NCBI GenBank assembly: GCA_018524725.1
Contig: JAEUWP010000418.1
Location: 1 to 64,000 of the forward strand
Direction of reading: 5' to 3'
Length of the DNA stretch: 64,000 bases
From: Podaxis mareebaensis
Taxonomy: Eukaryota > Basidiomycota > Agaricomycetes > Agaricales > Agaricaceae
The stretch's first letter is position 1. Each line of letters begins with the position of its first letter. The notes under the pieces were generated by a model that saw only the letters and a list, made by a program, of their open reading frames with translations, had not been told where the DNA came from and made no database searches. Shown piece by piece: positions 1 through 64,000 of this stretch. A program made the position numbers and the translations under genes.

Positions 1-72
1 GAATTAAACAATTAATTAATACAATATTGATTACCAAGAAAGGAGACGACCACGATAGTAAGGGCTTAACCC

Positions 73-1377
73 TTACAGTTTCAGCCAAGGGATAGCTGCC
101 CAAAAATGTACTATGCTTAAGAGATCTGCCATCAACTGTGCCTCCTCATGGCTCATCCTGGTTATCAACCTATCAACTTCATGAGGTTTGTGTGGTTCAC
201 TTGCAGAGCTCATTGGCACTTTTGGCCTATTGTCCTTGATGTCCAGCCCCACAAAGTAGTCATGAATCTCCTGGGATGTTGGCTGATCTTCTGGTGCATA
301 CTCCCAACAGTTCTCCATCAAATCCCACATCCAATCCTCAATTTTGTCCCAGTCATCATGACCTGGTTCCAGTCACTGAGGCATCTCCTTCCTTATTAGA
401 GCCCAAACTACTTGATAATCCAAGTGGTATCAGTGAAACGGAATCCTGCACGAAAGAACCTTGGAGTTGGCATTCAGTCAGTGGATAAGGAAGCCAGAAG
501 GACGAGTACACCTCGTAGCATAGACAGCCAAATGACCAGATGTCACACACCTTTGAGGGTCAGATAAATTCCTCTGTTCCCAGTAATTCTGGTGCTACCC
601 AACATGTGGTGAATGCAACATCTGATGAGGCAATGTGTCCTGCAGTAGCTGTTGCAATGTGCAGTTCTCCAAAATCTATAATTAATGCTCACCCTTCATC
701 CAAGACCAACATGTTTTGCTGCCAATGAGTTCTTGAATCAATGGCTTCTTCGAACATGAAGATTTTGCACATACACCTTTAAGACCGAAGTGCATGATAT
801 TCAATCAATGCAGATACACTATGCCATCAATGACATCAGAGAGCTGAGGGCCACTTGTCACAATTACAGGTAATGTTGGAAAAATATTGTCCTCACCAGA
901 GGCAATCGAGGCTTATTTGGAAACCTCCTGACATACTTGCTCACAGTTCTGTTGCTCATCCATGGAGAAACAAGGCAAATCCTTGAAGCCTTGTTGGTCA
1001 GGTGGACTCCATAAAATGGCAAAATGTTGGGGTGTGACAAATGAGCCCAGAGTGCCAGCTCCTTGAAGTGCACCTGTAAATCAAATTTTAGTATAGATGA
1101 AGTAGACTAAAGTAGTAGAACGTACTCTTCGAGTTTTGTCATCATGACGGAATATTCAGGGAACCTTGATGCAAACAACCCTATTCCTGTGCCACCCCTT
1201 GTATACATCTGCAAAGCTGCCTCCTGCTATGGGCTGAGTGTCATACTGTATGTCTTCAAGTACACAGCATTTGGGGTAAACTCGGGCAGATGCTGCAATT
1301 TTGCAAAGCATAACCAGAATGTGGTTTCCCTCATCTGTCATGAGAAGGCCTTCTTCTTGATTTAGGATCTTAAGCAA
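73..1377 (-). pseudogene. Decayed TKL-like protein kinase (copy A)
   Basis: Reverse-strand pieces of one kinase domain are found in the right order. A glycine-loop-like GGSFADVY and lysine strand VVCIKVP come first (1156-1377). An N-lobe piece with HPNILPFYGVHL follows (864-1073). Then comes a catalytic-loop area with in-frame stops (about 700-860), a DFG-like IDFGEL, and CDIWSFGCLCYEV (356-550). The C-lobe piece ends in ENCWEYAPEDQPTSQEI (73-330). The catalytic loop is unreadable, and a stop sits where related copies carry Arg (DEG-stop-ALIIDFG). That change fits CGA to TGA. It is a paralogue of the intact kinase at 9418-11026. Function is presumed lost. Confidence 0.75.
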
Positions 1378-2289
1378 TGATACCTCAAAAACCTCAAAGC
1401 AACTGGGGACATGTCTGAGGATGCACCATGCTTAGGAAATCAATAATGAGTTGGGCATCTTCAGGATTCATCCCAGCTATCAACTCGTCAGCTTCCTGAG
1501 ATGAAGTGCTTATGATTTTTGACACTAAAGGACACAGTGGCTACATGGCACCTGAAACTTCAGTCGAACATGGCCACTGGGTTGATAGAGGAAGTACCTT
1601 ATATAGGGTGAGTTTTAACACATCTCCATAACTGCTGACTGAGCGCGGTTCATCCGATTGAGGTAGAGATGATGCATTGACCTTCTCAACAATCAGCCTT
1701 ATCCTCTGCAGGTGTCTACACTCAGGTAAGGACTGGTGGATGGAGACCAAAGTCATGGACCATGTACCTACACAGCTCATCCATCGTGTCACAGCAGCTC
1801 TCAGGGCCCTTGCTTGAGGAACTAGTTGGAGGTACAGGTTTGACCTAAGCTATTGGTCAGTGATGGGGAATCATGTACTTTGGCAGACATACAAGAGCTG
1901 ACATTAGTGTAGTGGTGGTTGGGAGGGGGTAAGAGTCTCTTTGATGAGATGGAACAACAGCTCAAGGTGAGCATGCAAGCTGTGCACATTTCTGGAGATC
2001 TCCATGTATTACTGCAAAGATTTGGATAGGAGCATGAAAAGCACATGTTGAGTAGAATGCTTGGGATAAGTGCTCTAGCTTCAGCATATATGAGAGTTCC
2101 TATTGATTAGGATGATCAGGTGCTATGGCAGGGTTGCTGAATGTTTAGTACTTGGCCTTTGAAAAGGGTAGCTTGGCAGTGTTGCTGTAGCATTTTGGGT
2201 GTTGGGACTCGGATTCTCTCTTTCATCCTGTCTGGACCTGAGCTGAGGAGATGAGACTGGCAACTGACCATCTCACTCATAGTTTATGC

Positions 2290-2780
2290 AACTCTGCTTC
2301 AATGAGCATAACCAATCAGAAGGCCAAGTGAAGGTGGTTATGGAAATGGAATGATGTGACATATCATGCACTGCTTGGAAGCTCCAGTGTTCCTCAGTTG
2401 GGAATACCTCTCTGTGTGCATAGCCACCATCTAGTTCTCCTCTGTATGTCTGAGACACTTCAGAATGGACCCCAGCTGCTGCAGTTGTAACCAGAGGGGC
2501 ACAGGAGGTGATGGGCAAGGAAGGAGTGCATCTCTGTGTGATGCTACTTGTTGCTTGCATGAGCATCCTCTTGGTCTCTGCAATGCAAATGGTGACAGGG
2601 GTGGTGAAAAATGGTGAACAGTTAGTGTACATAAAGGCAAACTGATGAGGGTGACTGGCTCTTTGATGCATTTGTATCCCCTGCATTCTCCTACAGGTCA
2701 CCTTCTTGCCCTTGTCTGCTTGTCTTGTACCCCCCCCCCTAGTCCTCCCTTGCTCCCTCCACACTCCCTTAATCCCATGG
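2290..2780. repeat. Duplicated segment X, copy in unit A
   Basis: This non-coding segment, ending in a C/T-rich tract with a C9 run, resembles 6420-6600 and also 12420-13055, the region upstream of the tetraspanin gene. Shared landmarks include a gta/catagccagaggg-like core followed by aggaggtg, then a stretch that reads ttgcttgcatgagca here and cttgcgcgcgtgagcg near 12590. The long reverse ORF over this region (191 aa) has no recognisable domain and is probably chance. Confidence 0.5.
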
Positions 2781-2937
2781 CATCTAGGTCCTAGCATCAT
2801 CACCAGTGCCTTACCCACTATCGTGGGTATCTCCCTCAAATACCTCATCCTGCCTTACATTCCGCCAACAACACTGAAATCAATTTTTATCACCTGACTG
2901 CCAGTGTCAAAGACTTAACACTCTTCAAACTACTCAC

Positions 2938-4033
2938 CATGTCTACAAGTATGAATAGGACTCCATTCCTCTTGGTGACTAGAATAGGCCAATGTGGTGC
3001 ATGCTCGGCTCGTACCGGATGCCGATTATGTAGATTGTGGGTGGCATACCTTGGTTGAGTGGTTTATCCAGACCTGTGGTCAAGCAAGAAGGGCATTGAT
3101 TTTGTGATTTCACTGCCCAGGTTCAGGCTGCTGGCTCTCGTGAATGAAGAAGGACACAAAGGTGCGCCACGGCTCTTCCCTTGTCAGATATTCCATTGAC
3201 TATGTGTGGTTCCAATCAAGTGACCATGTCACTCCATCCAACGCAACAAGGCATTCCTATACTTCTCGCTCAACACAAACAACCTACCCAGGACATCCCC
3301 ATGCAAGTGCACTAGTGGAATGAGTGGCGTGATATGGATGAGAGAGGGAAGGGGAAGAAGCTAGTTATCGAGTATTCGTCACCCAATGTCGCTGACCCAT
3401 TCCACATTGATCATCTGAGGGATACGATTGCCCATGCTCTCCTAGTAGACTTGTCTCATGCGCGAGGGTGAGAGGTCATTGGGCTCAGTTATTTGTGCAA
3501 TCGGGATACCCAGGTAGGTTGTCTTCTCGCTCCTGTCAAGTCATGTCTGTATTATGAATACCAACTCAATGTAATCCGATCCAGTTAACTGTGCATTTGC
3601 AGAGCTCAGCCTGATTGCAGTTGAACCGAAAAACATGGTACCAAAAAATCACTTAAAAAGGGTGCCATCAAACACCTATTCAACTCATCTCCGTTGGGGT
3701 CAGCAAAGCCATCAAAGAACCGGAGGTCAAAGCCAGCACTGCAACATGGTTCAGGCTATGGAGGACTACGAGCCTGAAGATATTCGTCGTATGTCATCTC
3801 GTCTTCGCCGTACTAACAAGACAGATGCTCTGGCAGGACCATATACATCAATCGGGGTGCCATGCTCTCCTTTCAAGGTGACAGTCCCCACCTCCAATAC
3901 ACCCATGTTCATCTCGCCTTCGTTGGCCACAAAACCTACACCTCTCACCCCCTTACCTACAGAAATCAATGTTGACCTCCCATCATCATATTCCAACCTG
4001 CGGAATCGTATCCCTACTCGGATCGCGCCCTAA
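2938..4033 (+). pseudogene. Decayed gene Y, copy A (unknown family)
   Basis: Forward-strand homology to 6606-7566 runs through this stretch. Matching landmarks are a start-like region followed by aggactccattcc (2950s), caaggcattcctatacttc (3248-3270), gttatcgagtattcgtcac (3363-3383), and gtcaaagccagcactgca (3727-3745). The last part, about 3870-4030, matches 8220-8370. A 132 aa forward ORF (3635-4033) survives but mixes frames relative to the other copy. I do not recognise the protein family. Stops and frame changes between the conserved patches indicate a broken gene. Confidence 0.45.
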
Positions 4034-4898
4034 AGTGGTACTCCTCACATTCAAGATGCACGGGTGGAGTGGGATGGTGACGTTTTCATTTAGGTTTGTG
4101 ACCGAAGTTTCGACTGCATAGGTTATAGTCATTATAATGGGGGAGAAGGACTTGGAAAAGGCGAAACGAAGACGATTTGTTTGACAAGGTGAGCTCATTG
4201 CTACTGGGGTGAGGTTGCTGAATATTCGGAGGTTTTACTTAGAGAGTTTGGGGTAGTTGTGTGGGCATTGGAGTTTGGAATTTATCTTTTCTTCTTTTGT
4301 TCCACCCAAAAGAACATTATGAATCGACCATCTCAGCTATCTTATGCAGGACCCGTATTGTTTCATTCCGATGGTCACCTCGTTACGCCCTTCGCCATAA
4401 ACAAGCAGGAGGCTAGTAGGAGAAATCGACAATGCATATAAAGGATGATACACCATTTGGGGATTCCAATTTTTACAGCTGTGAATAACACCAGCTTCTG
4501 GGTCTACTTGGGGAGCACTCCTCGGAAGCACGGGACAAGTAGCGGGGGACCTTAACCAAGTCGCTTAAGATGCCAAGGGTTCCTCCAAAACACTCGGTGC
4601 ATATCCATGCCGCGGTTGCCATAAGCTTATTATTCAAGAATTCAAGAGTGCGGGCTTGAGATTTGGATCAAGTCTGGTTTTTCCTTCAGATGAACCGAAT
4701 CCGAAAACGTAGCACCCATGGTAACCTACAGAGTACATACAGTCAAAAGCTCTGTGGTTGTGCATAAGAATCGCACACCAACTCTAGTTAAGCTACATAG
4801 TCACTTGCGACCCTGCAAGCACCCGAACTGTTTGAGGCAATTGAGCGCCGAAATAACGCGAAAAAAATAATGCTCCCATCGGCCAGGATGTTCACGAC

Positions 4899-5656
4899 TC
4901 ATGTAAAATCAACTTCGTCTGGAACCCCCTTCATCAGGTTCAGAAGAGCCAAGTCACTTCCAGGGCTTGCTGACGCCTTTGGCCTATAGTTTTGGATGCC
5001 CAGCTTTGCGAAGTGATTGTGAATATCCTGAATTGCCGGTCGGTCCTCTGGTATATACCTCCGATAGCTTGGCACTGAATCCCACATCCGGTCATCGACT
5101 TCATCCCAGTCGTCATGGCTCGGCTTTGGGTGTCAAGGTATTTCGTCTTTAGATAGAGCAACCTTTACCCGAAACTCCTGCCAGTATTGCTAAAACGGAA
5201 CCTCGCGTAAAAGATCCTTTGGAATAGTCGTTCAGATAGCAGATAAGGAGCTAACAGGATGTCCGTACCTTGTTGCATAAACAACCAAATGTCCAAATGT
5301 CCCATGACTGTGTTGGTCGCTCTGGCTGCTCTTCGTCCAGCGATTCCTGGCGCTGTCCAATGCCTCGTACCTCCAATGAGTGATGAAGTACACTCATGCC
5401 CCAAAGTGGCTGCTATGTGTGATATTTCGGAGTCCGCGATTAGGGCTCGTCCTTCTTGTTCCTGGAGCTGTCGTCGTTGCCGTCCTCGAGTAGGTTCCAC
5501 TGTGTCAATACAAGATGACTTTGGAAAGCGTGTCCTTTCCGCGGAGCTTATCGAACATATTCAGGTTCCGCATAAGCGAGTTCGTCATGCGGTTATCTGT
5601 GATCCATGGAGGTGCAGGATTCCAGACAGCTTTACGTCGCCTTTGTACCTGTAGCA
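4899..5656 (-). pseudogene. Decayed TKL-like protein kinase (copy B)
   Basis: Reverse-strand pieces match copy A and the intact kinase. They include a substrate-lobe start WITDNRMTNSLMRNL (5560-5620), EQEGRALIADSEISHI (5165-5500; DFG is changed to DSE), a GTRHWTAPGI activation-segment end, and a C-lobe piece IPEDRPAIQDIHNHFAKLGI (4899-5087). The catalytic Asp-Phe-Gly is missing, the N-lobe is absent, and pieces sit in different frames, so the gene cannot make an active kinase. CpG-rich codons remain here where copy A has TG or CA. Confidence 0.7.
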
Positions 5657-6605
5657 CCTTGTAAGCATGTGGATGGTGGAATGGCCAAATAGTCCAAATG
5701 TTTTTCCAGCCTATGTGCTATCCTTTCCAAAATTTCTACGTCATCAGGGTAAGTACCGTCGAAAGCAAGTGTCTCCAACAAAGGAAGTCACAGCTGGTGG
5801 GTCCTACAGTGCTGGATACCCAAGTTCAGTGACTTGTCAACCTCGTTGGTCCCGGTTGGGACACCCCTAGGCACTCACGCAATGATTTCTGGTCTACTCT
5901 CAATAGAACCGTGGATACTATGCTGAGGCGTGGGCATCGACGGACTAGATTACGGTCAGTGGTGGAAAATCGTCTGCTTCAGTAGACGTATGAGAGTCAA
6001 CGTTGGCATAGTGATGGGAGGATTAAGAGTCTCTTTGATGAGAAGAAAGAGGGCTCGAGGTGGACATGCAGGCTTTGCATGCTTCTAGAGGTTCCTGTGA
6101 GGGAAGAAGTGAACAAGGCGTGTTGAAAGTGGACGTTGAATATTTGAATACTAAACGCCCGGACTTAGCGCCCCAGCCTCAATGCGTGTGACGAAGCTCC
6201 TCTACGGTAACGAGAGATGATTGACGTTGTGGCGAGCGATGATGAGGTCACCAAGTACTCGGCATTTGGGTCGTTCAATAGCAGTGTAGCATTTCGCGGG
6301 ATGCTGGAACTTCATCATTTTCCCTCGTTATATTATTCCTTACCAAATGTACACCAGGGGAGAGAACGAGGTCGACCACCAACTATCCCATTCATCATTG
6401 GTGCAACTCATTTCGACGCGTTGCGCGCTTTAACCTAACCCAATCGGAAGGCTGTGACAACTCATGTAGAATGATGTCATGTGTTGATCGAAGGTTCCGG
6501 TTTTGGCTGCAAATAACTTGTACCCCTCGCCCGACTCTCCCTCGCTCGACTCTCCCTCGCTCCCTTTGTGCTGCTTTGAACGGTCCATGCTGCCTCACAC
6601 CAAGA

Positions 6606-7566
6606 ATGACGACCACATCAAATCCAACTACTACTACAGCATCGAATGCTAACGGTCTCCTCGCTGTGTCTGCGAACGCAAATAGGACACCATTCCCCAC
6701 AGCGCTGAAGTGGACCCTTCGCAATACATGCTCGACCTATACCTGGTAGCGATTGTACAGTGACGACAGGCCAAGCATCGAGTAGACTCATCTAGGCGTG
6801 CAATGCAGCAAGGACATCGGTTTTATGGCTAGCTTCAAATTCCCGGGCTCTGCGAATGATTTGGCGAAAAGGGTTATTGACAAGATGCACTACCGGCTTT
6901 CTCGTACCCCTTGCTAGATGTTTAACTGACTGGCCTATGCGTAATTCTTAATGAATGATAATGTTGCATCCATCCAACATGACAAAGCATTTCTATACTT
7001 CATGTTCGACACGAATAACCTTGATGGGGGCGTTCTCATGCAAGTGCAGGAGCTAATGGGTAACCTAGCCCGAACGAAACTGGAAAGAGGAAGAGACTCG
7101 TCATCGAGTATCTATCACCCGATACCGGCAAGTTATTCAACACCGGCCCACTGAGAAGTTCGATTTTCAGTGCTCTTTTGACGAATTTGTATTGCGTGCG
7201 GGTGGGAGATTGAAGTACCCAAGTACCTTCACCCGTCATACCTCCACTTCGTGCGTGTGCGCCAAGCCGTTTTTAGACTATGCATTCTGACTCAAGATAA
7301 CTTCACCCAGTTGACTGCGCATACATCTAGTCCGGCCTGATTGCAGTCGGGTCTTAAAAACACGGAAAGAAGCTCGAAAAGGCGCAGTAAAACACTTCCC
7401 CATATCAATCGTCAAAGACTTTGAAGCAGACCTACACGTCAAAGCCAACACTGCAGTACAGTTCAAGCGCCCGGAGGACTGCGACCTCGAGATGTTGGAG
7501 AATTGGAAACTGTGGTGCGAGTTGAGTATGAAGAAGTACGAAGTCCTCTGGAGCATGTCCGATTGA
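6606..7566 (+). pseudogene. Decayed gene Y, copy B (unknown family)
   Basis: The best-preserved copy begins at an ATG coding MTTTSNPTTTTASNANG, a Thr/Asn-rich start, and reaches a stop near 6749. Further open patches follow in other frames: IQHDKAFLYFMFDTNNLDGG (6966-7027), KRLVIEYLSPDTGKLF (about 7090-7140), and ISIVKDFEADLHVKANTA (7399-7456) ending at a TGA at 7564-7566. These patches recur in copy A, which suggests real coding ancestry. I recognise no domain. Introns could explain some of the frame changes, but the stops make a pseudogene more likely. Confidence 0.4.
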
Positions 7567-8739
7567 CCATTTATTTTGAGGTTTATAGGGGAGAGTGCAG
7601 TCTCACAGGAGAGTATGGACAAGGCATTGCATTAGCTGAATGGGATGGGGTAGACTGGGAAGGGTGATGGAGCGAGGTTAGGCATAAGCAGAACTTGGGG
7701 AAGGCTGTATTTAGAGAACGAGGTGAGTGGTTTTTGCTACGGATTGCCAAAGTCCTCGATCCAATTTCCTGACGCTACCTTATAGATAGTACTTCAATTT
7801 ACTTCATTCTGACATCGGCAGTGGCTATCCAATGCTACAAGAAATACATTTTTGATAAGACGGTTCATTTTGTCTCATTGCAACAAGGCCTGTATTTCGT
7901 GCAATTCCTCAAAGTTCCTTAAGCGAAGGGGTTCCCGTGGGCCAAGGACCTGTTCCACATAATTCACGGACTCAATAGAGAATATTTTTGGAGCATATTA
8001 TGCACAAGGTGACGCAGATGGTGCATGAGTAGATGTAGAAGAATGAGGAGACACACGCAGCAACTGAGGATCCTGAGATTGCGAGTCAGCTGCAAAGAGG
8101 TATGCATTGCATCTCATTTTGTACTTCACCTTCACGATATTCAAACAACACGTTTACATAGGGCCAAGAGTTACACTTTGAACTGGGATGCGCATGTTCT
8201 CTTTCGAAGGCAACGCGTGCCCCTGCCTCGAATATGCGCGCGTCCTTCTCAACCCTGCCAACTGCAAAAACCCACACTTCCTACTCCCATTACCAACCGC
8301 ATGTGACAATGACCTCCTATCGTCGTACCTCCACACACGCGAACCGTATTCCCATTCGGATTGTACCTACGTAGACGCGGTGCTCACGACGCCTTCTCAA
8401 ATGAAAACATTTTCGCTCTTGCCTTCTCCACATCCTTCTCCCTGTCACAGTAACCGCCCACCACAGACCCGAAACCGCGTGCGCAAGCATAAGCAAGAAT
8501 GCGACTTCTCCATGACGTCTGGCATTTACCTGGTATACTAATACAACTCAAAGAAAAGTAGAAGAGTAGTCCCCATGGTAATAAGTACATCCAACCAGGC
8601 GCCCCCAGTTGCAAGAACTAGGCACCGAATCCTCTTTCGCTTGGTCCGCTGTAACCTGGCGGCTTATGAGCTATTCAAAACAAAGCCAGCGGTGAATAAA
8701 TATTGTCTCGTAAGTGCGAGGAAATCACGTCGCGCAGGA

Positions 8740-9190
8740 TTTTCTCAACTCGTTCAAAGTCGACTTCATTTGCGGCCCTCTCCGTTGTGTTCAGAAGACT
8801 CGTATCACTCCCGGAGCTCTCTGGCAACTTGAACTTATTGTTGTGGACATTCTGCGAAGCGAAGCGATCGCGAATATGCTGAAACGTCAGTCGATCCTCT
8901 GGTTTAGGCTTCTAACAGCTTTCCATCAAAGCCCACGTCCCATCATCAATTTTGTCCCCTTCATCCTGGTCCGGCCTCTGTCATTGATGTATTTCCTCTC
9001 TTAATAGGGCACATACTACTTGGCCATCCAGTCGATATTGATGAAATGGAATCTTGCGTGAAAGAACCCTGGAGTTGCGATGTGTGACACTCTGAGGCTC
9101 GTAATCAGCGCTCGCCCTTCATCCGAGACCAAAACATTGTCCTGCCAATGACTCTTTGAACCAGTGACTTTGGGATACTCAAAATTGTGT
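8740..9190 (-). pseudogene. Kinase C-lobe fragment (copy C)
   Basis: This fragment aligns base by base to copy A at about 290-480 and 676-760, with the roughly 200 bases between them deleted. Examples are gtgaaagaaccctggagttg here against cgaaagaaccttggagttgg in A, and gcgctcgcccttcatccgag here against tgctcacccttcatccaag in A. It keeps the CpGs that A has lost. Only a remnant of the activation segment and C-lobe is present, without a start or catalytic residues. Confidence 0.6.
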
Positions 9191-9417
9191 CAACGTGACA
9201 CTCTCGCTACAAGTCAATTGCAAATTCTACGATAATTGATGTATTAATGGATTGTAGTGAAAACCTCATTATGGTACACGTATGCAACGCTAGGACCGCT
9301 TCTTACAAGATTTCAACTGCGTTCGGCAATCCATAATCATACCTTGAGCTTCGAGCTTTGTACCAAGTGTGGCGATGTGACGTTATCGCGGCGCGTGAGA
9401 GATGTGCCCATGTAACG

Positions 9418-11026
9418 TCAAAGCTGCCAAAACCTGGTGAGCTCTGAGCACCAGAACGAGCTGAGAAGATAACGTACTTCGTTGAAAATTTCTTGGACTT
9501 TAGTCAGATCCATTAGCATGTCTGTACTCTTTCCCATATCTTCCTGAAAACGCCGCCTGCGATACACCATGTTATCTTGATCTCCTTCGACTGGCTCTCG
9601 TGTTATTCCTCTTGATTTTAGTTCCTCAACAATCTCCTGACAAGACGTGCGATCCTTGGGGTTCTTTTTCCAGCAGCAGTTCATCAGCTCACGTATGCCA
9701 GGGTTGACCCCTCCTAGGATTTTCTCTGGATCTGCTCCGCTTGGCAACTGACCTTGAGATAACCTCCGAAGGACCTGTGGGTCTGAAGGGCACTCATGAA
9801 ATGGCAGCAATCCAGTCACTATCTGCCATACAAAGTCCGGCTAACACGCAAACAAGACCTCAGATACGTACATACCTCAAAACAAACACATCCGAAAGCC
9901 CATATGTCGCTTTCGGGGGTGGGACGGAAGTGGTCTTCTTCAACCAGCTCAGGAGCAGCCCAACGATACGAACAGCCTTGGATAGTGCTCGCTCCAATTG
10001 TGTAAGCCAATGTCGCGTCAGTCCGGAGGAAGGAGAGCCCGAAATCGGTGATACAGGCCCTTCCAAGGTCATTCACGAGGATATTGAGCTAGGTACACGG
10101 AATCAAAATATGACTTTAAGCAAGCAATCAAAGATAGGTAATACCCCTTTAAGATCGCTATGGACTATATTGTACTTTTGGAGATACGCAAGACCAAGGG
10201 CAATATCGTAAATCTAGAAGTTGTATTGAATAACTCGAGGACTGTGAGAGAAAACAGGGCACCGACGAATGGTTCCCGTGGAACATCGGGACTTCTCTCC
10301 AGATACTTGACGATATTGCCGTTGTTCATCCAGGGGGATACAAGACAAACCTTTTTCCTTGCTTCATCAGCGTAGTAGATGCCATAAAAAGGGACTATGT
10401 TGGGATGGTCTAGTTGGTCCCAGAGGATGGCTTCCTTGGCGTAAGCCTACTCATAATGTGAATGACCGCCAAGAGAGCTTCGGTAGTGTAAGAACCTACC
10501 TTCAACATGGCGTCAATGTCTGACTTCTGATATAGGCGAACAAACTTTAAACAGAGTCTTTGTTCGCCTTTGTGCCCTCGGCAGACGTCACTGAACGCCC
10601 CGCCATCTTCTTGTGCATCGATGACTACATCCTTTAGGACGTAGCACTGGGGGTAGAGGTTGGAATTCTTGCACAGCTGAGACAGCGCAATAGTCGTATG
10701 TTTTCGAAGCCAGGGCAAGATACTTGGCTGAAGGAGAACCTGTTGAGCGAGATTGGGTTAGTGAATTATGGAAATCAATTAGATGATTCGGATGAGATCC
10801 TCACTAAATCTAAAAAGTCTATCGTCAATTGTGCACGTTCATCTTTTAATTCAAGTAGTGCACTCCGTTTCTGCACGCTCTGCAAGACGCCCTCGAGAGC
10901 CTTCAAGAGTTTTTTGTACTTTGATGCCTGAAAGCACTGGTGAATAGGTGTATGATTTGTTTAACACCTAGGAACTACCCGTGGTTTTCCGGAGGCAGTG
11001 CCACGAGGTTTCAGGGGAGGGTCCAT
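9418..11026 (-). CDS. Protein kinase-like protein (TKL type), intact-looking
   Basis: This is the apparently working relative of the three kinase remnants. Proposed start is at 11026 (MDPPLKPRGTASGKPR). Exon 1 is 11026-10979, exon 2 is 10927-10805 (Lys-rich helix), and exon 3 starts at 10739. The N-lobe has DGGAFSDVCRG and the ATP-binding Lys in RLCLKFV. It continues with DHPNIVPFYGIYY, the catalytic loop YNIVHSDLKG, ITDFGLS, the APE-like RWAAPELV, and PESDIWAFGCVCFE. The C-lobe has MNCCWKKNPKDRTSCQEIV. Lys, catalytic Asp and DFG are all present, but HRD reads HSD (non-RD). The 3' end is uncertain: a GTACGT donor near 9477 would move the stop to 9383. Substrate is unknown. A CCHC ORF lies immediately upstream. 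Confidence 0.75.
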
Positions 11027-11067
11027 TTTTCCAACAACGCTAGGACTACCTAAAAATAAAAACTATA

Positions 11068-11769
11068 TCATTGCATTGACAGTTGTAGACGGAACATCCT
11101 ACTTGGTTTTGATACGACTTGGGAGGCCTGATCCGGTTGCCTCACTCGATGATTAGGTTGGACATCACTGAGGGGGAGACGCCGATCCTGAGGGCAGTCA
11201 TAAGCATAATGACCCGGAGCTCTGCGATTACATCTTTGACACATGAAGTTCGGGCAGTCCATGGCCCAGTGTCCAAAGCCATGGCATTGCAAACATTGGT
11301 CGTATTCAATAGTCGTGGTTGCACCATGGGCATCGAGTTGGACCGGATCGTAAACATAGGAGCTCGGACAATCTCTTGCCCAGTGTCCAAAGCCACCACA
11401 TTGGAAACACTGGTCGTATCCAATGGTCGTGGTTGCACCATAGGCATCAAGACGGATCGGATCGTAATCGTAGGAGCTTGGACAATCTCTCGCCCAGTGT
11501 CCAACGCCGCCACATCGAAAGCATTGGTCGTTGTAGATTTTCGTTGCGGTGCGGCGCATGTTGGGCTTTCTCAGGTCAAAGTGGTAAAAATTGTTAAAGT
11601 GATCGTTAATCCAGAATACTGTCATGCCCTTTGCATACCCACGAGTCCTCGTGTTGATGGCTAAGAATAGCCTGTTGAGCAGTAATAAGTGTGATTGCGT
11701 GTCGACTTGGGCCTCGACACAAATAAGCCGAAGCCGCTGCGCATGGGAATATGCGACCCCAAGCTTCAA
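11068..11769 (-). CDS. CCHC zinc-knuckle protein with internal repeats
   Basis: The ORF has four zinc knuckles: CFRCGGVGHWARDC, CFQCGGFGHWARDC, CLQCHGFGHWAMDC, and an expanded CQRCNRRAPGHYAYDC (CX2CX6HX4C). The first three are followed or preceded by a 38-residue (114 bp) repeated unit with the spacer YDP(I/V)(R/Q)LDA(Y/H)GATTTI. CCHC knuckles usually bind single-stranded RNA or DNA, as in CNBP/Gis2 and retroviral Gag. No reverse transcriptase or protease is seen nearby, so a Gag origin is unsupported. The first 80 residues look unlike the rest and the true start may be internal. The stop lies 41 bp before the kinase start, so the two may be one gene. Confidence 0.55.
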   Translation of the reverse strand: MKLGVAYSHAQRLRLICVEAQVDTQSHLLLLNRLFLAINTRTRGYAKGMTVFWINDHFNNFYHFDLRKPNMRRTATKIYNDQCFRCGGVGHWARDCPSSYDYDPIRLDAYGATTTIGYDQCFQCGGFGHWARDCPSSYVYDPVQLDAHGATTTIEYDQCLQCHGFGHWAMDCPNFMCQRCNRRAPGHYAYDCPQDRRLPLSDVQPNHRVRQPDQASQVVSKPSRMFRLQLSMQ

Positions 11770-12419
11770 GTCCCACGAGGAAGCATCTGGATTATTCTTT
11801 GGAATCTATTACACAATGGAGCGGTAGGTTTGATCTCTTGGACGCTATCTCTTCGTATTGGATATGGAGAGTGTTCCAACTCCAGGGTATAGCCTACTAT
11901 GGATGCTTCCAACCACTGACCTTCCGTAGCTACCCCCTCTTATTCGTCTCGATCTCAAAACATGAATATCCATCTTGTGTCTCAATAACTGGTACACCGG
12001 AGTATAGACTACGTAGCAAAGCGTCAGTTTTTTTCTATGCAATGCTCCCTCGTCTCACACAACATCAAAATTGAACAACGGGAGTGGTCATGTAAAAGCA
12101 AAGAAAAAAAAACGACCAAGAAACTTATGGAAGTGCTCGATGATAAGATGCGCTCCTTGGTATCACCTTCTTCGTATGCTTTCTTTTTGCCAACCCCTGA
12201 ACCCATTCTGCGGAAACATGACCAGCTACGTTCGACGCATGAACCCAGCAACGCACTCAGATCCAAAGGCGGATTTTTTCGCGCTTGCGGGAAAAGATGA
12301 AGTTGTGAAGTATTGGAGTGAGGCCAGTGTTAACCACCTCATTCATCCTTTCAGTGCACTTTGGCACAAACAAATCAGGAGGATGGCATCACGCACGGAA
12401 TGGGCTATGTACTAATTCG
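11770..12419. other. No gene recognised
   Basis: Short overlapping ORFs occur on both strands (up to 114 aa), but none has a recognisable motif or matching splice sites. A purine-rich A tract lies at about 12105. The stretch probably contains the 5' region of the CCHC gene. Confidence 0.4.
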
Positions 12420-13055
12420 AAGCCCCGGCGTCCTCGTCGCTCGGCAGCAAGCTCGGACGCGAATAGCATCTGGATTGATGGTAGGGTCCTCCTTTCCGGG
12501 GTCTCCTGAACCTCTTGGATGAAGCCCCTACTGTAATCATAGCCAGAGGGGTGCAGGGGTTAGGAGGTGCTTTTATGTGATTTCCTTGCGCGCGTGAGCG
12601 TGCTCTTTGTTCCCTGTGGCGGAGTCAGCGGGGGCGTTGGGCCACCGGTGGCTAAACTTAATACGGCATTATGTAACGCCAAGATGAGGCGAGAACTTGG
12701 CAGAAGGAAGCTAAGGTGTTTTGGATTTATTTATTATCAAGTCTCGAACAACGCCACTGCGCTGTCTCTTTGTCTTGTTCTGTCAAGCAGCAGAAGGAGT
12801 GAAGAGTGAGATGCAGAGAGTGTGGTCGACGTATTTGCGGTCTGGGTTGAGTGAGCGGGAGAGCTGGGGGAGTGGGACAACGGTGAATATTTAAATAAAT
12901 AAATATGGATAGTGATGGGAGTGACTGACGCTGTGACGCATGTGTCTCCTGGATTTCTCTCCTTGGCCTTGCGGTGTCGTTGTCTCCCTGCCTCCTTCTT
13001 TTGTCCCCTGTCCGACCCTCCCTCGCTCTCTTTTACACTCCCTCCTAGATGGACC
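12420..13055. repeat. Segment X upstream of the tetraspanin gene
   Basis: This 5' flank and probable promoter resembles segment X in units A and B. Shared features are the catagccagaggg core (12540), the GC-rich cttgcgcgcgtgagcgtg (12590), and a C/T-rich tract with ccctccctcgctctc just before the start codon (13015-13030). An AT-rich aatatttaaataaataaat sits at 12886. Because this copy keeps its CpGs, it shows what copy A probably looked like before decay. Confidence 0.5.
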
Positions 13056-14777
13056 ATGTCAAACCCAACTCGTGAGTCCCTTTCTTCCCCTCCCCAGTGT
13101 TCAATTTCACTGACTGGTTTCGGCACATCCTTATTTTTCCGATTATCTTTACACGCTGACTATTGTTGGACTCGTACTCGTGGTCGCATTCCTCACGGGT
13201 TACCACTCTATTGGTCATCTCTTCTTTCGGCTTTCGAACTTGGCGGCTTTAAACCGCACAGTCGGTCCTCGTCCTCCGAGTCCCACGACGCCAACAGTAC
13301 CACCTCCCAAGCTGCATCATCTACCCACCCAATCCTAAACGACCGCACGCGGCTCATGCCACCCAACACCAACACCTCTGGCGCTGGCGCCTCACCCGTC
13401 GGCACGGGCATCTCACTCGAACGTCCCATAGCGCCTTTCATGTCCCGTAATGGTTCCTATACCAACCTCAGCAGCGGTCAAAACAGCCCGACCCGGTTGC
13501 AGAGTCCAAGCTCGGACCACAAGCTCATGTCGGAGAGCAGTAGTGTGTCGTTGACTGTGAACTATTTGCCGACCAAGTTTTCGAGCACGATGTTGAATCC
13601 GGGGACGAGGAGGAGGAAGGGAGGGAAGAAGGGTGCTGTGGGAGAACCGCAGTTACCGAAGATGGGTGGGGGTGTGGAGGCGTTTAAGAGTGGGGAAGCG
13701 AGGATGCCTGAGGAGGGGGATGACGATTACGATGGTGTGAATTTGAAAAGTGGGAGTTGGTTTGCTGCGGCACAGGCTGGTGCAAGGAAGATGAGGTGGA
13801 ATAGGTTCAAGTGGACCTTGTTTGTATCAAACGTCGTTGTGAGTCTGTAGATTAATGGGTTTTTGTTGGTTTTCTTCACTGATTTCTTCGGATTCGACAG
13901 CTCACCGTCTATACGCTAGCTGCCCTCATCGTCTGCCTTCTTGTTTGGTTCGACGTCTGGTCAAAATCCGATATCATCCGTGTTGGGAACCGGACTGAGC
14001 TGGTGATCTCGACGTTGGCTGCTGCGATGGGTGTATTTACATCACTTATCGGATGGGCTGGTATCCTACTCAACAACCGATCCTTCCTCGCCATCTACAC
14101 CCTCCTTCTTTGGATCACCTTCATCTTCCTCGTTCTCCCGGGTTACCTTACATACAAACGACATACCTTCAACCTTGAAGGTAAAATTAACGCCCAATGG
14201 TCTCGGGATCTCGGCGCCGAGGGCCGCCTCCGCATACAAAACCAACTCAAGTGCTGCGGATACTTTTCCCCCTTTATCGAAGCGACTGTCTCGCAGACGT
14301 GTTACTCGAGGAGTATATTGCCAGGATGCAAGTTGCATTATCTGCAATTTGAGAGGATGGTGTTGAGCAGATGGTATACGGTCGTTTTCGCGCTTGTGCC
14401 CGTTCATATTGCGTCTATGGTTGTAGCGCTGTTGTGCTCGAACCACGTGACGTATAGGTTTGGGAAGGGGATGATGCCAAAGGCGTATAGGTTGAGTATG
14501 AATAGTATGGCGGTGATCATGGATAACTATGCCAGGTGCGTTCTGACCGCCCTTTTATTTTTGGGATTGATGATGATTAATTGATAATGTTTTTTTGCGT
14601 CTATCTAGTCAACTAGCAGAACAGTATGGGAATGATGTTGCGTCGGATGTGTTGGCGAGGTCGCGGTCGAATTTGCAGTTAGATGCGTTGCCGACTGTTG
14701 GGTATTCGCAGAGCAAGACGCCGAGTGTTCAAACGTCAACAAAGTATGATTCGGTGGCGACGAGGGGATCGGAGTGA
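13056..14777 (+). CDS. Tetraspanin-like membrane protein
   Basis: Three exons fit the frame: 13056-13838, 13901-14535 and 14609-14777, giving 528 residues. A long Ser-rich, low-complexity cytoplasmic N-terminus of about 245 residues precedes four membrane segments: around FVSNVVLTVYTLAALIVCL, ELVISTLAAAMGVFTSLIG, FLAIYTLLLWITFIFLVLPG, and TVVFALVPVHIASMVVALLC. The large extracellular loop has the tetraspanin signature NQLKCCGYFSPF and later Cys residues (SQTCY, LPGCKL). Tetraspanins organise plasma-membrane complexes; fungal Pls1/Tsp2 relatives act in polar growth. At 528 residues it is longer than most. A GTGAGT at 13072 could begin an extra intron that would shorten the N-terminus, so that part is less sure. 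Confidence 0.75.
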
Positions 14778-15508
14778 TCGGGCCTTCTTCCCCCGCTCTT
14801 GCCTTTCCTGAAAATTATGACCTCTGAACGATATGCTGGGATTTCACTCGTCGTTGCACCCCATCTCATCGGACCTTTTCCTTCCATATCTCGTTTTCCC
14901 TCGCTCATGAACGTCAAGTCGATTATTGGACTTTCAAAACTTAGAAACAGCGGCTGGGCTAGAGACTATAGACTCTCTTTTTAATTACAACTTACATTCT
15001 CACTTTCCCTCTCTTGACGCTTTCTTTCGTTCCACGCAACCTAGCTAATCGTAGTATAGGACAAAACATGGACCTACAAAAGCTTTTAATCAATCATTGG
15101 ATGTCATTCCACGCATTTGGACTTGGCCCCAGATAATTGATGTCAGGAACGCCTGTGACGTCTTGACGTAGATTGTGATCTACTTATACTTGTTTTGATG
15201 GTATCAATGCGGAGAGGTTGTGTTTGCTTGTTATTTACTTAGCGTGATCATGGTCGTGTACACGCCGGGCGGAGCTAGGTCCCTGGGAGACTCCTCGGAA
15301 GGGACTTGGAGACGTTGGGGTATATAACACCTGTCTGCATACTAGGGGCTCTTGCTTCTATCACCGACGGACGTGTCGACGCGTTGTCAACACCTTTTGG
15401 CGACAACATCATACGGCTCGACGACGACAGGGTATAATTACCTGGGGTGCGATAATATTGTACGGGCGAGACGTCTCTTGGTTGACGAACTGACGAAGAA
15501 TAAAGACA
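14778..15508. other. Intergenic: tetraspanin 3' end and DHTKD1 promoter
   Basis: No gene is seen. A reverse 115 aa ORF at 15275-15622 overlaps the start of the next gene and has no domain. The stretch must contain the 3' UTR of the tetraspanin gene and the promoter of the next gene, but I see no clear TATA box or terminator. Confidence 0.5.
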
Positions 15509-18500
15509 ATGATGTTGTCGAGACGCGCTGTTGGGTCTCGCGTTCCGAGGGCTGTGGGTTCTGTGGTTTCGGTCAAGGTTCTCTATGGAGGGTTGGTGAC
15601 GACTCCGAGGAGAGGGTATCATGATGAAAGTTTTGGGTATAGGCCACCGCCGAGATATGTTTTTCCGGATTGTGAGCGTCCTGCTCCTACCCCTGTCTCG
15701 TCTTCACTCCGTATTCCTTATCTCTTCAACGGTACTCACGTCGTTTTGTTATAGATACCGCCAAACAACTTTCCAACAGACACCATAATGCCACTCTGTT
15801 ACGGTACGTCGACTCTATGCGTACACATGGTCATAGGGCAGCGCGGATCGATCCTTTGGACTTGATACACCGCGAGGAAGTCGCTGCGCTTGACCCAGCT
15901 CGGTATGGATTGACTGAGCGAGGGAAGAGGTATGATGTTGATGGGATTTTGTGGACGAAGAGGGTGGGAGAGGGTGAGGGGCAGGAGGAAATGTGGACTT
16001 TGGAGGAGATTGAGAGACATTTGAGGGAGGTTTATGTTGGGAGGATTGGATATGAGGTGCGTTTGATTGTTTACTTTGTTGTCTTTCTGAGCATTGATAA
16101 TTTTCGTGGTTAGTATATGCATTCACCGTCCAAGACGGAACGCCTGTGGTTCTCGCACTTGTTGGAATCTCAGACTTTACCTTCGCCGACGGATAAGCCG
16201 TTGCTTACGATTGATGAGGAAAAGAAACGGAGAATCCATGCGTTGTTGGCGCGTAGTGAGGTTCTAGATCATTTCTTGCAGGCCAAGTTTCCCAATTTGA
16301 AACGCGTGAGTTTTTATTTTTGCTTTGCCTTGGGTTTAGAGAGTTGATTGTGTGGGTTGGGTAGTATGGATTGGAAGGAGGCGAATCGATGCTCCCTGCG
16401 TTGGATACTTTGTTCTCTTCTGCTGCTCAAGGTACATCGCCTATAATTCTCACTCCGGACCTGGCTCACGGTATATTGATGTTCTTAGGGGGTATTCAAC
16501 ATATCGTCCTAGGTACGGTCACATTTGATTTCCCGTAATCGCACACTGATCGTCTCGTGGTCTAGCTATGCCCCACCGAGGTCGCTTGAACCTTCTCACG
16601 GACTTGTTGCAATACTCTCCGACAGCACTATTCCACAAGATTAAGGGCGGCTCGGAGTGGCCCGAGGAACTTGGCGCTGAAGGCGACGTACTAAGCCACC
16701 TTGGTGCGTTCGATATCTTAGGATACCATGTGTTCTTATTTGACCGGGGGTCTTTTAGTGTCCTCGCCAACACTGCAGTACGAGGGTGCAGAGAATCCGC
16801 TGAAGGTTTCACTACTCCCAAATCCTTCTCATCTCGGTCAGCAATCACGAGTTTCATTCATTCCACGACTGTGTCCACTAACTTAAACATTTGTTCTCTT
16901 ACTTTTACTCAGAGGCCGTAAATCCCATCGCCATGGGTAAAACTCGCGCCAAACAGTTTTCGCTGCTCAAGACATCACCCAAAGATTGTCAACTTGGTGA
17001 CAAGGTTATGTGTGTGCAATTGCATGGCGATGCAAGTTTCACGGGTCAAGGCGTCGTCATGGAGAGTCTTGGTTTGAGTAAGTACACATCTAGTCTTATT
17101 ATTGAGGGCTTCCGAGGTTGACTAAATATGCACAGGTAACTTGCCACACTTTACGAGTGGTGGAAGTGTCCACTTGGTTGTTGAGTAGGTCTTTTGTTTT
17201 CCTTTGTTAGCGGTCAGACCGACTAACTGTTGTCGTGCCCTTCAGTAACAAGTATGTCTCCCCCTCTTGAACATCACGGACATGGCTCTCTCATCTTGAT
17301 TATACAGCATCGGATACACAACTCCCGCTTCGGGTGCAAGGTCTTCAGCCTACTGTTCGGACATTGGAAAGGCTATCAATGCCCCGGTTTTGCACGTCAA
17401 CGGTGACTATCCCGAAGGTATGCCGTTTTGCCTATTCCGGAATCTGGTGATGTTCACGAGGGACAGATGTGGCTCGCGCTATGGATATTGCGTTCCGATA
17501 CCGTAACTACTTTAGAAAGGTGAGTATATGCGTTGTCGTCGAACGCCTTGAAGCTAAGCCATGCGTCCAGGATATCATTGTGGATTTGTTGGTGTACAGG
17601 CGATGGTACGTCCCTCCTTACCCTGTCCTGCGTGCATGCACTGACTGGGATCGGGTTTAGGGGGCACAACGAATTAGACTTGCCTGGGATCACCAGTCCA
17701 CTCATGTACGAGAAGATAGCGGCGAGAAAATCGGTACCAGAACTATACGAACATAAGCTCCTAGTCCGCTCCCCCGGTCCTATCTCCTTATCTCCCTCGC
17801 TGACATGACTTCCTAGTCCGAGAACGTCTTAACGCAAGAAGACATCACTACCGTCCGATCAACATATAAATCTCATCTCGAATCTCAACTCTCAAAGGTA
17901 TCCACCTACGCGCCCGCACTCTCCTCTGCACCTATGCTCCAACAACAATGGGCCGGGATCGTCTGGCCCGCGAGTGCCGAAGCTAAACGAACTGTAGAGG
18001 TTGATACGGGTGTAGAAAAGAACGTGCTGAAGCGTGTCGGAGAGGCGTCGGTATGGGTTCCGGAGGGCTTCGAGATTCACACAAAGTTGGGCAGGCATGT
18101 GAAGAATCGTTTGGGAAGTTTGGAGAAAGGGAAGGGGTTGGATTGGGCTACTGCTGAGGTCCGCTCTACTTTCTCCGCTGTTTTCACGCTGGCATACAAA
18201 TTGTGTTTCCTGTGTAGGCTTTGGCGTTTGGTTCGTTGATGCTTGAAGGTTTTGATGTCAGGATCTCGGGGCAGGACGTCGGGAGAGGCACGTTCAGCCA
18301 TCGACATGCGATGTTGGTTAATCAGAAGACGGAAGGTGTGATTGTACCGTTGAATGAGGCTTTGGGTGCAGAGGGGAAGTTAGAGTTGGCCAATAGTGAG
18401 TCTCTTGAATGCTTCATTGGTTGTGTGAAGTCACGAGAGGCTAATGGTGTTCGTGTTGTTTGTTAGGCTCTTTGAGCGAGTTTGCCGTCCTTGGGGTGGG

Positions 18501-19537
18501 TAATTGCTTTGCCGACCGCACACTTAGACTGATTGATTGACTGAACAGTTTGAGTATGGCGCTAGCTGGGAGAGACCGACGTTACTCCCAATTTGGGAGG
18601 CTCAATTCGGTGACTTCTTCAACGGTGCACAGGTTGTTATCGATACCTACATCTCCTCATCCGAGAGTGAGTCGCCTCTTCAAACGCTACTTCACCCGGA
18701 GACTGACCCCGCTCAAATAGCTAAATGGCTTAAACAAAGCGGCATCGTCCTACAACTTCCGCACGGCCTCGATGGAGCCGGTCCTGAACATTCATCATCC
18801 CGCGTCGAACGTATGCTTCAGCTCACCAATGACAGGTACACTGAACAGGAGGCCGATCCAACCAGTATCAACATGCATGTCGTGTTCCCTACAACACCTG
18901 CACAATACTTCCACTTGTTAAGGAGGCAGATGAAACGAGGGTACAGGAAGCCTTTGGTTATCGTTGGTCCGAAGGGGCTTTTGCGACTTGCGGTATGTCA
19001 CTTACCTTGTATTATCTTTTCTGGAAATATTTGGACTAAGTATGCGGACGTATGACGCAGGCATCTTCTTCGGCGTTGGCGGACTTTGAACCTGGAACGA
19101 AGTTCCAACCTGTGCTCCAAGACCCACTCGCGAACCTGTCCAAGACGAAGCGCATAGTCCTGCTCACAGGAAAACTCTACTATGAACTCATTAAGGAGCG
19201 CGAGGCGCGCAACCTCGTTGACGAGGTCTCCTTCATCCGTGTTGAGGAACCCGCGCCGTTCCCGTTCACACAACTCCGTGAAACGTTAGAGAGTTACGGT
19301 GACACCTTGAGTGACGTAGAGGTGTGCTGGGTACAAGAGGAACCGAGGAATCAAGGTGCCTGGAGTCATGTGAAAGAAAGGATTGAGAGCGTACTGGAGG
19401 ATGCCGGAGTGGATGTGAGGAGGAACTGGCTGGGATATAAGGGAAGGAGGGAGAGTGCGATCCCGGCGCCTGGTATTGGGAAGATATATGCGAAGCAGCA
19501 ACGGGATGTTATCGAAAGTGTGTTTGAGGGGTTGTGA
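15509..19537 (+). CDS. DHTKD1: 2-oxoadipate dehydrogenase E1 (DHTKD1-type)
   Basis: This is a thiamine-diphosphate E1 enzyme of about 900 residues in many exons (first intron 15672-15754). The start [18 protein letters not shown] is Arg-rich and lacks acids, as in a mitochondrial presequence. Order of motifs: [19 protein letters not shown]-like [54 protein letters not shown] with VNNNIGYTTP (TPP and Mg site), [52 protein letters not shown] and [16 protein letters not shown]. Length and residues such as [11 protein letters not shown] match DHTKD1 better than the longer 2-oxoglutarate E1 (KGD1). The family decarboxylates 2-oxoadipate from lysine and tryptophan breakdown, handing the product to E2/E3. 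Confidence 0.9.
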
Positions 19538-20445
19538 GCATTTAGTGGCTCGCCCAAGGAGGTCTTTTCTATTTTGGTCCGGACGTAGGACCCTTTGGGT
19601 TTGTGTATCTATTTTGTATGGTATCCGTCAGAGTGTAGAGTCTCGTTTGATTATCTACCTCAAATTTTTCGGCTTTTTGTTAACTACGACCGTCGGCAAG
19701 CTAATTCGAGGCTTTGCAGACACATACGTGTGAATATCGATTCAATGAGGCTAAAGATGGTGGTTGGTGGAGCTGGGCAATGAATAACCTATAGTAGTTC
19801 ATTGTGGGAGGGCAAGGCGAGCGTGGAGGGATTGGGATTGAAAGGCGATAGAGTGAGAATGGGGTAGCTTCTTGTGCCATCGCTCACCGGGACCTATCTA
19901 CATCTTCAGTGGAAACGAATAACAAGGAGGTTCCAAGACAGTGTTATAATGGACGTTTCTATTCTACGAAACGAGCGCCAAAAAATAAATATCTGATAAG
20001 GCTATAATTAACCTATTCGGCTCCTTTGGTGTCGGCCATCTCGACCATGTCACACCCACTAAGCATGCGCACTAAGCTCAAGTCAAAAGATAAGTGGCTG
20101 TCTGCGGTTCCTTCCTACGATCGTACGTTTATCGAATGTCACAGTACGCTTTCCTCAGATTAAGTATAACCTTGTGTCAGAAAGCATCCAGTGTGGCGGT
20201 TCGAGCCCGCGAAGTCAAAAACAGTACTTGGATGTCAAAAGCTCTGAAAATAGAGATGATAAGTCCGACGTAGGAATTGAAGCATCCTTAATCGAGACTG
20301 AAGATAATTTTTGGTACTACGGAAAGGGTCGGTGTAGTTGCTAAACCGGTCTCGGAAGAACGGATGCAGTGAGAACTTTGGGGCCAACAGCAGTGATACT
20401 TAAACCCCTCACAGAAGCTGGACACTTCACACTGTGCTGTCAGCC
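19538..20445. other. Intergenic
   Basis: Probable 3' UTR of the E1 gene followed by the upstream region of the lectin-like gene. No ORF with a domain is present. A tRNA-like T-loop sequence at 20198-20208 was examined and rejected. Confidence 0.5.
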
Positions 20446-21073
20446 ATGTTGCCCGAATACGACCTTCCCAACAAGTACTTTTTCATTCGGCACGTGTCAT
20501 CGAACCTTGTCCTTGATGTAGGGAGTAATACTCCTTGGTCGGTGAGTATTCAATGATTTATTCCGATAATAACCGCCACCGACGACGCACAATCAGCCCG
20601 CAAGAGGTGCCGTTTTTCTCCATCCTCGCGAGCCGGGAATATATGGGCACGATCATCAGTTGTGGAGCTTCGAATTGGTTCCGGGGCCAGAGACCCTAGC
20701 AAGAGGATGGTATCGGATCGTCAACAAGCAGACTAGAATGGCTTTAGAGGTCGAGGCTCAAGGTAAGTCAGGTATGCTAGCAGGTAGTAAGCGAAACTAA
20801 AGAACAATTCTGGCTATAGAGAGTGGTGAAGAACAAGGTGCACTTGGAGGTTCAATAATACAGGCTGAAAAAAAAGGTCCAGAGCAAAATCAGAACCAGT
20901 TATGGAAGTACGATTCGAAGCTGAGAACGTTGATACCGTGGGGCGACAAGATTAAGCTACGTGTCACTGGAAGGAAAGGGATGGCGTATCCATTGAATGA
21001 TGTAGTCGCTCGACTAGCGGATGACGATGAAGACTGCGAGATGCAGTGGGAGTGGGCACTCGATAGATCATGA
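20446..21073 (+). CDS. Ricin B-like (beta-trefoil) lectin-domain protein
   Basis: The gene is assembled from three short exons: 20446-20541, 20597-20762 and 20820-21073, with GTGAGT and GTAAGT donors and frames that join cleanly. The product is about 170 residues. Beta-trefoil repeat hallmarks appear in order: YFFIRHVSSNLVLDV, then HQLWSFELVPG with GWYRIVNKQTRMALEV, then NQNQLWKYDSKLRTLIPW and a C-terminal MQWEWALDRS. The QxW-type signatures (HQLWSF, NQLWKY) are typical of ricin B and fungal actinoporin-like or agglutinin lectins that bind galactose-type sugars. There is no signal peptide, so it is likely cytosolic, as in many mushroom lectins. Sugar specificity cannot be read from sequence. 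It converges with the next gene, 91 bp apart. Confidence 0.7.
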
Positions 21074-21164
21074 AGTCACAATTGGGTTTATTTGCATAAT
21101 TTATTACGAAGAAAGCAAAATAAACAAGATCGTACGGTAGGAAGGCCGGCGCTGAGAATACCTT

Positions 21165-22494
21165 TCACCATCTGATTTTTTCTGGGAAGAATTTTGCAAT
21201 GAGACTCATGTAATACGGTTTAAGCTTCTCCGGGTCCACGGGATCATCACTCTTGCTGTACAAATCATACGGGTTAAACGCTCGAACAGCAGCGAGCGCT
21301 TCTTCGTCTGTGTCATTGCATAGATGTTTATAGGCGCCCTCGCGATGCCATCTAAAAGCTTATTTATCAGTCCTCCGAGCTCCCCGAAGATCCCGAAGTG
21401 AATTGGACGAACGGGTAAAAAGAGTGATAACGGATCATCCAAAGGCCCTCCTTCGGGAGAGTGCATTGGTCTTTGAGAACAAGATACAAGTACTGAGAGA
21501 GGCAATCAGGGACCATATACTTGAAGCCAATGGGTCCAGGGCTTACCTCGTCATGGCCCCACGAAAGAAGGACGTTATCAAGTCCACAGTGAGGTTTATA
21601 GATTCCACACTCGGACATTAACTCCTCATTTGCAGAGTCCGGGTTCAGTGAGAAGGTTTCAGGGTAGATGATCTTGCCTGAGAACCGACATCCGACAGGG
21701 AAAGTGTCCTGTAGATCGCCAGTCAGGCGTTGAACATAAACGAAGCTTACTACATACCCCGACAATAGCCCATTGACCCCTGTAGAAATGTATCTTAGTT
21801 TCGGGAACCTCCATGGCGAAAAGATCACCTACTCGGGTTGGAAGGTAACCAGAAGCTTTCCAAGGTCATGCACAAGACCAACGACTTGCATCCATTCAGG
21901 TTTTCCATCACGTCGAATTGCTTCGGCCGTCTGCAGAAGGTGTTCAATCTGGGTCACGCTTGTCTACTCGACATGGCTTATCAGCTTCTGAACGCATGTA
22001 GGTGCAAACGGCTTCTCACGTCTGGATCGGAATTGTCCTTCACTGTATTGAGAAGCTCCATCGCTTCCCAGATACCTGTGAACGCAAAAAAAATGAGCAT
22101 GATTATAGGTTTGAAATGCTCCGAGAAAGGACATCACTTACCCATCTCTGCGTTACGTAGTTGAGCGAAACGCTTCCGGACCTCGATATTGAAATCGAGT
22201 GTCTGTTTGGCTGAGAGCGGTTGAGCGAGGACGGATCGAGCGATAGACTGAGACGAACCGTGCTGTTCTTGATAGAATACTTTAACGCGATCACATGCGT
22301 CCGCGTACTGTCTAAACTTGGTGAAGTCCTTATCCTCAGCGAATTTGGCTTGAGAATCCCAGCAGCCTTTCAACTGATTAACTGCTCAGGGGCCAGGCTA
22401 CATTAGGTTTTGTGAAACGAGGCAAGTGCGGCTCCCGACCTTCATCAACGGCATCAGATATTTGCTCAAGCTGTTCAAGGGTAGATGGTTTCAT
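21165..22494 (-). CDS. MIOX: myo-Inositol oxygenase
   Basis: The enzyme opens myo-inositol with O2 to D-glucuronate using a di-iron centre. Start is at 22494 ([19 protein letters not shown]) and the stop at 21165 after [12 protein letters not shown]. Family blocks in order: [42 protein letters not shown] (metal-binding His-Asp), [39 protein letters not shown] (further metal ligands), [17 protein letters not shown] and [20 protein letters not shown]. All expected iron-ligand motifs are present. Several introns interrupt it. The exact junction near 22390 is unclear. It suggests the fungus can use inositol as a carbon source or make glucuronate. Confidence 0.88.
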
Positions 22495-25105
22495 GGCGAG
22501 AGGAGGAGAGATGTGAGAGGAAGGGATGGGTTCGAGTCGTAGTCACAAGTCCTCCTTATATAACACTCCGGGCGTTACTGGATCCGGGGTGTCCAAGCAC
22601 TGGTGATTTCGGAGTTGAGGAAGCAAATATGTGGGTGAATAGGGCACACAAAGGGTCAGAAGGGGTGTCCGATGATTCGAGTCGAGTAATCTGGCGAGGG
22701 AGATCTGTACGTCAGACTCACCAGGACAATGCCAATGCGTATATATACCAATCGGAGCCCATCTCCATCTGCATCGTCTTCTCTCTTCCAAATGATTTGA
22801 TCTAGGACAGGATGTTCCACCCGAGGGCTCCACAATGGTCATTGATATCCGTCTCCGTTCATACAAGTGCTGCTTACTGGTTCGGTGAGGCACGCGGGTT
22901 ATCGTAGGCTTCCGGAGGACGGCGGAACTTCTTAGCCTAAGGGATTGTAACGCATCAAATGGGCTTGCGCTCCAGAAAGGAATGTCCAGTGTCGCAGCGT
23001 CACTACGGCGAAGGCAAAAAGGGTTTTAGACTTGTAACTTGCTAGGCGACCACCGGAGTCAGAGATTGCAGTCACTAACCAGTGCATCAAGCACGCGCCG
23101 TCAGGGGTCCCTCGAGGACTTCACAAATCCGCAGTTAGAATATGGGCGGCAACACCAATTCCTTTCCACGGAACACAACGTTGACCGAGCTAGTTGCAAC
23201 TGTCCCCCAGTGAGGCCGAGTTCGCATTCCAGAAATCGCCACCCTGTGTTTAGCTGAGAAAGTATTCGACAATAATTATGGATCCATTTACCGCACGACA
23301 CGGCGTTCGGAAATCAACTGAACCCAAGAACCCGGAATTTAATTAAGTCAATCAAGGAGAACACAGCATCTCGACCGTTGAGTCCATGTTACCGACGAAA
23401 GAACACCCTACGCTGTGGTACAAGTCTCGAACATCCCACATTGAACATGTGGGAGTTGATGGGAAAGGGTAATGTTGATCTATTTCTTGGCCAAGGAGAC
23501 AGAGGTGGTTTTTCTATGCTCTTATGTAATAGTGATACCCTCTGATCTTTTGAATCTGTTCCTCCTTTCTCCCATTTGTGAATTGAACCCCCTCATTATA
23601 TTACGATCGCAACGAATCCATGGCGCACATCAAGTGCTGTATAAGGTCACACGGAGCGGGGAACTCGTTAGCCACGAAGCGCATTATTCGTAATTTGCCA
23701 TTTTCTTGCAACTTCCATTCAATGTCGAGATCTTCAGGCAAGAATGTTATTCACCTTCATCCAAGAGGCCCGCGTCTCAACTTTTTGCACGATCGGAGCT
23801 TAATCGAGCCGCGACTCAGTGTCAACTCCTCAGGGCAATGCGTCCTGGATTGATAAGGGCTATCGCCGGTGTTCTCTGTCAGGCGCAGAGTTGTGGTGGT
23901 TTGAAACCCACGAATTCATCAGAATCATCTAAGGTTGGCGGCCTGACCTGCGAAGCGGGTTGAGTTGCCTCCGATGGTAGACACCGCATGTAAGTCCCCG
24001 GAGGACCGCTCCTGAGGTCTGAAACCTGGCCTTGCTAGGTCCCCGAGCTGGACACTGACACGCGTAAGGTCACAAAAGGAATCGATTGTGTTCAAGTTGA
24101 CACGAAGCTTTTGGTGGCAGATAGAACCCCAACACATGGGGTCTGAGTTCCGTAAACTGAGCGAGCTCTTTTCAAGATTTATTCAATATAATTTCTAGCT
24201 TGATTGGATCAGGAAGTACAGATCAGCGCATGCGGCCACGCCGGCGGTAACAAAGGTTTTCCGAGGACACATACGTGTATACGATCGGGTCTAATTGTGG
24301 AATGGAGAAATCGCGTTGACATGGCGGAAACGAGCTATTGTAGGTCATAATAAGTAACATGTCCCTTGTATTTCGCTCCAGACGCCAGTGGATTTAGGCC
24401 GAGGGCGAACACGGTTTGATGGATTCGATGAACAGAACACCTTGATGATTACCCCAAAATTATGATCTCGGAACAAAAATGCTGGACGAAGGAGAGGCGG
24501 TCTAATCGAGAACTCCGTGAATCACCAAGAAATGAACCAATTCCCAGTAATTAGACCGCTTTAACCCGGATGGGGCAGAAGCAGTGGTGAGTCATAAAAA
24601 GATTGCATGGGATTAATTGTCCCGTTTCCACCTAACTCTAAGCGTTCGTCTTTCGTTAAATTGTCGCGCCCATTTTAAACATCCAGCGTGATATGATATT
24701 GCATAGTTGACTACCTGCGATCCTCTCGCTGTGCAACCCGGCCCCTCCTCGAGCATAACGCAAAAGCCAATCATCACAGCCTTCTTGGACTATGTCACCT
24801 TCCACATCTGATAGAAAGGAATTTGCGGACGGAGGCAAGGCAAAAGTTTCGGGTTGCGTTACGGAATTTGCGCGATGTTTAGCTTTCAATATACATCCAA
24901 GCGCCAGGGAAAGCGGATCACAGTGCCCGTGATACCATCTAAAGAGTGGGAGCGGTTTTGGGGGAACAAGGGAAACGCTACTGGAATTCAACTTCAATTA
25001 ATACGTGGTATTCGATCTGCTGATGGTTCTCGGGTGCTGGAAGTACTGTTATCAGTATTCTTGTCAAATATTAATAGCACCGGGAGATGACCTACGGGGC
25101 TGGTG
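22495..25105. other. Long gap without a recognised gene
   Basis: Scattered ORFs of 60-116 aa occur on both strands, none with a recognised domain, a signal peptide or neighbouring exons in frame. A CpG-rich TATA-like atatataccaatcgg sits at 22740, upstream of nothing evident. The stretch could hold a lncRNA or a decayed gene, but I see no support. Confidence 0.4.
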
Positions 25106-26533
25106 TTACTGGGTCAAACACTTCCGTCCATAGAGCCGGTAAAAGTCGGCGACGAGATATAGACTACCAGCGATGATGATTAGGCCTGCATCTCTCGTGC
25201 GATCCGCTGCCCAGTCAATTGCCGCAGACAACGATCTCCCCGGCTCTGCATCCCCGTTAGTGACCCATATATCAGCATCGGAAATCAGGCTCCTAGCGAC
25301 GTCAGCGAGATCCAACGGGGAAACTGGTTTGACCCATGGCATTCCCGCTGGTGGAGAGAAGTCCAACAACGCAACGTGCGTTCTGACACGATCTTTCAAT
25401 TGGTCGGAAGAATACGGCAATAGAATTGGGGATAGTGTTTGGACAGGTGTTTTAGGAGGTGAGTGGGATAGCGCAAGAATGTAGGTGAGGTCGATAACCG
25501 TGTCCGTAGAGAGCGAAATGATCCGATTAATATAATTTGCTAAGGTCTTGGCAGATGCAGGATTATGGGCGCCATCAACTAGAACGGGAAGGGATTTTGG
25601 CGACGAGATTGTATGGAATGAGAGACGGCCGGGCCATTTCACTTTACTAATCCCACGAGCGATGACAGATGATGTAAGCAGATTAGCAATATTTGCTCTG
25701 AGTGGGCTTCTGGAAGTGAGAAGAACAGAGATAACGGTGAGGGCAGTCGTTAGATTTTCGAGCTGGTGTTCGCCATGAAGAGGAAAGTCCACCGTGATTT
25801 CTTCCGAGGAAGGGGTAAACGAGAACGAGACCCGGTTCCCTGCAGGTGGATGGAAAGATGATGGACGGAAAGATAGAGGCGGTTGCGTTGCGTTGTCCAC
25901 CTTGCGAACGGTAAGGAGGGGGACCAATTTACTCTTCTTCTCCAAAAGGGCAGCCTTGACGGTGTCAACTACCTCCGGGTACTTCTGCGGGCCCAAGATG
26001 AACGGCCTTTCGGACCGAGCAATTCCAGCCTTTTCTGTTGCAATCGCAGAAACCGTGTTACCCAGGAAGGCTTGATGGTCAAGATCGACATTGGTAAGAG
26101 CAGAAACGAGGATAGCTTCATCTGGAATGATGTTCGTCGCGTCCAGTCTTCCTCCCATGCCCACCTCAACTACAGCGATATCAACTCCGACGCGTTCGAA
26201 GATTTGTAGAGCCGTCAGCGTGAGAAGCTCGAAATTGCTGAGGTTGGTGCCCTGCTCCGCGTCAACTCGTTCAACTTCGGCTCTTACTGAGTTCAGAAGC
26301 CCAGTCTCAACAGGATCACCGTTGACGACGATGCAATCATTGATGCTGACAAGATGGGGACTGTTGTATCTGCCGACGTTCAGGGGGGGTGAAGTTGCAC
26401 GAAGGATTGATGAGATAATTGCGGTGACGCTGCCCTTCCCATTGGTGCCTGCTACATGACATGTTGGCCGTGTGTATCTTGGAAGGTGGTGTATCGCGTT
26501 CCGGAGTCGGTCCAAACTGAGGTCGATTGACAT
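25106..26533 (-). CDS. FOL3: Dihydrofolate synthase (Mur ligase family)
   Basis: A single-exon gene of about 475 residues. The start is chosen at MSIDLSLDRLRNAIHHLP (26533), because the 34 residues upstream in the same frame look unrelated and homologues begin here. The ATP loop is HVAGTNGKGSVTA, followed by YNSPHLVSINDCI, VVEVGMGGRLDATNI, LTNVDLDHQAFLGNT with TEKAGIAR, PLHGEHQLENLTTAL, VKWPGRLSFH, VDGAHNPASA and a C-terminal GSLYLVADFYR. It joins glutamate to dihydropteroate to make dihydrofolate. The block AGMPWVKPVSPLDLAD resembles yeast Fol3 rather than the polyglutamylating enzyme Met7, supporting the FOL3 call. Confidence 0.9.
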   Translation of the reverse strand: MSIDLSLDRLRNAIHHLPRYTRPTCHVAGTNGKGSVTAIISSILRATSPPLNVGRYNSPHLVSINDCIVVNGDPVETGLLNSVRAEVERVDAEQGTNLSNFELLTLTALQIFERVGVDIAVVEVGMGGRLDATNIIPDEAILVSALTNVDLDHQAFLGNTVSAIATEKAGIARSERPFILGPQKYPEVVDTVKAALLEKKSKLVPLLTVRKVDNATQPPLSFRPSSFHPPAGNRVSFSFTPSSEEITVDFPLHGEHQLENLTTALTVISVLLTSRSPLRANIANLLTSSVIARGISKVKWPGRLSFHTISSPKSLPVLVDGAHNPASAKTLANYINRIISLSTDTVIDLTYILALSHSPPKTPVQTLSPILLPYSSDQLKDRVRTHVALLDFSPPAGMPWVKPVSPLDLADVARSLISDADIWVTNGDAEPGRSLSAAIDWAADRTRDAGLIIIAGSLYLVADFYRLYGRKCLTQ

Positions 26534-26941
26534 AACGACGAGAGGGCAGAACGTGATAAATGTCAAATTAATATGGCGATATGCCTGATTTAGGGCACGT
26601 GCTGTACAAATATTTGAATGTCTTCCCAATCCCATCTAAAAATTGACGAGTTGACAAAGCTTGAGGCCTAATAGCTTGTAGAACCGGATACGCCTCATTT
26701 CTGCTAGGAGTCTTCTAGCGAGTGGTAAGACCAGAGCTGGCGTACATCTGCCCCTTGGAGCGCCAGGACTCCTCCAACGGTGGTAGATGCACAGATTCGA
26801 GGCCCAGCAACTGTATGGTACGATGACGCATGTGACTACTCGGTTTTGATGCTTATAACGCCACTCCTTATGTTATAGCCGAAACGAGTAGTGAGATGTC
26901 TTGGCGCGAGAATTCTCCCCTCAACACCCTAAATCATCATA

Positions 26942-27090
26942 CACTGGGCCGGTGAGTCAACAAACCAGCTGTTTTATCGAGACTTTATCATAATTTATAT
27001 TCCAAATATGGTAATTGATACCATATATGGTAAGTAGTTCACAATAATGCCTTGATAAAACACTAGGCTTATTGACTCACCGGCCCAGTG
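26942..27090. mobile_element. MITE-like element, 149 bp, with CATA duplications
   Basis: The ends are perfect 19 bp inverted repeats: cactgggccggtgagtcaa at the left and its complement at 27072-27090. The element is flanked on both sides by the 4-base CATA, a probable target-site duplication. The inside is AT-rich with no ORF. A diverged relative lies at 36853-36991. I infer a non-autonomous DNA transposon; its superfamily is not assigned. Confidence 0.8.
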
Positions 27091-27658
27091 CATAACTATC
27101 TTAGAAAAGCTGACATTCTACACTTCGCCAAGTGACTTCTCAACTCTGAACGGTTCAACTCCAGGGCGACCACAAAGAACCGTGAAGCACACCACACGAT
27201 AAATGGCCGAATGCGCCATTGGCGCCCCGTATTACTATCATCAAACGCTATCACAGCTGTTGAGAACAAATCTCAATGCAAGTTCAGGGCAAAGCGACCG
27301 TGACTGAGCATGAGTTTAACTTTAGTTCAGCACCCACGAGTTCTTGTCGACTATTACTCAAATCCAGGACGAGAACAACGGGGAGGTGTGTCCGTATCCA
27401 ATTTTCACCGTGAAGTAGGAATAAGAACTAATGGGCCATGGTATCAAAGACAATTCGGAAAAGAAACAAACCAACAAATAATGAATCTTATTACCCACAT
27501 CCCCGTAACCCTATACATAATATGTCCGTACAAAGGGCATAGATTTTATCAAGCTCGAGGCCGTTACCAGCTTTCCGGCCTTACACCCTATTCAAGCCAC
27601 GCTTTCTCCATGGTCATACGCAACTAATCGTTCTCTAACTTAGTACAGGTGAACTTGT

Positions 27659-28476
27659 TCAATCAACGGTCTCCGTTCCGAGGTCCCGCTTCCAGGGTGG
27701 TGCGGCAGTACCATCTTCGGTGCGTTTCCAAGTTGGCGTCGTGGCATCCTTCCAGGGCGGCGGGGAAGCAGTCTCATCCGACTCACGCTTCCAACCAGGT
27801 GCACCGCTTTCCTCACGCCTCCAACCAGGCGCGCCGTTTTCCACTCGTCTCCATCCAGGCGCACCATTTTCCACTCGTCTCCATCCAGGCGCACCATTTT
27901 CTCCTCGCCTCCATCCAGGTGCACCGTTTTCTCCTCGCCTCCATCCGGGTGCACTGTTCTCTCCTCGCCTCCATCCGGGTGCACTGTTCTCTCCTCGCCT
28001 CCATCCAGGCGCACCGCTCTCTCCTCGTCTCCAACCTGGTGCACCGCTCTCTTCTCGCCTCCATCCAGGTGCACTGTTCTCTTCTCGCCTCCACCCAGGT
28101 GCACCACTCTCTCCTCGTCTCCAACCTGGTGCGCCGTCGGTGTCTCTCCTCCAACCCGGTGCACCATCAACACCTCGTTTCCAACCTGGCGCGCCGTCAG
28201 TGTCTCGCCTCCAGCCAGGTGCAGGACCGCTACTCTGTTTCTGCGTGGAGATGTAAATCAGACGTGTGGCAAAGCAGATATCCATGTAGGATAACTAACA
28301 CTTTCAGCTACTACATTCTCGAGTCCGGGGCCTCGACTCAGGAGATTTTGGTTCCCCTGCAAAGACGGTTAACAATATACAGAGCGAGTTGCTCCAGGAG
28401 GGCATACCACGGGTACAGCACTGGCAGTGACAGCAAGAGTTGAAGCAAGGAGGGCGAAAAAGGCTACGGAACGCAT
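27659..28476 (-). CDS. Secreted Kex2-processed repeat-peptide precursor (15 x APGW)
   Basis: Three exons fit: 28476-28408, 28356-28315 and 28240-27659, giving a 230-residue product. The start MRSVAFFALLASTLAVTASA is a textbook signal peptide, with cleavage expected before VPV. A 14-residue spacer leads into 15 tandem units of the pattern xxx(G/S)APGW followed by RR or KR. Examples are DTDGAPGW, GVDGAPGW, GESGAPGW, EENSAPGW, GENSAPGW, GENGAPGW and VENGAPGW. Two diverged units end in PTWKR and APPWKR before the tail DLGTETVD. Dibasic sites match Kex2 cleavage in the Golgi, with Kex1 trimming, so secreted octapeptides ending in Trp are predicted. No CAAX motif exists, unlike basidiomycete pheromones. 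Function is unknown. Confidence 0.75.
27796..28225. repeat. 30 bp tandem repeat encoding the APGW units
   Basis: About fourteen near-identical 30 bp units, with core ctccatccaggcgcacc, cover this stretch. The unit length is a multiple of three, so both strands stay open and long shadow ORFs arise (178 and 264 aa forward, 113 and 177 aa reverse). Differences between neighbouring units mostly keep the APGW and dibasic codons. Confidence 0.9.
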
Positions 28477-31400
28477 CTATGTTTAGGTGCGATGAATTCT
28501 AAGTAGCCACCTCTACGCGAGAGTGCTCATGTTATATACTCATCCAAGTTCGTTTGCTGAGTTAGGAGCACCCTCAGAGGATCAGGGTGCCTGGGATCAA
28601 GAACCATGCGTCACAGTTGCCTGGCAGAAGTCTGAAGTGGTGCAATATCCCCATGCGGGTCAAGCGATTCTTCTCCGTCCGAACTCAATCAAGTAGCGTG
28701 ATCTCCACAATTGTACATCCGATACTTGCCGATCAGGCTCGTTGGCTCGTAGCGACTCACAGGTTAGATGCGGACATCATACCCAAAGCCCTGGTGTGGG
28801 GGCATTTCAGAAAGTTGGTTTGCCCTTCACCTACAAAGCTGCGTCGCTATCTGCTCGTGATTTTTGTAGGCCCCTCGACCCATGATCATAGTTCTTTGTC
28901 AATTTGGCAACACTAGGGGGCATGTGTATCCGATAACGGACGGGTCAGCACATGGGCATATATACGTGGATCCCACCGATAAGAATATCAGGCCAACTCC
29001 GTCTAAGGTTGTGTGACTGGGGAGACTTGAGTTTGGATATGACCTCGGGGAGATGTCGTAGGATGTCATAAACTGGATCCACTTCGCTCAGGTTTCTCCG
29101 TGCTCTGAAAGGTAGGAAGTAGCATGACCGATTGTCGGATGATCTGCCGTTGCCTTTCGGTCCTAGCCCGGTCCTGTGGTTGCCTGGCGGTTTATTTCAA
29201 GCAATGCCGAGTGGTCTCAGGTGGTCTCATGCCTACGGGTCTCTGACAAAGGAGTCTGGCTTATGTTAGTTCCTTGGCACGTGGCTCTGGCGGATAATTT
29301 CAGCGGAAAACAATGCTTAGCTTTGATTCCATAAGTATGTTAATCTCCTCATTGCGAAATGGAGATTAGAAAGTACACAATCAGGGACAACTAATCAATC
29401 CTGCCAAGGCAGGCTCTGTTTCTAGCTCTGTTTGCCACATAGAATGATAACCCAAAGATGAACTGTCTAGGAGGTCAGTAAATGCTCGCCAAGAATATCT
29501 GAACTCTACGGTAAGCCTCGCCTACAGTGAAGAGTGTTCCATCAGGAGAATAGTTATGATACGCCACTCCCTTGCCTTCCTAATCATCTCCAGTAGGATT
29601 GGAGAACCCACCATAGACGGCTGTCTGGTACATTTGGTATGTGCTCACAAATCATCGTACCCCGGTAACCTGTCCTCGGCGTTGTGGCTATCGATTAAAA
29701 GAAGCTCCATGACATCGTTGTTCAATCAACCGTTGGTCCACAAATTAGCCGTCAGGGAAGGAGGACAAATTTGACAACCATGAAGCACTCCCGACGTGTA
29801 GAATGAGGCTTTTTGTTGCGACAGGCGCTGATTGCCATAGATGAATGTCTCGGTTGGAGAAGGTGGGATGCGTGCTGCTCAAGCAGAACTTATGCATCCC
29901 AGCGATGTCATCGTCCTTGATCCCGGCAAGATTGGAGAGAAAACCAGAAGGAACGGGCTGCCGGCCCTGGCATCCTTCATCCAGAGAGTGTGTGGTATCT
30001 TACACGATCTGGACGCATATCTCAGTCACCCCTGACCCAAGAAACGACTCGCGTATTTGAGGGACCTGGGGATTAACCAATCCAGTGCTCGTACCAGGAC
30101 CTATAGGTAGCCCGTGGTCAATGACTTATAAACGTCTATGACTGCCTTTGATTCCATGACAGCTCCGGGTCGGTCTTGATGGGAGGGCACGGGTGGGGCT
30201 TAATGAAAAGCTCATTCCGTGGACCAGCCCGTTTTGGGACGTGCTTGATTCACAATTCTGGTGTTAGATTAGATATACACTCGGACCCTCATCGACGGTC
30301 GTGAAGCCTAAAGCCACCGCCCCGTGATGAGTCCAATCTTCCAATAAGCGACTATTCGACAGCTCTTCTCGAAGAATAAACGTACTAGGTTCCTGATTAA
30401 TTAATATTAAGGACCTGACACCGCCGTAGTAAAGTAGAGTCTTTCCGATGCCAACTCTGATCGCTGATCTGAGAAAACTTCCGGGCGCCTCAGGAAAGCG
30501 CAGAGCATGCGGGAGTCTCTGTCCTAGCCCTGAGTGAGCTCACGCGGGCCTGAGAGCCCTTCCGGAAGGAGCACATAATCCTGAGCAGGTCCAGATACCC
30601 CAGAAAGTAGTCCCTCTCCGGCGAGAAAGGTCTGATGGGAATTGCGACGAAGTCAAAGCCAGTCAATCGGGTCTTGGGTCATTTTACGTATGTCATGGAG
30701 CCTTCCTAGAGGTTGTTTGCAACGAATTCTTGCCTTCTTGGCCCAATAAAAAGACAGCGAGATGCAAGAGGCGGTGAGCGTGGCCAGGCTGAGACAGCGC
30801 ATAGACACCGAATTGTCGTGAAGGATCAGGATCACCAACTCCGTCACAGCGAAGTCGGGGGATTCACTTGTTTCTGCAGATTTAAAACCTACCTTTTCAC
30901 AGCATTAAATATCCCATCAAAATAGAATGAGCTTGCGAGGTGGGTGTTATGTCTTTGAGAGCATTCACTCATGTGGGGACCCGATTTTTTTTCTGGAACA
31001 AAGTCGAAGTTTAGCTTTACAGAAACTGATAATCCTGTTGTCGCTGCCTCGACTTGGAAATGAAGTGTGCTCAACGCTGGGAGCAGGAAAAGGGCAGCCA
31101 AGTTCAAGTAATCAGGCGAGTGGAACAAATCCGAAGCGGCGGGGGCATGCATGTGTGATATGGCTGGCAACCTTTTGGTTGGGGTTAACGTTTCATTTGG
31201 GACAAAGTTACTTCTCTGCACACGGGCAAGGTGCTGAAGGCAATATTCACAGCGGGAGAATTGCTCATCTAATAGCTCCCTCGCCTTACTCTGGTAATTG
31301 CTAACGTGACCCCTTCGAAATGAAGGCCTTGCAGGGTCACGGAGCAGGCTCTTCACCAGGCCCTCCACAATCCAGTAATCACACACGTATGCTTTAGCGT

Positions 31401-32379
31401 GTCTCCTTCCTAACAGCCACATTAAGCATAGATTACTGCGGTACTTCCTTTACCTCCCAATCTAATAGGTGTGCGTAGAAACACATATCCATCAGGAGTG
31501 GATTACAATTCTCTCCATTCTCTGTTTCACCCAAAGACATTTGTTCCCGTTCCCGACAACAATCATCGATCACTATTCCAATCCATCATTAACATTTTTA
31601 ACCAACGTATTCCTTGGACACATCTCAAAAGATATGAAATGGATACGGGTATGACTCTAATTGCACAGAAATAGGCGGGAACGAATTAATAGAGTTGTGC
31701 TAAGCGAGATGAGCGTTACAGCAAGGGGGGGAGGGTAAGAGCAAGGGGTAGCTCAAGGCCAGCAGCGAGCAGGTACTCTAGTCGAGGTCCGGAGGAGAGA
31801 AAGGCAGTGAGAGGAACCGTTACCGCGCCGGCGACTTCTGTCGTAAGCTGTTTCCTCAGTTCACCAGTTGAGCGTCCAACTCGATTGGCGATATCATTGT
31901 TCAGCGCCAGAGGTCATCCATCAGCGCTTCATCAACGAAGATCTAGTGGTAATTTCAAACCGGAGATTCTCAATTGTAAGGCCGATGTCAGTTGAGAAAT
32001 GAGGTCACATTCGACGGTCTACAAAAATACAGTGGTGGTATCAATAGCGATAGATAGGTAAAAGTCGATGTATCAAGCATCGAGAAGAACGAGGTGAAAC
32101 ATAGGCTACATCAAAGGGGAATCAAATCAAGACGAACACGTATAATATGGCTACAGTGGGATGGTTGGTGTACCAAGGTGTAATTGTGCGATGGATGAAC
32201 ACAGCAGGAGAGACGAGATCAAGGAACGTAAAGATAGACGGAAACTGAAAGTGATTAAAGGGCGAGCGATTTCGCAACAGCGGCAAAGTATCAATATATG
32301 AGAAGAGAGGTGGGATCGAAGATAAACAAGATGAGTTTTGGATACAGGCAATATCAAGAAAGTGATCATCAGAGAGGAA
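28477..32379. other. Long gap without a recognised gene
   Basis: This contains the promoter of the peptide precursor (first few hundred bases), the 3' region of the HMG-box gene (about 32000-32379), and short ORFs. The largest is a 177 aa reverse ORF at 30889-31422, which has no motif, splice signals or signal peptide to support it. A near-palindrome, aggttcctgattaat against its partner ending aaggacct, lies at about 30389-30418. Confidence 0.4.
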
Positions 32380-34038
32380 TCACGCTTCGTTCTTGACGAA
32401 ATCACTCAAGTCGAACGCATTGTTGACGAATGAGAATTCCATCCCATTCGCGCAACCGACATTCTCGGGGGCATATCCAAGGTCGTCGTTCCCGAAACCA
32501 AGGTCGCCACCCCAACCCTCGGAAGCTCCAAGATCTTCGACGCCAGTGAACATTCCATTGGTAGGAGTTTGACCAGGGTGCATCGGTTGGGGAGCGAAGA
32601 CTGGTAGAGGGAGAGTTGCATCAGAAGGCTGGGGAGAGCCGGAATACGTCGATGACGTGTGGGAGGATGGGAGTGATGGGCTCTGTTGGAGAGAAGAGGA
32701 CAGCCAATGTCCCATATCAAGCTCCGGCATTTCGGCGGGGTTATTATTAGACTCGGTAGACGTGGGATCGTGTGGTGCGGTATTGTTGTACATACGCGAG
32801 AGAATGTCCTGTGGTGCCAGGGGTTCTAGTGGTCCAAGCCCAAGCTGGGTGTCATGTGGTTGCTCGTGGGGAGGTAGAGAAGTCATCAGCTCGTTGACGT
32901 TGAAGGGTGCGTTTTGTTGTTCAGGTTGAGATGACTGGAAGTTGAAGCTACTAAAGGTATTGAAGAGTGTGGGGTCTGGCTCCGGGAGCGGAGAGGTATC
33001 ATGTTGGAACATGTGCGGCTGGGTCTGCTGTGGGTTAGGCATAGTCCAGGAGCGGAAAAAGGCCGGCCCAGCGCTCGACGGACGGCGCTGTTGTCCTAAC
33101 ATCATCCGTTGTTGGCGTGAAATGGGAGATGCAGGCCGCGATGGCATGAAAAACGGTGCTGATGGAAGAGAAATATTGCCGTAAGGACTGTAGTAATCGT
33201 TTGGAAGAGGAACAGAGGAAGAGCGACGGTGAGTGTACAGAGGCGCGGGTTGCGTCACAGGCGTCTGAGAGCGTAGCCTGTCAAGGTTGCGAACTGCCTC
33301 TGCCAGTTCATCCCCTTTCTTTCCTTCCAGAAGGAGCTGAGCGACCTCTTCGCACCGGCGCTCGTCTTCGGGAGTTGGCAAAACTTTCTCCTTTTTCTTC
33401 TCCTTATTCTTGTTGTGAACAGGGCGGAAGCGATAATTGGGATACTTTGCCTTGTGCTCGGCCTTCGCGTGCTTGGCCTTGACCTCCCACAGACGTTTCT
33501 CCTCGAGTGGCAATGCCCTCCAGCAGTTGCCTGGATCCAGCGTTAGATATCCAACCATATTTTCGATAAATACTGAATCGCTTACCAATGATCTTCGATA
33601 GTGATCCATGATTGGTTTCGATGGAACCAGGAACATGCTTTTGACGGACAAAGTCGGCACGGAAGAGCATGAAGGCGTTGGGCGGGCGGGGGATGTAGCC
33701 AAGTGACCGACGCTTACCGGGCGGTGCACGTCGGCGGGCAGGTGAAGCCGTGGGAGCTTCTGAAGGAGGAAAGAGGGCGGAGGATGGCGAAGGCGGCAGA
33801 GCGGATTCTGGGCTATCCTCTGGCTCAACGTAGGTAACGGGAGTGACGTTCGGCGCAAACATGACCGGTTTCGGAGGAGGTGGGAGGCCAATACCATAGA
33901 CCCCAGGTTTGGCGGGGTTCAACCCGACTGTAAGGAATTAGTATAAGCCAAATAATCAAACAGTGATGAGTTGGCAGGCGTACCAAGCATGACGGACGAG
34001 CGTCTTCTACGGTTAGCAGCGATGCGGAAGGCGGGCAT
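32380..34038 (-). CDS. HMG-box transcription factor (MATA_HMG type)
   Basis: Starting at MPAFRIAANRRRRSSVML (34038), the gene has two introns, one after the first exon and one within the HMG box (SLSKIIG, then NCWRALP). The single HMG box runs YIPRPPNAFMLFRADFVR, QKHVPGSIETNHGSLSKIIG, WRALPLEEKRLWEVKAKHA and EHKAKYPNYRFRPVH, close to fungal MATA/pheromone-response type boxes that bend DNA. The remaining C-terminal part (about 350 residues) is rich in Pro, Ser and Gln and ends acidic (DLSDFVKNEA), as in an activation domain. It is a nuclear regulator. Similar boxes occur in Prf1- and Pcc1-like factors of mating and fruiting, but an exact orthologue is not assigned. Confidence 0.85.
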
Positions 34039-37000
34039 GTTGATCGGTCCAAGGAGGAGATGCAGAAAGTCGTAGGAGGGGAGAGATTTATATGTAGTCG
34101 ACAACTTGATTCCAGGGTTAGTTCCAATAGGGTGCTTCCACTCAAGACCCCGTGCACTGCTTTCGTTACGGAGCTATCAACGCTCCTACAGCCTCCCTAT
34201 CAATTCCTCATCAACACCAATGATATGGGTACACGCACCTCTACTTACGATGGCTGGCTGCCGATTATTAGGGATGGGGAGTCTTACGAGGGACTGCTTA
34301 AACCATGCCTTTATCGCTTTTATGGGATGGGGTCTCATCAACGGGGATGGAGACTACCTGCCATATTCAGCGACTAGCTTATGTTCGGATTTGGCAAGTT
34401 GTTTATCTGGTCTGCCTTGTTCTCTTTCGAATCTTCCGCTCACCCTACCATCTTCTCCGAGGATCCTTCCTTTCTGATATGTGGCTCTGTCGACACTCTG
34501 CCCCATGACCGTTCATCGAACTGATGGATCTATCAAACGGACATATGATCACCTGGGAGGCGATATTTTTGCTCAACTCACTGCCATGGCTCTTGACACA
34601 GCTCAAGTCATTCCAGGACTGCAGGCGACATAGGATCGCGAACACTCGCGAATGACATGGGAAATGCAACTGTAACAGCTTTTTCTCCGTCCATTACCCT
34701 GATTTTCATATGTCTCATTCTGGAGATATTCATGATACTCCTGCGACCCTGCTCCAACTAGAATCTTCGTCCGGGTCTCGAGAACACTGATTTCGGCATC
34801 AGCAGCGCCCACGCTCAAGACGCCCGCATGCTCTATGTCTTATCCTAACTGGTCCTTGTTCTCAACTTGACCGGTGCCTCTATCAAATCTCTCAGGAACC
34901 AATCTTCTATTCCTCACGTCCCACAGCGCCCTCTGCGCCATGCTCTTGGTCACATAGTGTAGATCCGTAGCGGTCCCAACATAACGAACTACGGCATTGT
35001 AGATCTGCCTGACAACCACCTTTTCGGTCCATCATTGCCGGGTGTTAACGCTCCTCGCAGGCCAGTAGCAACAATCATAATCATTGATGAACAAGATTGC
35101 CTCCATTCCTCTCTGTAAGCTAACTGCAGCGGATATTTGACTCTCGGTTTCGACCTGCAAAATCGTCTTTCTCGCTATTCTGAACCCCGTCATTCCAGCA
35201 AACCTTTCACACCCGTTCCCACAACGGCACATCCCGTAGTAAGAATATCTGTGGCTTCTCCGCATCTTCGGCCGCGACTAAGTATCTACGTCTGCGCTAT
35301 ACCCCTTCTCGCCATGCCACATATCAGCATTTCATAATCCCCAATGATCCATATTTCTGGTGCATCTCCCACCTCCTGCACAGCCCTTCCCAAACCACAC
35401 GGGGACGTAAGGCATGACCACTGCATGACCTCTAAGCGGTGAAAACAAACGTCAACTTTCCGACAATGCCCTCATGGTGACGCTTCAGTCGCGCCTAGTT
35501 GTGCTTCTCAAGCGCACTGCAAATACAACTAACTCGATAGACACCGATGTATTACTCGCGTCGGCACTTTGATGTCTTGAGAATTGAGTAGTGCTACACG
35601 TGGCCATAATTAGCTTCTGGCCCCCAGAGACTCCTTTAGCAAGACCAAAGTTAGAATAATACGCGCTGAGCACGGAGACGGTTATGAGCCTCCTCTTTCA
35701 TCACACTATTCAATATTTGTAGGTAGTGTATAGAGATAGGACCTCGTGGCTAATCTTATATAGCCACAATCGAGTTGCCACCAGTCTCTGCACCTCATCC
35801 GCTTCGACTCGTGCCATTTTCTCTAGTGCGTTCAAAGCGGTGATTTCATTTCTCCCAGAATGAAGCCTTGCGTTAGTCGAAATAGGATCGCGTGTCGTAT
35901 ACAGTATACCTTCCGTCCCTGCTCGGCTCCCCAATGACACAGCAACATGTCAATGATGACAGATAAAGGGAACTACCTTTCGGACATAGTTTATCTTTGG
36001 AGCTTGGAGGTCTAACGGCAGTGCATGTCCATGCACCATGACGGCCGACTGTGTGCTTTGTGGTGACTAGATCCAGTCAATAGCAAAGCTGATCAAGAGA
36101 GAGGTTACATTGTCATCATATAGTAGTAAGTATATCCAAGTAACGCCCATCGATCGGTCAAGCACGCCTTGAACTACAGGTCGTAGCACCCACACTCTGA
36201 TGCACTGATGATCGAGGGGGAAGCATGGCAATGGCAGAATCTGTCAACCTCACGATCGTACCGCGTTAATGTCCCCAGTGTGGTGCTAACGGTAATATGA
36301 ATGTGATAGGGCTCTGATTCTCGGCGATTCCGTATTATAGATAATTTGGGGGTTGGTCTTTATTACCCCCAAGCGAAGCATGCTGAGAGATCAGGGAGAC
36401 GTCTTTCTGTGCTATTTGAGGGCAACGGCGATGTAGTAAACGCAGCAGAACTCCCTTGTCGATATTGCTCTTCTTGAGATAGATAGTTTATCTGGTAACT
36501 AACCGGCCCCGTTGGTATATACTAGTATATACTACCCTGCGTAATCGACTGCACAGCAAGCGGGATAGAATGAATAGTAGCCATAGCAACCTCCGGAGTC
36601 AGACTTACACTCAACCTCGAACTCCAGACAGCACCTTCGGAAGCCTTGGCAACCAGTTCTCACACCATGCCCTTGTTCAGCTCTTGTCATTGTTTTTCTA
36701 ATTAACCTGAGTTCTCAAGCAGCGCGATGTCGTACTGTTCCGAGATACATCTTGCGCACTCTATAAACATTCTTGAAGGAGGGAAATGGAGTTCCGGAAA
36801 TGGAACAACACCGTTAAGCTTGGGAACGATTGAGTGCTAAGCGCTAAGCGCACAGATTGGGTCGGTAAGTCGACCAGCCAGCTGGCACATTAGCGTGAAG
36901 GAATGACGATAACGTCTTACTGTAGTGAGTCCCACTTGTCAATCATTTGATGGTTTTTGATAACCTTCTTGTTATTCACCGGTTCCCAGTGGAGGACTAT

Positions 37001-37517
37001 TAAGATTATTGTTGTGGGTCCATGGCTGCGCTTGCTGATGGGCGCCTAGTACTTCATAAATATACGGCTAGGCGTATCTGTCCCCTTGTCCATTTAGCCA
37101 AATGCTTGACCTCCTACAAGGTCGATCATGGTAGTTACGAGTATGTACCCTTGTCAACTTGTTCGGGTTCCCCTGTGTTAATCTTTGGCTTGCCCACTCT
37201 GAGCGTCTTCCTTGTTTGAGTACCCGATCAGGAATTATCGGCACGCATTCCATTCAGGGAAGACAAGAACAGGGCAAGAAATTGAATTACGAAAAAAAAT
37301 AATAAATTATGACTTGTGTAAAATACGAAGTGCAGATCTGACTATGATGAATGTGATTGACATCACTATGACTGGTGAACGAAAAAGAAAAAGAAACACA
37401 AAGGCAAGGGAGGACTGATAAAAGTACAGTGCTCACACGCTAGTCTAGCAAGATCAGAGTCATGAGAGAGATGAAGAGGAAAGAGTACCAAAAGGTTCTG
37501 CCTTCTCCGGGTTACAC
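34039..37517. other. Gap with possible degenerate coding remnants
   Basis: No complete gene is visible. Reverse-strand patches read like coding sequence: TILQVETESQISAAVSLQRG (35032-35265), VVRYVGTATDLHYVTKSMAQ (about 34900-35010), and EITALNALEKMARVEADEVQ (35710-35940), separated by stops. I do not recognise the family. A perfect 18 bp palindrome gtatatactagtatatac lies at 36515-36532, and a MITE relative at 36853-36991. Confidence 0.3.
36853..36991. mobile_element. Diverged MITE copy related to 26942-27090
   Basis: Left end gattgggtcggtaagtcgac and right end gttattcaccggttcccagtg resemble the inverted repeats of the intact element (cactgggccggtgagtcaa and its complement). Both copies also share ccagct just inside the left end. 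Size is 139 bp against 149 bp. No clear target duplication remains. An old, mutated copy is inferred. Confidence 0.5.
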
Positions 37518-38572
37518 CTAGTAAACCTTCAGCAGAATCCAGAGCGTCCAGACCAACCAACACAAAGAGAGATACGAGGGTGTCCATAGGCCCGTTCCAC
37601 CATCAATCAAAGGTGCTGCGGCACCAATGGTTTCGTTCAAACAGGTTAGGAGGGTCATATCCACGGTTGAAGGCAGAGGACTATCAGGCGTCCCTTCAGC
37701 AGCATATGTAGCGGTATTGTTGTACTGGTCCAAAGTGAGAGCTATTGAGCTTGCGCGGTAGTACTGCACAACCTGTTCGGGTCTTGGAATTGACGCATTG
37801 GGGTCAAGAGGTGTTAATGTCGGTGCCGGATTCGTGGTAAACTTGGACGAACAGTTTGCTGAGAGGTCTGAGATTAGTGAGGCAACTGTGGCATTGTCGG
37901 CTACTAGGCAGAACGTGTTGTTGATAGATGGTGATTGGAATATCGCAGTTGATAGGGGTCCACCTGGGCGTGTGCTGTTGTTGACACCTCCGTACTGCAT
38001 GGAAGATTCAATAACGAGTTGTTTGGATCGAAGAATGACCTTGTGCCGGCGCTCACCTCCTCTCTAGCATCAAGATACGCGTCTGCTAAGATAATCGCGC
38101 TTCCGCCCCACACCAATGGCCAAAAGAAAAACGGGAAAGGACGTCCACTGACACCTCGTGTTGTGTAAGTGCTCCCATAACCACTTCCATATGTTCTAAT
38201 CCGCGAGGCGCATTGATATGGATCTGTTAATAGGGCGATCACTGTCGGAGAACAACCTGAAACTCACCGTGTTCCAAATATCTGGCTGCGTGTCCCACCG
38301 CCTTGGAACCTTCCTGCAAAGGGCATTCCTGCAGGGATGATTGAAGAAGGTCCTCCACCTGAACCATACGCAGAGGCGGATTTCGACTTTCCACCGAGGT
38401 TGAAACCTGAAGACGACTTGATTGTTCGGGGTTTAGTGTTGGAGCCTCCTTTACCTGAACTCTTGCCATGACCGCCTCTTCCTCCCCCACCTCTACCACC
38501 ACCGCCCCCACCTTTCCGTCGTGCAAGCGTTTTTGTTGATGAAGAGCGTTTACTGATACCTGGTATAAACAT
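37518..38572 (-). CDS. Gly/Ser-rich membrane protein of unknown function
   Basis: Three exons fit. Exon 1 (38572 to about 38268) encodes a basic N-terminus with a poly-Gly/Arg stretch around RRKGGGGGGRGGGGRGG and ends GTRSQIFGTR. The middle exon has a membrane segment FFFWPLVWGGSAIILADAY. The last exon gives an Asn/Thr-rich, probably extracellular region with several NxT/S sites (NNSTRP, NNTFC, DNATVA, NNTATY, LNETIG), paired Cys, and a C-terminal hydrophobic segment (SYLSLCWLVWTLWILL). The C-terminal segment may be a second membrane pass or a GPI signal. I recognise no named family. Similar unnamed proteins are common in basidiomycetes. A cell-surface role is inferred from topology only. Confidence 0.65.
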
Positions 38573-39667
38573 GGTTAAGCGCGGTAGGGTGTTGAAGAAG
38601 TCGTGAAAAGCGATCGTGAGGTGTGCAGTGAAAGGTGCGTCGGAGGCAAGAGGAGTCGCGTGTTACGAATTATTGATCTGAACGTATAGGGGTGGCTTTG
38701 AAACCAAATTCATCGCCCAGTTGCTTTGCCTCCTTTTATCCCCTCGGAAGGGCTCTTCGCGGTGCCTGGATGCCGATGGTGTGGCTTTGGTGTGTAGCTG
38801 TTTCTCCCGTTCCGCCACCGGATCTGGAATGCTCTGCACCTTGCCTCGAAATTCGATAGCCTAGCAGCTGGCTTATTACTAGCTATTTGAAGTCCATAAA
38901 TGGCACCGCAACGCAATGTGCTGCAGCGCTTCGAGACTGCGTGGATGACTGTGAAAGGAAGCCTATTTGAGGAGTACTGGTGGCGGCGTGGCAATCGCTG
39001 AACAGTGCATTCTGGATTTGGGTTGGGCTCTAGGCTCGAGAGTCAAGACTCATGCACCTTCCACTATTGATGAGATGTCAACGGATGCTTACCCAGGAAT
39101 CGAGGAGTTAAATGGCTCAGAGGCAGTGAGTCCTCGAGGTGCAGAGAAGGAGCTAATGAGACGTTCTGGAGTAGACTAGAGTTCTATATTTGTCGACATT
39201 TATCCGGTCTTGATGGTGGTTGACTTCGTAATATTGGCCGCAACATGACCACAACGTCATATGACGACCAGACTGATGCGACGCGAGACGCTTCGCGGCG
39301 TGCTCAACTTCACAACCTTAAACAACAGGGTACGTCGTATAGCCTTGCGACTCGCACTCTTCAGTTGGCACTGGGATGAAGAGCGCGAACATAGGAGCTC
39401 CGAGCAGCGCCTTGGGACTCCAGATCTAACCCAAGAACGGAACCCACATACGCCGAGGTTACGAAGACACCCCCTCATCGCAAAGACGGCGGAGCGTGAA
39501 TGAGTTCCTGGCGGGCCGCTTGCTCATCACACGACACAACCCAATGTACAATGTCACTGCTTCCTAACCCTCCGCCATTTCTCCTTTGTTGCATATAAAC
39601 GACATGTTTTCCGCTCAAAGAATAGAGGCCACTTCTCCTGAACTTCACAATACTTGCAAGACCAACG
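38573..39667. promoter_or_regulatory. Divergent intergenic region
   Basis: This lies between the membrane-protein gene (leftward) and the GH43 gene (rightward), so it must contain both promoters. A TATA-like gcatataaacg sits at 39590, about 75 bp before the GH43 start. Short ORFs on both strands show no domain. Confidence 0.45.
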
Positions 39668-41016
39668 ATGATCAGCTTCATCCGACTTGGGTTCCTGACT
39701 GCGTTATTGAGTGCATTGTGCACCCTGAGCCTCGCTGCGCCCGCGCCTGCAAATATCACATCCACGGCACCGGCGTTGTCCCTCGAGATGTTCAAACGGG
39801 CTGTGTCTGCCCCATATGTTTTCACTGCGTTCACTTCTGCATCAGAGTCGAACCTTTATGTGTACACTTCGAATGATGGGACGACCTTCAAGCTGTTAAA
39901 GGGACCGACCTATACACCCCCTTCCGGGCTTATCCGGGATCCGAGTGTCATTTTACATACCGAGTACGTGGATATATCTATGTCTCGTCTATATGTCAGG
40001 ACGTTACTGATCAGCGATCTCCGTTTATAGTGGGAAATATTACATCGCCTGTGCGTCGACTGCTATTATAGCTGTGGAGTAAAATTGAGAACCTGCCTTT
40101 CAGACACCACCAACTGGACTGGAACCAACTTTGCGATTGCGGTTAGTGTATTTGTCGGCCATAACACCTTTTTCATGGGCTGACTATTGTACAGAGCAGC
40201 TCTGATCTCATCAACTGGTCATTAGTGGCGACTATCTCAACGGCCTCCTCCGTAATCACACCCGTCAACACTTGGGCACCCGTACGTCTACATGGATATG
40301 ATCGGAACACCAGTAGCTATTAACCAGGTTGTGATATCAGGAATTTTTTAAGGACCCCAAGACAGGTAAACTTAACATCATTGTCTCGCTGTCAACCGGG
40401 AGCTATGGTCCATTCCTTCCTTATGTCTTTACCGCCAACGATTCTACGTTGAGATCTTGGTCCGGTCCCGTCGTCATGTCAGGCATCTCTAACGCCGGGC
40501 TTGGATACATCGATACTTTCCCCATATTCTTCAAGTAAGGCACTGTCGAACATTTGCGACGAGCTTTGCCTCCGGATGCTTACTCTTTTATGCCTCCTAG
40601 CAACCAGTATCATATCTTCACCAAGGCAGAGTCCAATGGCCAAAAGCACGTCGAGCATGCTGTAGCTTCCTCACTCACCGGTCCATATTCGTTTGTCCAG
40701 CAAGGCGATTTTGCTGGCTGGGGACAGGCTGAAGGACCTTGTGTCACTGTCCTGCCAAATGGGAAATTCCGACTGTGCGTTTTTTTTTCTGATTCAAATA
40801 TATCTTGCTAACCATTGGTGGCGATATAGGTATGCAGACGGTTTTAACTCCGGTAAACATTTCTAATTATCGAAGCCGTTAATAGCGTCCTAACACCAAA
40901 CCGTAACAGGAAAGTACATTTACTCCGACTCAAGTGATTTGTACAACTGGTCGCCCTACCAGACGCTTCCGAGTCTCAGTGGCGTGGTGAGGCACGGTAC
41001 GGTCCTGAAACAATGA
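39668..41016 (+). CDS. Secreted glycoside hydrolase family 43 protein
   Basis: The start MISFIRLGFLTALLSALCTL is a signal peptide ending near LAAPAPA. Several introns of about 55-110 bp split the gene. GH43 five-bladed propeller motifs: LIRDPSVILHTDGKYYIAYT with the likely catalytic base Asp, ASSSDLINWSLVATI, NTWAPEFFKDPKTGKLNI, GYIDTFPIFF with a second Asp, and QAEGPCVTVLPNGKF with the likely acid Glu. The protein ends RHGTVLKQ at about 320 residues, a usual size for a single-domain GH43. It should act outside the cell on plant arabinan, arabinoxylan or xylan side chains; the exact substrate cannot be fixed. There is no carbohydrate-binding module. Confidence 0.82.
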
Positions 41017-41761
41017 AGGATAGATGGTCGTCATGATATGGGTCTGACTGTAGATGTTGAGTGCCACGTTCGAACAGAGTACAGCGCTGAAAGGAGTGTT
41101 AATGATCCATCAGAAGGTCTCTACATGAGATAGATTCTTGTGCTACCGGATGGCCCACGGAGCTTCCATCAGAGATTCCCACCACATATGAAGTTTCCAT
41201 TACGGCCCTCTCAGTTGACTATCTCGTACTCGCTCGCCCTATGTCCTCCTTTATGAGCATCAACTCCTATTTAGCCCAATCTCAGCTTCTCGGCTGGGGT
41301 GGGCGCTCAGCGCGGTTAACGATAATCAAGTATTGATGTGAGATCAAGTCGCTTCATGTTGTATTCTTCGCTTCAAAGGGTCCTTCCTCACACTTCTAGG
41401 CCAATATTAGGAAGGTTCTGTCACCACATATGACCGCAATGTAATGTGGAAGGATTGACCTGGTGGACACTGTTCCGTTCCACCAATGAAAGGTTTCCAT
41501 GTAGTGCCATAGGACACGGCCTCCTATTCACCCTAGCAATCACTGCTTTTGACATCGACCATCAACAAGGTATCTTACTTATTGGGATGGACCTTTTGGT
41601 AATAATGAAATGTTAGCAGCATTTTCCTGTTCTCGCTAAGTCCTTGCTAGTGCTGCTCAGCGCTCATCGTGTTCTGCTCTTTGCTCTTAATACCACCACC
41701 GCCACCATCTCTTGCGACCTCTTCTTCTACCCCACAAACTCCAATCGAGCGCACTTAACAG
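41017..41761. other. Intergenic
   Basis: Holds the 3' end of the GH43 gene and the promoter of the Vps68 gene. I see no ORF with support. Confidence 0.5.
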
Positions 41762-42718
41762 ATGCCACTCTTTTGGTCCCGCGACCCCGATCCCGTCTCA
41801 CCTGCACGGATCGAAATCGAAGTTCAAGTTGAAACCCAGGTGGAAGTTGATTACACTCGGAGCCCTGTAGCTGGAGAGGAGCCAGGTTCGGGGTACGAAG
41901 AGAGGCCGTCTTTGGATTACGATTCCCACGGTTCCGTACAGCCACACACACCATTCCTCCCCCGTCGTGCGGTTACCGCAGCACCGTCAGACCTATACCA
42001 TCCTTCACCGTACCTACGACCTTTGGATTGGAAGAAGTGCATCATGTCTCTCCCAAGAGCTGATTACGACCCCAGGAGGGTGTGTTTGAATCCTTGTCCC
42101 AATTTCACGCTGGGGAAACATAGGAGGACGATTGGGGTGTATCTTGCGGGAGCTTTGGTATGCTTTCCACGTTTCCGTGCTGCCGTGGCTCTGAGGTGCT
42201 CAATGAATGTACTTTTGTATATTTTGTTTAGTTTGCGCTGGCGAATTGGACGTTCTTGGATGCTGCTGTGCTGTCAGCCCACGCAAAGCCCAAATGGGAA
42301 GATGAACCGCCTGTTCATGTTACTTTCGTCGATTGGGTGCCGGGGATTTGCTCCCTGCTAGGGTATTTTGTGATCAATATGATTGATAAGGATAGGGTTA
42401 AGGGTGAGGAAGGGTTTGGTGACTCAAGAGCTGTGTGGAGGGCGAGGTTGTTCTTGTTCATCGGTTTTGCGCTTATGGCTGGCGGTCTTGCTGGCAGTGT
42501 GGTGCGTCGTTATCTGTCTCTTGTTTTAAACCTCCTCATTGGTTGTTCGGTGACAGACTATCCTGATCCTGAAATACCTGTTGCATAACTACGCGCCCCA
42601 GTACACGTATTATGGATATGCGAATGTCTCTCAAAGCGTAGCGCTCATGCTTTCGGCGGTGGTTCTCTGGATCGCACAGAATACTAGTAACGAATATGAA
42701 TACAACCTCACGTTGTAG
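41762..42718 (+). CDS. VPS68: Vps68/TMEM50 (UPF0220) membrane protein
   Basis: Exons 41762-42157, 42232-42501 and 42557-42718 join in frame. An N-terminal acidic extension (about 95 residues, with ARIEIEVQVETQVEVDY) precedes the conserved core. Four membrane segments follow: YLAGALFALANWTFLDAAVL, WVPGICSLLGYFVINMI, RLFLFIGFALMAGGLAGSV and SVALMLSAVVLWIAQ. The spacing, the FVDW before segment 2, and the DSRAVWRARLFLF stretch match the Vps68/TMEM50 family. In yeast Vps68 works with Vps55 in endosome-to-vacuole transport. The N-terminal extension is longer than in yeast. Confidence 0.82.
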
Positions 42719-43228
42719 CCTTCTTCTTCCCTCTCCCTCTGTTTTTCTACTTCGCTACGAACTCTTGTAACCAATAATACCGTTCTTGTTTCAGATATAT
42801 GGAATTTCTTCCATTATTGACAAGTCCTGGCGGTCACACCGTTTCAGTCGACAAATGCTCCAGTGATTACAACTGATGAAGCATACGTACTTCGGTATGG
42901 TGGTCATATGTACATTCTTTTTTCGGTCCGATGAAAGGAAAAGGCGCTTCTCCTATCCGATTCCATGGCCATTTCCTTGGAAGCAGGTCTCATGACAGGA
43001 CTCCTTTTCTTACTGGCGTGAGGTTGACAGGTTTTTTTCAGAGGCCTGTCATATTCGACATGGCAAAGGCGCCACCAGATCAGGTTCTTGTCTCTTACGA
43101 TATGAGAAAAGTGCCCCGGAAAACTCACGAGGTTGAGATTATATGGAAACTAGTATCTCGCCGAGGGGTACGTATAAAGTCTCTAAGTACAAATCACTTT
43201 TCTAGTTTTCCCTGTCTTAGCAAACGGC
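42719..43228. other. Intergenic
   Basis: Holds the promoter of the first GFA gene. A 119 aa forward ORF at 42931-43290 has no domain and runs into the GFA start in another frame. Confidence 0.45.
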
Positions 43229-43844
43229 ATGCCCTGTCAAGGATCCTGCCTTTGTGGTCAAATTATCATCGGGCTCGATGTGACACCTGAAGATCAGGTC
43301 TGTTATTCCACGTCTCTCCACCAGCCGGCTGAAATTAATCATCGAGCCTAGTATGTCTGTCATTGTGTGGATTGTCGACAAACTAGCGGAAGTGCTATGG
43401 CCGCCAATTTTCTCGCTCCCAAGAGCAAAATTAAGATCACTGGACCTGTGAAGGAGTATAACTCGCCAGCGGCTAGCGGAAACATTGGTTCGTTTATCCG
43501 AGAACCTTTGATTAACGCTTAATGCTGAGAAGTGGGTTAATGGTGGTTCCAGTGACGCGCATCTTCTGTGGCAACTGTGGCAGTGCCATTGCACATACTT
43601 CTACAATGTTCCCGGAACTCAAAGCCATTCAGACTGGGAACCTCCCTGATTTCGCGAAAATTCCTATCACGAATGAACGTGAGCGGTTGTTCCCGTATTA
43701 GTTTTTAGTTGTCGCTGATGAGTGAGCTGTTGGTTAGTTTATGTGAAGGATCGTTGGGTGGGTCTGTCTGAGATTCCTGGTGCGAAACAAGTGGAAGCGA
43801 TGCCTGGGCTCGACTTCCTACAGAAAGCTCTGGATATGGCTTGA
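43229..43844 (+). CDS. GFA/CENP-V domain protein 1 of 3
   Basis: A small protein of about 135 residues in four exons. Zinc-ligand motifs of the GFA (glutathione-dependent formaldehyde-activating) fold are CQGSCLCGQI, VCHCVDCRQTSGSAM and FCGNCGSAIAH. It continues with TGNLPDFAKIPIT, VKDRW and QVEAMPG. The introns follow the codons for EDQ, GNI and TNE, exactly as in the next two genes. The fold binds zinc and is found in enzymes or proteins of unclear substrate; the formaldehyde-glutathione activity is proven for few members, so the specific role here is open. It is the most diverged of the tandem trio. Confidence 0.82.
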
Positions 43845-44219
43845 GGCGGATGGTGCGTTGGATTGGTAGGGCAGAAATGTCGCGCATGCTTCCCGTACAA
43901 AAATGTCAGATCGCGTGCTGAGGGTCGAGTCTGGATAGCTGCTAGGGACTAGCCTCGGTTCTTCTCAAATGCCACGATCACGAAAGAATGCCCTGGCTTG
44001 TCCTGCCGCTCAGACATCCCCAGCTCACTCGTGATCACTGAAGACCATGATCAAATTTCCTGGACCTGGCTTACGCAAGTGAGTGAAAAGATGGCTATGA
44101 ATAAGTGTGTTGTGAAAGTATGAGCATGACCACCCGGTCTGGGAATAATAGCGAGCCTGCATAAATATGGAGGATCTCAAGCCAACTAATTCTGCTTGTG
44201 TGATTGAACTGAGCTCAAA

Positions 44220-44847
44220 ATGCCCCACATTGGATATTGCCTCTGTGGTCAGACCAAGATCGAACTTGCTAGTACTCACAAAGATCAGGTTTGTCGAGGC
44301 CACCCATCCTTCATTCTGATCGCTGAATTTGTTCGTGAAATTTAGTACACATGTTATTGTACAGACTGTAGGCAAACCAGTGGGTCTGCACTGAGTACCA
44401 ACATCCTCGCCCCACAGAAGGACATTAAGATCACTGGTCCTGTCAAAGAGTATCAAGCCTTAGCGGCCAGTGGGAATGTCGGTGCGTGCATGGGTCTCTG
44501 TCATGACTACCAGGCGCCCGCTCCGGCAGCAATATGTGCTCTGTTGGTGTCAAATTACTGACATTTGTGGATAGTTACCAGAATCTTCTGTGGAAATTGT
44601 GGGAGTGCGATTTCGCACAAGTCGCCTATGTTTAAGGAGCTTCAAGCACTTCAGACGGGTAATTTCGCGGATTTTGTGAATATTCCTATTACAATGGAAG
44701 GTGGGTATTCGTATCCACCTTGGGGCGCGACGGTTGCTGATGGCTTGTGCGGATGTAGTCTTCGTGAAGGATCGCTGGCCTGTTCTTGAAGCGATTGCTG
44801 GGGCAGAGCAGGTGGAGGCGATGCCTGCTTTCTTGACCCAGGGCTAG
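44220..44847 (+). CDS. GFA/CENP-V domain protein 2 of 3
   Basis: This starts MPHIGYCLCGQTKIELAST. Zinc ligands are CLCG, CYCTDCRQTSGSAL and FCGNCGSAISH, followed by QTGNFADFVNIPIT and VFVKDRWPVLEAI, ending AFLTQG. Introns follow KDQ, GNV and TME, the same positions as in its neighbours. Its sequence is closer to copy 3 than to copy 1. It lies 375 bp downstream of copy 1 in the same direction with its own promoter. A tandem duplication is inferred. Confidence 0.82.
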
Positions 44848-45296
44848 TTGTTATCTGGATTGCGAATGCGAATTGCAGAGCGTATGTGAATATCGAGATG
44901 ACCATGTCATGTGAAGCTGCAGGTCGTGCTTTATGCTATGTTACCCGAGTAGATTATCAAGCAGTTCACAAGTTGGAATGATGCCGATGGTCTATAGGTC
45001 GTCTTCTCTCCACCTCGGTCTTGGGAGTGATCTATATCTTACCGTGAAACACCTGTTAAGGGATTCTCAACGGAAGGGGTAGTGGGTTATGACATGTTAG
45101 ATTCACATGGGGAAGACAGATTCGGAGTGATGTGATCACGTTCTAAGTCCATGATAGGGAAATATGTCTGATTATACTCATTGGTGTGAATGGGTCGCTC
45201 CCTCCGGGCTGGAGGTATAAAGGAAGCTCACCGCCTCTGGAGAATACCCAAATCCTCCCAGTCACACGACACTAGCATCCCACTCACTCCCTCACA

Positions 45297-45881
45297 ATGC
45301 CTCACACAGGATCCTGCCTCTGTGGTCAGACGAAAGTTGAGATCGGCGGCGAGTCTTACAAAGAACAAGTATGCAGAGCGGGCTTCCGCATTATCGCACA
45401 AGGGCTGATCTTACTGTGCTCGACATAATAGATCGTGTGCCACTGCACGGATTGCAGACAGACTAGTGGAAGTGCTTTCAGTACCAATATCCTAGCACCT
45501 CAAAAGGACGTGAAGATCACTGGTCCTTTCAAGGAATATACCATCAAAGCAGCAAGCGGAAATCCCGGTATGTCTTCTCGACATCTTAACAGGAGAGCGG
45601 AGTATCGACGGTTAGCTATGTAGTCACTCGCGTCTTCTGTGGTAACTGCGGTAGCGCAATTTCCCACAAGTCAGTTGTCTTCGGAGACGCACAGGCAATC
45701 CAAACCGGAAACTTTGCGGACTTTGCGAATATCCCCATTACCACCGAGCGTAAGTACTTCTGCGGTCATGCATCGGGATTTTTCTAATGAGATCATTTTA
45801 GTCTTTGTAAAGGATCGTTGGACCGGTTTAGCTCCTATCGCTGGTGCTGCGCAGGTGCAGGCTATGCCCCCTAAGGCCTAA
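45297..45881 (+). CDS. GFA/CENP-V domain protein 3 of 3
   Basis: This starts MPHTGSCLCGQTKVEIGGES. Zinc ligands are CLCG, CHCTDCRQTSGSAF and FCGNCGSAISH; further blocks are NILAPQKDVKITGP, QTGNFADFANIPIT and LFVKDRWTGL, ending AMPPKA. Introns follow KEQ, GNP and TTE. All Cys ligands are intact. It sits 449 bp from copy 2. Together the three form a zinc-enzyme-like cluster whose substrate cannot be read from sequence. Confidence 0.82.
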
Positions 45882-46272
45882 GTAATCGCTAGAAGAACTT
45901 ATGTATGATATACATAAATATGTATGAATACGTGGAAGTTTGTCGTTCCTCAGCCTTGAGAGTGGCTGAATATCACTAAGTCGTCCGACTGAATACATGG
46001 AGAACGAAGACAGCTGGCTGTGTGTGCATCATGGTTGCGGATGGGAAACCATAGCCGAGGATGGCATGCGGATGGCACGGGTGTGGGGGACGCGGTCATG
46101 TGATCGACGTGACTTTCGAACCAGCACGTGATGGATCAAAACGCGATTGCCTCGTGTTGGATTTTGATCTGTTCAGTGCTAGTTCAACTTCCTCGAACAT
46201 TCTTAACTACTACTATCAGGTCAACAGTGACCAGGCGTTAGGCCATAGTCCCAGCAACACATCCTCGACATC
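45882..46272. promoter_or_regulatory. Promoter region of the polo-like kinase gene
   Basis: This 391 bp separates the third GFA gene from the kinase. It contains the 3' UTR of the former and the promoter of the latter. No TATA box is evident. Confidence 0.4.
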
Positions 46273-49200
46273 ATGAATACCGACTACAGGCGCAGAGTAG
46301 CTGTCATGCAGTCTCAGCAGGTCCAACCGCAACTTCAGCCACAACGCCGGAATCCCCTCACCGCAAACAACGTGCAGCAACCCCCACATGCACCGCAGCA
46401 AACACCTCCGAAACCACCCCCAAAGGGTGCCTCGCCACCCCTTCCTCGCCAGAACAGCAAAACAACCCCTCCGACACCTCCAAAGGTCATCGTTGACAGG
46501 CACAACAGGTTCGAGTTCACTCGCGTGGGCTTCCTTGGAGAGGGAGGTTTCGCCCGAGTCTTTGAAGTCAAAGACCCGCGAGACACTCGACTTGCATGCA
46601 AAGTCATCACCAAGACCTCCCTCAAAACCAAGAAGGCCAAGACAAAGGCAAGTATTGTCAGCCGTCCCTCCTGTAATGGTCGTTTGACTCTTCCGAACAG
46701 CTATGGGCAGAGATTAAAATACACCGCTCCCTCGAACACCCCAATATTGTTCGCTTCCATGACTGTTTTGAGGATGGGGAGAACGTGTACATGACCCTAG
46801 AGTTGTGTCCCTCGGGTTCCCTCATGGATATGCTCCGTCGACGCCGCCGTTTCACAGAACCCGAGGCTCGGTTCTTCATGGTTCAATTAATTGGTGCATG
46901 CCACTACATGCATACGCACCAAGTCATCCACCGAGATTTGAAGCTTGGTAATCTGCTCCTCGACGGGAATATGAATATCAAGGTTGCGGATTTTGGCCTA
47001 GCTGCGCTGATCGAGAACCCTGGAGAAAGAAAGAAGACTATCTGCGGAACACCCAATTACATTGCACCCGAAGTCTTGTTCGATACCGTTAATGGTCATA
47101 GTTTCGAAGTCGATACCTGGTCCGTTGGCGTTATTCTTTATACCTTAATTATTGGCCGGCCACCATTTCAAACAAAAGATGTCAAGGAGATCTACAAGTA
47201 AGCTCCTTTAACCGATGGCAATGTTGACTACTGACCTATCCTGTAGACGCATCCGTGACAATGAATACGAATTCCCCGCTGATCGCAAGATCGGCACTGC
47301 AGCGAAAACCCTCATTCAACAAATCCTCACTCCCGACCCTTCACAGCGACCCACCCTTCACGAGATTCTAGACCATCTCTTCTTCACCCAAGGGCCCGTC
47401 CCCTCGTGTATCCCCTCCACTGCACATGACTTCCCGCCCGACTTCTCTAGCATCACACCACCCATGTCTGATAGCAATCTCAGACGGCTACGACGGTTCG
47501 CTCTCCTCGACCAGGGTGCAAATGTTGTGTCAAGCAACAGTGGCACGATATCCCAGAACTCGAATAGCAAGACTATGACGAGTACAATTCAACAGCAGGA
47601 GAAGGAATTCCAGAAGGCCATTCAACCTGGATCTCCTATTTCCGCCTTGCTCAGTTCAGCAAGGCAGCCTTTAGTCATGGGCGTCTCGCAGAGTCCTCCG
47701 GACAATGTTGGGGCCGTTCCTAACCCCAAGGAGAGTGCATTGTTGAGGAAGCTGCAGGCTGCCAAGGAGAGCCCGCTACGTCGAAACTATATCAATGCGG
47801 ACGAGGAACCGAATGCAGAAGATGATAAGAAGGCGAGGAAGGAACTTGAGGCCCAGAAAGCTCGTATCGTCGCTCAGATGGCTCCTGTGCGAGAAGAGCC
47901 AGAGGAGGAAGAGGAAGATGTAGAGGACGAGCCTAACCCCGTGGCGCCGAAGGAGAAGTATGCTCATCTCACCGAAAAACTCGCAACAGTGCCGGTGGCA
48001 GCGCCGGCACCAGCCCCGCGGCCATTACCGCAGATACCAGTCCAAAAGGAACGACCAGCGTTGGCTCCTGCTAGGACGACGAGAGAGAATCTGCTCGCGT
48101 CGTCAGGACTCCCTGCTTCCACGACAGCGCCACCCAAGAACGAGGATGCCGCGAATAACTTCAAGGGTAAAGGCAAGGAGAGAGTTGTGAGCGGACGCGG
48201 AGACAAAGAGAACGTGCCCACGGCTTCAGGTTCGTGATTGTCCGTTTTTGTGCAACAGTCCCAATCTTACATGAGCGCCTCCTTTAGCAAATCCGACACC
48301 TGCAGGGACGATCAAGTTGGATAAACGCCCTGATTTCGGCATCGAGGGCACATTGAAGCTCAATGGGTTTGATGCCGCTGCACAGGTCCTGACGTCGGCC
48401 TTCGAAGCGAAGGCTGCTGGACGTGTTTTCCGTGATTACTCGAACACACCCCTACCAGAGGAGAAGGTGTTTATTGTGAGCTGGGTTGATTACTGCAACA
48501 AGTATGGAATGGGATACGCGCTCACCGATGGGAGTGTCGGCGTGTACTTCAATGATAGTACGAGCTGCGTACTGAGCCCTGATAAAGTGTTCGTCTGGTT
48601 TTCTCTTTTATCCTAGCCTTGTTGGGAATGCTGATCGGTGGATTGGTGGAATAGGCATTTTGATTATATCACATCGCGTCATCACGGAAATGCGTTTGTA
48701 CGGAAATCATATACCGTGAACGCATATCCCGAGGACCTGAAGAGTAAGGTGTATCTCCTGAAGAGTTTCGAGGGGTATATCATGGACCGGCTGTTCAACC
48801 ACCACGATTACGTCTATCGGGATATGGAGAGGACGAAGGGCATGGAGTGGGTGCACAAGTATTTGCGGATGAAACATGTGATTGTGTTCAAGCTGTCGCA
48901 TGATGTCCTCCAGGTATGTTACGTCTTACCCCTGTGGTTTACACAACACAGTTCATCATGACATGCCCCTAGTTCAACTTCTACGACCACTCGAAGCTCA
49001 TCCTCTCCTCACATGGCCTACTCATCACGCATATCGACAAGAGCTACAAATTGACAAGACATACGCTCTCAGACGTCATGGCCCAGTCCCTAAATCCTGG
49101 TGTGAACCCTGATCCGGAGCAAGTGCGGTTCAACCAGAAGTTGGTGGACAAGCTGAAGTACTGCAAGGAGGTACTTGTGAGCATTAAGGAGGCCAGCGCT

Positions 49201-49404
49201 GGAGTGGCAGCGAAGCAGAACCAGGAACAAGCTCCACAGCAACAGGAGCGAGTACCGCTACAAGCGCAGCCACAGGAGCGGGTCGAGCGTGCCCAGGTCG
49301 CCATGCAGAAGAGGGCTGAGGTGCCTCTGGGCTCTAATCAGGGGTATATGAATGCGCAGCAGCAGGGACTGGCGGCTAGGGCTTCGAGAATGACCCTTCG
49401 GTAG
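46273..49404 (+). CDS. PLK1: Polo-like kinase (Plk1/Cdc5 type)
   Basis: A Ser/Thr kinase for mitotic entry, spindle and cytokinesis. The N-terminus is Gln/Pro-rich. Kinase domain: glycine loop [11 protein letters not shown], Lys in [25 protein letters not shown], and the activation-loop Thr in [15 protein letters not shown]. After a long linker of roughly 300 residues, with an acidic Glu tract ([15 protein letters not shown]) and KAKA-like basics, come two polo boxes: [19 protein letters not shown] with FNDST, then [14 protein letters not shown] and [18 protein letters not shown] Gln-rich tail follows. Six exons are visible; the introns are at about 46649-46700, 47198-47246, 48235-48287, 48590-48655 and 48914-48972. 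The linker makes it about 950 residues, longer than yeast Cdc5. Confidence 0.92.
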
Positions 49405-51676
49405 GGGAGTTGGCTTTCCCGGGATCGTTTTTCATCATGGGCTTCCCAGTCTCCTTCTCTTCATCACGTTTCTTCCTTGTGCAAGTTCCTGTCATGCATA
49501 TCATTCTCGACCCTCCACGACGTCAACTTTCCCGTGTCTTGTGTAAATATTTATGTGTTTCATCTTATGGTCGGCCCAGAGCGACGTTTATTGGTTCATT
49601 GATTCCGTTCAACTCTTCAACTTTACTTTGAATACCTCTTACTCCCGTGTCGCACTCTGTGGGCAGTCCACCAATATCCTTCCTTTAGAGTCTATCTGTT
49701 GTTATGATCGACGATGGTGACTGAGGGCGTAGGTCCTGTAGTCTACGAATACCAACGAATGACTGAATATATTAATGAGTACATCATTCCTTTCAGTTTC
49801 CGGGATGCCAGGATATCAGATAACACGTTGATCGAATGCCGGACGTGGTGATACACGTATTGTTACGGGGGGAGCGGCAGGTCCAGTTCCCGATGTTGAC
49901 GGTCGCTCTGGTTGGGAGGTCATCACAGTAGCCTGTCCCCTTGCGGCGTGAGAGGATACCATCTCTTATCAAAATTGAGATAGTACATATCGCCTGGCCG
50001 ACATATGGGTGTCGTTGCATACAGCTGCCACGTTGTCCTATATTGGTCGTGAACTAGGGATCTTGAAATACCTGAGACACTCGGCGGCACTAGGAGACAC
50101 CAGGGGACGCTTTTGGACGGTTATCGCACGAGATGAATATATATACGAGCACGAAGCTTGGAGGTAACTTTGAGGCTTCAAATACCGAATATAAGTTCAT
50201 GTGCCTGTTTAGGTATAAGCATTTTTATGGCATACTGTAGACTAAGAGGAACAAACAGTCTCGAAGGTCTGTTGCCACGAGTCAAGTATCATATGATTTT
50301 TGCCGCCCCGATCACTCCATGATGACGAAGTCATACGAGGCCAACAGTTTCATCTTGCTCTCTGATGAAGGCGGTTTGATCTCGGTACAAATACACTTGC
50401 CACAGGGGTAAGGTGTCCTGTGAGTTGTATCGGCCTGGTTAGTTGCCTCTCTCCATGGGTGTACCACCGGTGTCTATGGGGAGCACGTTTTTCACGTACC
50501 GTGACTCGGACGACAAATGATTCACTAGGAAGGTGTCAAATTTGCTTCACTGGGTGTTCAGGCTGCGGTTGCGCAACTGTTATGAAGGGGAAGATGACAC
50601 TGCCATATTATGCGAGTCTCGGAGCGCGGTTAGCTGGTTCCGAGCTGTTTATCTTCTATCTGCTTCTTTTTGTTATCGTGAATTAACCGACAAGTATGCA
50701 AGGTGACGGAGGAATAGGTGAGGTGTTTCGTTGATTTATAGCTGTGTGAACCAAAATCGTCGTGGATGCCGCCTCGACGGGTATCGGAAGACGAATTAGT
50801 CCGGCATGACTAGACTCACGAAGACCGTGACGAGTCATTGAATTCTATTTTTACCGACGGCTCATCACATATTGTGGTTTACGCATCGGCGTCAAATGTT
50901 TGAACGGGTCCCCGCGGTATACCTCGGTCCCTGGCCGCAACAGAAGACGCATCATTTCTAGGTATGACTACAGCAGATTGGAGTGGTCTTATGCATTGAC
51001 CGTAATGTTGTGATTCCGGGGGGAATATTACGAGGGCCTTTAAGAAGTTTAGCATCTATGGCGTGACCGAGTCGGGTTTGCATGGTGATCGATAATATCA
51101 GATTTGGGTAACCGTATGACGAGGAAGAATTAGTCAATCGGTCCGTCCCATCAAATGCATGGCCACTGTAGTCATCAACAATTGTCTTTCTCCGGAAGCA
51201 ACATCCACCATACTTGCTTGACACAGGCATTCTTACACCCTCTGGAACTGTACTAACGGAATAAAGTCTCTTTCCATGCACGACTTTGTCTCTCCCATGG
51301 CTTTACACGCAAGAACGATAAGAAAAAAAACCTGCTGTTTGCTATGTCGCTGACTAATTTACGGACAAAGATCTTGAGGAACAGATCGGAAACATAGCCT
51401 TGGCATCCTGACTGTGCGGGTGCCGTACTTGCGTCAGGTTTGGGCAGGCAAATCTACCCACAAATCCGATCTTCGCTTACTACTTTCTAGTACCTTCTTG
51501 GGCAACTTGAATGTACGGTTGCCGTCGCGCTTGCGTCAGGTTTAGGCATGTAAACCTCCGCAGCGAATCCTATCTCCGCTTACTACGTACCTTGTTGGGG
51601 TTATCCTGAAATACATATACCCAGTGGCTCCTTTTTTCCTCTTTGTGCAACAAGCTTCCTCGTGCCAACGCCCATA
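49405..51676. other. Gap upstream of the ABC transporter
   Basis: No gene is supported; ORFs are 70-110 aa and lack motifs. The last 250 bp hold the transporter promoter with a tandem motif block, listed separately. A C/T-rich stretch with ccttttttcctctttg at 51630 lies just before the start codon. Confidence 0.45.
51421..51600 (+). promoter_or_regulatory. Tandem promoter motif upstream of the PDR transporter
   Basis: Two imperfect direct copies of about 81 bp, with starts 99 bp apart, lie at 51421-51502 and 51520-51600. Both contain cttgcgtcaggtt, an aatcc(g/t)atct core, gcttactac and a cctt-ttggg end. They end 76 bp before the start codon. Repeated blocks so close to a drug-transporter gene suggest binding sites for a regulator, but none is identified. 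Confidence 0.5.
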
Positions 51677-54600
51677 ATGTCGGAGCACCACCAGCTCAAC
51701 GACATTCAAGAGGAACCCTCATCGAATGTTGTCTCAAGAGCTCCTTCCCAACCAACACTTCTGAACGCAGACATTCACCAATCCGAGGAATACCTCCACA
51801 AGCACAGTGAATACCCATCATCTCCTTCGTCCCGTCCACGGCGCGGATCCTCCGTCTCTCACGTCGATGTCGCATTTTTTGATCCTCAAGGTGTCCAAGA
51901 ATTAAGAAGAACCTTGACACAACAGTCTATCCAGGAGAATAAGAACCGGCCTCCTGGATCGCGTGGCTCTTTGAGTACAGATCTGACTCTTACACCGAAG
52001 GATGGCGAACCTTTCGATCTTGCAAAAACCCTCCGCAAGATTGTGCAGAAGTGAGCAAATGCTTACCTTTTTTTTTTACTATGTATTCACACTTTGCTAG
52101 ACGAGAAGAACATGAGATCAAGCCCAGAGAGCTTGGAGTCGTGTTCCAGAATCTCCGTGTCGTCGGTCTGGGGGCAACCGCGTCATATGCACCTACGATG
52201 GGTTCTATCTTCAACCCCTTGACCATCGTCGAGGCCGTCCAAAAGGCACGACACCCGCCTATCCGTGATATTTTAAATGGTTTTGAGGGAGTCGTAAGAC
52301 CGGGAGAAATGCTTCGTGAGTTTCTGAAATATAATCTCGGGGACTACTACTTATCACTTTCTCCATCTCAGTCGTTCTCGGAAGACCCGGGTCAGGTTGC
52401 ACCACATTTCTGAAGACTCTCGCCAATCGCAGAAAGGAATACTATGCTGTCGAAGGCGAGGTCCACTACGACTCGATATCACCGACAGAACTACACAAAC
52501 ACTATCGTGGCGATGTACAGTACTGTCCGGAGGATGACATCCACTTCCCTACTCTCACCGTTGAGCAAACTCTCGGGTTCGCTGCTACCACTCGCACACC
52601 TCGCAACCGTGCTGCCGAGTCCCGCGATGAATATGCTTCTCGAGTGACCGACTTATTGACCACAGTCTTCGGTTTGCGGCATGCGCGGAAGACTCCTGTT
52701 GGTGACCATATGATACGAGGCGTTAGTGGCGGCGAGAAGAAGCGCGTTTCTATCGCAGAAGCCCTCGCCGCTCGAAGCTGTATTGGTGCCTGGGACAAGT
52801 GGGTCGTCTCTGATTAATACTCGGCTTTAAGTTTCCGTCCTAACCGGCACGTTCCCTGAATAGCTCAACTCGTGGCCTTGATGCTTCCACTGCATTGGAA
52901 TTCGTCCAAGCTCTTCGCATCGCAACAGATACTTTCCATTTGACCACCATAGTCTCGATTTACCAGGCTGGAGAGTCCCTCTACAAGCATTTTGATAAGG
53001 TCTGCGTGATCAATGAAGGCAAAATGGCCTACTTCGGTCCTGCCGATAAGGCGAGGCAATACTTTATTGATATGGGGTAGGCATCTCGGTTTTTTTTGGC
53101 CCATCTCCTAATCTGATAATGACTCCACAGTTATGAGCCTGCCAATAGGCAGACTACTGCGGACTTCCTGGTTGCCGTAACCGATCCAAACGGTCGTATT
53201 CCAAGACCTGGTGCCATGCGCCCTCCCCAGACCGCTACCGAATTTGCCGACTATTTCAAGAACTCTAAGCTCGCCGAGCTGAATCGTAGAGAGATTGAAG
53301 AATATAAATCGGAGTTCGTTGGTAAGCCAGATCGTGCGCTTGCATTCAAGCAGAGTGCTCGTGCGGAAATTGCGAAGGGGTCAAGGAAGGGGAGGTGTGT
53401 ACACTATTTTCGTTGGTTGTCATATGTTGGACGCTCAAATACCTGATTTTTACAGTGCATACCTGTTGAGCATCCCTCAACAAATCCGAGCGGTTATGAT
53501 CCGCAGGGCTCAGATTTTGCGTGGAAATATGCTCTTTACTGGCCTTAACCTCTTGTACGCCAAGTACTAAGACTATTCAGTCTTAGAATTCTGACTTCTT
53601 TGATCTAGCTCTTTTGTCTTCCAAGCACTGATAATGGGAAGTGTCTTCCTGAAGATGGAGGAAAATACCGCGGCATTTTTCTCTCGCGGGGGTGTCCTTT
53701 TCTTGTCAGTCATTTCAGAACTTTCTGCTACGGTCCGAACTAAATATTCGCCATTCGATAGTGCCCTCCTCTTCTCTGCTTTGACTGCTATGGCAGAAAT
53801 CCCCGCCCTCTATGCTCAACGCCCCATCGTTCTTCGCCACGAACATGCAGCTCTTTACCATCCCTTTATTGAAGCTCTTGCACTTACGTTAGTAGATGCA
53901 CCAATCACACTTGGTATTATGATTGTTTTCGCTATTATTCTTTACTTCATGGTTGGACTCCAACGGAGCGCGGTAAGTACCAATGACCTGCCACTATATT
54001 CATGACGTTGACTGACATACGTGATTCCAGGATCAATTCTTGTAAGTAGAGGTCGATTTTAGACGGCGCCTGCGATCCTAACAGGCTTATCAGCATTTTT
54101 CTTCTTTTCTTATTCACTATGTCGATGACGATGAAAGGATGGTTCCGATCCATTGCTGCGCTATTCTCAACAGATGCACTTGCACAATCAGTTGCTGGGA
54201 TCTCCGTCCTCGCCGTTGCTATTTATACCGGTAGGTTATTGACACCGATGGTTTTCCTTGTGCTCATCTAATGAATTAAAGGGTATACGATCCCTAAACC
54301 CACGATGATCGGGGCCTTGCGCTGGATTACTTATATCAACGTAAGCCGATCCCTGGTTTTGTATGACTATCTCAGTTTAACTTCAGTCTTTCTCCTATCA
54401 TTAGCCTCTTCGTTATGGGTATGTTTTCCCCGAGGATCGTCGCCAAGATTTGCTGTTGACTTAAGAATATTTAGATTCGAAGCTGTCATGTCCAACGAGT
54501 TCCGCACGCTTCAAGGCGCATGTTCAACTCTTGTACCCCAAGGCCCAGGTTACGAAAACGTAACAATCGCTAACCAAGTTTGCACAACCGTCGGATCACT

Positions 54601-57504
54601 GCCGCAGCAAGCATTTGTTGATGGTAACCGCTTCCTCAGTCTTTCTTATGGATTTGCCTGGTCCAATACTTGGAGGGTGAGTAAGCAGGCTTATGCATGT
54701 TTGCTATCCGAGTCTAAAGTGGTCAATTCCTTGCATAATAGAACTTTGGCATTATTATCGCTTTCGGTGTCGGTTTCTTCGTCGCTCTCCTCGCCTTCAC
54801 CGAGTTCAATACCTCCAGCACTCACGAGGCTGCCGTCGTCCTCTTCCGCCGTGGATACAAGAAACTTACAAATTCTAGGGATGAGGAAACAGGTGCCGTC
54901 AACGAGAAAGACCCTCTCCCCGAGTCAGACAAAAAAATAGAGGCGGAGGCTCTTGCCTCAAACAACCCGATGACGGACGTTTTCTCCTGGCAGAATTTAC
55001 AGTACACCGTACCTGTCTCCGGAGAGGACGACAGGAAGCTGTTGGATAACGTATCTGGCTATGTCGCTCCCGGAAAGTTGACAGCTCTAATGGGAGAGTC
55101 TGGCGCGGGCAAGACAACACTCTTGAACGTCCTGGCTCAGAGGACTTCGATCGGGGTTGTGACTGGCGATCGTTTCGTCAATGGACACGCTTTGCCACAT
55201 GATTTCCAAGCTCAGACGTGCGTTTTAGAACTTAACACTGCAGGATGCCCGAATGTTAATCTTGTTTTAATAGCGGTTACTGTCAACAGATGGATACCCA
55301 CACTCCGGAATGCACCGTTCGAGAGGCGCTGTTGTTCTCCGCGAAGCTCCGCCAGCCTGCCTCTGTGCCTCTTGCAGAGAAGGAAGCTTAGTGAGTGTTG
55401 TTGCTTGTCTCTCTTCATCCACTGACTGCGCTCCTATTTCAGCGTTGAAAAATGTTTAAAGATGTGCGGCCTTGAGGAATATGCGGAGGCGACTATCGGG
55501 TCTCTCGGCGTTGAGCATCGTAAGCGTACTACAATCGGCGTCGAGCTCGCAGCCAAGGTAATGAAAATATGATGTAATTGTTGATGGTTCAGCGCGCTCA
55601 TGCAGTACTCGTAGCCCAAACTTCTCCTCTTCCTTGACGAACCTACCTCCGGTCTTGACTCCCAGAGCGCTTGGGCTATTGTGTCTTTCCTTCGTTCCCT
55701 CGCAGATCATGGACAAGCTATCCTTTGCACGTAAGTCTCCCTCTTCACTCTCTCATGATCTTCGTTCTGACGTTCTTCTTTAGGATCCACCAGGTATGAT
55801 TTACAATATGCTACCAGTCCACCACTGGACTTATTTGCGTCTCATTTACGACAGCCCTCTGCTGAATTGTTCCAAGTCTTCGATCGCATGCTCTTGCTCA
55901 GAAAGGGTGGTCAGACTGTCTACTTTGGTGATCTTGGACGCAACGCTACAACTCTCATCAACTACTTTGAAGAGAACGGAGCCCGCAAGTGTCTGCCTGA
56001 GGAGAACCCGTGAGTTGGCTGGCTTGTTTCGTGGAATTTTTCTGAAGGAAACACCAGGGCCGAATACATGCTGGAGATTATCGGTGCTGGAGCAACTGCC
56101 ACGAGCGAACAAGACTGGCACACCATCTGGAAAAACTCTCCACAAGCGATCCGGCTCGAAAAGGAGATTGAAGAGATTCATCGCGAAGGTCGCAAGAGGC
56201 CTCCTGTTCGGGCTACCTTCACTTCTGAGTTCGCTACTTCATGGTTCTATCAGACTTGGGAATTATTCAAGAGGGGTCATGTCGCTTATTGGAGGAACCC
56301 AACGTACCTGATGGCTAAACTCTCTTTGAACATCATCGGTGGTCTCTTCATTGGTTTTACCTTCTTCAAGGCTTCGAATTCGCAGCAGGGAACTCAGAAC
56401 AAGCTTTTCGTGAGTCTAAGCCGTGTTTTTCTTAATTACCGCCATTGACCCAATCTCCCTTCTTAGTCGATCTTCATGGTCACGATTTTGAGGTGAGTAC
56501 TATCGAACGCATCAGCCGAGCTTTTGATCCGAGCAATTGTCTCTAGTGTACCACTTTCCGGTCAACTTCAGGTTCCGTATATCGATAAGCGTACCATCTA
56601 CGAGGTCCGTGAACGACCCAGCCGCATCTACAGTTGGACCGCATTCACAACCGCCCACCTTTTGGTCGAGCTCCCTTGGAACATCCTCGGGTCTCTATTC
56701 CTCTTCTTTTGCTGGTACTGGACAGTCGGATACCCTACCGATAGGGCCGGATACACCTACCTCATGCTCGGCATCGTTTACCCGTTCTATTATACCACGA
56801 TTTCTCTCGCTATCGCTGCTCTTGCACCCAGTGCTGAAATTGCAGGAATTTTATTCTCGACTTTGTTCTCCTTCGTCATCACATTGTGCGTCACCTATGG
56901 CCTTCTTTATACCCTGTCATAGTGACTGATTAACCATCTTCTAGCAATGGCGTCCTCCAACCTTTCAGGCAGCTCCACTGGTGGAAGTGGATGTATCGTC
57001 TTTCACCGTACACCTACCTGGTTGAAGGTCTTTTGGGGCAAGGTAATTGCATTTAACATCGTTATTCTCTACCTCAAAACTAAGGATTGCGTTTCAGCCC
57101 TTGGCCATCAATCGATTGAATGCTCTGCCATTGAGTATGTTCAGCTGAACCCACCTGCTGGCATGACTTGCGCCCAATACCTCAACCCTTACATTTCCTC
57201 TGCTGGCGGATATCTTACGAACCCTGACGCTACTTCAAGTTGCAACTTCTGCAGCATGTCTTCGGTCGATACATTCCTCGCCTCAGGTTTTAACATCTTC
57301 TATCACCATCATTGGCGCAACTTTGGCTTCATGATTGCATACATTGTTTTCAATGTGAGTTTGCCTCGATGCGCTTCTATTCTCACTAAGTCTCACACTG
57401 TCCCGTAGACCATCGTTCTTTTCGCCTTCACTTATATCTTCCGCATCCACACTGGAAGCTTCCTCCCTAAATTTGGCAAGAAGACGAGGAAAAGCAACGC
57501 CTAA
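51677..57504 (+). CDS. PDR-type full ABC transporter
   Basis: A large pleiotropic-drug-resistance (ABCG) exporter, about 1450 residues in about 20 exons. It has the reverse layout NBD-TMD-NBD-TMD. The start is [18 protein letters not shown], after which the N-terminus is Ser-rich. NBD1 has the degenerate Walker [18 protein letters not shown], signature VSGGEKKR and Walker [14 protein letters not shown], normal for PDR proteins. NBD2 has Walker [18 protein letters not shown], signature [17 protein letters not shown] and Walker [15 protein letters not shown]. Two six-helix domains follow each NBD, with Cys-rich external loops (SCNFCSMSS). It ends [20 protein letters not shown]. It pumps hydrophobic compounds out of the cell; substrates cannot be told from sequence. 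Confidence 0.92.
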
Positions 57505-57677
57505 TGGTTTTCTTTCCACATAGAAGTTATATTTATTGCAATTCAATCTAGTAGAATGCATTATCATGAACCAGTAGCATAGTGACGTCTCAAGTAATCC
57601 TCTTCGGAAGAATATATGATACCAATGAATAGACAGTTCGTCGCAGATCTTGTGACACATAGCAAGGGAGTAAATGA

Positions 57678-58545
57678 TCAATATGCACGACCTCCAGGGA
57701 GCATGCTCCGAATTCTGCCACCGTTCCCAGGACTGCGAGGGTTCCTATCGCATATCATCACTTCATACGGCTTCAGGACCTCGATTGCGTTGGCTCTGGT
57801 GGTACTGTCCAAGACAGACCGCCGAGCTTGAGAAGTTCGCAAAACCGGCGAGCCGTTGGTACCGTCAGAGACAAATTGGACGTCTGAGGGTCGTTGTGGG
57901 AGACTATATAATTCCCCTTTGGAGTATATGCTAGATTCTGCAGGAGTCCTAACAAAGGAAGAAGGCTCGGAAGCTTGGCGGACCGGCGGGGTGCTTGGGC
58001 GGGACGCATATGCGGGCGGCGGAGGGGTTGGTAATTCGATTAGGGTCATGGAAGTGTTTGAGGAACATCGTTGGTACAAACTCCTCTTGTCAACTTTATC
58101 CTCGGTTTTGCGTTTGGGTCTCAAGCTGAGAGGTAGTCTATGCGAGACTTTGCACACCCAATCCCACAACCTTCTCTCCTTCGGAATATCGGTGCCACTA
58201 ATAGAATCGGGGCCTGGGGTCTCGAGGTTAATTTCTACCTTTCCCAGTTCTGCGTCCACAATTTGGAGTCGGGTTGATCGGTGCGGAGCCACGCAGTCCT
58301 TGTCCTTGATGATGGGCGAGATATAAAAGTACAGGTATATGCAGAATATGGACGTGAATCCGAGGATCATCAAGACTTGGACTGGAATTAGTGGGCGGCA
58401 GACAGATATTCAGGTTAACAGGCGTACCAAGGGAAGTAAGGCTACGTTCACCAGTGGGGTTGATGGGGTTACCGTCTATTCCAATTCTGAGGTTGACTGC
58501 CGGGTTATATGGTTCCTGCGAGAAAGACTGGCCAATATAGGACAT
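57678..58545 (-). CDS. Single-pass membrane protein of unknown function
   Basis: Two exons fit: 58545-58428 and 58381-57678, joined by a 46 bp intron (GTACGC...CAG). The start is MSYIGQSFSQEPYNPAVNL; splicing creates a membrane helix VQVLMILGFTSIFCIYLYFY. A long soluble tail follows, rich in Pro, Ser and Arg, with TLIELPTPPPPAYASRP and RRSVLDSTTRANAIEVL. No domain is recognised. It lies head-to-tail with the larger membrane gene to the right, 405 bp away, and converges with the transporter gene (173 bp between stops). Function unknown. Confidence 0.6.
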
Positions 58546-58950
58546 GTGCTTTGAAGGGAATGATCGTATAGCAAATGGTTGTGCGAGAAAGGATAGGGGG
58601 TATTAGGGGCGGATTGCCTTGCTAGTGCGGAATAGATCTGAGTGGGACGGGAGGGTCAATCTAGCGGCTGGAAAACCGATTGTGGCTGGATGATACAATT
58701 GTCAATTCCGAATACATATAATTTGGGTTATTTATAGAAGTCTATCTGAAAGATTTGCAGTGATGAACTATGTCCATTTCCATCAATATAGAAGAAATGA
58801 CTGGCGGAAAATGAGAGTGCACCGAAAACTAAAAACGACATCCTCGGTCAAGGATTATGCAGCCTGGCGCCTGGCGAAAGCAATGGCGACACACTCGTCC
58901 TACAAAGGTTCAGGCCCAGAATACATCAATATAACTGAAATCAGGACGAC

Positions 58951-60897
58951 TTACACAGTCAAAGGCGACATCATATACGATTCACCATATTTCGATGGGC
59001 TTAGTGGAGAGGTGTCATCCGCCTGGGGTGACACGCCGGCTGTTAGAATCTCTGTCCCGGTATCCTCATGCTGATACTTGAGTGGTTCCCGGCTGCCCAT
59101 TACATATGTCCCATCCTCCATCCCGATCCTAACATGCTCCGTCGATTTCTGAAGTATGAGGTTCGGCGGATGTCTGAAGTAACCAACGGTTTCGCAAGGT
59201 CTATCCTTCTCGTCCAGATGCGTCGTCGTGGCAAGCGAAGCGAACAAGGAGCTCTTGTAGTACCCCGGTTTGTCTTTAAGCATCAACGTAAACGCTGTGA
59301 GGGCGAAAACAAAAGGAAGAAGGATAAGGAGGATCTGGAGGTAAGAGAGAGCGGCTTCGTTGTGGTGGACGAGGACGTCGACTGTGCTTGCATCTCCACC
59401 GAGGAGGAAAGCCCGAGACAGGAGGAGCTGTTCAATCCAAGTGCGGTTAAAGATATACCAGTTCTCTCCAGTCTTATTGAACGCAACGACGTTGGTATCG
59501 TTCTTCCCATCACCCAGAACGTCTACGATGATTGCAACGGCGGAGGTATCAATTTGTCCAAGAAACCCGGCATCCGTCTGGTTCACTACAAGGGATTTGT
59601 AGCAGTCGTTCCACCTAACCCGTCCACCCGTAGCTTGATTAACGTTCCACAAGTCACAGGGAACTGCAGGTTTAACCGGTTCCGGGATCGTCTCCGATCG
59701 AACGAGCTCGATGGTGACGTCAAGAATGCGTAGTAGACCGAACAACTTCTCCGTCTGAAAATTATCGTTGACGAGGTTCACGAACTCCGTGCTGCTCCAT
59801 CCAATATAAGCCCTCTCCTGATCCTGAATCATAAACCCCATCGTCGTACTATTGATCCCATTCTCCTGCGCCAGCAAGCACATTTCCGCATAAATATCGG
59901 GTAGCCGCGTATCATTACCCCCAGGAGAATAAATCCTTCGCAACATCGTTCTAATTTCGTCCTCCGGGAACTTCTTCATCGACACCATCGACACCTTCAA
60001 CACCGTCTGCAAGAACGTATGTCTCCTGTTCCCCTTGGTCAAAGTGAACACCTGCTTCATCACACCCGTATCTCCACCAGTTGCATACGAAGCCCAAGGA
60101 TTATCCGATCGCATAGGCGCGAGATACGTGGTCTTGCCCCAGTCATTATCCCACCACACCAGAGGTTCTCCAGCCGGCTGCCTCAAGAGACTGTTGCTCT
60201 CTGTGTTCGGAACGTTACAGTGCCACGAGAGGAGTGTCCCATTGGCCGTCTCGGTCGTAGGACAATATCTCTCATCGTTCATCCAACTCAGCAGCTGTTG
60301 ACCAAAGCTGACACCAAAGCCTTCATCATCAAGAAAGATGCGAGGACCAATGTTATCTGATGCGTTCATGCGTTTCGGTGGCATGATAGCGGCAGGTTTT
60401 CGAACGTATGAGGAGGGAGGAAAGGAAAAGTTGAAACCGGGCTTGAAGAGGTTGGAAGTGAGTGTTTCGTTCACATCGATGCGATCTATGTCGTGATTTG
60501 GGTCATTGATGATGTGGACGTAGGAAGGATTTTGTACGAGGTAAGGAGAGATGGTGGCTCCGTTGACGAGCTGTGAGCGTGTGACGTATCCAGGGGAATC
60601 GAGAGCCCAGAGAAGAGTATCGTACATGTTCGCTAGGGTATACGAGACGGTGAATATGAGGACGAGAATGGCACTTCGGTTCATGCCTCGCGATGTGATG
60701 AAGAGGGCTCGTTGGATGTAGTCCTCGGCGAACATGAGGAAAGATGTGTATTCCATTGTGAGATATGCGGCATATGCACAGAAGTTGAAGATGGCGTATT
60801 GAAGAGCGATAGCGGATGCACGGAAGAGGATGTTCTTGACCACGTTCTCCCTCACTGATACAACGGAATCGATAAAGAAGGAGTGTGTGAGGTGCAT
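58951..60897 (-). CDS. Large membrane protein with ectodomain, unknown function
   Basis: An intronless 648-residue ORF. The first 110 residues hold two or more hydrophobic segments (ASAIALQYAIFNFCAYAAYL and NRSAILVLIFTVSYTLANMY). A large Asn-glycosylation-rich region follows (VNETLTS, FNFSFPP, MNASDN, ANGTLLS, INSTTM, VNQTDAG, KNDTNVV, FNRTWIE), likely outside the cell or in the ER lumen. A last membrane segment, LQILLILLPFVFALTAFTLML, precedes a Ser-rich cytoplasmic tail ending YMMSPLTV. No enzyme motif is recognised. Such proteins are frequent in Agaricomycetes. A G-rich run (gggggagggggggggggaa-like) sits just upstream of the start. Confidence 0.7.
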   Translation of the reverse strand: MHLTHSFFIDSVVSVRENVVKNILFRASAIALQYAIFNFCAYAAYLTMEYTSFLMFAEDYIQRALFITSRGMNRSAILVLIFTVSYTLANMYDTLLWALDSPGYVTRSQLVNGATISPYLVQNPSYVHIINDPNHDIDRIDVNETLTSNLFKPGFNFSFPPSSYVRKPAAIMPPKRMNASDNIGPRIFLDDEGFGVSFGQQLLSWMNDERYCPTTETANGTLLSWHCNVPNTESNSLLRQPAGEPLVWWDNDWGKTTYLAPMRSDNPWASYATGGDTGVMKQVFTLTKGNRRHTFLQTVLKVSMVSMKKFPEDEIRTMLRRIYSPGGNDTRLPDIYAEMCLLAQENGINSTTMGFMIQDQERAYIGWSSTEFVNLVNDNFQTEKLFGLLRILDVTIELVRSETIPEPVKPAVPCDLWNVNQATGGRVRWNDCYKSLVVNQTDAGFLGQIDTSAVAIIVDVLGDGKNDTNVVAFNKTGENWYIFNRTWIEQLLLSRAFLLGGDASTVDVLVHHNEAALSYLQILLILLPFVFALTAFTLMLKDKPGYYKSSLFASLATTTHLDEKDRPCETVGYFRHPPNLILQKSTEHVRIGMEDGTYVMGSREPLKYQHEDTGTEILTAGVSPQADDTSPLSPSKYGESYMMSPLTV

Positions 60898-62043
60898 ATT
60901 GGCCGAAGGAACGCGAAAGACCCGGGGGAGGGGGGGGGGAACATCCGGCGAAAATTATAGGGATTGAGAGTGCGAGCCCCGTTGGTTTGAGACGACCTAA
61001 TTCCGCCTCGGAGCAGCATTTCCGAGGCAGAAATTGAATCGAGTGTACCTGACTAGTGATTGACACGTTGAAGGAATCCCACATGCAAATGATGCAATGC
61101 AAAATGGTGAGCGCTAGACGTTGACGGGTTGATTGAACTCTATCGCTTTCATCGATGAAGACAAAATCGGCAACGAAGACTCAAAAGCGATGCGCTTCTG
61201 GCAACCAACAAGTCATGAATGACTGCCTCGAATTCAGAATGGGAAAATACGTACAGCAAAAAGGTACATATTTCTGTAGTGCAGGGCCGGACATCTCTCA
61301 TCCAAACCGACATGTTCGGAGGCAGGGTTAGCGAGAAACGATAATGCTCACAGCTGATGATGTTCACGATACTTAGTGAAGGCCCGAACCTTTGCGGGAG
61401 AGTTTGTCAAGTCCCTTCACGCGAGAGCGAATTGAGGGAAGCATTCGTTATGGTGCTGGAAGGTCAGCTCGAAAGATAATGCGGTGCATCCCAGGAGGAC
61501 GGCTGAACGGGACCTTGGTTTCCGCCTTGTTCCTGGATCACATCTTCTCAACACCGCGTACACCTGATCGGTGTCCAGGCTTTAGATCATTTCCGTTGGA
61601 CATGTTGTCAATGATAAATTGTTAATACCAAATTTAGGTTCCATTGGTGATGGCTCTACAATGCGAGCGTTAAGGGTTTCGTCAGCTTTCAGCGGGTGGT
61701 GGAGTGTTCATCAACAACTAACGTTTAACTCTGAGCTCCAGTCTTCTGAACTCTTGTTTTCACACAAATTCAAGAACATAGATCTTGCTTAGCTTGGCTT
61801 AGCTTAAGGCATATGGATGGGACATGGGATCATGAGCGTGAAGAAGTGTAAGAAAACGTAGGAGGGAGCGGACAGATGAGCAGCAACCGGTGTGGGGGGA
61901 GATCGAAGGGCAAGGAAAATTATGAAGGGAAGGACAACAACAGACAGGTACGCGACAGGCCTCCGACCACCCAATCCCAGAACCAGGTGTAATTCGAGTA
62001 GATGATTCCAAACGTACTCCTATCCACCGCACGAGGTCGTGTT
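60898..62043. other. Intergenic
   Basis: Contains the upstream region of the 648-aa membrane-protein gene and the 3' UTR of the eS6 gene. Small ORFs have no domain. Confidence 0.45.
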
Positions 62044-62960
62044 TTACGCGGTCTTGTGCGATGCCTTGATGGCGGCAGCCTTGGCCTTTTTCTCTGCGAT
62101 ACGCTTGGCAAGGATAGCGCTGCGAAGGATGAGGAAAGAACGTCGTGGATGACTGAGATGGTACGCACTCGTATTCGGCCTTCTGCTCCTTCTGGTGCTC
62201 CAGCCTGCGGCGCTTGAGGGAGCGGAGGTGACGGCGACGTTGGAGACGGAGGGGGGTAACCAATCGTTGAATTTTGGGTCTAGAGAACAAGGTAAGCAAA
62301 TGCGAGGAGGCAACGACACGGATAGACGTACGCCTTGGTGTAAGGCTTAGCATCAGGGTTCTTCTGGCTCTTAACCTCCCGGCGAACAACGTATTTCCTG
62401 ACATCGTCCTCCTTGCTCAGGTTGAAGAACTTCCTGATCTTGGTTGCCCTCTTGGGACCGAGACGCTTGGGAAGGACGTTATCGGTGAGTCCTGGGATTT
62501 CACCCTCACCCTGCTTGACGATAACGAGGGAGAGGACGGCAATATCGGGGCCAACGATGCAGCCACGGACGGACTTGCGCCTGCGTTCACCGGTGCGGCG
62601 GATGCGATAGCAGGAGTGGCCGTCGGAGAGCAAGAGGCGGACACGGTGGGGGAGGAGAACACCCTGCTTCATAGGGAAACCCTGCTTGTCGTTTCCACCA
62701 GTGATACGGAAGATGTAGCCTTTCCATTCGTCACCGAGAGAGTCGCCGGGAACTTCTTGGGAGATCTTCTTGTCGTAGAAGACGCGGCTAGAAAATTCAA
62801 CAACTCAGACGACATCTTTCTAGAGCTTGAAGGGACATACAATCGTCTCTCATCATCGACTTCGATGAGCTTTTGGGCCCCGGTTGCGGGGTCTACACTC
62901 CAGGTCAATATCGAGTTCAAAGATATGGTGTTGTTGCTTACTAGCAATGTTGAACTTCAT
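62044..62960 (-). CDS. RPS6: 40S ribosomal protein eS6
   Basis: Start MKFNIA at 62960, joined across an intron to [16 protein letters not shown] second intron is followed by [19 protein letters not shown] and [20 protein letters not shown]. The core continues [56 protein letters not shown] and [19 protein letters not shown]. Two more introns precede [17 protein letters not shown] and the Lys/Ala-rich end [17 protein letters not shown]. It is a core 40S protein, whose C-terminal serines are phosphorylated in many eukaryotes; here the tail is short and lacks the usual serine cluster (only one Ser). About 240 residues. Confidence 0.93.
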
Positions 62961-63347
62961 TCTGAAACAATATATCAGGGGATAGTTTCTTTCGGCAGCG
63001 CGACGGACAGCGTACCTTGAGGAGGGATTGTTGAGCTCGCCGTTAGCGTTGGCGGGAACGGACCACTTGACGAGAGATGGAGAGGGCGAGGGCGGCCTGC
63101 TGGGTGTCGGAACAAACACTCGCAAACTCGGAGAGTGTGGCAGAATCAAAGTTTGCATCTGTACAGTCATTTCAGCCACCGCTCGGCATCTTCCGGCCAC
63201 TGCAGAATCTCTCTCCCTGTCCGACCCTCTGATAGCGAAGTCGACAACTCAAGACCCTCCTTCCCACCTCAAGAAAACCCCCACAAATCGTCAGTTTTGT
63301 CGTCTAGATTGAGGTTATGACATACTGAACCTCTTCGCAGAGTCGTC
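62961..63347. promoter_or_regulatory. Shared divergent promoter of eS6 and uS15 genes
   Basis: A 387 bp spacer separates two oppositely transcribed ribosomal-protein genes, so both promoters lie here. A CT/GA-rich middle (gatggagagggcgaggg at about 63080) and a ctctctccctgtccgaccc tract (63210) are present. No perfect TATA box is seen. Coordinated expression of the pair is inferred. Confidence 0.6.
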
Positions 63348-63975
63348 ATGGGTCGTATGCATGCTCCCGGAAAGGGCATTTGTATGTTCAGGCAATATTC
63401 TACAGGCACGCGTTCTGATCAAGACCTCTAGCGTCCTCTGCCCTCCCCTACCGTAGGACTCCCCCTTCCTGGCTCAAGACTACCCCCGAGGAGGTGGTTG
63501 ACCAGATCGTCAAGCTTGCCCGCAAGGGTCTTACTCCCTCTCAAATCGGTGTCACCCTCCGTGATTCGCATGGTATTCCCCAAGTCCGCTTTGTGACTGG
63601 AAACAAAATCCTCCGTATCCTCAAGTCCCAAGGTACGCCCGCTATTCGCAAGTCTAACATATGCTCACGCACGATTCCTTTGTTTCTTCTCCCTATCTTG
63701 CTTCTACTTGAACGTACTCTACGTGCTTTTATAATGCCTTTTGTTTGGGGATAGGACTTGGCCCATCCATCCCTGAGGACCTTTGGCACCTCATCAAAAA
63801 GGCGGTCGCCGTCCGCAAACACTTGGAGACCAACCGCAAGGACAAGGACTCCAAGTTCCGTCTCATCTTGATCGAGTCGAGGATTCACAGGCTTGCTAGG
63901 TACTACAAGACCAAGCAACAGATTCCTCCTACCTTCAAGTACGATTCGGCCACTGCTTCCACCCTCATTGCCTAA
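63348..63975 (+). CDS. RPS13: 40S ribosomal protein uS15 (yeast Rps13)
   Basis: Start [11 protein letters not shown] at 63348. A short intron (donor GTATGT at 63382) is followed by [16 protein letters not shown] and [20 protein letters not shown]. The core [20 protein letters not shown] and [12 protein letters not shown] leads to a second intron, then [40 protein letters not shown] and [17 protein letters not shown], ending SATASTLIA. About 150 residues, complete, ending just before the window edge. It binds 18S rRNA in the 40S platform. Confidence 0.93.
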
Positions 63976-64000
63976 ACATTTTCACCTCGGCGGGATTTAT

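Follow-up and report, generated by a model that had tools for sequence, protein, structure and literature searches.

According to its main text, the mushroom study of KEX2-processed repeat proteins (KEPs) found this class to be widespread in basidiomycetes and assigned a function to none of the members examined (PMC9769878). The same text reports tryptophan-ended KEP peptides detected in Coprinopsis, Pleurotus and Lentinula. In Coprinopsis cinerea, KEP 490115 yielded QYKAPSW and QMRPPSW on expression in Pichia, and KEP 447393 yielded GPPAPSW, a peptide from its non-repetitive C-terminus that was found in Coprinopsis medium. Pleurotus KEP 1091723 gave rise to SGVAADW and Lentinula KEP 2599 to SGTGEASAADW (PMC9769878). 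The products from all three genera, including those made in Pichia, are described there as linear and little modified (PMC9769878). Judging by the main text of three reports (PMC6339444, PMC7329392, PMC9769878), both the KEP class and tryptophan-ended basidiomycete cores are already known.

The locus presented here lies in a stretch of 64,000 nucleotides, hereafter the window, from Podaxis mareebaensis (Agaricaceae; contig JAEUWP010000418.1, positions 1 to 64,000, called C59 below). It encodes a predicted KEP in which fifteen units end in APGW. Judging by titles and the opening lines of abstracts, no fungal repeat precursor with an APGW core was found in the literature searched, and APGW is absent from the main text of PMC9769878, PMC6339444 and PMC7329392; the supplementary KEP tables may list it. 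An earlier note on this DNA had stated that no named basidiomycete peptide is known to carry this core. The literature search did not contradict that statement, but unnamed relatives with an APGW core exist and, according to the main text of PMC9769878, tryptophan-ended basidiomycete KEP peptides have been published. As far as the searches show, the additions made here are the evidence from neighbouring genes and the spread of the core over at least three mushroom families.

Gene model and precursor anatomy

The KEP gene occupies positions 28476-27659 of the minus strand, with its ATG at 28476 and the end of its stop codon at 27659, exactly as the earlier note had placed it (27659..28476). Since the signal peptide and the repeats sit in different frames, a single protein requires splicing. 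That note had described one precursor with signal peptide, spacer and repeats; the anatomy stands, while the required splicing went unmentioned. Under the chosen splice model, the predicted precursor has 235 amino acids and consists of a signal peptide, a spacer, 15 units of the form xxxxAPGW-[RK]R, a diverged tail and a final DLGTETVD. Exon 1 (28408..28476, minus strand) reads MRSVAFFALLASTLAVTASAVPV and comprises the putative signal peptide MRSVAFFALLASTLAVTASA followed by VPV; this signal peptide is clear by eye and depends on the splice model. Intron 1 (28357..28407, minus strand; 51 nt, GTATGC..TTTGCAG, with TTAAC before the acceptor) and intron 2 (28241..28299, minus strand; 59 nt, GTTAGT..CACGCAG) are both predicted from splice signals and are both of phase 0. 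Between them, exon 2 (28300..28356, minus strand) encodes the spacer GNQNLLSRGPGLENVVAES, which is similar to the annotated Leucocoprinus spacer ESLQSRNDVARAVDSVE. Since alternative GT-AG choices also preserve the frame, the exact spacer length is likewise a prediction.

Exon 3 (27659..28240, minus strand) begins with KQ and carries the repeat array, the diverged tail and the stop codon. The fifteen 30-nt units (27785..28234, minus strand) are followed by RR in 13 cases and by KR in two, in agreement with the earlier count, and Tandem Repeats Finder recovers the array with a period of 30, 11.7 copies and a score of 396. The first unit, SSGPAPGW, has no dibasic site ahead of it, so it is the other 14, each flanked by two dibasic sites, that would be released as octapeptides. 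Net side-chain charge is -1 or -2 in 14 of the 15 units and 0 in the remaining one. The tail (27686..27784, minus strand) reads ESDETASPPPWK-DATTPTWKR-TEDGTAAPPWKR, or ESDETASPPPWKDATTPTWKRTEDGTAAPPWKR as a whole. It had been described as two diverged units; two KR-ended blocks are indeed present, but they hold three further tryptophan-ended motifs (SPPPW-K, TPTW-KR and APPW-KR). The C-terminal DLGTETVD and the stop codon take up 27659..27685 (minus strand). Tryptophan stands immediately ahead of all 17 dibasic sites, and tyrosine is absent from the precursor. Pfam returned no match to the precursor at E<=0.001, and Rfam none at gathering scores in window positions 24000-34000.

Reading frame and constraint on the core

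When the 15 units are compared in every pairing, the APG codons show 184 synonymous and 0 replacement differences, with W invariant, while the four codons before APGW show 78 synonymous and 250 replacement differences. Restricting the comparison to the 14 successive unit pairs gives 20:0 for APGW versus 10:23 for the preceding residues (Fisher p 2.2e-7, the units being not fully independent). Both halves of a unit have one duplication history, so this contrast is not explained by copying alone; the APGW core is under constraint. The APGW codon pattern, together with the relatives in other species, rules out a chance or simple repeat.

The coding strand calls for separate evidence, since the codon statistic alone separates the two frames poorly, with synonymous:replacement counts of 337:276 in the minus frame versus 257:273 in the plus frame whose third positions face it. 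A 205-codon plus-strand frame spans the array. A plus-strand protein was nevertheless rejected, because no ATG lies ahead of the array in that frame and because proteins of other species match the minus frame better; P0007, a relative from Termitomyces, does so at E 8e-26 versus 0.002 for the plus frame. The presence of several open frames over the array, one of which nearly equals the minus frame in its codon statistic, is also what a noncoding or antisense tandem repeat left open by accident could look like. That no protein at all is encoded is nonetheless extremely improbable, given the minus-frame matches to relatives from other species, the presence of a putative signal peptide and splice signals, and the fact that an equivalent exon build can be modelled for another KEP of the genome.

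Relatives with the APGW core

A single-sequence search covering 5.8 billion proteins gave one strong match (E 1e-15), a Favolaschia claudopus hypothetical protein that carries NGAPGWKR and DGAPGWKR units, and a weak second one (E 0.75). A profile was built from the window protein and these two matches, and 7997 candidates were scored with it out of a larger number. At least 24 proteins were found at E<=10 and at least 17 at E<=1e-3. Comparison with other proteins, which had been proposed as a check, has thereby turned up relatives with an APGW core in other mushrooms.

Among the matches listed, 15 of 24 have an assigned species, and 13 of those belong to the Agaricales: Favolaschia, four Mycena, three Termitomyces, Lyophyllum, Arthromyces, Volvariella, Leucocoprinus and Leucoagaricus. 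The two others listed are Earliella and the ascomycete Westerdykella, the latter a match (E 2.7e-3) with cores APDW and SPDW that is perhaps unrelated to the APGW family. Lineages were looked up for four relatives (Mycenaceae, Lyophyllaceae, Agaricaceae and Pluteaceae), and those of the other species-assigned relatives are presumed. Exact APGW precedes a dibasic site in 11 of the 13 Agaricales relatives among the matches listed, or in 8 of 10 when only those at E<=1e-3 are counted (Mycena galopus, M. crocata and Leucoagaricus drop out), proportions that overstate conservation since the profile favours APGW and tryptophan. Volvariella (PPAW, APPW) and Arthromyces (TPGW, PPGW, SPGW) are the relatives with other cores. 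These predicted proteins place the APGW core in at least three families of mushrooms.

The ends of the relatives bear on the form of the mature peptide. Eleven of the 24 listed terminate exactly at W (five in APGW, two in GVPGW and four in other motifs), a count that shares the profile bias and in which the two GVPGW proteins are near-identical Termitomyces sequences. The last unit of these 11 relatives needs no trimming, which suggests a mature peptide with a C-terminal tryptophan and a free carboxylate. The window precursor itself ends in DLGTETVD, not W. Basidiomycete lipopeptide mating pheromones have a C-terminal CaaX box, and the window precursor has none.

One relative, P0004, has AAGWKR/APGWKR repeats and a long acidic pro-region unlike the mushroom precursors. 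At a guess, it may be an animal neuropeptide precursor rather than a fungal protein.

Gene neighbourhood and orthology

The downstream neighbour of the KEP gene is a dihydrofolate synthetase / folylpolyglutamate synthase gene with a Mur ligase domain (25106..26533, minus strand), whose start at 26533 was placed by alignment to proteins P0036 and P0060. The KEP gene lies about 1.1 kb upstream of it on the same strand. The best named match of the synthetase is from Macrolepiota fuliginosa (73%). In other species, neighbourhood was read from consecutive locus numbers and matching contig sizes in the search listings, not from DNA. By locus number, KEP NP233_g7812 of Leucocoprinus birnbaumii adjoins synthetase NP233_g7811, both on the contig of size 25,728, and KEP C0995_009103 of Termitomyces sp. 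Mi166 adjoins synthetase C0995_009104, both on the contig of size 31,143. The KEP and synthetase matches fall on different contigs in Favolaschia, Mycena epipterygia, M. galopus, M. crocata, Lyophyllum shimeji and Arthromyces; the KEPs of those six species may have moved or may be other members of the family. Volvariella, Mycena venus, Leucoagaricus and two Termitomyces were left out of this comparison.

A second link to Leucocoprinus comes from DNA ahead of the gene. In a search of the window, the stretch 28583..28654 (minus strand) matched the N-terminus of the L. birnbaumii KEP (67% over 24 aa, E 1.6e-6). Read from 28654 to 28583, it runs into stops in the window, while in L. birnbaumii it is annotated as part of the KEP. 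Since the annotated Leucocoprinus N-terminus matches DNA upstream of the window gene, it is probably mis-annotated, and the upstream DNA is conserved; the stretch is probably a promoter or 5' leader. The shared synthetase neighbour and the upstream match together indicate that the KEPs of the window, Leucocoprinus and Termitomyces Mi166 are probably orthologous.

Other features of the window include a MITE-like inverted repeat of 155 bp between the KEP and synthetase genes (26939-27093), with 75-nt arms that are 76% complementary and exact 19-nt ends. With <=1 mismatch, 21 copies of its end CACTGGGCCGGTGAGTCAA were counted genome-wide; pairs spanning 149 bp were seen on contigs C37, C59 and C360, and pairs spanning 512 bp on C199 (twice), C352 and C364. 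Approximately 4 kb upstream of the KEP gene, an HMG-box-like frame (32380-33918, minus strand) scores 25.3 bits, just below the Pfam cut-off of 25.4, and a frame overlapping it (33404-33937) gave no Pfam match. Positions 11068-11805 (minus strand) encode a zinc-knuckle protein of the CCHC type, in which a tandem repeat of 114 bp is found.

Other KEPs, processing enzymes and receptors in the genome

A genome-wide search for W-[KR]-R sites in spaced groups of three gave 32 matches versus 8 for the reversed pattern used as a control. Thirteen of the 32 fall in the window array, three on contig C150, two on C190 and 14 elsewhere, the last resembling other repeats by eye. With a second pattern, there were 8 matches versus 2 in the control (four in the array, three on C190 and one on C54). 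The genome has two more tryptophan-ended KEPs, one on C190 starting at 63060 and one on C150 starting at 122807 (L038, L039). The C190 KEP consists of PSPGWKR, TPPGWRR and EAE[PA]QRTPSWKR units and, like the window gene, fits a model of three exons separated by phase-0 introns; its EAEA spacers are of the Ste13 type, as in Coprinopsis KEP 490115. The C150 KEP has GNSDW repeats and one modelled intron. Two further candidates were set aside. A possible second copy with one GAPGWKR at C306:8465 lies in a frame of 72 codons that runs antisense to one of 196 codons and was taken as chance, and a weak match on C152 (E 0.036) is an unrelated-looking repeat frame.

Among processing enzymes, a Kex2-type P-domain (P_proprotein) matches on C109 (E 3.5e-15), with one in-frame stop taken as a read-through intron, and a DPPIV-type gene match has in-frame stops that are likewise taken as introns read through. 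UstYa matches number 10 on 4 contigs, 8 of them above the cut-off. The earlier note had suggested looking for a UstY-type oxidase gene elsewhere; matches do exist in the genome, but 0 of the 10 fall on the window's own contig, C59 (80,340 bases). These matches, along with a shared precursor layout, would suit a RiPP precursor of the dikaritin type, with UstYa-type oxidases cyclising its cores. The lack of a match on C59 leaves that reading unsupported, and known dikaritin cores contain tyrosine, which is missing from this precursor. In addition, the main text of PMC7329392 reports such a gene nearby in 103 of 1680 basidiomycete KEPs. A dikaritin-type product is thus very unlikely, the window gene having the Kex2 repeat layout of ustiloxin-type precursors without their tyrosine or a UstYa gene on the contig.

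Receptor searches bear on mating. Twenty-three Ste3 exon matches were found, so receptor genes split by introns are detectable in this genome; a search for Ste2 gave no match, and 0 of 14 control genomes matched either. An alpha-factor-like mating pheromone would share the layout of ascomycete alpha-factor precursors, with repeats between Kex2 sites, but the window units lack the Ste13 signature: an X-A or X-P start occurs in 0 of the 14 units after a dibasic site. This absence fits the charged, tryptophan-ended octapeptides that had been expected earlier. The abundance of Ste3 exons, as expected for lipopeptide mating, also stands against an alpha-factor-like product, which is accordingly given very little credence. 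Contig C188 carries a cluster of Ste3-type receptor exons, probably a pheromone-receptor mating locus.

Another KEX2-processed candidate is a peptide of the wall or surface, resembling Ustilago Rep1. According to the main text of PMC6339444, Rep1 too is a KEX2-processed repeat protein, but its peptides are 37 aa long, compared with the acidic units of 8 aa seen here. A Rep1-like product appears exceedingly unlikely.

Proposed processing and role

The locus very probably encodes a KEX2-processed repeat protein that would be matured to linear acidic octapeptides. The secreted, Kex2-cut repeat precursor proposed in the earlier note is supported by the anatomy, the relatives and the Kex2-type P-domain match. 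On inspection of the sequence, the precursor would enter the ER through its signal peptide. In the Golgi, Kex2 would cut after each RR or KR; the sites are seen and a Kex2-type gene is present. A Kex1-type carboxypeptidase would then strip the basic residues to leave linear acidic octapeptides such as GENGAPGW, DTDGAPGW and EESGAPGW, each with a free tryptophan carboxylate. Most products would be expected to follow GEN[GS]APGW, [GE]ESGAPGW or VENGAPGW.

Once secreted, the peptides would meet a partner outside the cell. A fixed end combined with a variable start suggests that the partner reads APGW, and the variable acidic half may serve as a spacer or for tuning. The likeliest role, put forward tentatively, is that of an extracellular signal of the fungus itself. 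Ranked next, and possible at best, is that the same precursor and peptides act on other organisms such as bacteria, competing fungi or grazers. According to the main text of PMC9769878, none of six KEP knockouts made in Coprinopsis showed a phenotype in pure culture, and Vogt et al. deduce from this a function directed at the biotic environment; the many near-identical copies of the window array would also suit high output. Then again, the units are acidic or neutral, unlike cationic antimicrobial peptides, and synthetic Coprinopsis KEP peptides did not inhibit five bacterial strains according to that text (PMC9769878). Peptides engaged in an arms race would furthermore be expected to diverge, whereas at least three families of mushrooms have this core.

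A signal of the fungus itself can be extended to a broader and distinctly speculative reading, held as a whole to be doubtful. In it, the APGW peptides would act as a peptide hormone of ancient origin in fungi that form mushrooms. An orthologue of the gene would have stood beside dihydrofolate synthetase since before the Agaricaceae and Lyophyllaceae split and would have moved or been duplicated to other sites in Mycenaceae. The free-acid xxxxAPGW peptides would be read by a putative receptor that may not belong to the mating receptors already known.

For follow-up, a core seen in at least three families has more to offer than cores that change quickly. It predicts one exact ending, APGW-COOH, gives probable orthologues and names a few peptides for synthesis. 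A receptor, if found, would represent a channel for peptide signals alongside lipopeptide mating.

Comparison with known systems

The mollusc APGWamide precursor has APGW ahead of a dibasic site, with a glycine amidation donor between the two. APGW before a dibasic site is shared by the window precursor, but a glycine donor is found at 0 of its 17 sites, as had been claimed from the start. With no glycine between tryptophan and dibasic site, the window peptides would bear no amide, and the likeness to APGWamide is taken as convergence. The predicted APGW-core proteins of other mushrooms (Favolaschia R3P38DRAFT_3172437, Termitomyces C0995_009103, Leucocoprinus NP233_g7812, Mycena and others) have the same core and layout as the window precursor and differ from it in having fewer and more mixed cores. 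The tryptophan-ended KEPs of Agaricomycetes share with the window gene a signal peptide (putative in the window gene), repeats between dibasic sites and tryptophan ends. What sets the window gene apart from them, on sequence evidence, is an APGW core in 15 copies and an acidic N-terminal half that lacks a Ste13 dipeptide.
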